Of a stretch of 33,303 nucleotides of DNA, positions 1-33,303 are shown piece by piece (the stretch's first letter is position 1; each line of letters starts with the position of its first letter). Both the position numbers and the translations under genes were made by a program. Source of the DNA: Bacteroidota bacterium. Lineage in GTDB: Bacteria > Bacteroidota > Bacteroidia > CAILMK01 > JAAYUY01. Location: the NCBI GenBank assembly GCA_018698135.1, contig JABINZ010000072.1:1-33303 (forward strand). The letters are read 5' to 3'. Below the pieces are notes generated by a model. It saw only the letters and a list, made by a program, of their open reading frames with translations, did not search any database and had not been told where the DNA came from.

Positions 1-318
1 CACATCGTCTGCAAATTCTGAACTAGCTAAATTTACCTGATGAACCATATCATAGCTCACAACATTAATAACTACCTCCTTGTTATTCTTAATATTATCA
101 TACGTATGTTTAGTAGTATTATCTCGCCCGCGTCTGGAGGGAGAAAAAACCAATATTGGAGGGTTTACACCAAATGAATTAAAAAAGCTAAATGGTGATA
201 AGTTAGGAATGCCTTTTTCATTTATTGTACTGGCCAAAGCAATTGGTCGGGGAGCAATGGCTCCAGCCATAATGCTTTGAATTTTAATGATATCGGTATT
301 TTTGGGATCAATTTGCAT
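1..318 (-). CDS. Flavin reductase-like FMN-binding protein, N-terminal 106 residues (runs off the left edge)
   Basis: This open frame begins with ATG at 318 and continues without a stop to base 1, so only the first 106 residues are visible. The segment GAIAPRPIALAST (residues 19-31), followed by NLSPFSFFNSF and a stretch with FSPSRR and DNTTKHTYDN, is characteristic of the flavin reductase-like family that binds FMN in a split barrel. Members reduce flavins or act as small flavoenzymes, so the exact reaction cannot be fixed from the sequence. The start lies 6 bp after the fahA stop, which makes this the fourth gene of the hmgA-hppD-fahA operon. A role linked to aromatic amino acid breakdown is an inference from that position. 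The open frame on the opposite strand at 80-280 is its shadow. Confidence 0.85.
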   Translation of the reverse strand, partial: MQIDPKNTDIIKIQSIMAGAIAPRPIALASTINEKGIPNLSPFSFFNSFGVNPPILVFSPSRRGRDNTTKHTYDNIKNNKEVVINVVSYDMVHQVNLASSEFADDV

Positions 319-324
319 TAATTT

Positions 325-1602
325 CTATTTAGTGGGTAGGATTTTAGTAATACTTTCGCCAAAACCAATTCTTACATCTTCATTTTGAGCATAAGCTTGC
401 ATGATAATTTGGTCATTATCTGCGATAAATTTCCGTTCTGAACCATCAGGGAATATAATTGGATTTTGACCTTTCCAACTTAATTCCAGCATCGATCCAA
501 AGGAATCTTTTGTAGGTCCGCTAATTGTTCCAGAGGCGCATACATCTCCAATTTGAATATTGCAGCCGTTAGCTGTATGATGGGCAAGCTGTTGACTCAT
601 ATTCCAATAAAGATATTTAAAATTAGACTGACAAACCCGATGTGCTTTTTTTCCATCTGGCTGAATAAAAACATCTAAATTTATATCGAAACTTTTTTCT
701 CCTTCAAAAGAAAGGTAGGGAAGGATGGGGGTATCCTGCTCTGGTCCTTTGGTTCGGAAAGGTTCAAGAGCATCCATTGTAACTATCCAGGGTGAGACAA
801 CAGAACCGAAATTCTTCCCCAAAAAGGGGCCAAGTGGCACATACTCCCATTTTTGAATATCTCTGGCAGACAAATCATTGAAAATAAACATGCCAAAAAT
901 ATAATTTTCTGCATCATGAGAAGAAACAGAATCACCTAATTCACTGTCTTTACCAACCACAAATGCCATTTCAAGTTCAAAATCCATTTGTTGAGTAGGT
1001 CCAAAATGAGGATTAGTATTTTCGCCCTTTAATTGACCTTTTGGTCTGTGAATGTTGGTATTCGATACAACAATTGAACTGCTTCGACCATGATATGCAA
1101 CGGGCATATGAGACCAATTTGGCAAAAGAGCATTTGCCGGATCTCTAAACATTATGCCCACATTGGTTGCATGTTCTTTACTGGAATAAAAATCAGTATA
1201 ATCGCCAATATTAACAGGTAAAAGCAATTCCACATCGTTTAGTTGGTAAAGCACGGTGGTTTTGTGTTTCTCACTATTTTTGAGAATATTACTATTGGAT
1301 TCAAATATTTCTGAAATTCGACTCCTTATGTTTCGAACAGCTGGTTTCCCCAATTCAATAAAATCGTTTAGTTTACATTGTCTAAAGGCTAGCATGTCCT
1401 TAAATCCTAAACCAAGATTATCAAAATAGCCAAATTCAGCAAGAGCGCTGAGGTCAATAATATGATCTCCAATCCGTGTTCCAACACGAGAGTTTAGTCC
1501 GGACGGTTTAATAATCCCAAATGGGATGTTTTGGATTGGGAAATCGCTATCCTTACTTGTTGCTAGCCAGGATTTTAGTTTTGGATTATTTGCTTTAATC
1601 AT
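325..1602 (-). CDS. fahA: Fumarylacetoacetase
   Basis: This cytoplasmic enzyme hydrolyses 4-fumarylacetoacetate to fumarate and acetoacetate, the last step of tyrosine/homogentisate breakdown. The 425-residue length is usual for the family. The N-terminal SH3-like domain covers about residues 1-125 and the metal-dependent catalytic domain the rest. Comparison with the mouse enzyme places the metal ligands at D137 (in DYTDFYSS), E209 and E211 (DFELEM) and D243 (FNDLSARDIQKWEY). The catalytic histidine would be H144 and the active-site lysine K263. The motif PNWSHMPVAYHGRSSS and the C-terminal ASGTISGP are also typical. It lies 8 bp downstream of hppD in the same operon. No maleylacetoacetate isomerase gene is present beside it, so that step must be encoded elsewhere or be dispensable. 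Confidence 0.97.
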   Translation of the reverse strand: MIKANNPKLKSWLATSKDSDFPIQNIPFGIIKPSGLNSRVGTRIGDHIIDLSALAEFGYFDNLGLGFKDMLAFRQCKLNDFIELGKPAVRNIRSRISEIFESNSNILKNSEKHKTTVLYQLNDVELLLPVNIGDYTDFYSSKEHATNVGIMFRDPANALLPNWSHMPVAYHGRSSSIVVSNTNIHRPKGQLKGENTNPHFGPTQQMDFELEMAFVVGKDSELGDSVSSHDAENYIFGMFIFNDLSARDIQKWEYVPLGPFLGKNFGSVVSPWIVTMDALEPFRTKGPEQDTPILPYLSFEGEKSFDINLDVFIQPDGKKAHRVCQSNFKYLYWNMSQQLAHHTANGCNIQIGDVCASGTISGPTKDSFGSMLELSWKGQNPIIFPDGSERKFIADNDQIIMQAYAQNEDVRIGFGESITKILPTK

Positions 1603-1610
1603 ACGTAATT

Positions 1611-2714
1611 TTATAGTGTTCCTCTTTTTGATTGTTCTAATTCGATGGCTTCAAATAAAGCTTTGAAATTGCCTTTTCCAAATGATTTAGCACCTTTTCT
1701 TTGAATAATTTCATAAAATACAGTGGGTCTGTCCTCAACAGGCTTCGTAAACAATTGAAGAAGGTAGCCTTCGTCATCCTTATCAATTAAAATCCTCAAT
1801 TCCTTAAGAATGTTTATGTCTTCTTCTATCAGTCCAACTCGATCTAATACAGTTTCATAATATGAATCTGGAACATGCAAAAACTCAACTCCTCTTGCAC
1901 GAAGTTCTGTGATTGTTTGAATGATATTATCTGTTGCCATAGCAACATGCTGCACGCCAGCTCCTTTATAGAAATCAATATATTCTTCGATCTGTGATTT
2001 ACGCTTTCCTTTAGCAGGTTCGTTTATTGGAAATTTAATACGTCCATTTCCATTCGACATCACCTTGCTCATCAAGGCAGTGTATTCTGTGGAAATGTCA
2101 TTATCATCAAATGAGATAATTTGTTTGAATCCCATGACATTGGAATAAAAATCAACCCATGTGTTCATTTCACCCCAACCAACATTTCCAACCATATGGT
2201 CTACATATTTCAATCCGACATCTTTAGGTTGGTACGCAGGTTCCCATTTCACAAAACCAGGCAAAAATGTTCCTTTGTAATTCTTTCTTTCAACAAAAAT
2301 ATGGACGGTTTCGCCATAGGTGTAAATACCTGCAAGCACTACTTCGCCATGTTCATCTTTTTCAGTGCGAGGCTCAAAATAGGATCGTGCACCTCTTTTT
2401 ATCGTTTCTTCATAGGATTTTCGTGCATCATCAACCCATAAGGCTACTTCTTTTACTCCATCGCCATGCTGTTTTACATGATCTGCAATTTTAGAATCAG
2501 GAATTAATGCAGTTGTCAGAACTAATCTAATTTTATCTTGCACCAATACATAGGAGGTCTTTTCCTTATTTCCTGTTTCAAGACCACTATAGGCCAGCGG
2601 CTGAAATCCAAAAGCTGTTTGGTAATAAAAGGCAGCTTGTTTCGCATTTCCAACATAGAATTCAATATAATCGGTCCCATCAATAGGTAAAAAATCTTCT
2701 GTTTTTTTGTTCAT
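1611..2714 (-). CDS. hppD: 4-hydroxyphenylpyruvate dioxygenase
   Basis: This Fe(II)-dependent dioxygenase converts 4-hydroxyphenylpyruvate to homogentisate with loss of CO2. The 367 residues form two VOC (glyoxalase-fold) halves, roughly 12-145 and 168-340. The 2-His-1-Glu iron ligands are H173 (KYVDHMVGNV), H256 (GVQHVAMAT) and E335 (TVFYEIIQR). The C-terminal signature SFGKGNFKALFEAIE is diagnostic. The gene sits between hmgA (12 bp upstream) and fahA (8 bp downstream), giving steps two to four of tyrosine catabolism in one transcript. The aminotransferase that makes its substrate is not in the window. Confidence 0.97.
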   Translation of the reverse strand: MNKKTEDFLPIDGTDYIEFYVGNAKQAAFYYQTAFGFQPLAYSGLETGNKEKTSYVLVQDKIRLVLTTALIPDSKIADHVKQHGDGVKEVALWVDDARKSYEETIKRGARSYFEPRTEKDEHGEVVLAGIYTYGETVHIFVERKNYKGTFLPGFVKWEPAYQPKDVGLKYVDHMVGNVGWGEMNTWVDFYSNVMGFKQIISFDDNDISTEYTALMSKVMSNGNGRIKFPINEPAKGKRKSQIEEYIDFYKGAGVQHVAMATDNIIQTITELRARGVEFLHVPDSYYETVLDRVGLIEEDINILKELRILIDKDDEGYLLQLFTKPVEDRPTVFYEIIQRKGAKSFGKGNFKALFEAIELEQSKRGTL

Positions 2715-2726
2715 CTTATCAATAAA

Positions 2727-3887
2727 TTAATCGTCTAACCAAGTTTTATAATAGTCCTTATCTTCCATTTGTAAAGCCTCTTTCGTTATTTTCAAGGCTT
2801 TAAAAGTATCGACCATAACGGCTAATTCATTTGTCTGCTTTTCGCCAATACTTTTTTCAACAGCTCCAGGATGTGGACCATGTGGAATTCCTATAGGATG
2901 TAAGGTAAATTGTCCTCTTTCAACATGTTTTCTACTCATAAATTCTCCATCTACGTAATACAAAACTTCATCCGAGTCTACGTTTGAGTGATTGTAAGGC
3001 GTAGGTATTGCTTCAGGGTGATAATCGTACAATCTTGGAACAAACGCACAAGTTACAAATCCATTTGCTTCAAATGTCTGATGAACAGGAGGGGGTTGAT
3101 GTACCCTGCCGGTAATAGGCTCAAAATCATGAATAGAAAGTGTATAGGGAAAATGATATCCATCCCACCCAATAACATCGAAAGGATGTGTCTCGTAATG
3201 ATAAGGATAAATTAAATCATCTTTTTTGATTTTTACTAAAAAATCACCTTTTTCATCAAAGGTCATTAGTTGTTCTGGTTTTTTTATATCTCTTTCATAA
3301 TAAGGTGCATGCTCCAATAATTGTCCGGCATCATTTATATATCTTTTTGGGAATCGGAAGGGTGAAAAAGATTCAACAATAAACAATCGATTATTCTCAG
3401 TGACAAATTCAAATTGGTGAATTACTCCTCTGGGTATTATTATGTGATCTCCTTCTTTAAAAGGAAGATTTCCATACATGGTTTTTAAAACACCATGACC
3501 CTCATGAACAAACACCATTTCATGAGCAGAGGAATTCTTGAAAAAATAGTCTGTCATTGATTTTTTAGGAGCTGCCAATAATATATACAGGTCACTATTC
3601 ACCAAAACAGCTATTCTGCTTTCCAAATAATCATCGATTGGTTTATGCTTAAAACCCTGAAAGCTGCGGTTCTGCATATTTTTATCCATTGCAATAGTGG
3701 GTGCGATGTCAATAGGCGAATCAATATGTAATACTTTGGTCGGAGGCTGCACATGATAAGTTAAGGAATAGGTATCTGAGAAACCTTCAGTAGAAACCAA
3801 CTGCTCAGCATACAAACTACCATCATCCTTTCTAAATTGTATATGACGTTTTAAAGGTATTTTTCCCAATTTATGGTAATGTGGCAT
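2727..3887 (-). CDS. hmgA: Homogentisate 1,2-dioxygenase
   Basis: This cupin-fold Fe(II) dioxygenase opens the ring of homogentisate to give maleylacetoacetate. The protein has 386 residues, somewhat shorter than the animal enzyme, as in many bacterial members. Two cupin halves are recognisable. The first has HEGHGVLKTMYGN near 128-140 and a metal-poor barrel. The catalytic half has the run GRVHQPPPVHQTFEANGF (260-277) followed by NHSNVDSDEVLYYVDGEF (299-316) and IPHGPHPGAVE (334-344). H300, D306 or E307, and H336 are the likely equivalents of the human iron ligands H335, E341 and H371. It is the first gene of the operon and diverges from the Old Yellow Enzyme gene. Confidence 0.95.
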   Translation of the reverse strand: MPHYHKLGKIPLKRHIQFRKDDGSLYAEQLVSTEGFSDTYSLTYHVQPPTKVLHIDSPIDIAPTIAMDKNMQNRSFQGFKHKPIDDYLESRIAVLVNSDLYILLAAPKKSMTDYFFKNSSAHEMVFVHEGHGVLKTMYGNLPFKEGDHIIIPRGVIHQFEFVTENNRLFIVESFSPFRFPKRYINDAGQLLEHAPYYERDIKKPEQLMTFDEKGDFLVKIKKDDLIYPYHYETHPFDVIGWDGYHFPYTLSIHDFEPITGRVHQPPPVHQTFEANGFVTCAFVPRLYDYHPEAIPTPYNHSNVDSDEVLYYVDGEFMSRKHVERGQFTLHPIGIPHGPHPGAVEKSIGEKQTNELAVMVDTFKALKITKEALQMEDKDYYKTWLDD

Positions 3888-3936
3888 AGTGAAAATTTAA
3901 TTTAGACTGAGTTTAATTATATATTGTTGTCAATTA

Positions 3937-3970
3937 CAAATTTAGAAAAATTTTAGGTTTATTTTTGCAA
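3937..3970 (-). promoter_or_regulatory. Promoter-like site for the tyrosine-catabolism operon
   Basis: Read on the minus strand, TTG (3970-3968), a 23-bp spacer and TAAATTTG (3944-3937) match the Bacteroidota pattern TTG-N17-23-TAnnTTTG. The site is about 50 bp before the hmgA start. The spacer is at the long limit, so the call is tentative. Confidence 0.4.
3960..3967 (+). promoter_or_regulatory. -7-like box for the Old Yellow Enzyme gene
   Basis: TATTTTTG fits the TAnnTTTG consensus and lies 44 bp before the ATG at 4012. No well-spaced TTG box is visible upstream. It lies inside the spacer of the divergent hmgA promoter. Confidence 0.33.
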
Positions 3971-4011
3971 TGAAACATGGGACTTTGTTAATCACCTTTT
4001 GAAATTCAATC

Positions 4012-5106
4012 ATGACAAAAATAAAGTTGCTCGAACCCTATAAAACAACTTACTTACAACTTAATAATAGAGTTGTAATGGCCCCATTGACCAGAAGGCG
4101 GGCTCAACAAGATGGTAGTCCTACTAAATTAAATGCAACATATTATCAACAAAGAGCGGGAGCAGGTTTAATCATAGCTGAGGCAACACAAATTTCAGCT
4201 TTTGCAAAAGGATATCCAGATACACCGGCAATCTATACAAAAAAACAAACAAATGCCTGGCAAAGAGTATGTGAAGCAGTACATGAAAAGGGTGGGAAAA
4301 TATTTCTGCAATTATGGCATGTAGGTCGCTATTCACATCCTGATTTGCTTCCAAAGAATATGCATCCTCAAGCTCCATCAGCTATAAAAATGAATGCATC
4401 TATTAATGTAGGGAATACTTATAAAGATTCTGTGATACCTAAAGAGTTATCCATTATTGAAATCAAAAAAATTATAAGTGATTTTCAATTTGCTGCAGAA
4501 AATGCTTTTCGTGCTGGATTTGATGGCATTGAGATTCATGGAGCTAATGGCTATCTCATAGACCAATTCCTGCAAGATGGCACTAATATTCGTAAAGACA
4601 TATATGGTGGTAGTATTGAAAACCGTTCTCGATTTTTATTTGAGATAATTGAGGCAATTGCTGAAGTTTGGAATAGCCAAAGAATTGGTCTTCGTTTATC
4701 ACCAAGTGGAACTAAAATGGAAATGTCTGATTCAAATTCGAAAAAGCATTTCACTTATGTTATTAATGAATTGAATAAATACAATTTAGCCTATTTGCAT
4801 TTGCTTGAGCCATGGCATGACGTTTCTAAGCTCAAAGGATATGCTACTGATGTTGCTGAGTTCTATCGCCCCATTTACAAAGGCACACTCATTGCCAGCG
4901 GGGGTTTTAGCCTACAAAGTGCTAATGATGCTATTTTAAATAAAACCGCTGATTTAGTTGCTTTTGGAAAAGCGTTCATTTCGAATCCTGATTTAGTAAA
5001 ACGTTTTGAACTAAATGCTCCATTAAACGAATGGGAGACAGATACTTTTTATGGAGGGGATGAAAAAGGCTATACAGATTATCCATTTCTGAAATTGCAA
5101 ATCTGA
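4012..5106 (+). CDS. Old Yellow Enzyme family alkene reductase (NemA-like)
   Basis: This FMN-dependent NAD(P)H oxidoreductase reduces activated C=C bonds, and some relatives also reduce nitro groups. The 364-residue length is that of the classical OYE class, a TIM barrel. The N-terminal segment NRVVMAPLTRRR (19-30) carries the FMN-contacting threonine T27. The signature EIHGANGYLIDQFLQDGTN (174-192), followed by YGGSIENRSRF, contains the substrate-anchoring H176/N179 pair and the proton donor Y181. LQLWHVGR near 99-106 is also conserved. It is divergent from hmgA and is followed by an ORF-less region, so it is probably a single-gene transcript. The physiological substrate is unknown. Its place next to the tyrosine operon is suggestive only. 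Confidence 0.95.
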   Translation: MTKIKLLEPYKTTYLQLNNRVVMAPLTRRRAQQDGSPTKLNATYYQQRAGAGLIIAEATQISAFAKGYPDTPAIYTKKQTNAWQRVCEAVHEKGGKIFLQLWHVGRYSHPDLLPKNMHPQAPSAIKMNASINVGNTYKDSVIPKELSIIEIKKIISDFQFAAENAFRAGFDGIEIHGANGYLIDQFLQDGTNIRKDIYGGSIENRSRFLFEIIEAIAEVWNSQRIGLRLSPSGTKMEMSDSNSKKHFTYVINELNKYNLAYLHLLEPWHDVSKLKGYATDVAEFYRPIYKGTLIASGGFSLQSANDAILNKTADLVAFGKAFISNPDLVKRFELNAPLNEWETDTFYGGDEKGYTDYPFLKLQI

Positions 5107-5234
5107 TTATACAATATTGTGGAAAATAGGCTCTCATAACACGCTGTTTCTCTCTTAGTTAAGGATGTTATAAACATATCAACATACAAACTCATTGATT
5201 GTTAGAATATTGTAACTAATTAATAGGTGGAAAA

Positions 5235-5266
5235 TTTGGTGGGAAAATGTTTCTAATCTATTTTTG
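5235..5266 (+). promoter_or_regulatory. Promoter in front of an ORF-less region
   Basis: TTTG (5235-5238), a 20-bp spacer and TATTTTTG (5259-5266) are a full match to the Bacteroidota sigma-factor consensus. A transcript would start near 5270-5275. No protein gene follows for 670 bp, which is the main reason to suspect a noncoding RNA gene. Two GGTGG-containing repeats (5226-5235 and 5238-5248) flank the -33 box. Confidence 0.58.
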
Positions 5267-5271
5267 AGTCA

Positions 5272-5879
5272 TCAAGTTTAAGAAGTAAACTAGATAACCG
5301 ATCAGGACTAAAGATCAGAAAAGTTAGCAATAATTTGGACACTTAAGTCAGGTTCATGACTTTGTCTCGCAAGGGGCAGTGTGGAGGGCCAGCGATTGAA
5401 GCCAGGGTTGTGAAATTATGAGTTTGCAAAAACAATTAACAGGCAACCAAATATGAATACAAGGCCGAAAGGCTGCGATCATGTTTATCGGGTATTGCAA
5501 TGGAAGCATCAGATGCTTGAAAGAGAAGAAGATGTGAAAATTGGGCTATAAGATTGAGAGCCGTTCGCGGTTTTTAACGCAGATCAGCCTGAAGAAGCAG
5601 GGATTTGGGCAGCCAAAGCTGTAACAGGTAGAGGAAAGAAGAATCTATACTTGACGATGAAAGCAGCAATGTTTTTGACGTAAGACTGTGTCAGAAAGGA
5701 GAGATGGAATCAGCTTATTGTAAAAGGTAGGCGGGCTGCAGATCAGATTTGTACATCAGAGCCTCGGCTTTGAAAAGAAAGGTCGGTTAACAAGCTTAGC
5801 TTGGCGCTTTAAAGATGCTACGGCAGAATTAAAGTAGAATGGGAGGTAGTCGAACAGATTGCTTCCCATTCGCCTTTTA
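5272..5879 (+). ncRNA. Candidate structured noncoding RNA, about 600 nt, family not recognised
   Basis: No frame on either strand stays open for more than about 60 codons here. From 5341 to 5820 the GC content is about 44%, against roughly 25-35% in adjoining noncoding DNA, and 5521-5700 is about 65% purine on this strand. A consensus promoter precedes the block and a 15-bp hairpin with four Ts closes it. Local hairpins are visible: 5275-5291 (6 bp), 5345-5362 (AAGTCA/TGACTT), 5463-5474 (GAAA tetraloop), 5559-5572 (TTCG loop), 5610-5621 and 5791-5803. I compared it by eye with tmRNA, RNase P RNA, 6S RNA, group I and group II introns and IscB-type guide RNAs and recognised none. The longest ATG-initiated frame I read, at 5453-5551, has 32 codons. 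A decayed mobile element is the main alternative. Confidence 0.45.
5837..5878 (+). terminator. Hairpin with short T-run ending the candidate RNA
   Basis: The arm 5837-5851 pairs with 5857-5871 over 15 positions, three of them G-T, around the loop GAACA. Four Ts follow at 5875-5878. The stem is strong but the T-run is short, so termination is likely rather than certain. It separates the ORF-less block from the relA promoter. Confidence 0.5.
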
Positions 5880-5889
5880 TATCCTCCCA

Positions 5890-5919
5890 TTGTCACCCTA
5901 TTTTCTTGCCCTAAATTTG
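5890..5919 (+). promoter_or_regulatory. Promoter of the RelA/SpoT-family gene
   Basis: TTG (5890-5892), a 19-bp spacer and TAAATTTG (5912-5919) match the Bacteroidota consensus. Transcription would start near 5925, about 20 nt before the ATG at 5944. This rules out the longer open frame from 5839, whose first codons also lie inside the preceding terminator hairpin. Confidence 0.6.
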
Positions 5920-5943
5920 CATTGCTTCAGGCATAACACTATT

Positions 5944-8142
5944 ATGTATCGATTTTTAAATTTTTCTACTGAAAAAAATACTTTTTCAAGCAGTTACCGC
6001 TCCATTATTTCTGCCTTGGGAAATAATATTAATCGAGCTGAGCAATCGAAAATAAAGGAAGCATTTCGAATACTAATCAGCATTAGTGAGAAAAATACCA
6101 ATAACACGCATATTCAAGAGTCGATTGATAAAGCAAAAATTGCTATTAATGAACTTTATCTTGGCTACAGCTCAATTATTAGTATTTTGCTTTATGACTC
6201 CTATAAATTGAAGTTGATTTCCAAAATAGAATTGAAAGATAAATTTGCCCCCCAAATTATTAATATACTTGAAGATTTGGTACTGCTGGAAACAATTGAT
6301 ACTAAGAATAGCCAAAAACAAGCAGAAAATTTCATTCAACTTCTTTTAACATCGGTATCTGATGTTAGAGCAATTCTAATCAAATTAGTTGATCGTGTTT
6401 ACAAAATTCGAAGGTTAAATGAATATGCTGAACCTGAGAAAATTAAAATTGCCAAAGAATGCTATTATTTATACGTTCAAATAGCTCACAGGTTGGGATT
6501 ATATAAATTGAAGAATGAAATTGAAGATATTGCTTTTAGTTATATATACCCTGACGAATATGCTTCAATAAATGAATTATTAAAAAATACTTCATCTGAA
6601 TACAATGAATTTATCAGCACTTTTCTGGAACCAATTCATAAAGAATTACTCAGTCAGAAAATTGATTATGAAATCACGTGGAGAACAAAAACTGCACATT
6701 CGATATGGATGAAGATGAAAAAACAAAATGTTGAATTTGATCAAATTTTTGACATTTTTGCCATTCGTATAATTTTAAAATCAGTTTTAAAAGATGAGAA
6801 AGCAGCCTGCTGGCAGACTTATTCAATAATAACAAATATTTACGAACCCAATGCCAAACGTTTAAGAGATTGGATCAGTTTACCAAAAGAAAATGCGTAT
6901 GAATCGTTGCATATAACCGTTAAAAGCCCTTCTAACAAATGGGTTGAAATTCAAATTCGAACACAGCGAATGAACGAACAAGCTGAAAAAGGGCTTGCAG
7001 CTCATTGGAAATATAAAGGAGGAAAAACTGCTCAATGGTTTGAGAATTGGTTGGTAACTATCAGAGAACTATTTGAGGATCCAAATTCACAACTTCGTGA
7101 TTTAACTGCAACAAATACTTCAACAATAAAACCCGATGAAATATTTGTTTTTACTCCTCATGGAGATTTAGTCAAACTTAAAAATGGATCAACTGCGTTA
7201 GATATGGCCTTTAGTTTACATTCTGATCTAGGAGCTCGATGTTCAGGAGCTAAAGTAAATGGCAAAATAGTTAGTTTGAAACATCTTTTAGCAAATGGAG
7301 ATCAGGTTAGCCTGTTAACTAGTAAAAAACAAAAACCAAAAATAGATTGGTTGAGTTTTGTAAAAACAAATAAAGCAAAAAATAAAATAAAACGAATGCT
7401 TAAGGAGGATGAGCATTTGGAAGCTGAAAGAGGCAAAGAAATAATTAAAAGAAAATTCAGAAATTGGAAATTACCGTTTAATGATTCAACTATTAATTTC
7501 CTAATTAATCATTATAAGTTTAACAATGCTTTGGAGCTATACTCAAAAGTTGCAAATGAGGAGTTGGATGCATTAAAACTTAAAGAATTAATTAAATCCC
7601 AAAAAGAAAAGGAAAAGAAATTAAGTGAACCATTAATTAAACCAAAATCATCTAAACAAATTGATGATCAAGATCTTAAGAAAAGTATCAGTATTGAAGG
7701 TGCTATCATAAAAGATCTTATTTTTAGCTATGCAAAATGTTGTTCGCCCATACTAGGTGATTTAATTTCAGGCTTTATAACTATTCATAAAGGTATTAGC
7801 ATTCACAAGCAAAAATGCCCAAATGCATTACATATGCATAAGAATTTAGCCTATAGACAAGTAAACGTATATTGGATAAAAGCGCAAAGTGAGTTGAATT
7901 TTGAAGTGATACTGAAAATAACTGGTAAAGATGATATGGCCATGATTAGCAAAATAACTGATGTGGTTTCAAAAGAATTTAATATTCATATTAATGCTTT
8001 CAATGTGCATACGCATAAAATTAAGTTCGAAGGAATACTCTTGCTAAATGTAAGTGATACCAGTCAGCTGAACAGTTTGTTAGGCCGTATCAAAGCTATC
8101 AAAGGAATTGAAAAAGCTGTTCGAATTAATTCACTTGATTAG
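5944..8142 (+). CDS. Long RelA/SpoT-family (p)ppGpp synthetase with degenerate hydrolase site
   Basis: The 732-residue protein has the layout of a long RSH enzyme, which makes the stringent-response alarmone (p)ppGpp from ATP and GDP/GTP on starved ribosomes. Residues about 15-190 are an HD-type region, but the hydrolase HD pair reads YD (84-85) and the second conserved motif reads VDRVYKIRRL, so hydrolysis is probably lost. The synthetase domain, about 240-360, has FDIFAIRII (269-277), RLRD (306-309), NAYESLH (317-323), VEIQIRT (334-340) and AAHWKYKGG. A TGS domain follows at 398-460, then a Cys-containing segment with YAKCCSPILGD (596-606) and C625, and an ACT domain at about 650-732. RLRD is close to the RxKD form of bifunctional enzymes rather than the EFDD of E. 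coli RelA. The start at 5944 is set by the promoter at 5890-5919. Confidence 0.9.
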   Translation: MYRFLNFSTEKNTFSSSYRSIISALGNNINRAEQSKIKEAFRILISISEKNTNNTHIQESIDKAKIAINELYLGYSSIISILLYDSYKLKLISKIELKDKFAPQIINILEDLVLLETIDTKNSQKQAENFIQLLLTSVSDVRAILIKLVDRVYKIRRLNEYAEPEKIKIAKECYYLYVQIAHRLGLYKLKNEIEDIAFSYIYPDEYASINELLKNTSSEYNEFISTFLEPIHKELLSQKIDYEITWRTKTAHSIWMKMKKQNVEFDQIFDIFAIRIILKSVLKDEKAACWQTYSIITNIYEPNAKRLRDWISLPKENAYESLHITVKSPSNKWVEIQIRTQRMNEQAEKGLAAHWKYKGGKTAQWFENWLVTIRELFEDPNSQLRDLTATNTSTIKPDEIFVFTPHGDLVKLKNGSTALDMAFSLHSDLGARCSGAKVNGKIVSLKHLLANGDQVSLLTSKKQKPKIDWLSFVKTNKAKNKIKRMLKEDEHLEAERGKEIIKRKFRNWKLPFNDSTINFLINHYKFNNALELYSKVANEELDALKLKELIKSQKEKEKKLSEPLIKPKSSKQIDDQDLKKSISIEGAIIKDLIFSYAKCCSPILGDLISGFITIHKGISIHKQKCPNALHMHKNLAYRQVNVYWIKAQSELNFEVILKITGKDDMAMISKITDVVSKEFNIHINAFNVHTHKIKFEGILLLNVSDTSQLNSLLGRIKAIKGIEKAVRINSLD

Positions 8143-8166
8143 ATTAATTTCTTGACTTTCATTCCC

Positions 8167-8174
8167 TACTTTTG
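8167..8174 (+). promoter_or_regulatory. -7-like box just before the EamA gene
   Basis: TACTTTTG fits TAnnTTTG and ends only 4 bp before the ATG at 8179. If it is used, the transcript would be leaderless or nearly so. No TTG lies at a suitable distance, so it may be chance and the gene may be co-transcribed with the RelA gene 36 bp upstream. Confidence 0.25.
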
Positions 8175-8178
8175 ACAG

Positions 8179-9075
8179 ATGACTCTCAATCATCCTGGAG
8201 AACTGGCAGCCCTATTTACCGCTTTTTGCTGGACCATTACAGCTCTTGCTTTTGAAAAAGCCACAAAAAAAGTCGGTACCATAGCTGTTAATATCACTCG
8301 TTTAGCATTAGCCATTGTTTTTCTTTCAATATTAAATTTTGCTCTTCGAGGACTGATTTTACCAACTGATGCCAGTCTGCATCAATGGCTTTGGCTTAGC
8401 GCTTCAGGGATAATAGGTTTTGTTCTGGGAGACTATTTTCTTTTTAAATCATATCCAATAATTGGATCTCGAATTGCCATGTTAATGATGACTCTTGTTC
8501 CTCCCATGACAGCCATTATCGGTTGGATTGTATTAGGAGAACATATGATCTTAAGACACGTTTTTGGGATGATTTTGGTCATGTTTGGAATTGGGTTAGC
8601 TGTTTTAAGCAAAAAAAATAGCAATTTCAAACTGAGTTTTAATCAGCCTGTGAAGGGATTGATATTTGCCTTTTTAGGAGCAATTGGTCAAGCAGTTGGA
8701 CTAGTGCTAAGTAAACTGGGGATGCAGGATTATGATCCTTTTGCTGCTACACAAATAAGAATAATAGCTGGCCTGATTGGTTTCATTATTATCGTTAGTG
8801 TTTTGAAAAGATGGCAACCAATTTACAAATCGCTTAAAAACAAAAAAGTAATGTCAAACATAACAATAGGTTCTATTTTCGGACCCTTTCTAGGTGTTTC
8901 ATTTTCACTGGTTGCTGTAAGTTACACCAGTACCGGCATTGCATCAACACTCATGGCTATAGTTCCCGTTCTTATTATTCCTGCGGTGGTACTGCTTTAT
9001 AAACAAAAAGTGTCGTTAAAAGAAATTATAGGAGCGGTGCTGAGCGTAGTAGGAGTAGTGATTTTCTTTATCTAG
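8179..9075 (+). CDS. EamA/DMT-family inner-membrane transporter
   Basis: The 298 residues make about ten hydrophobic helices in two repeated EamA halves, roughly 8-145 and 158-297. This is the standard drug/metabolite transporter layout. The first half contains GELAALFTAFCWTITALAFEK-type sequence and GDYFLFKSYPIIGSRIAMLMM; the second has FLGAIGQAVGLVLSKLG and GPFLGVSFSLVAVSYTSTG. The substrate cannot be told from sequence; relatives export amino acids, nucleotides or other metabolites. It follows the RelA-family gene by 36 bp. Its stop codon shares CTAG with the stop of the convergent outer-membrane gene, a 4-bp overlap. Confidence 0.9.
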   Translation: MTLNHPGELAALFTAFCWTITALAFEKATKKVGTIAVNITRLALAIVFLSILNFALRGLILPTDASLHQWLWLSASGIIGFVLGDYFLFKSYPIIGSRIAMLMMTLVPPMTAIIGWIVLGEHMILRHVFGMILVMFGIGLAVLSKKNSNFKLSFNQPVKGLIFAFLGAIGQAVGLVLSKLGMQDYDPFAATQIRIIAGLIGFIIIVSVLKRWQPIYKSLKNKKVMSNITIGSIFGPFLGVSFSLVAVSYTSTGIASTLMAIVPVLIIPAVVLLYKQKVSLKEIIGAVLSVVGVVIFFI

Positions 9076-9752
9076 AACTTATAAGACAAACCAATTGATG
9101 CATTTAAAGCACCTAAATTATTTGGGACTTTAATAGTTTCTCGATATGTAAACTCCAATTGGGTAAAATGATAATCAATCAAAAAACTTAACCACAACTC
9201 TTCTTCAAGCATATACTTTAGTCCAATGGCTGCATTGTACTGCAGTCCTTCAGCATATGAAAAATTCCGTGTATACGTTTTTAAGTCTGCATTTACATCC
9301 AACACTCTCAATTCAATTTTAGGGGAATTGGTGTGTACTTGTCCTATTTGAACACGACTTTCCATAACCAGTTTTTCAGAGAGAAAAACATTATAAACTG
9401 GTCCAAACATCATAAAACCAAATACCCAAGGACTTGCATCAACATATACAATTGAATCTATTCCCGGTTCAAATGCTTTTGCATGAATTTTATCCTTATT
9501 TACGTTATAATAGGATCGCATTCCACTAACTGCCACACCAAAATTTGGTGTAAAATACCAACTTAAATCCACACTTCCGTGATAGCCAATATTGGCAAAA
9601 CCACCCGCTTTGTCGTCTGTAGTCCATACAGTTGAACTTAAATCCTGTAAAGGGATTGAAGCACCTCCCATGACGCGAAAATATACACCTTTCTGGCTAA
9701 AACCCAAGATAGGCAGCAGAATGCAAAGAAAAATTATGCTTAATTGTTTCAT
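9072..9752 (-). CDS. Outer-membrane beta-barrel protein
   Basis: The 226-residue protein starts with a clear signal peptide (MKQLSIIFLCILLPILGFSQ). Alternating hydrophobic/polar strands follow, with many aromatic residues, for example VDLSWYFTPNFGVAVSGM near 63-80. The chain ends ...GALNASIGLSYKF, with the terminal phenylalanine typical of Bacteroidota outer-membrane barrels. The middle part LRVLDVNADLKTYTRNFSYAEGLQYNAAIGLKYML has the look of long hairpin strands. The ligand or role is unknown. It appears to be a single gene with its own promoter at 9776-9803 and converges on the EamA gene. Confidence 0.8.
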   Translation of the reverse strand: MKQLSIIFLCILLPILGFSQKGVYFRVMGGASIPLQDLSSTVWTTDDKAGGFANIGYHGSVDLSWYFTPNFGVAVSGMRSYYNVNKDKIHAKAFEPGIDSIVYVDASPWVFGFMMFGPVYNVFLSEKLVMESRVQIGQVHTNSPKIELRVLDVNADLKTYTRNFSYAEGLQYNAAIGLKYMLEEELWLSFLIDYHFTQLEFTYRETIKVPNNLGALNASIGLSYKF

Positions 9753-9775
9753 GATATAAAGTGTGTACTTCTATG

Positions 9776-9803
9776 CAAATATAATGTCAAAAAAATGTTT
9801 CAA
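9776..9803 (-). promoter_or_regulatory. Promoter of the outer-membrane barrel gene
   Basis: On the minus strand, TTG (9803-9801), 17 bp and TATATTTG (9783-9776) match the Bacteroidota consensus. The box lies 23 bp before the start codon at 9752. Confidence 0.5.
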
Positions 9804-9906
9804 GACCTAATTATCAATAATATGATTTGAATTTGAAAATACAAATTATATTTCCATTCATTATTAATAGTATAAATTCGAAGTATCAAAAAACAAAATT
9901 AAACAA

Positions 9907-10767
9907 ATGAAAAAGTTATTATTGATTCCATTGGCACTTAGTGTATTAATCTCTTGTCAAAACAATAAGCAAGAAATGCAGCGTCTTGTAGAGGTAAATG
10001 ATAGTCTGACTATTGTCACATCCATGCAGGATCGTATTGTTATCGATTATGTAGAAGCGTTCAACGAAATACAGAACAACTTAAACGAGATAAAAAAAGC
10101 TGAGAATATTATTACGCTGAATACGAACGATCTGAATAATGAACTATCTCCCGGAGATGAGGAAAGAATAATAGAAGACATCAAACTGATTAATGATTTG
10201 ATGGATGAGAATAAAAGAAAAATAAGCAATCTTGAACAGAAGTTGAAGGCTAGTGGTGGCAACAATAATGAATTACAGAAAATGATTACTTATTTGCAGG
10301 ATCAAATGCTTGCTAAGGATTTGGAATTGGCAAAACTGAACGACAAATTGGATGCGCTAAATATTGAAGTTAAAAATCTATCTGCAACACTAGATACAGT
10401 GAAAACAGAATCTTCAAAAAAATCTAAAATCATTGAAGAACAAATCATCGAAATTAATACGGCCTATTATGTTTACGGAACAGAAAAGGAGCTAAGAGAA
10501 CAAAATATTCTGACAAAAGCTGGCGGTTTTATTGGTATAGGTAAAAGCACTACACTTAAGCAAGATTTTGATGTGAATTATTTCACTAAAGTCGATATCA
10601 GAGAATTGAATGAAATAATACTACAAACCGAAGAGGCAAAAATTATTACAAACCACCCAACAAACTCCTATAAGTTAATTGGTGATAAAGCCATTGAAAA
10701 AATTAAAATCACGAATGCAAAGAGCTTCTGGAAAAATAGCAAATACTGCGTGATTGTAGTTAAATAA
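9907..10767 (+). CDS. Coiled-coil lipoprotein of unknown function
   Basis: The 286-residue protein has a lipoprotein signal with lipobox LISC, so C17 would be lipidated and the protein anchored to a membrane on the periplasmic or surface side. Residues about 55-180 are rich in Leu, Glu, Lys and Asn with heptad-like spacing and should form a long coiled coil. A C-terminal conserved-looking domain (about 187-286) begins AYYVYGTEKELREQNIL and contains GGFIGIGKSTTL, then DVNYFTKVDIREL. Similar lipoproteins occur widely in Bacteroidota without an assigned function. It stands alone between convergent and same-strand neighbours and no operon partner is evident. Confidence 0.75.
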   Translation: MKKLLLIPLALSVLISCQNNKQEMQRLVEVNDSLTIVTSMQDRIVIDYVEAFNEIQNNLNEIKKAENIITLNTNDLNNELSPGDEERIIEDIKLINDLMDENKRKISNLEQKLKASGGNNNELQKMITYLQDQMLAKDLELAKLNDKLDALNIEVKNLSATLDTVKTESSKKSKIIEEQIIEINTAYYVYGTEKELREQNILTKAGGFIGIGKSTTLKQDFDVNYFTKVDIRELNEIILQTEEAKIITNHPTNSYKLIGDKAIEKIKITNAKSFWKNSKYCVIVVK

Positions 10768-11000
10768 TTAACCTTAAGAATCTTTTCCAATTTTTGATAG
10801 ACTCCTTCATCTATCCGAGCAATATGGATAAATGAGTTTGCACATAAAATTATCTACGTTGAGAGTTTGCTATTTAGAATATTTTTTAGCGCCTTCTAAG
10901 AATAACTTTATTCTGTCTAAAAAACTTCTTTCTAATTGATTTTTTTATGTACGTTTGCCACTTATTTATTTTGAAAAATCTACAGATAGGCAAACAAATA
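10768..11000. other. Intergenic region without further genes
   Basis: This stretch separates the coiled-coil lipoprotein from the DUF2147 gene. I see an imperfect hairpin (about 10808-10842) without a T-run. A TACGTTTG box at 10950-10957 sits 43 bp before the DUF2147 start and could be its -7 element, but no TTG lies at the right distance. Nothing else is evident. Confidence 0.4.
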
Positions 11001-11402
11001 ATGAGACTTATAACAGTCGTTCTTTTAGCTCTAATCTTTTCAGCAGGAAGTTTTCCTGATGCTGGCGACTCCATAGTAGGTGAGTGGATATCTTTTAATT
11101 CCGATGGTGACAAAGGAATCGTAAAAATATACAAAGCAAAAAACCATAAATATTATGGGCAATTAATAAAGGCATTTGATGATAATCTGGATCATAAATT
11201 AAGAACCCAGAACGAGCCTTTATTTATTTTAAAAGAATTTGAATATAAATCTAATAACGAATGGTCAGAAGGAGTGGTTATTCGACCTAAATTTGGCGAT
11301 CGATATAGAGGGCGTTTAAAGCTCAAGGATAGAAATACGTTGGAGGTTACGGGTTATCTGAGCATTTTCTCCAAATCAATCGACTGGAAAAGAAATTCTT
11401 AG
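11001..11402 (+). CDS. DUF2147 family exported protein
   Basis: I chose ATG at 11001 because it gives a signal peptide (MRLITVVLLALIFSAGSFPDA) directly before the domain. The open frame extends upstream to 10947, but those residues look like leader translation. The 133-residue product has the DUF2147 pattern: DSIVGEWISF, then IVKIYKAKNHKYYGQLIKAFD, VVIRPKFGDRYRGRLKLKD, and the closing LEVTGYLSIFSKSIDWKR. The family forms a small lipocalin-like barrel in the envelope, and its function is not established. The stop overlaps the stop of the convergent DUF1289 gene by 4 bp (TTAG). Confidence 0.88.
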   Translation: MRLITVVLLALIFSAGSFPDAGDSIVGEWISFNSDGDKGIVKIYKAKNHKYYGQLIKAFDDNLDHKLRTQNEPLFILKEFEYKSNNEWSEGVVIRPKFGDRYRGRLKLKDRNTLEVTGYLSIFSKSIDWKRNS

Positions 11403-11593
11403 GCTAAAGGGCCTCCATAATAATCCATTTCTTCCGAACGTCTTTTCATGCAATTATCAATTACAATTGTCTTTTCTTGGTTTGTATAAATATCCCAATT
11501 GATAATTTCTTCTTCACTTCGTTTGCAGCCTAAGCAAATCTTGTTTTCATCATAAGTGCAAACATTAATACAAGGACTTTTTACTTCTGACAT
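11399..11593 (-). CDS. DUF1289 family small cysteine protein
   Basis: This 64-residue protein begins MSEVKSPCINVCTYDENKIC and continues LGCKRSEEEIINWDIYTNQEK. Cysteines C8, C12, C20 and C23, followed by the EI..W motif, are the family signature and suggest binding of a metal ion. DUF1289 proteins are small, cytoplasmic and of unknown function. The gene converges with the DUF2147 gene and shares its last 4 bp with it. Confidence 0.9.
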   Translation of the reverse strand: MSEVKSPCINVCTYDENKICLGCKRSEEEIINWDIYTNQEKTIVIDNCMKRRSEEMDYYGGPLA

Positions 11594-11638
11594 CTTATTT
11601 TTAGGAGTTGTGTGCTTTTATTTTAATGGTTTTCTTCT

Positions 11639-11672
11639 TTTGCAAGAATTGGGCAAGAATTTAATAAATTTG
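11639..11672 (+). promoter_or_regulatory. Promoter of the small lipoprotein gene
   Basis: TTTG (11639-11642), a 22-bp spacer and TAAATTTG (11665-11672) fit the Bacteroidota consensus. The start codon TTG at 11699 is 26 bp downstream, which supports that gene being real. Confidence 0.48.
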
Positions 11673-11698
11673 AAAGCATAACACTTAAGTAGACAATA

Positions 11699-12097
11699 TT
11701 GAATATTAGAATTTTTGCTTTTGGAATTTTCACAGTTCTCATGGTTTTCTTGATTCAGTGTAAGAAACCAACGAAAAACGAATTAAAACAATATATAGGT
11801 GAATGGGAATTTGTTTTTATTTCAACTGAATATGCTCCGGGCTTTGGTGAATTTATTGACACAACTATTTTCACTGGTTCTATTAAATATGAAAATGATA
11901 AGTATGGCAACTTAAGGGCTAATTATAGTATTGAAGAATATTGCATATTGGATGTCGATGGAGAAGGAAATATAGTTGCATCTAATCCATATTGCGCTTC
12001 TGGTCAATTCATTATTGATTCTATTTACTTTAAATACTTAATAGATAGTCCAAAAGCAGTAACAAGAACGCACAAAGTATATGGAAAGAAAATATAA
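11699..12097 (+). CDS. Small lipoprotein of unknown function
   Basis: The frame begins with TTG at 11699; an in-frame TAG at 11690 leaves no earlier start, and the next ATG would destroy the signal sequence. The 132-residue product has a lipoprotein signal with lipobox FLIQC, so C21 would be lipidated. What follows, NELKQYIGEWEFVFIS and later beta-rich segments, resembles the opening of lipocalin-like stress proteins (a short helix, then a G-x-W motif), but I cannot assign a family. A good promoter lies just upstream. Confidence 0.65.
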   Translation: MNIRIFAFGIFTVLMVFLIQCKKPTKNELKQYIGEWEFVFISTEYAPGFGEFIDTTIFTGSIKYENDKYGNLRANYSIEEYCILDVDGEGNIVASNPYCASGQFIIDSIYFKYLIDSPKAVTRTHKVYGKKI

Positions 12098-12164
12098 AGA
12101 AAAAAGAAGTTCAATATGATCGTTTCTGTATTTTATTTAATAATTAGCGACAATTCTTAAAACC

Positions 12165-12728
12165 TTAATTTTTAGACTTCCTATTTTTTATGATCAAACA
12201 ATCAGTGATTATATCATGCCAAGCTTGTCCGTATTTATTCCATGAAATGGCAAAAATACCAGCTCCCAAGGGGAGAAATGATAAAAACATCCAAATATAA
12301 CGTAAACATGCTTTCTTGAATGTTATTCGCTGGCCGTGAAGGTCGATTACCTTAATACCTACTATTCTTTTACCAATTGTTGCCTGATGCTCTGAGCTTT
12401 CGGTATATCCATAATAAAGAGTTGTTAAAATCAACAATACTAAACTCGTTACAAAACTAAAGGCAACAATATCAGTATCTACTAACATTGTTAGGAATAG
12501 GGCAGCTAAAATTCCAATGAGCAAGCAATCAATTAGGTAAGCAATGATTCGTATCCATAAAGTGGCATATTGGTAATCTCCAATAATTTTGATATCCAAT
12601 AATTCATTTAAAAATTTTGAAGATTTGGCTTTTTTTAAGTTTGAAACGTCTAATCCAAATAAGTTTTTCTCCGTGTAAAACTCGGGAATCTCATGAAATA
12701 CTTCATCAGTTTTTTCTTTTGTATCCAT
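12165..12728 (-). CDS. RDD family membrane protein
   Basis: The 187-residue protein has a polar N-terminal tail of about 50 residues and then an RDD domain. The key residues are R60 and D67 in WIRIIAYLIDCLLIG, GKRIVGIKVIDLHGQRITF (119-137), and AWHDIITDCLII near the end. Three membrane helices fit at about 60-82, 88-108 and 143-163. The family sits in the inner membrane. Some members have been proposed as ion or Na+/H+ transporters, but most are uncharacterised. It is a single gene, divergent from the four-helix membrane protein. A 16-bp palindrome lies 45 bp upstream of its start. Confidence 0.88.
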   Translation of the reverse strand: MDTKEKTDEVFHEIPEFYTEKNLFGLDVSNLKKAKSSKFLNELLDIKIIGDYQYATLWIRIIAYLIDCLLIGILAALFLTMLVDTDIVAFSFVTSLVLLILTTLYYGYTESSEHQATIGKRIVGIKVIDLHGQRITFKKACLRYIWMFLSFLPLGAGIFAISWNKYGQAWHDIITDCLIIKNRKSKN

Positions 12729-12772
12729 TTCAAAAGCTAATTAATGTTACAAAAATCAGTGAAAAATTGACT

Positions 12773-12788
12773 ATTTAGCATGCTAAAT
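12773..12788. promoter_or_regulatory. 16-bp perfect palindrome, possible operator
   Basis: ATTTAGCATGCTAAAT reads the same on both strands. It lies 45 bp upstream of the RDD gene and about 190 bp upstream of the divergent membrane-protein gene. A site of this size and symmetry suits a dimeric regulator. No regulator gene is adjacent. Confidence 0.35.
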
Positions 12789-12975
12789 GATACAATTATT
12801 TTCAATATCCAAAATTTCAATAATCAATTTTCTATAGATTAAATTTAAGCATTTTTAAGTGAATCGTTTCAATTAATGATTTGATCAACGATATTTTACC
12901 ATTTAATTACATAATTTCCACTGAAATTTGTATTATTACAGCAATAAAGAATTGGCTTTCCAAAGAAGTAGGTAA

Positions 12976-13485
12976 ATGCACTTTAACGCAAACATGCAGT
13001 TCAAAGAATTCGTACATATTATTAATCCCAGAGTTCCAAAAAGGATGCTTTTATTCTTAGCTGGATTTATATGGCTTTACGCATCATACCGCGTGTTTTT
13101 GGTTTTACTAATTGAGCTTCACAAAAGCAGTAATCACTGGTTAATTTATACTATTGGAAGTATCGTTTATGTTCTATTCTTTCAGTTTGTATTTCATCGA
13201 ATATTGTTAAAACATACAAAACGGATAATTAATAAAGCAACCAATTGGGTGTGTGTTTTTTCTGTATTTGACTTAAAAAGTTATTTATTAATGGGTTTTA
13301 TGATTTCTGCTGGATTTCTTTCAACTCGTTATTTATCAATTCCTGCAGAAGCATTGTCTGTATTTTTCATATCACTTTCCTTATCTCTATTTACTTCGGC
13401 TCTTTACTTTTTATATTATGGTTTTCGATATAGTTATGCTAAAAATAAATTTTTAATATTTAATAAGCTTACAGATGAGAATTAA
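12976..13485 (+). CDS. Four-helix integral membrane protein of unknown function
   Basis: The 169-residue protein has four hydrophobic segments, at about 25-48, 57-77, 103-120 and 124-146, separated by short basic loops such as KHTKRIINKATN. I do not recognise a family. The first ATG (12976) follows a purine-rich stretch (gaagtaggta). A second ATG at 12994 is possible and would lose only six residues. Its last 11 bp overlap the start of the M14 carboxypeptidase gene, so the two are probably co-transcribed and translationally coupled. Confidence 0.7.
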   Translation: MHFNANMQFKEFVHIINPRVPKRMLLFLAGFIWLYASYRVFLVLLIELHKSSNHWLIYTIGSIVYVLFFQFVFHRILLKHTKRIINKATNWVCVFSVFDLKSYLLMGFMISAGFLSTRYLSIPAEALSVFFISLSLSLFTSALYFLYYGFRYSYAKNKFLIFNKLTDEN

Positions 13486-15256
13486 ATACACATTGTTACT
13501 TTGCTTAACTACTTTCTTTTTATTTGCTCAAAATGATGAATTCCTTACACATTATGAAAAATCAGCGTTTAAAGAAACTTCCCGATACGATGAAACAATT
13601 GCATTTTGCAAACAGCTCGACAAAGCTTCGGAATTGGTTCATTACACCACTTTTGGTAAAAGTTTGCAGGGACGAGATTTGCCCTTGATTATTGTTGACA
13701 AGGACGGAATGCAACAAGCCAGAGAAGTGCAGCAAACTGAAAAAGCAATTGTACTTATTCAAGCTGGAATTCATGCAGGAGAAATCAATGGTAAAGATGC
13801 GGGCATGATGTTAATCAGAGATATTGTTATTCATAAAAAACACAGCGAATTACTAAATAAGGTGACCATTGTATTTATTCCCATATTAAATGTTGATGGT
13901 CACGAAAACTTCAGTTCTTATGGTCGAATCAATCAAAATGGACCAAAAGAAATGGGATTCAGGACAAATGCCATCAATTTGAATCTGAATAGAGATTACT
14001 TGAAAGCCGATGCCTTGGAAACTCAAGCCTGGCATAAACTCTTCCTTGAATGGCTTCCTGATTTTTTTATTGACATTCATAGCACCGATGGAGCAGATTA
14101 TCAATACGTACTTACTTATGGCATGGAAATCTATGGAAATATGTCAGAAAAACTTACGAACTGGCAAACAGATGTATTCATCAAATATGTTGAGAAAAAG
14201 ATGGAAAAGGCTAATTATCCGATATTCCCTTATGTGGCATTCCGAAACTGGCATGATCCACGAAGTGGACTGAAGAGTTATCCGGGTAATCCGATGCTAT
14301 CACAGGCATATAGCGCTATTCAAAACCGACCTGGATTATTGATTGAAAGTCATATGCTTAAAGACTATAAAACACGGGTTTCAAGTACTTATGAAATGCT
14401 GGTACACAGTCTGACTATTTTAAATAAGGAATATTACCATCTTCAAAACCTGATTGATGAATCTGAGCGTTTTGTGTCGAGCGAAAGCTTTAGAGCAAAA
14501 AAATATACGCTAACATACAAAGCAAGTTCGGATAGTAGTATGGTGAAATTCAGGGGAGTAGAATATGAAACGACCACCAGTGATTTAACAGGTGGCAATT
14601 GGTTTAAATATTCAACTAAACCAGCAACTTTTGAAATTCCTTTCTTCGACAAGCATGTTCCTGAAAAGCAAGTTTTTCTACCAGAAGCTTATATTATTCC
14701 TCCTGAATGGACAGAAGTAATCAGCCGCCTAAAAAATCATGGAATTGAAACCTATACTATAGCCGAAGCTGTTAGTTTGCGTGTAAATAGTTATCATTTT
14801 GCCAATCCTGCTTGGCGATCGAATTCTTTTGAGGGAAGACAAATATTAGAGAAATTTGATTTATCTGAAGTAGAAAATGAGCGTGAATATCCACAAGGAT
14901 CTGTTATTGTTGGCTTAAACCAACCTACAGCTAAAGTTATTGCTTGCATTTTGGAACCGGAAGCTATTGGTTCATTTGCATATTGGGGTTTTTTCAATTC
15001 GATTTTCGAGCAGAAAGAATATGGCGAGAGCTATGTTATGGAAAAAATCGCCAGAAACATGTTAGAGTCGGATCCTGAATTAAAAGCAGAATTCGAAGAA
15101 AAACTAAAAAATGATCCTGACTTTGCCAATAATCAATGGACTATGTTGAATTGGTTTTACAGCAAAACAGCTTATTGGGATAGCAGAATAAACTCATATC
15201 CTGTAGGTAGGATTATGATTAAATCTGAATTGAATAAAATACGTTATGCAGATTAA
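13475..15256 (+). CDS. Secreted M14-family zinc carboxypeptidase
   Basis: The 593-residue protein has a signal peptide (MRIKYTLLLCLTTFFLFAQ). An M14 catalytic domain covers about residues 25-330. Zinc ligands are H100 and E103 in AGIHAGEINGKDAG and H202 in IDIHSTDG. LNLNLNRDYLKADALE supplies the substrate-contacting N-R pair, and E291 in LLIESHMLKDY is the likely catalytic glutamate. The remaining roughly 260 residues form a C-terminal region with beta-rich segments that is also found in long Bacteroidota M14 proteins. It probably trims peptides outside the inner membrane. No T9SS sorting domain is visible at the C-terminus. The gene starts inside the end of the preceding membrane-protein gene. 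Confidence 0.92.
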   Translation: MRIKYTLLLCLTTFFLFAQNDEFLTHYEKSAFKETSRYDETIAFCKQLDKASELVHYTTFGKSLQGRDLPLIIVDKDGMQQAREVQQTEKAIVLIQAGIHAGEINGKDAGMMLIRDIVIHKKHSELLNKVTIVFIPILNVDGHENFSSYGRINQNGPKEMGFRTNAINLNLNRDYLKADALETQAWHKLFLEWLPDFFIDIHSTDGADYQYVLTYGMEIYGNMSEKLTNWQTDVFIKYVEKKMEKANYPIFPYVAFRNWHDPRSGLKSYPGNPMLSQAYSAIQNRPGLLIESHMLKDYKTRVSSTYEMLVHSLTILNKEYYHLQNLIDESERFVSSESFRAKKYTLTYKASSDSSMVKFRGVEYETTTSDLTGGNWFKYSTKPATFEIPFFDKHVPEKQVFLPEAYIIPPEWTEVISRLKNHGIETYTIAEAVSLRVNSYHFANPAWRSNSFEGRQILEKFDLSEVENEREYPQGSVIVGLNQPTAKVIACILEPEAIGSFAYWGFFNSIFEQKEYGESYVMEKIARNMLESDPELKAEFEEKLKNDPDFANNQWTMLNWFYSKTAYWDSRINSYPVGRIMIKSELNKIRYAD

Positions 15257-15364
15257 TTATTGTTGTAAAGCACGGTTACTTCTCCTTGTTTACATATACT
15301 AATGCAATAACAATTCGGTGACTCTTTTAGTTAAAATGAGCAATATACTTTTGGCAATTGATAC

Positions 15365-15434
15365 TGTAAAAGCGAAGCGATTCCGACTGAGCATATAAAT
15401 TTTGTATTTTACTTTGAACAAAATTTATATTTTT
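15365..15434 (+). repeat. 70-bp dispersed element, copy 1, with 13-bp inverted repeat
   Basis: This stretch, beginning TGTAAAAGCGAAGCG, is identical over 70 bases to 22973-23042. It contains the perfect inverted repeat ATATAAATTTTGT / ACAAAATTTATAT (15395-15407 and 15420-15432 by my count) around a 12-nt loop, followed by a short T-run. A shared AGGAGAAA follows a few bases later. It lies about 100 bp upstream of the giant T9SS protein gene, on the same strand. A TACTTTTG -7-like box at 15346-15353 precedes it. The hairpin plus T-run could be a weak terminator for the M14 gene, but copy 2 has no gene in that position. Confidence 0.85.
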
Positions 15435-15486
15435 CATAGGAGAAACATTTTAGTTATTGGAATATATATAAATCTGCTAAAAACCC

Positions 15487-15494
15487 TATATTTG
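15487..15494 (+). promoter_or_regulatory. -7-like box for the giant T9SS protein gene
   Basis: TATATTTG fits TAnnTTTG and lies 40 bp before the ATG at 15535. The nearest TTG upstream is 27 bp away, longer than usual. If the box is used, the 70-bp element would sit upstream of the promoter. Confidence 0.33.
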
Positions 15495-15534
15495 TTAGAC
15501 ATATCAATAAATTATCGCTTATAAAAATTGAAAT

Positions 15535-18500
15535 ATGAAAATCTTTCTATACACTTTATCGATTATATCTGGTCTTTTTCTTTCTTCAAATATTCTGTCT
15601 GCACAAAACTATTGCGAACCGGTTAGCAATTGCATGATAGCACCTATAGTCGATTTTTCAACTACTGGAGCAAATGTAAATATCTCGAATTATAGTTCGG
15701 GTTGTGTCGGTACTTCTGGATATCATTTTTACTATAATAAGCCCTTAAAATCTTCAGTAAGTGATACCATTATTATTAATATAGTACCCGGTGTTCCAAC
15801 CCATAGTATTGGATATGCTATATGGATAGATTGGAATTATGATGGTGATTTTGACGATACTGGAGAAGAAGTGTGGAATTCTGGCACCTATGTTCAGGGA
15901 ACTGTTTCAGATACTATCTTTTTACCATCAAATGTTAGTGTAGGTTTAAAACGTATGAGATTACGAAGTAATTATTTTGCTGTACCGATTAGTCCATGTG
16001 GCAATACTTCTTGGGGAGAGACGGAAGATTATCCTTTACTTATTACTTTGGGCTCAGGAACAGATATGAGTATGGAAAAGCTTTTGAGTCCGAATGTTTT
16101 TACCATAGGAAATAATACAATTAAAGTACAAGTGAGAAATAATGGAGCTACTACCATTAATTCTTTCGATTTAGGTTTTCAGTTGAATAATGGAACGCCA
16201 GTTATTGCTAATAACATCAGTCAAACTATAAACTCAGGATCTGCCTTCTCGTATCAATTTGCAAATCCGATGGTTGCGGGTTCAGGTAGTCATCAATTAA
16301 AAGTCTGGGTTACGGATGCAAATAATATTGTGCCTGACAGTATTCCCTCCAACGATACAATGCTTGTGAGTTTTTGTACAGGTATGAGTGGTACATATTC
16401 AATAGGATCAACAGGTGATTATGCTAGCTTTAATAGTGCCATCTCAGCTATGAGTAATTGTGGAGTTTCTGGAGTAACTGTATTCACTATTTTACCCGGC
16501 ACATATGCCGAACAGCTTGTGATACCTGAAATCAATGGGATTTCAGCAAGTGCAACTGTTACATTTAATGGTTTGGACAATACAAAAGTTCATCTCACAA
16601 AATCAATCTCTGGAAGCACAGATGGATTAATTGTACTTGATGAAGCAGACTATTTTACTTTTAAAAATATCAAGATTACAAATAGTTCTCTTTTTGGAAA
16701 TGCAGTTCTACTAAAAGGTAGTGCAGATTATAACACCTTTGATAGTTGTGTGATTTCATCTACTTATTATGGAATTTCTTCAAGTGAATCTAATTATACA
16801 ACAGTTTCAAATAGCAAATTTACAGGAGGAAAAACAGCCATTTATTTTAATGGTCCGGCAAGCCGTTGTAATTTCAATAAAGCCATCAATAACTCCATCA
16901 GCGGACAGTCTGATTATGGTATCAATTTCTCTAATCAAAGATTTGCTCAAGCTTTATCCAATAAAATTACAAGTCAAGCCAATAATGCTTATGCTGGTAT
17001 ATATGCTAATTATAGCAGTGGAACTCAAATTGAAGCAAATATTATTGAACCCTTTGAGGTAGGAATTAAGGTATTTCGTGAAAATTATATTACGCAAGAT
17101 AGTGCCTTGTTCGTGAATAATATCATTGGAAATTTTGGATCAACAAACAAGCAAACGGGTATGGATATGAATTATGCTTGGAATCTTAGGATATTGCATA
17201 ACACCATCGCTTTGAATTCAACAGGATATACAGATACCAGCCATGTTGGTTTATTTTTATATTATGCCCTGGGATCAAAAATTAAAAATAACATATTTTA
17301 TAACACAGGCAAAAATATATTACTTACCATTAAGGGTACAGGTTATTCAGGTTATGTTCCATATGAAATTGATAATAATTTATATTACTCGACTTATAAT
17401 GGTGCAAAGTTTTATAATAACGGTGTTTATTACTCTGATCTAGCCAGCTTTAAAAAATCAACTAATTTTTTATTATCACCCCATAACGAAAATTCCTTCT
17501 TTCAAGATAATCCAAATTTTGTTTCGAACACTGATTTTCATTTATCATCTCAATATGCTCCATACAATGGCACTAATCTAGGTGTATTATACGATGTTGA
17601 TGGCGATAGCAGGTGTATTTATGCGCATACAATTGGAGCTGATGAAAGTAGTTTTAATGTAAACAAACCTGTAGCAGGATTTTCTGTTGATGATACTGTT
17701 TGTTTAAATTCTCCAATCACATTTATTAACGATGCATCTTCAAATTCTGCATTGGGACACGAATGGTATTTGAATGGTTATTATCAAACAAATTCAACAA
17801 ACTTTACCTATACTTTTCCAAATTATGCAGCACACGATACCGTTTTACTTATAACAAAAAGTTGTGGTGGTATCGATTCGTTTTCAAAGCTGGTTTATAT
17901 CGATAGTCCCAACGTAAAACCTATATCTGGTTTTCTTGCAAATAAAAACATTGTCAATCCTTTTGATGAGGTGCAATTGTATAGTTTGTCTGCCAATTGC
18001 CCCTCTAATTGGGAATGGCGAATTACACCAGAATATGTCTATGATCCGCAATTAGGACAGCAGCAAGCCTATTATTATATGAATTTTACAAATAAAAACT
18101 CTCAAAATCCCAAACTAAAATTCGAATATCCTGGAAAATACAATGTTTGTTTGGTTTCATCAAATGCTATTGGTAGCGATACGCTATGTTTTTACGAGTA
18201 TATTTATGTAATTCCAGTTCAATACATGTGTATTTACGCACTTCCAGAAACTCAAAATTCTATAACTGGCCTTTTATATGATGATGGAGGCCCTTCATCC
18301 GATTATGCGAATGGAACAGGTTCTATTTGTGATTTTAAATTAACCCCATGTGCAGATACACTTTATTTTACATTCTCGGAATTTGAAGTAAACCCAGGTG
18401 ATTATCTCAGGATTTATGATGGAATAAGCAATCTGGGGACACCTCTTTGGGATGTTTCTGTATATGGAGCAAATGGATTAACTGGCTCTATGGCAGCTTC

Positions 18501-21099
18501 TGGTTTTGATACTACTGTTATTTCATATTCAGGGAATATGTATTTTGAATGGAGTGCTAATAATGTTGGCACAAATAAAGGATTTATTGGAGAGTGGCTA
18601 GGCTCATCAACTGTTGAACCTCCTCCGGTTGCTAGTTTCACGTGTCCTGATACCGTTTGTTTGAATGTTCCTGTTTCTTTCCAAAATACTTCGTCAGGTG
18701 GAAATTTACGCTATGCATGGAGTTTTGACAACAGTGGATTTACACATGCAATTTCCGAAAATCCAACATACACTTTCACTACTTCAGGTCAACATACTGT
18801 AACACTAAATGTATTGAATTGTGGGGGAGATAGCTCCTTTGCTAAAAGTATTTTTGTAATTGGAGGAACTGCTGCTCCAACAGCCGATTTTATAGCCGAT
18901 AATTTGAATCCATTTAAAACCATTGATGTTGTTAATTTCACTGATTTAAGTCATGCCAATCCATTGAATCCATTGGGTTGTATTGATTATTGGAATTGGT
19001 CAATAAGTCCTTCCACCTATACAGCTGTGTCATCTTTCCCTAATGGGCAAAACCCTCGGATTACCTTTAACGATACGGGTTGTTATACCGTAACCTTAAT
19101 ATCAGGTTATGGAAATAGCCGAGATACACTGACAAAACAATGTTATATTGATCCAACAGATTATTGCATTCCTGTAGTTAACAATCTGAATAATGATATC
19201 GGTATCTCAAAAGTTGAAATTGCTTCAATTACCAAGTTTAGTTCCAGTGGGATGGTCGGTTATACCGATTATGCTGGATCGATTTCTACTTATATTGATG
19301 AATATGTACAGTATACAATTGATATTCATCGCATCTCAGGGAATAATGCCATTACACGTAAAGTTTGGATTGATTGGAACATCGATGGTGATTTTGACGA
19401 TGCAGGGGAACTGGTCGTTCAACAAGCTAGCTCAAATTCGCTTTATTACACTGATAGTTTCACTGTACCGGTTTTGAGTAAATATGGATCGACCAGAATG
19501 CGAGTTGGAGTCTGCATAGCTGGTTATCCGAATACTCCCTGCGGACCAAACTTTTTTGGGGAGTTTGAAGATTATCGATTAATTCTAAGACCTTACTCAA
19601 TTCCTCCAGAAGTAAAACTTATTGGATCGGACACATTGATGGTTATGCAATGTTTTGGCTTTAATGATCCTGGGGCAACGGCTACCAGCGTTTTGTATGG
19701 AAATTTGACTAGTCAAATAGTTACTACTCATAATGTTGATCCAAATAATGCCGGAGTATACACTGTTAACTATACAGTGAGCGATCCTAAAGGAAATACA
19801 ACAATTAAGAAACGAACAATTCTGGTTATTGCTGAAGCTACTCCTCCTGTTATCACATTAATAGGCAATGCAGTTGATACAGTTAATGTGATGAGTACAT
19901 ACAGCGATCAGGGAGTCACTTCGAGTGATAGTTGTAGCGGTATAGATAGGGTAGAGGTAAGTGGTCAGGTATTTACCAATTTCCTTGGCAAATTCACTTT
20001 AAACTATACAGCCTACGATAAAAATCAAAACACAGCATCAACAAGCCGTTTGGTTTATGTGATAGATACAGAGGCACCAGTTGTCCAATTAATAGGAAAT
20101 GCAGTCGATACAGTTGAAGTATTCAATTCTTATTTCGATTCAGGAGTAGTTTATACAGATAATTATGACCAAAATCCAAAATTAGTTGTTACAGGAAATG
20201 TAAATACATCTAAAATTGGCTCGTATACATTGAAATATGAAGTTTCCGATTCAAGTGGAAATTCATCTGTATTGTATAGATATGTTCATGTTTTTGATTT
20301 AAGTGCACCACAAATCTCTAGCAATTATGCTTCAGGCGACACCATACATATCAATATATTCACTTCGGTGTATGACAAGTTAAACCTGAGTTATAGTGAT
20401 AATTATAATAACACTGGCGATTTAACCATTGTTAGTAGTGGTACCTATGCTAGTTCATTTGGAACTGGATCAGCAAATAGTATTGGTTGTTATACTTTAT
20501 CCCATTCTGCTACCGATGTTTCAAATAATTCATCTTCAGTTTCTTATGTCGTGTGTGTGGAAGATTTAGAAAAACCAATCATTACTTTGTTGGGGAGTTC
20601 GGTCATCAACATTAAACAATGGGAAACTGCTGACACCAACGATATGAAAGTAAATGTAACTGATAATTACGATAACAATCCAACGATTTGGGTTAGTGGT
20701 AGTTATTATGATGATTATCTGAAGCATGATAAAGATGGATTTTACAATGTGATCTATCATGCAAAAGATCAATCAGGAAATGAGGCAGACACTGTAATCC
20801 GATATATTAACGTTCTTCCTAATATTTCTATTGATGAAAACCCGATAGATGAGCAGATTAATTTATATCCTAATCCGGCAAAGAGTATTGTTTATGTGTC
20901 AATCAACCTGAAAGAATCGGGCAATGGAATTATTTGCATCATGAATCAATTAGGACAATGTGTTTATACAGATAATGAGGTCGATCTTTCTAAACAGATT
21001 CACCCTATTTCTATTGCACATTTGGCATCTGGCATGTACCATGTTCGAATATCTACAAATGAGCAGTTGATTATTAAAAAGCTGATTCTAAGCAAGTAA
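15535..21099 (+). CDS. Giant T9SS-secreted surface protein (GEVED, beta-helix, PKD, CUB, HYR/DUF5011-like)
   Basis: This 1854-residue protein has a signal peptide (1-24). A GEVED domain at about 26-172 contains the acidic IDWNYDGDFDDTGEE motif. A CARDB-like segment follows at 175-280, then a right-handed beta-helix at about 285-706 with repeated short N/S/T-rich turns. Next are two PKD-like modules (708-893), a CUB-like domain (898-1025) with DYLRIYDG, two more PKD-like modules (1031-1207) and a second GEVED (1211-1355, IDWNIDGDFDDAGE). Five HYR/DUF5011-like repeats (1358-1760) begin LIG..., two of them with near-identical LIGNAVDTV. A type A sorting domain starts at LYPNPAKS (about 1777) and ends KKLILSK. 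It is exported by Sec and then T9SS and held on or released from the cell surface. The acidic GEVED motifs suggest Ca2+ binding (inference). No catalytic domain is seen, so adhesion is more likely than enzymatic work. Confidence 0.92.
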   Translation: MKIFLYTLSIISGLFLSSNILSAQNYCEPVSNCMIAPIVDFSTTGANVNISNYSSGCVGTSGYHFYYNKPLKSSVSDTIIINIVPGVPTHSIGYAIWIDWNYDGDFDDTGEEVWNSGTYVQGTVSDTIFLPSNVSVGLKRMRLRSNYFAVPISPCGNTSWGETEDYPLLITLGSGTDMSMEKLLSPNVFTIGNNTIKVQVRNNGATTINSFDLGFQLNNGTPVIANNISQTINSGSAFSYQFANPMVAGSGSHQLKVWVTDANNIVPDSIPSNDTMLVSFCTGMSGTYSIGSTGDYASFNSAISAMSNCGVSGVTVFTILPGTYAEQLVIPEINGISASATVTFNGLDNTKVHLTKSISGSTDGLIVLDEADYFTFKNIKITNSSLFGNAVLLKGSADYNTFDSCVISSTYYGISSSESNYTTVSNSKFTGGKTAIYFNGPASRCNFNKAINNSISGQSDYGINFSNQRFAQALSNKITSQANNAYAGIYANYSSGTQIEANIIEPFEVGIKVFRENYITQDSALFVNNIIGNFGSTNKQTGMDMNYAWNLRILHNTIALNSTGYTDTSHVGLFLYYALGSKIKNNIFYNTGKNILLTIKGTGYSGYVPYEIDNNLYYSTYNGAKFYNNGVYYSDLASFKKSTNFLLSPHNENSFFQDNPNFVSNTDFHLSSQYAPYNGTNLGVLYDVDGDSRCIYAHTIGADESSFNVNKPVAGFSVDDTVCLNSPITFINDASSNSALGHEWYLNGYYQTNSTNFTYTFPNYAAHDTVLLITKSCGGIDSFSKLVYIDSPNVKPISGFLANKNIVNPFDEVQLYSLSANCPSNWEWRITPEYVYDPQLGQQQAYYYMNFTNKNSQNPKLKFEYPGKYNVCLVSSNAIGSDTLCFYEYIYVIPVQYMCIYALPETQNSITGLLYDDGGPSSDYANGTGSICDFKLTPCADTLYFTFSEFEVNPGDYLRIYDGISNLGTPLWDVSVYGANGLTGSMAASGFDTTVISYSGNMYFEWSANNVGTNKGFIGEWLGSSTVEPPPVASFTCPDTVCLNVPVSFQNTSSGGNLRYAWSFDNSGFTHAISENPTYTFTTSGQHTVTLNVLNCGGDSSFAKSIFVIGGTAAPTADFIADNLNPFKTIDVVNFTDLSHANPLNPLGCIDYWNWSISPSTYTAVSSFPNGQNPRITFNDTGCYTVTLISGYGNSRDTLTKQCYIDPTDYCIPVVNNLNNDIGISKVEIASITKFSSSGMVGYTDYAGSISTYIDEYVQYTIDIHRISGNNAITRKVWIDWNIDGDFDDAGELVVQQASSNSLYYTDSFTVPVLSKYGSTRMRVGVCIAGYPNTPCGPNFFGEFEDYRLILRPYSIPPEVKLIGSDTLMVMQCFGFNDPGATATSVLYGNLTSQIVTTHNVDPNNAGVYTVNYTVSDPKGNTTIKKRTILVIAEATPPVITLIGNAVDTVNVMSTYSDQGVTSSDSCSGIDRVEVSGQVFTNFLGKFTLNYTAYDKNQNTASTSRLVYVIDTEAPVVQLIGNAVDTVEVFNSYFDSGVVYTDNYDQNPKLVVTGNVNTSKIGSYTLKYEVSDSSGNSSVLYRYVHVFDLSAPQISSNYASGDTIHINIFTSVYDKLNLSYSDNYNNTGDLTIVSSGTYASSFGTGSANSIGCYTLSHSATDVSNNSSSVSYVVCVEDLEKPIITLLGSSVINIKQWETADTNDMKVNVTDNYDNNPTIWVSGSYYDDYLKHDKDGFYNVIYHAKDQSGNEADTVIRYINVLPNISIDENPIDEQINLYPNPAKSIVYVSINLKESGNGIICIMNQLGQCVYTDNEVDLSKQIHPISIAHLASGMYHVRISTNEQLIIKKLILSK

Positions 21100-21120
21100 G
21101 CTTAAAGTATAATGAAATAG

Positions 21121-21154
21121 AAGCCGTTTGTTCCAAAACAAGCGGCTTTTTTTT
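21121..21154 (+). terminator. Intrinsic terminator of the giant T9SS protein gene
   Basis: AAGCCGTTTGTT (21121-21132) pairs over 12 positions, one G-T, with AACAAGCGGCTT (21137-21148) around CCAA. Eight Ts follow (21147-21154). It begins 21 bp after the stop codon. Confidence 0.9.
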
Positions 21155-21213
21155 GGTCTCAAAACATGAAGACAGTATACGGAAGGATTTTTAATTATCC
21201 CGAGTTCAGCTTA

Positions 21214-21918
21214 TTAGTGTATGAGGACAGGAATTATGTAAATCTTCTTTTGTGAGATTACTTTCAAAAAATAATTACCCTTAGGTGCATGGTAAATTAG
21301 GGGGATCGTATTTTGCCCTTCAATTGTAGTAAATGATTTTTCCTTTCCAATTTCTTTTCCAGAGTTATCTATTAGAACAACAGTAATTGATTCAGCTTGC
21401 TTAGTGTGATAACGCAAATAGAACTGTCCCTGATTAGGATTTGGAAAAGCTATAAAGTCGTTATCATTCCATACAAACAATTCATTAACAGAAACATAAG
21501 CGGTATCGGTTATACAATAAAATCGGTAGGTATATATCAAATTTGAATCAATAGAGTTTCTGAATTCTAATAGTGCGTTTCCCTGGTTATTCTGATCTGT
21601 TGCTGTTACAAAATGAAATATAAACTCCTGTTTTGATAAAGCCGCAATAGTTACTTTATTCACACTTAAATAGTGAGGCAGGCATAAATCGGTTGAAATA
21701 TTTGAAGTCCAGTTTGCTGGGATATTGTTCTCAAGTCGAGTAATGGTTATTTCAATCGGACTTTCTGAATAATTAATCAGGTCGCCTTTAATTTCTTTTT
21801 CCGATCCGGGTTTTCCAAAAACTACCGTATCGCTATACAATTCAAGTTCAAAAACTTGCGAAAAAGACATTAGAGATAGAAATAAGCAAATTGTTGTAAG
21901 GGGAAATAACTTAATCAT
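21214..21918 (-). CDS. Secreted protein with T9SS type A sorting domain
   Basis: The 234-residue protein has a signal peptide (1-20, ending SFSQ). A beta-sandwich-like N-terminal part follows (about 22-135), containing GDLINYSESPIEITITR, in the style of domains that bind or cap larger exported partners. The C-terminal sorting domain (about 157-234) opens with AFPNPNQGQFYLRY and has GKEIGKEK and PKGNYFLKVIS. It ends IYIIPVLIH, so the usual final basic stretch is weak. No enzymatic motif is visible. The start codon abuts the stop codon of the deiodinase-like gene upstream, so the two form one transcript and may act together. Confidence 0.82.
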   Translation of the reverse strand: MIKLFPLTTICLFLSLMSFSQVFELELYSDTVVFGKPGSEKEIKGDLINYSESPIEITITRLENNIPANWTSNISTDLCLPHYLSVNKVTIAALSKQEFIFHFVTATDQNNQGNALLEFRNSIDSNLIYTYRFYCITDTAYVSVNELFVWNDNDFIAFPNPNQGQFYLRYHTKQAESITVVLIDNSGKEIGKEKSFTTIEGQNTIPLIYHAPKGNYFLKVISQKKIYIIPVLIH

Positions 21919-22890
21919 CTAATTTACTATTAGTTTGCCTTCTGAAATTGCATTACTATAACTGGATAACTGATAATAATAAATACCTCTATCAAGACCT
22001 TCCACATTCAATGAATAATTTGTCTGCATGTTTAATTGTGTTTGCTTAACCATTTCGCCAATACTGTTGAATAGTTGCAATTCACCCATGAAAGCAGTTT
22101 TGAAGTTGAAATTAACTGTAGAATTGGCTGGGTTAGGATAAACAGACAAAGAGTTATTTAGTATTTGTTCAGATATTGCTGATATGCCTAATAAACTGTC
22201 AATGTCTGCTGACATATCGAAGGGGAGTTTATTAAACCATCCATGTTTGGCAAAAATAACGCCATTTGGTTCAATCAGATAGGCATTGTTTGGAGCTGGA
22301 CCAAAAGTGTTCCACCATCTATTACAAGGGCCATCTATTAATACTTCATAACTAATCGACATATTGTTTAACATATCCTGAACAATGGATACACGATCGC
22401 CATAGGTCACAGGCTGACGATATAATATACCTTCATTGATGTTGCTTGATGTTGTCCATACATTTCCAGAATAGGGACTGGTATCAATATCTGGATGAGG
22501 TTCAAGCACATAAATAATGAATATCGACAATTGATTTCCGTATTTCTGCGCAATAGCATCAATATCAGGAACTTTTCCTCTGAAAACCGGACATGTATAG
22601 CTTCCTGCAACCAATAAAATAGGTTTCCCTTTTTGTAATTCAACTGCTATATCTGTTTCCTGATTATTTACATTATAAAGCTTAAAATGGTTAATGGTAT
22701 CGCCTGCTTGCAAACCGGTAGTTTTGAATGACCCATCAGGATCGAGGTATAAGGGGATTTCACAAATTGAGTCGGCAGGCATAGGAAGACTGCTTAAACC
22801 GATACTTGGTTTCAGACTTTGAGCAAAAAATACAGTTTGATAAACCAGTAAAGCTGCAATTGTCAGAATAATTCGAAATGCAATTCTCAT
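21919..22890 (-). CDS. Secreted deiodinase-like thioredoxin-fold protein with T9SS sorting domain
   Basis: The 323-residue protein has a signal peptide (1-24). The domain at about 60-230 resembles the iodothyronine deiodinase/thioredoxin fold: PILLVAGSYTCPVFRGKVP (90-108) with C100 where animal deiodinases have selenocysteine, then IYVLEPHPD (126-134) with the Glu/His pair, and later DGPCNRWWNTFGPAPNNAYLI and a G-V-I-F-A-K-H-G-W segment. A type A sorting domain follows (about 245-323) with SVYPNPANS and DRGIYYYQLSS, ending EGKLIVN. In bacteria this fold usually marks redox enzymes of unknown substrate, and a thyroid-hormone role is not implied. The downstream secreted gene abuts it. Confidence 0.8.
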   Translation of the reverse strand: MRIAFRIILTIAALLVYQTVFFAQSLKPSIGLSSLPMPADSICEIPLYLDPDGSFKTTGLQAGDTINHFKLYNVNNQETDIAVELQKGKPILLVAGSYTCPVFRGKVPDIDAIAQKYGNQLSIFIIYVLEPHPDIDTSPYSGNVWTTSSNINEGILYRQPVTYGDRVSIVQDMLNNMSISYEVLIDGPCNRWWNTFGPAPNNAYLIEPNGVIFAKHGWFNKLPFDMSADIDSLLGISAISEQILNNSLSVYPNPANSTVNFNFKTAFMGELQLFNSIGEMVKQTQLNMQTNYSLNVEGLDRGIYYYQLSSYSNAISEGKLIVN

Positions 22891-22914
22891 GTCATAAATT
22901 TAAATATCTATATA

Positions 22915-22922
22915 CAAATATA
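22915..22922 (-). promoter_or_regulatory. -7-like box for the deiodinase-like operon
   Basis: Read on the minus strand this is TATATTTG, 24 bp before the start codon at 22890. No TTG lies at the usual distance. Confidence 0.38.
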
Positions 22923-22972
22923 CTTGATTTTTTTTCGTTTGAAATTACCTATTGACAAATGAAAAAAAATCA

Positions 22973-23042
22973 TGTAAAAGCGAAGCGATTCCGACTGAGC
23001 ATATAAATTTTGTATTTTACTTTGAACAAAATTTATATTTTT
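22973..23042 (+). repeat. 70-bp dispersed element, copy 2, with 13-bp inverted repeat
   Basis: This copy is identical to 15365-15434 and has the same perfect 13-bp inverted repeat and T-run (six Ts here). AGGAGAAA follows, as in copy 1. It lies between divergent genes, about 150 bp upstream of the small secreted-protein gene on the same strand. It therefore cannot be the terminator of an upstream plus-strand gene. The rest of this 305-bp intergenic stretch shows no other gene. Confidence 0.85.
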
Positions 23043-23195
23043 TCAGGAGAAATATATTAAAAAATAAGTGATCGGGTACTTCAAACAAACACCATTTATT
23101 TCACCTGAAACATCTTTTAGTGCCAATAAAAAATAAATTGTAACCTTTTCAATTCTTTGATCGTCCTACTGATGAAACAACAAAAAAATAAACTA

Positions 23196-23771
23196 ATGAA
23201 AAAATTAACATTACTTTTAATCCTCCTTATCGGATTCAGTTTCAGCAATCAAAGTTTTGCTGACGGTAGCTTGAAAAAGACAAATAAAAAGCAAATGATT
23301 AACTCATTCAAAGTTATTGTTGAAGATATGTCTGTTCATTTTTCTTTTAATCTATTCAAGAAATCAAATTACAAAGTCGTTTTGTTCAAGGAAAACGGTG
23401 AGTATATGAAAACCATTGATGAAGGCAAGCATAAAGCTGATTTTTATTCGTATCAAATCGACAAAAGCAATCTGCCTGTTGGTGAATATATTTTTTTGAT
23501 AGAATCTGATGAAACAGTAGTTACCGAGTTCTTTGAAATCAAAAACCAAGTAGCACAACTGACTTATGAGTTTAATGAGGATAATCAGATTTTAAAACTA
23601 AATTCAAATTGGATTGAAAGCGACTTTATAGTTCACATCTACAAAGAAGACGGGAGCTTTTATCAAAAGGCAAACACAACTAATATAAATACATCGGAAT
23701 GGGAGAGAGGAGATTATTTTATACTCATTGAAAGTGGAGATAAACTCTATTCCGAATACATACAGCTTTAA
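23196..23771 (+). CDS. Small secreted protein with two tandem beta-sandwich-like repeats
   Basis: ATG at 23196 is chosen because it gives a clean signal peptide (MKKLTLLLILLIGFSFSNQS, residues 1-20). The longer frame begins with TTG at 23157 and adds a charged leader. The mature part of the 191-residue protein is an internal duplication. Residues about 37-115 contain VLFKENGEY and LPVGEYIFLIESDET; residues about 118-191 contain VHIYKEDGSFY and WERGDYFILIESGDK. Each half resembles the fold of T9SS sorting domains or DUF3244-like proteins, but neither has the YPNP start nor a basic tail. Function is unknown. The 70-bp repeat element lies upstream and a strong terminator follows. Confidence 0.75.
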   Translation: MKKLTLLLILLIGFSFSNQSFADGSLKKTNKKQMINSFKVIVEDMSVHFSFNLFKKSNYKVVLFKENGEYMKTIDEGKHKADFYSYQIDKSNLPVGEYIFLIESDETVVTEFFEIKNQVAQLTYEFNEDNQILKLNSNWIESDFIVHIYKEDGSFYQKANTTNINTSEWERGDYFILIESGDKLYSEYIQL

Positions 23772-23803
23772 TAATATGGCTCAAAATTTAAGGTTGTTTC
23801 AAT

Positions 23804-23862
23804 AGCTGGAAGGTCCAGCTGAGGTGAAGGCAGGTAATGAAAATTGCCTGCCTTATTTTTTT
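23804..23862 (+). terminator. Two hairpins, the second an intrinsic terminator
   Basis: The first hairpin is AGCTGG/CCAGCT with loop AAGGT (23804-23820). The second pairs 23827-23837 with 23844-23854 (11 positions, one G-T) around TGAAAA and is followed by ATTTTTTT (23855-23862). It ends the small secreted-protein transcript. Confidence 0.88.
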
Positions 23863-23893
23863 ATTCTAAATCAAAAAACTTTGATTCGATTTA

Positions 23894-24451
23894 TTACTTT
23901 CTGAAAAAGAGCAGGAATATTATTGGTAAAATCAATCCCACTGTAGCTAATATTGCTCCACGCCATTTGAGTCCATTTTTGCCTTTAAGAATAAACAATC
24001 CCGAAATAGCCAGAAAAATCAAGGCTACTGCAAAAACATCAGAAAACAATGTCCACCATAATTTAGGATCGTAATGAAGGAAATTCATCTGATTGAAAAA
24101 GGGCCGTTTGGTTGTACGTTCAATAGTTAAAAAGCCATCGTCCAAATTCACAATAACAACTCCTCCCTTGATAAAAATCTTCATTAAATCAACTCGTGGG
24201 AAATAGTGATTTTTATAACTTAAATTTCCATCAAATTGAGTTAATAATTCTAAAATATACTCTTTCGAAACATCCGATTTTTCAATTGGTTCAATAACAT
24301 GATCTTCCAGTTTGATAATATAATTCGGATTCCAATCTTCTAAATGATTAATGGCTATTCCTGAAATAGAATATATGAGGATCATCCCTACAAAGAAGTA
24401 ACCCAAATCACGATGTGTTACTCGATTCCATTTTCTCCACTTGAACTTCAT
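23894..24451 (-). CDS. PepSY-associated transmembrane protein
   Basis: I place the start at ATG 24451. The open frame extends to 24496, but those codons lie inside the hairpin and T-run that terminates the upstream gene and encode a string of Phe. The 185-residue protein has three membrane helices (about 17-35, 135-155 and 165-183). The loop between helices one and two carries PepSY-like segments (DVSKEYILELLTQFD and VVIVNLDDGFLTIERTTKRP). THRDLGYFFVGMILIYSISGIAINH (12-36) with H13 and H36, and NFLHYDPKLWW with H126, are typical of this family. Relatives are linked to siderophore or heme iron reduction at the inner membrane, but the electron partner is not visible here. It follows the OB-fold lipoprotein gene on the same strand. 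Confidence 0.82.
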   Translation of the reverse strand: MKFKWRKWNRVTHRDLGYFFVGMILIYSISGIAINHLEDWNPNYIIKLEDHVIEPIEKSDVSKEYILELLTQFDGNLSYKNHYFPRVDLMKIFIKGGVVIVNLDDGFLTIERTTKRPFFNQMNFLHYDPKLWWTLFSDVFAVALIFLAISGLFILKGKNGLKWRGAILATVGLILPIIFLLFFRK

Positions 24452-24463
24452 AAGCTGTATAAT

Positions 24464-24493
24464 AAAAAAAAAGGCCAGTAAACTGACCTTTTT
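24464..24493 (-). terminator. Intrinsic terminator of the OB-fold lipoprotein gene
   Basis: On the minus strand, AAGGTCAG (24490-24483) pairs with CTGGCCTT (24478-24471), with one G-T, around TTTA and is followed by nine Ts (24472-24464). It lies 18 bp after the lipoprotein stop and decides against the upstream start of the next gene. Confidence 0.85.
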
Positions 24494-24510
24494 CAATTTG
24501 TTCTAATAAA

Positions 24511-25179
24511 CTATTTTACTTCTTCGAATGCTGTTACCTCGATGAAATACATTCTTAATTTTCCATCAGGACTTTCTGTAATTTGTTGTCTTAATTTAGC
24601 ATATGGATCGCCTTTTTCATCAGCACATGCATGACTTTCTTCCTCTGTTGATTCTATTACTTCAGCTTCATCCAAATCAGCTTCGATTGTAACGTCAGCA
24701 TCAATTTCAATATCAGCAACTTCAACTGCTTCTTCAATATTTACTTCAACACTTTCTCCATCAGTCACTTCCACGTCTAATTCTGCTTCTGCTTCAGCAA
24801 GTGCATCAGCTTCTTCTTTTTCTTTTGCATCTGCTGCTTCCCATTCTAAAATAGTTTCAGCGGTATATACTTCTTCAACTATTTTACCGGTAACTTTAAC
24901 CACTAAGCCTTCAAGTTCCATTGGAAACTCGCTAACACCTTCGCCTGTAAATACAACAATTTTTTTCTCATCATCGTTGCCAATTAAGTGCATCTTTTTC
25001 CCACCGTGCTTGCAAATATGAACCACAGTACCAGTAATGCTAACATCCTGATCAACATAATTACCTGCTTCTTCTGTGAAGCTATTAATATCCAGATCAG
25101 TTACTTTACCTTCTTCATTTTTATTTCCACATGAAAATAGAAATGCGGAAGCAAGCAATACAAATAATAGATTTCTCAT
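24511..25179 (-). CDS. OB-fold lipoprotein with acidic low-complexity segment
   Basis: The 222-residue protein has a lipoprotein signal with lipobox LFSC, so C17 is the lipidation site. Residues about 28-113 look like a small OB-fold: EAGNYVDQDVSITGTVVHIC, then GKKMHLIGNDDEKKIVVFTG and LEGLVVKVTGKIVEEVY. The segment HICKHGGKKMHL contains a C/H cluster that could bind metal. Residues about 114-185 are an Ala/Glu/Asp/Val-rich acidic tract, followed by ESHACADEKGDPYAKLRQQI and a short C-terminal strand. The biochemical role is unknown. Its neighbour is a PepSY membrane protein, although a terminator separates them, so a shared role is only a guess. Confidence 0.78.
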   Translation of the reverse strand: MRNLLFVLLASAFLFSCGNKNEEGKVTDLDINSFTEEAGNYVDQDVSITGTVVHICKHGGKKMHLIGNDDEKKIVVFTGEGVSEFPMELEGLVVKVTGKIVEEVYTAETILEWEAADAKEKEEADALAEAEAELDVEVTDGESVEVNIEEAVEVADIEIDADVTIEADLDEAEVIESTEEESHACADEKGDPYAKLRQQITESPDGKLRMYFIEVTAFEEVK

Positions 25180-25213
25180 AACAATTTAATTTTAGTATTT
25201 GATTTTAATTGCG

Positions 25214-25221
25214 CAAAAATA
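25214..25221 (-). promoter_or_regulatory. -7-like box for the OB-fold lipoprotein gene
   Basis: On the minus strand this is TATTTTTG, 34 bp before the start at 25179. No TTG lies 17-23 bp upstream. Confidence 0.38.
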
Positions 25222-25392
25222 GCAAATCCAGCTAAATATCCTATATAAATTATTAAGAAACAAAATGTTGCATGACGCATAAACAAAGACTTTTGAAGAT
25301 AAATTATACGTGCTTTAATAGATATTAAGCTATTTATGATGTTTAATGAAATATTAGAAGGATTTATATAAATTTTTAATTCGAAAAATTAT

Positions 25393-25400
25393 TAGGTTTG
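25393..25400 (+). promoter_or_regulatory. -7-like box for the SDR gene
   Basis: TAGGTTTG fits TAnnTTTG and ends 15 bp before ATG 25416. Because it contains the alternative TTG codon at 25398, it argues for the ATG as the start. Confidence 0.42.
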
Positions 25401-25415
25401 AAAAAAATACAAACG

Positions 25416-26195
25416 ATGTTTAAGAACAAAATAGCTTTTATTACAGGAGCGAGTAGTGGTTTTGGAGAAGCTTGTGCTCGACTTTTTGCAGAACATGGAG
25501 CCAAGCTTATATTATGCGCCCGTAGGAATGATCGATTAGAAAAATTGGCAAAAGAGCTTTATTCCGACTTTAAAACCGAAACGCATATTGTTAAATTGGA
25601 TGTTAGAGTACGTGCCGATGTTAAAAGCTGTATTGATAGTTTACCTGCAGAATGGAAGACAATTGATGTATTGATTAATAGCGCTGGTTTAGCTTCAGGA
25701 TTGGGTAAAGTACATGAAGGAGACATCGATGATTGGGAAGCGATGATAGACACTAATGTTAAGGGCTTACTGTACTTAACCCGAAGTGTGGTTCCCTTGA
25801 TGATTAATAATGGAGGAAATGGACATGTAATCAATATTGGATCCATTGCCGGAATTGCCGCATATCCAAATGGAGGTGTTTATTGTGGCAGCAAAGCAGC
25901 TGTTCGTCTTATTAGTGATGGTTTAAGGATTGATTTGGTCGATACTAACATTCGGGTTACAAACATTCAACCTGGTTTGGCAGAAACTGAATTTAGTATG
26001 GTACGCTTTCATGGTGATGAGGAAAAAGCAGCACAGGTATATAAAGGGATTGAAGCACTTACAGGATTGGATATTGCTGAGATTGCATTATTCTCGGCCA
26101 ACAGACCAACTCATGTTCAAATCTGCGAAATAACTGTTACACCTACTTTTCAGGCATCTGCACAAGTTGTTTTTAAGAAGGAGGATGGCAAATAA
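25416..26195 (+). CDS. Short-chain dehydrogenase/reductase (YdfG-like)
   Basis: This NAD(P)-dependent oxidoreductase has 259 residues from ATG 25416. The Rossmann motif TGASSGFG is at 10-17, the CARRN-type segment near 34-38 suggests NADP preference, NSAG lies at 88-91, S143 is the catalytic serine and the YxxxK pair is Y156/K160. The C-terminal part, with QPGLAETEFSMVRFHGD and then RPTHVQICEITVTPTFQAS, is the pattern of the YdfG/serine-3-dehydrogenase-like group. That group reduces 3-hydroxy acids and malonic semialdehyde; the substrate here is not proven. Its last 23 bp overlap the 3' end of the convergent mnmA gene. Confidence 0.92.
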   Translation: MFKNKIAFITGASSGFGEACARLFAEHGAKLILCARRNDRLEKLAKELYSDFKTETHIVKLDVRVRADVKSCIDSLPAEWKTIDVLINSAGLASGLGKVHEGDIDDWEAMIDTNVKGLLYLTRSVVPLMINNGGNGHVINIGSIAGIAAYPNGGVYCGSKAAVRLISDGLRIDLVDTNIRVTNIQPGLAETEFSMVRFHGDEEKAAQVYKGIEALTGLDIAEIALFSANRPTHVQICEITVTPTFQASAQVVFKKEDGK

Positions 26196-27243
26196 CACCA
26201 CTACCTAAGCATATTTTTTCATCCTGATCATATAAAACAGCAAACTGACCAGGTGCTATTCCATTAATCTTAACATCAGATTTGATATAGAGTGCACCAC
26301 TATCTTGAATTAAACGTCCCGAAGTAAATTCAGGACTATGTCTTATTTTGTATTTTATATCATGAATATTGAATGGAGATACATCAGGATTGATATAAGC
26401 AAAATCTTTTAGGAAAACTTCATCTCCATATTGAGCTTCAGGATCATAGCCATGTGATACATAAACAAGGTTCTCTTCTGGATTTTTATCAATGACAAAC
26501 CAAGGTCCCTGGCTTAATCCAAGTCCTTGACGTTGACCAATTGTATGATACCAGAAACCTTTGTGTTTACCTAATACTTTTCCGGTTTCCAGTTCTATTA
26601 TTGAACCTTCTTTTTCGCCCAGAAAACGCTTTAAAAAGTCGCGATAGTTGATTTTACCCAAGAAACAAATACCCTGACTATCAGGTCTGTTAGCACTTGG
26701 CAGCTTAGCATGAGAGGCTATCTCCCTCACCTTTGATTTTACTAAATCACCCAAAGGAAACATGAGCTTATTTAGCTGATAATTTGTTATTTGTCCTAAA
26801 AAATAGGTCTGATCTTTTACTTTATCACGTGCAGTTGATAGGTAAATTCCAGAACTAAGTTGGGTTGTAGAGGCATAATGGCCAGTAGATATTTTATTAA
26901 AATTCTTCCCATATTTATCATCAAACACACCAAACTTAATCAACTTATTACACATCATGTCAGGATTAGGAGTTAATCCTTTCTTAACAGAGTCCAAGTG
27001 ATAGGTGATTACCTTTTCCCAATATTCCTGATGAAGAGTCACAACTTCCATTTTGAGTCCATACTGACGTGCAATTTGCATAACGATCTCAATATCTTCC
27101 TTATAGGAGCAGTCCCAGAAACCTTCCTCATCTTCCATGGTAATAATAATATAGAAAAGGGTAGGTGTATAACCCTCTTCTTTTAATAGGTGTACCATGG
27201 CCGAACTATCTACTCCTCCTGAAACCAATGCTGCAATATCCAT
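26173..27243 (-). CDS. mnmA: tRNA-specific 2-thiouridylase MnmA
   Basis: This cytoplasmic enzyme thiolates uridine 34 in the anticodon of Lys, Glu and Gln tRNAs. The 356-residue protein has the PP-loop SGGVDSS at 8-14, which activates the base with ATP. The catalytic cysteine pair is C98 in NPDMMCN and C193 in DSQGICFLG. The middle domain has GFWYHTIGQRQGLG, and the C-terminal beta-barrel contains KIRHSPE and PGQFAVLYD. The sequence is of the Bacteroidota type. It stands alone on its strand and overlaps the SDR gene by 23 bp at the 3' end, so its last seven codons are read on the other strand as SDR sequence. Confidence 0.96.
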   Translation of the reverse strand: MDIAALVSGGVDSSAMVHLLKEEGYTPTLFYIIITMEDEEGFWDCSYKEDIEIVMQIARQYGLKMEVVTLHQEYWEKVITYHLDSVKKGLTPNPDMMCNKLIKFGVFDDKYGKNFNKISTGHYASTTQLSSGIYLSTARDKVKDQTYFLGQITNYQLNKLMFPLGDLVKSKVREIASHAKLPSANRPDSQGICFLGKINYRDFLKRFLGEKEGSIIELETGKVLGKHKGFWYHTIGQRQGLGLSQGPWFVIDKNPEENLVYVSHGYDPEAQYGDEVFLKDFAYINPDVSPFNIHDIKYKIRHSPEFTSGRLIQDSGALYIKSDVKINGIAPGQFAVLYDQDEKICLGSGVICHPPS

Positions 27244-27288
27244 AAAACTTAATTCTATTCTAGTGGTGCGAAATTAAGGAAATATTGA

Positions 27289-27513
27289 GTAAGGTTTTAT
27301 TGTGATTATTATTGCGTGTCTATGCAGCCAGCAAAACTAGTTATTTCCATATTGGATATAAATGCTAAACTAATTGAAAGTCATAGTATTAAATCAAATA
27401 GTACAAACACTTCAATCGAAATTGCTTTAGACCAAAGACTTTCTCCAGGTATTTATTTTGTTAAATTGAATAATGGGAGTGTGCAAATAATTGAAAAAAT
27501 CATCAACAACTAA
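27289..27513 (+). pseudogene. Truncated orphan T9SS type A sorting domain
   Basis: A frame open from 27289 (after TGA at 27286) encodes QPAKLVISILDINAKLIESH, then SIEIALDQRLSPGIYFVKLNNG and a closing basic IIEKIINN. This is the second half of a T9SS C-terminal sorting domain; the YPNP start and any cargo domain are missing. No signal peptide is present, so the fragment could not reach the T9SS by itself. Possible starts are GTG 27316 and ATG 27322. It is probably what is left of a deleted secreted-protein gene. It ends 18 bp before the convergent histidine kinase gene. Confidence 0.6.
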
Positions 27514-27531
27514 AAATACAATTAGAATTGA

Positions 27532-28767
27532 CTATCTAGTAATAAGCTCATCAATTAAGCTAAGCAGTGCTTTTCTAGCGATTGGTTTTGAAAGATAACC
27601 ATCGCAACCTGGTTCTCGGCTTTTCTCTCTTTCGCCAGGCATGGCAAATGCTGTTTGCGCTATAATGGGTATGTTGGGATTGATTTCTTTGATTACTTGT
27701 GTGGCATCATATCCGTTCATTACAGGCAAGTGTATATCCATAAGTATCAGATCAAGGTCATTTGCTTTCTTAAACATTTCAATGGCCTGCATACCATTGT
27801 GTGCCCGGGTCAGTTTTACCCCGGTAATCTCTAATGAATACTTCAAATAGCGATAATTCGATTCTTCGTCCTCAACAACCATGATCTTTTTGTCTTGCCA
27901 GTTATAGGATGCAGAAGGCCCTTTCTTGGCTTCATTAACATCCACATAATCAGCAATTTCATATGGTATAGTTAAATAGAAAGTTGAGCCTTTACCTTGT
28001 GCTGATTCAACACTCATTTCACCTTCCAATAATTCCGCCAGACTTTTGCAAATTGCCAGTCCCAAACCAGCTCCACGTCTGCTTTGATAACCACCTGTCA
28101 TCACATGATTGAATCGATTAAATACACTATCCAAGTCCTCTGCAGAAATACCAACACCTGTATCTTTTACAAAGAATTGAATTTTGTTTACATCATTCAG
28201 TATCCGATAACCGAATTCAATAACTCCTTTTTCAGTAAATTTAATGGCATTGGAAATTAAATTGAAAAGGATTTGTTTCAACCGATAAGCATCGGTTTTA
28301 ATAACATTATTTTGTGAATTAGCTGGAGTAGTGAGTTTTAAATCCAGAATTTTGTCAGGATCGCGAACAACATTATCGTTGAAAGCAACCAACAATTCAT
28401 TTAAGGTCACATTAACCTGGCAATCAGATTTATTAATTTCGATTTGTTGCGATTCCAGCTTTGCTGTATCCATGATGTCGTCCAGAATAGTCAACAATGA
28501 TTTGCCATTATCTCTAATAATGCCAATATACTCATCCCGAATTTCCGTACTAATATCATCATCCGATAACAGTTCCGCAAAACCTAAAATAGCATTCATG
28601 GGTGTTCTGATTTCGTGCGACATGTTAGCCAGAAAAGCATCTTTCAGTTTATCCGACTCTTCAGCACGATTTTCAGCGCACTTTAACTTCTCATTTAATT
28701 TCGTTACTTCTTCGCGAAGCAATTCTAAATTCTGATCTTTATTACTATGGATATGGTTTTCCGACAT
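27532..28767 (-). CDS. Soluble hybrid histidine kinase with C-terminal receiver
   Basis: From ATG 28767 the protein has 411 residues; an upstream TTG at 28791 would add eight. It has no membrane helix or recognisable sensor domain, only a short coiled coil (about 12-42). The HisKA box FLANMSHEIRTPMNAILGF has the phospho-accepting H51. The ATPase domain has LFNLISNAIKF (N169, N173), DTGVGI (from D202) and RRGAGLGLAICKSL. The receiver domain (about 295-411) has an acidic pair near D300, phospho-acceptor D344 in LILMDIHLPVMNGYD, T372 and K394. It should autophosphorylate and pass the phosphate to its own receiver. The output partner is not nearby. It probably relies on a separate sensor or on internal signals. 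Confidence 0.93.
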   Translation of the reverse strand: MSENHIHSNKDQNLELLREEVTKLNEKLKCAENRAEESDKLKDAFLANMSHEIRTPMNAILGFAELLSDDDISTEIRDEYIGIIRDNGKSLLTILDDIMDTAKLESQQIEINKSDCQVNVTLNELLVAFNDNVVRDPDKILDLKLTTPANSQNNVIKTDAYRLKQILFNLISNAIKFTEKGVIEFGYRILNDVNKIQFFVKDTGVGISAEDLDSVFNRFNHVMTGGYQSRRGAGLGLAICKSLAELLEGEMSVESAQGKGSTFYLTIPYEIADYVDVNEAKKGPSASYNWQDKKIMVVEDEESNYRYLKYSLEITGVKLTRAHNGMQAIEMFKKANDLDLILMDIHLPVMNGYDATQVIKEINPNIPIIAQTAFAMPGEREKSREPGCDGYLSKPIARKALLSLIDELITR

Positions 28768-28843
28768 AAATTGAATTGATAAGTCTTTCAATTAACAGCA
28801 ATATTAAGTAAATATTTTTTTCACATTTATTTAAATTACCCCA

Positions 28844-28874
28844 TTGATGTTGATAAGCTATTCTCTTATTTTTG
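28844..28874 (+). promoter_or_regulatory. Promoter of the HD phosphohydrolase gene
   Basis: TTG (28844-28846), a 20-bp spacer and TATTTTTG (28867-28874) match the Bacteroidota consensus. The site lies just upstream of ATG 28892 and shows that the TTG at 28844 is a promoter box rather than a start codon. Confidence 0.62.
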
Positions 28875-28891
28875 CAAAAGAATATAATTCC

Positions 28892-29455
28892 ATGGCATCT
28901 TATAAAAATAATGTAAAAGCAATTATTGAGAAATATTTCAAACCCAATACATTGGCCTTTGAATTTTATTCTATTCATTGCGAAAAGGTTACTACCAAAG
29001 CCTTTGAAATTGCGGATTTCAACAAGAATTTGTCGATTCATTCAGAAACACTATATCAATCGGCTATGCTACATGATATTGGAATTTGCATGGTGAATGC
29101 TCCTGATATAGGCTGCAATGGCAATTTACCATATTTAGCACATGGTTATAAAGGTCGTGAAATACTCGAAAATGAGGGCTTGAATAATATTGCCGCTGTA
29201 TGCGAACGACATGTAGGAGTGGGGATCAGTAAAAAAGAAATTATTGAATTGAATTTGGAATTACCTCATCGAGACATGATTCCTGTAACCGATATTGAAA
29301 AACTTGTGTGTTTAGCTGATAAGTTCTACTCAAAATCTTCAAACTCCTTGAAGGTTGAGAAATCGTATGAGGCAATTCGAATGAATTTAATGAAATATGG
29401 AAATGATCATTTAGAAAAATTTAATGATCTCTTAAAATACTTTAATATGTTTTAG
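28892..29455 (+). CDS. HD-domain phosphohydrolase
   Basis: The 187-residue protein (start at ATG 28892, set by the promoter) is a compact HD domain. Metal-binding residues are H29 (in FYSIHCEKV), H61-D62 (AMLHDIGI), H84 (YLAHGYKG), H107 (CERHVGVG) and D143 (LVCLADKFY). The HDIG form is common in small bacterial phosphohydrolases of nucleotides or cyclic nucleotides. The substrate is unknown. It is a single gene, divergent from the histidine kinase. Its stop overlaps the stop of the convergent exported-protein gene by 4 bp (TTAG at 29452-29455). Confidence 0.9.
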   Translation: MASYKNNVKAIIEKYFKPNTLAFEFYSIHCEKVTTKAFEIADFNKNLSIHSETLYQSAMLHDIGICMVNAPDIGCNGNLPYLAHGYKGREILENEGLNNIAAVCERHVGVGISKKEIIELNLELPHRDMIPVTDIEKLVCLADKFYSKSSNSLKVEKSYEAIRMNLMKYGNDHLEKFNDLLKYFNMF

Positions 29456-30186
29456 TTCTTATTCTTCTTCTCCAATCGTTCTCGTTTTTTTCTTTCTTTC
29501 TTCGTTTCTTGAGCTAGCTTCTCCAATTCTTCAACTTGTTTTTTCAATTCTAAATCTTGTTTGATTATTGGAGCCTTTAGATCAACTTTTTTATCTGCAT
29601 CGTAAATATCAATTACAGATTTCATTAGAATTTCACCAGGATTTACTTTGATATCGCATTGTCGAACCACTGTTCGGAGTTTTTTTACAGTCTTATCAGG
29701 CATCTCTATTTCAAAAACCTCCTGATAAGCTATTGGTCCATCAAACACAAAGGGTGATTTGTAATAGTTTGCCAAATCAACGGTTGTGATAATCTTTTCT
29801 TTACCGAATATTTTGGTTTTTATTTTTAGGTAGGCATGAGTTAGTCGAAGCTCTAGTTTATTGGTTTTGGGATTGTAAGTGACATCTAATAAGCCTGATA
29901 CACGATCAGCATATTTAATTGGACCCGCCTTAACCTGAACGTCTGCTACGAACAAGGCTTTATTATTTTCTAATTTAATTCGTGCATTCTCGACCAACCA
30001 ACTGTATTTGCCCTTAATCATTAACACCTGATAATCGTCTTCATCGGCAATTGAGCCAACTGCCGCAAAAACCTTATTGATCATTTGATCAGATATCGAT
30101 ATGGTAAGATCGCTATTTTGTGATGAGCCTTTGAAAACTTGCATAAATAAGCTGATAAATAAGAGTATGTGAAGTTTATTTTTCAT
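29452..30186 (-). CDS. Exported protein with basic C-terminal coiled coil, function unknown
   Basis: The 244-residue protein has a signal peptide (1-22, up to SSQ). The body (about 25-200) is beta-rich. It begins LTISISDQMINKVFAAVGSI and runs through alternating strands such as ALFVADVQVKAGPIKYADRVSG and KLELRLTHAYLKIKTKIFG to IKVNPGEILM. The order reminds me of lipid-binding TULIP-type envelope proteins such as YceB (DUF1439), but I would not assign the family. The last 40 residues are a Lys/Glu-rich coiled coil ending RERLEKKNKN. It lies 6 bp downstream of the S4 gene, in an operon with it and the 800-residue exported protein. Confidence 0.65.
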   Translation of the reverse strand: MKNKLHILLFISLFMQVFKGSSQNSDLTISISDQMINKVFAAVGSIADEDDYQVLMIKGKYSWLVENARIKLENNKALFVADVQVKAGPIKYADRVSGLLDVTYNPKTNKLELRLTHAYLKIKTKIFGKEKIITTVDLANYYKSPFVFDGPIAYQEVFEIEMPDKTVKKLRTVVRQCDIKVNPGEILMKSVIDIYDADKKVDLKAPIIKQDLELKKQVEELEKLAQETKKERKKRERLEKKNKN

Positions 30187-30192
30187 TGATTA

Positions 30193-30573
30193 CTAATTAT
30201 CTAAAATATCGTCTATTTGTCTTCTTTCTTTCTTTGTAGGTCTTCCAAGTCCTTTTGCTCGATGAAAAGCCGACCGAAGTGCTATTTTTTGATTGATGAA
30301 TTCTTCTTCTGCTGTTTGATCTTCCATATAATTTGAAACCAATGCAGCAGCAACTCGTTTTGATAAAAATTCCTTAACCAGATAAACCCTATTCATTCCA
30401 TCTTTAAACAGCGTAATTACATCACCAATATTAAATTTGGCAGATGCTTTCGCTGATTTTCCGTTGATTTTTACTTTGCCACCTTCACAAGCCTCAGCAG
30501 CCAGTTTTCTGCTTTTATATATTCTAACTGACCAAAGCCATTTATCTAATCGAACCTTCTCTGGCGTAAGCAT
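30193..30573 (-). CDS. hslR: S4-domain RNA-binding protein, Hsp15 (HslR)-like
   Basis: The 126-residue protein starts with VRLDKWLWSVRIYKSRKLAAEAC (residues 7-29), the S4 domain opening with the RLDKWLW motif specific to the Hsp15 group. GGKVKINGKSAKASAKFNIGD follows. The C-terminal tail is basic (HRAKGLGRPTKKERRQ). E. coli Hsp15 binds stalled 50S subunits carrying nascent-chain tRNA and helps to free them; the same role is likely here. It is the middle gene of a three-gene operon: 42 bp after the 800-residue exported protein and 6 bp before the downstream exported protein. Confidence 0.92.
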   Translation of the reverse strand: MLTPEKVRLDKWLWSVRIYKSRKLAAEACEGGKVKINGKSAKASAKFNIGDVITLFKDGMNRVYLVKEFLSKRVAAALVSNYMEDQTAEEEFINQKIALRSAFHRAKGLGRPTKKERRQIDDILDN

Positions 30574-30615
30574 TTTCTAAATCAAAATTGGGAAAGTTTG
30601 GTAATCATACAATTG

Positions 30616-33018
30616 CTATTGTTTACAAGCCTCACAGAAATGCTCTTTAACAAAGGGATTATCGAATACCTGAAAACTGAATTTGTCACCTTTAAACAAG
30701 TCGCAATAGCGTTTAGGATTAATTTCAGAAGCCTTGCTTAATGATTTGGCAAAATTGTTCGACATTAATTTTGAGGGATTCATGGCACACAAGGAAACAT
30801 AGGTGAATAGAAATTCCTCATCAATATCATCATCTTCAACAAAAGGCTCCATAAGCTTAACTGCGAATTTGTAGTCCTTGTATTTGATAAACAACTGTGC
30901 CAGCTCCAATGAATTTTGCCAGCTTGTTTCGTCCAAATGAACAATACTCTTAATTTTAGTAAATGATTTAATTACTAGGGGGCTTGGGTTATTCAAGGTA
31001 TCGTTGATTTTAATTAAGCGAAACTGATAATCCAGATTGAGCATGTCCACCAATTCTTTTTCCAACTTTACATTATATAAACCATCAATCAGGTTTTGCA
31101 TGTCGGCTATTTCCTTTTTATCAGTCAATTCACTACTGTGTATATCGCAATATATTTTATTATAAAGTATAAATGGATTGTCAGGAGAATATTTATGTAA
31201 CTGATAAATTCGGTCGCAATAATCATCATTGAGTTTATTTCGCACAGCAATTTTCTCTAAAAATAGCTTATTGATAAGGAAAGGAGCTTTGTCGGCAGCT
31301 TCTGGTATATCCATATTTGTTCCCAGATCGCCATTGTAAATCTTTTGAACAACCTTATCGACAATGTATTTCTGGATAGAAAAGGCAAAAGGAATATCGT
31401 CTTTACTAATCTCTCTATTGAATTTATCCAAAACAAAGGCTTGTTCTTTATCTCCCTGAATATCATAGGTTACACGCATTTCAATCTCAGCATAACGGTG
31501 TTTAGCCAAAATAGGCTCGAGCTGGTTAAGCAGATTGTTCGCTACAATATATTCTTTTGCTTGAAGGCGTGACTTATTGGCTAAATGCGACCATTTTGTA
31601 GACATGATATCATTTTTGAAATTCTCCCAGGCATAGTCTGTATTAATACTTGAGATAAACTTGTCTTGCTGCCTCTTTTCCAATGCATTAACTATGCTTT
31701 CAGCACGCTTGTTTTGTAGTACTAAATTTTTCTCATCGCTTCCTTCAATAGAAGAATAGGCGGAAATAGCTAATTCTAAAATGATAAAATCAGGCTTGTT
31801 TAATGTTTTTAAAAATTCCTCAATATCCTCGGATTTGTATTCAAATTTGTTTTTCTCAAAAGGAATTGTAAAAAACAAAGTATTGGTATCTGGGCTAGGA
31901 ATGTAGAATGTTTCCGTTGGAATAGTAACTGTATCAGGCACTAGTTCCAATGGATTGAAATAATCGGCATCACCTGTTTCTACATACGTCTGTGTAATTG
32001 AGCGGCAAACTTTTTTGTTTTGTATAACCAGTAAATTAAGCTCGTAATCTCTACTTATCTCATTCGGCAATTGACCCAACACCAGCAAAAAATCCTTTAC
32101 TCTTTTGCCAGGAACCATGTTTCGCTTGTAAATCTTTTTCGAATACAGAGGTTTTAAAAGCACTCCCTTGTTAATAAGATCGTAATCGACAATATTATCA
32201 ACCCGACATCCATATTGATCTTTTTGAACGATATCAACTGCTAAACCATCTTTTTTGTTTCTTAATATGCGTTTTAATGCCTTCGGATTAGCATTGTAAT
32301 GAAAATAGATCTTTCCATCTTTTACATACAAAGCTTTCTGTAATTCTTCAATATTCTCAAATTTTGAACATTTACGACAAGCTTTTACATCATATTTTTT
32401 AAGTCCAAACTTTTTGGTAGAATAGGGATAATCCATGGAATTTCGCATTCTAGCACCCAAATTAAAGGTGTAGTGATTACCAAAGACTACTGATGTATAT
32501 ACTTTTTTCCCCTCATAATCTACAACAGCTCCTAATCCGGCAAATATATAATCCTGTTTTTCAAGGATAATTTTTGTTCTTTTCCTAGTAACCCATTTGT
32601 TTACTATTTCTTCAGCAACTTCAAGGTAGGTGCGGGCTTCTCTGCCATTTTTAATATTGGCTTTAAATACAATTTCCTTAGCCAAACTAGTACCTCCATA
32701 AAGAGTTACACGTTTTCCAGTGGTTTTCTTATTCCCTTTATTTTTCAGTGTTACCTCTTCTTTTGTTGCCATGAAAAAAGCCTGATCGTCAGCAGCTTTT
32801 TCAAGTACTTCATTGACAACCAATTCCTCCAAACCCTGATCGTCACGATGACGATTTAGCTCTGACAGTAATATTTCAACCATGAGTTTAGGACGGAAAG
32901 ATTCAGGATCAATCTGATCGTAATAGCTGGCAGGGTAGTCCTGTGCTTTTATTTGGCTGGTAAAACTAACTAAGACAAGAATAATTGAAATGGGCAAATA
33001 GTGAATTATCTTTTTCAT
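30616..33018 (-). CDS. 800-residue exported multidomain protein with CAP-like and OmpA-like regions
   Basis: The protein has a signal peptide (about 1-25, ending IKAQ). Residues about 40-185 resemble a CAP/SCP domain: LLSELNRHRDDQGLEELVVN, then KAADDQAFFMA and a final YIFAGLGAVVDYEGKKVYTSVVFG. Its metal-site residues are not clear. A second region (about 190-380) begins with KACRKCSKF (two Cys). Residues about 395-520 carry EFLKTLNKPDFIILELAISAY and KRAESIVNALEKRQQ, like a periplasmic OmpA-type peptidoglycan-binding fold. The C-terminal third (about 545-800) is helical and TPR-like and ends HFCEACKQ, with a CxxC. I do not recognise the family as a whole. It heads the operon with the Hsp15-like gene. 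Confidence 0.6.
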   Translation of the reverse strand: MKKIIHYLPISIILVLVSFTSQIKAQDYPASYYDQIDPESFRPKLMVEILLSELNRHRDDQGLEELVVNEVLEKAADDQAFFMATKEEVTLKNKGNKKTTGKRVTLYGGTSLAKEIVFKANIKNGREARTYLEVAEEIVNKWVTRKRTKIILEKQDYIFAGLGAVVDYEGKKVYTSVVFGNHYTFNLGARMRNSMDYPYSTKKFGLKKYDVKACRKCSKFENIEELQKALYVKDGKIYFHYNANPKALKRILRNKKDGLAVDIVQKDQYGCRVDNIVDYDLINKGVLLKPLYSKKIYKRNMVPGKRVKDFLLVLGQLPNEISRDYELNLLVIQNKKVCRSITQTYVETGDADYFNPLELVPDTVTIPTETFYIPSPDTNTLFFTIPFEKNKFEYKSEDIEEFLKTLNKPDFIILELAISAYSSIEGSDEKNLVLQNKRAESIVNALEKRQQDKFISSINTDYAWENFKNDIMSTKWSHLANKSRLQAKEYIVANNLLNQLEPILAKHRYAEIEMRVTYDIQGDKEQAFVLDKFNREISKDDIPFAFSIQKYIVDKVVQKIYNGDLGTNMDIPEAADKAPFLINKLFLEKIAVRNKLNDDYCDRIYQLHKYSPDNPFILYNKIYCDIHSSELTDKKEIADMQNLIDGLYNVKLEKELVDMLNLDYQFRLIKINDTLNNPSPLVIKSFTKIKSIVHLDETSWQNSLELAQLFIKYKDYKFAVKLMEPFVEDDDIDEEFLFTYVSLCAMNPSKLMSNNFAKSLSKASEINPKRYCDLFKGDKFSFQVFDNPFVKEHFCEACKQ

Positions 33019-33303
33019 GATTGTAGAATCCCTAAATAATTAAATGGTTTTAAAATCAAAGTAATACCTTGAACAAGCAATCTCCATAAACTATCAAAAC
33101 TATTAAAAATGCATAAATTAAAGCCAATAAATAATTGAAATAATGACAGAAAGTCATTAATGCTGTCAGGCACTCTATTATCAATTGATATTTTTGAAGA
33201 TGTATCATAAATTATTGTAACTAATCAGGGATATATGTAGCAAGGCAATTTAAGCCCTCAAGAACATTGTTTCTAGACTTGATGATTGTATCAATAATTG
33301 ACC
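33019..33303. other. Noncoding end of the window
   Basis: I see no supported gene. TAATGAC/GTCATTA around AGAAA (33141-33159) forms a 7-bp hairpin without a T-run. A 26-codon open stretch on the minus strand ending at 33221 could be the C-terminus of a gene that starts beyond the edge, but nothing in it is recognisable. Confidence 0.4.

Follow-up and report, generated by a model that had tools for sequence, protein, structure and literature searches.

To our knowledge, bacteria have few large structured RNAs, and each of those known has given rise to a field of its own. OLE RNA is about 600 nt long, and its hosts, as far as is known, differ from those of the RNA described here. It forms homo-oligomers and has been proposed to sequester a ribosomal protein, and A-minor contacts and kissing loops hold the oligomers of OLE, ROOL and GOLLD together (PMC12286853). 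The genes for ROOL and GOLLD lie in phages and prophages, close to tRNA islands (PMC12286853). The Bacteroidetes motifs 6S-flavo (RF01685), Flavo-1, Bacteroidales-1 and Bacteroides-1 come from a comparative survey of 2010 (PMC2864571).

The locus analysed here lies in a 33,303-nt stretch of DNA from a Bacteroidota bacterium, hereafter the window, between an Old Yellow Enzyme-type gene and a RelA/SpoT-family gene. The original prediction had read it as a large, independently transcribed structured RNA belonging to no known family. Comparative sequence data support this reading; the transcript itself is inferred, none having been observed. The absence of a known family held at gathering and at permissive thresholds: the window RNA had no match in Rfam 15 at the gathering level, a cmscan at E up to 10 with the RNAs of the window and its two closest relatives (family f1) returned no credible match, the four weak hits of the window being attributable to chance, and the homologues, at E up to 0.5-1, matched neither OLE, ROOL nor GOLLD, nor any of the Bacteroidetes motifs. 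We found no description of such an RNA in the open-licence literature that we searched. It represents a so far undescribed family of chromosomal RNAs, 290 to about 620 nt long, in the class of the window.

Predicted limits and fold of the RNA gene

The composition of the locus agrees with what had first drawn attention to it, namely raised GC, a purine-rich strand and the lack of a long open frame. The GC content is 0.438 over positions 5341-5820, against 0.339 for the window, purines make up 61%, and the longest stop-free run at 5235-5880 is 45 codons on the forward and 63 codons on the reverse strand. The coordinates of all features are given in Table 1.

The Bacteroidota-type promoter that had been claimed, TTTG-N20-TATTTTTG, is present, but its match alone lies within chance: 2.3 matches are expected per window, and the three observed were reached in 36 of 100 shuffles. 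It counts as evidence because it is conserved. In G001, from the same genus, the counterpart is TTTG-N20-TACTTTTG, with the RNA start at the same place as in the window, and in G003, from another genus of the same family, the -7 box is TACATTTG. The proposed gene of about 600 nt stands in size, with a start better placed at about 5269-5272 than at 5235; this start is predicted, without 5' mapping. At the other end, the described 15-bp hairpin with four Ts was recovered. Its loop, G(A/G)ACA, is conserved among the f1 RNAs, beyond the need of a plain terminator. Downstream of the terminator, the RelA-family gene has a plausible -7 box, TAAATTTG at 5912-5919, in line with the separate promoter suggested for it.

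The window RNA folded more stably than shuffled sequence on the forward strand (z-score -5.2), with a z-score of +0.2 on the reverse strand. A second run gave -4.5 and -0.2 on the two strands, respectively, for the window, -5.1 and -2.2 for G001, and -8.1 and -4.5 for G003. Single-sequence folds contained seven stable tetraloops in the window RNA (0.25 in its shuffles, at most 2), six in G001 and eight in G003; the shuffles averaged 0.25-0.55, and none had more than 2. Such an excess of tetraloops is a signature of folded RNA. The consensus of the window and G001 has 13 small apical loops, among them six GNRA, one UUCG and one UACG, which bears out the GAAA- and TTCG-capped hairpins noted at the outset. 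All six GNRA loops are GNRA in both species, three of them with a different GNRA in each; the UUCG loop of the window is CUUG in G001, and the UACG loop is identical in both.

Table 1 Features of the RNA locus and its flanking genes in the window
Feature	Position	Strand	Basis and remarks
Old Yellow Enzyme-type gene, upstream	4012-5106	+	Synteny kept in G001 and G003
Bacteroidota-type promoter, TTTG-N20-TATTTTTG	5235-5266	+	Pattern match; conserved in G001; -7 box in G003
Structured RNA gene, whole (predicted)	5269-5878	+	About 607 nt; first paired base 5272; fold z-score, covariation, homologues
P1 closing helix, 5' strand (TCAAGT..AAG)	5272-5282	+	Pairs with 5795-5804
GNRA hairpin (GCAA)	5322-5336	+	Loop kept in G001
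GNRA hairpin (GCAA)	5364-5377	+	Closing pair C-G becomes U-A in G001
Conserved core, CAGCGANTGAAGCCAGGGNTG	5390-5410	+	Common to G001 and G003; model R2 recovers all three
GNRA hairpin (GCAA; GTAA in G001)	5422-5433	+	Stem covaries
GNRA hairpin (GAAA; GCAA in G001)	5463-5474	+	Stem covaries
GNRA hairpin (GAAA; GTAA in G001)	5515-5525	+	Stem covaries
UUCG hairpin (CUUG in G001)	5556-5574	+	Three covarying pairs
GNRA hairpin (GCAA)	5661-5675	+	Stem covaries
P1 closing helix, 3' strand (CTT.GCTTGG)	5795-5804	+	Covariation, alignment
Hairpin B, UACG cap (CACG in G003)	5806-5835	+	Covaries; recurs in homologues outside f1
Terminal hairpin, 15 bp, intrinsic terminator	5837-5878	+	Hairpin 5837-5871, pentaloop GAACA (GGACA in G003); TTTT 5875-5878
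RelA/SpoT-family gene, downstream	5944-8142	+	Not kept in G003

Compensatory changes in the closest relatives

A blastn search with the window RNA against 60 relatives and 395 genomes of the class found only G001, the sole genome of the same genus among those searched, where the RNA is 70% identical over its whole length. The two matches in G001 are one locus, split across two contigs that overlap by 139 nt. Other matches in the class were short, with E of about 0.002 and above, and the RNA is single-copy in its own genome.

The RNAalifold structure of the window and G001 comprises 150 pairs, of which 24 are double-changed and none is broken. Shuffled alignments gave 12.1 double changes on average and never reached 24 in 500 trials, and sliding the partners by 1-3 columns left 0-3. 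The structure was predicted from those same two sequences, and the count is to that extent biased towards structure. In a refolding control with shuffled columns, 25 double changes arose in 7 of 100 cases, and the energy of the window/G001 fold was never reached.

A covariance model of the 3' domain (R1) found a further member in G003 (E 3e-7). Its RNA, the one with the z-score of -8.1, has P1 in its minimum-energy fold and carries the core CAGCGANTGAAGCCAGGG. In the three f1 sequences, 98% of the pairing in P1, hairpin B and the terminal hairpin is preserved, with double changes at 9 of the 34 pairs. A model of the conserved core (R2) gave nothing beyond these three members in a scan of the phylum; three other matches within the class lay inside coding frames and were discarded, leaving the f1 RNAs as its only genuine members.

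Homologues in other families

To look outside f1, we built a model of the 3' end from all three f1 RNAs (R3), ran it over the 395 genomes of the class and inspected all matching loci. It matched 24 genomes outside f1, ten of them at E <= 7e-6 (G135, G187, G096, G382, G362, G243, G064, G020, G217 and G132). These ten loci are intergenic, fall into five family-level groups (f18, f7, f5, f43 and f13) and have purine-rich, tetraloop-rich sequence upstream; most of them show a TAnnTTTG-like box followed directly by a strand complementary to the one that precedes hairpin B. The fourteen weaker matches (E >= 1e-5; L094-L108) were rejected, being mostly terminators directly behind coding frames. Eight members outside f1 contain three to six stable tetraloops, against 0.2-0.35 in shuffles. 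The single-sequence fold is only mildly better than shuffled in some members (z -0.8 in G132, -2.2 in G020).

The link between f1 and the other families consists of about 90 nt at the 3' end and a shared plan; the middle cannot be aligned across families. In the 12 best sequences, 95% of the pairing of the 3' structure is preserved, and 23 of 25 pairs are double-changed. This alignment was fitted to the model and is supporting, not independent, evidence. Swapping P1 strands between families did not discriminate, given the CAAG/CTTG theme common to all P1 helices. The word AGCTTGGCGC at the 3' strand of P1 is common to the window, f13 and f18.

Two further sets show structured RNAs on their own, with no input from the model of the window RNA. 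In f13, where blastn and R3 together located the RNA in seven of nine genomes, an alignment of the seven built by sequence only has 34 of 69 pairs double-changed (16.8 in shuffles, 0 of 500 reaching it; 4-12 with slid partners), including CCAAG/CTTGG, ACAAG/CTTGT and TCAAA/TTTGA in P1. In f43, a member found by R3 and used as a blastn query matched 66 of 301 genomes, nearly all of genus g88. Seventeen sequences of the short f43 form have 31 of 56 pairs double-changed (14.8 in shuffles, 9-13 with slid partners), with 101 changed cells against 29. P1 itself covaries in f1, in f13 and, at its outermost pair, in f43. Compensatory changes were present in four alignments, the opposite of the lack of such changes that the original prediction had named as grounds for refutation.

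Where they can be traced, the subfamilies share one order: promoter, 5' strand of P1, branched body, 3' strand of P1, hairpin, terminator. The 5' strand of P1 lies at or just after the predicted transcript start, and the hairpin behind the 3' strand mostly bears a UACG or CACG cap. The RNAs are about 290 nt long in f13 and 400 nt in f7; those of f43 measure 350 or about 620 nt, and those of f1 565-610 nt. The f43 RNAs are conserved at their ends but differ, within one genus, in the length of the middle, which suggests that domains come and go. The extra middle of the long f43 form, about 250 nt, contains degenerate repeats with ATCAGCRTTCGC-like words (L131:1500-2115, L135:1500-2120, L140:990-1600). 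About ten f43 genomes appear to hold two or more copies of the RNA; L120:679-1852 holds a tandem pair of complete copies on the same strand, each with its own promoter-like box.

On this evidence the RNA family seems to extend over at least six families of the class, which the promoter type and the named records of related proteins suggest to be Bacteroidia. The model E-values are rough and per genome, and the counts are lower bounds, the true spread being wider; R3, for example, missed a copy in G303 that blastn found. As detected, the distribution is patchy and does not point to a universal housekeeping role. Searches of phage, plasmid and viral-contig collections yielded no copies; patterns run on viral contigs gave chance matches only.

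Genomic neighbourhood and rival readings

G001 has the same gene order as the window, Old Yellow Enzyme, RNA, RelA. In G003, the RNA closely follows the Old Yellow Enzyme gene, on whose far side HmgA is found, and RelA is not downstream. A synteny search by the RelA protein did not place the RNA beside relA outside the genus, and one by Old Yellow Enzyme returned the same three loci and one more distant homologue that lacks the RNA. Within a subfamily the neighbouring genes are mostly the same; from one subfamily to another they differ: Old Yellow Enzyme in f1, a FAD-oxidoreductase-like gene in f13, and in f43 genes that we take, from our own reading of the sequences, to be PhoH-like and TIGR03915-like. 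Among 19 homologue loci scanned for tRNAs, only one had any adjoining, with three tRNA genes in a row beside an f43 copy (L128:553-904).

Several observations concern the neighbouring genes themselves. A tyrosine degradation operon (fumarylacetoacetase, 4-hydroxyphenylpyruvate dioxygenase, HmgA-like) adjoins the Old Yellow Enzyme gene on the reverse strand of the window at 325-3887, and its HmgA-like gene is kept beside Old Yellow Enzyme in G001 and G003. Directly downstream of the RNA in G003 lies a restriction/defence island with a 1492-aa methylase-like, a KilA-N-like and a 1124-aa helicase gene (L064:3198-11887). The window genome has two long RelA/SpoT homologues, the one at 5944-8142 and another at G000:C195:23714-25876 (L052), which adjoins Fur-like and adenylosuccinate synthetase genes; G005 (L049) has the same arrangement. 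Metagenome-assembled contigs titled Rickettsia typhi and Rhizobium sp. (L008, L009), names that may be wrong, encode RelA relatives with about 30% identity to the protein of the window.

The position of the RNA directly upstream of the RelA-family gene, in both the window and G001, would fit a cis-acting leader such as a riboswitch or attenuator. Yet a terminator ends the RNA before a separate -7 box, and the differing neighbours of the other families indicate a stand-alone gene rather than a leader. The RelA neighbour of the window RNA is incidental, and a leader, which the arrangement in G003 already contradicts unless the function has changed, is very improbable. Even less can be said for the decayed remains of a protein gene, a mobile intron or a repeat element, for which about 600 bp without an open reading frame might be taken to speak. 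The original prediction had named a protein relic as grounds for refutation; the 192 substitutions between the window and G001 are spread evenly over codon phases (71/65/56), stops abound in every frame, and no open reading frame is conserved. There is no Rfam intron match, the RNA is single-copy in its own genome, its synteny is conserved and its pairs show compensatory changes; this reading, too, is already contradicted.

Two further rivals are a sponge RNA and a base-pairing regulator. Short repeated motifs, of the ATCAG type in the long forms, might sequester an RNA-binding protein as CsrB does with CsrA: ATCAG occurs seven times in the window RNA and six times in one long f43 form, against 0.8 and 1.1 in shuffled sequence, and the long f43 forms have their degenerate repeats in a middle of variable length within one genus. 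The same word is not enriched in the short forms of G020, G362 and G096, however, and helices and tetraloops are also conserved beyond the repeats, a hint that the RNA is more than an array of binding sites; we consider such a sponge unlikely. The stretches with little or no change, CAGCGANTGAAGCCAGGG in f1 and GACGTACTTTGACA in f43, could instead be unpaired segments through which a regulator pairs with mRNAs, but they differ between families, and the size and tetraloop density would be unusual for a base-pairing sRNA, which leaves this somewhat less likely still. Ahead of both we place a structural RNA or RNP scaffold; none of these readings has been tested.

Discussion

The comparisons demonstrate conservation of a predicted promoter, fold and terminator; transcription and action in trans are inferred. 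The RNA gene proposed at the outset stands, and the finding is larger than was proposed, since neither the class-wide family nor the incidental nature of the RelA neighbour had been foreseen. As far as comparative sequence analysis can tell, this is almost certainly a real structured RNA family.

By comparative sequence, the RNA has its own promoter, and P1 joins the 5' and 3' ends of its body. The multi-branched body carries hairpins capped mostly by GNRA or other stable tetraloops, a YACG-capped hairpin and the terminator follow directly after P1, and base pairs are kept through compensatory changes. In the mechanism that we prefer, the transcript, if made as inferred, would act in trans as a folded object, most likely scaffolding a ribonucleoprotein or an assembly of RNAs that tetraloop and A-minor contacts would hold together. 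So dense a set of GNRA loops suggests docking over long range, as in ribozymes, OLE, ROOL and GOLLD, and is the reason for which a structural RNA or RNP scaffold is preferred; the tertiary contacts are untested. With no data on a protein partner, target or phenotype, the scaffold mechanism on its own remains tentative and falls a little short of an even chance. Structural family and scaffold mechanism taken as one claim earn our moderate confidence.

The family is absent from Rfam 15, shows strong covariation, and is immediately amenable to cloning, probing and deletion. It also illustrates how an RNA gene widespread in a well-sequenced class escapes searches that rely on blastn and Rfam alone.

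Among large stable RNAs, RNase P RNA (RF00010) and tmRNA (RF00023) resemble the window RNA in being just that, but neither matches at the window RNA, and canonical copies of both, scoring above the curated cut-offs, lie elsewhere in G000, G001 and G003. 6S-flavo, Flavo-1, Bacteroidales-1 and Bacteroides-1 are structured RNAs of the same phylum, yet none has a member that matches at permissive thresholds. OLE RNA (RF01071) comes close in size, at about 600 nt, and in its elaborate multi-branched fold, although the window RNA has no covariance-model match to it. ROOL (RF03087) and GOLLD (RF02032) are likewise orphan RNAs of large size, in which hairpins are numerous and A-minor and loop contacts abound (PMC12286853). 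The window family differs from them in lacking an Rfam match and in its stable chromosomal contexts, with no phage, viral-contig or plasmid copies found. Our best guess is a trans-acting structural RNA that may work like OLE, ROOL and GOLLD while being unrelated to them. A bolder conjecture, which we regard as doubtful, would make it their class-wide chromosomal counterpart: an RNA forming an ordered particle, alone or with protein, with a conserved cellular role and a middle domain that is gained and lost.
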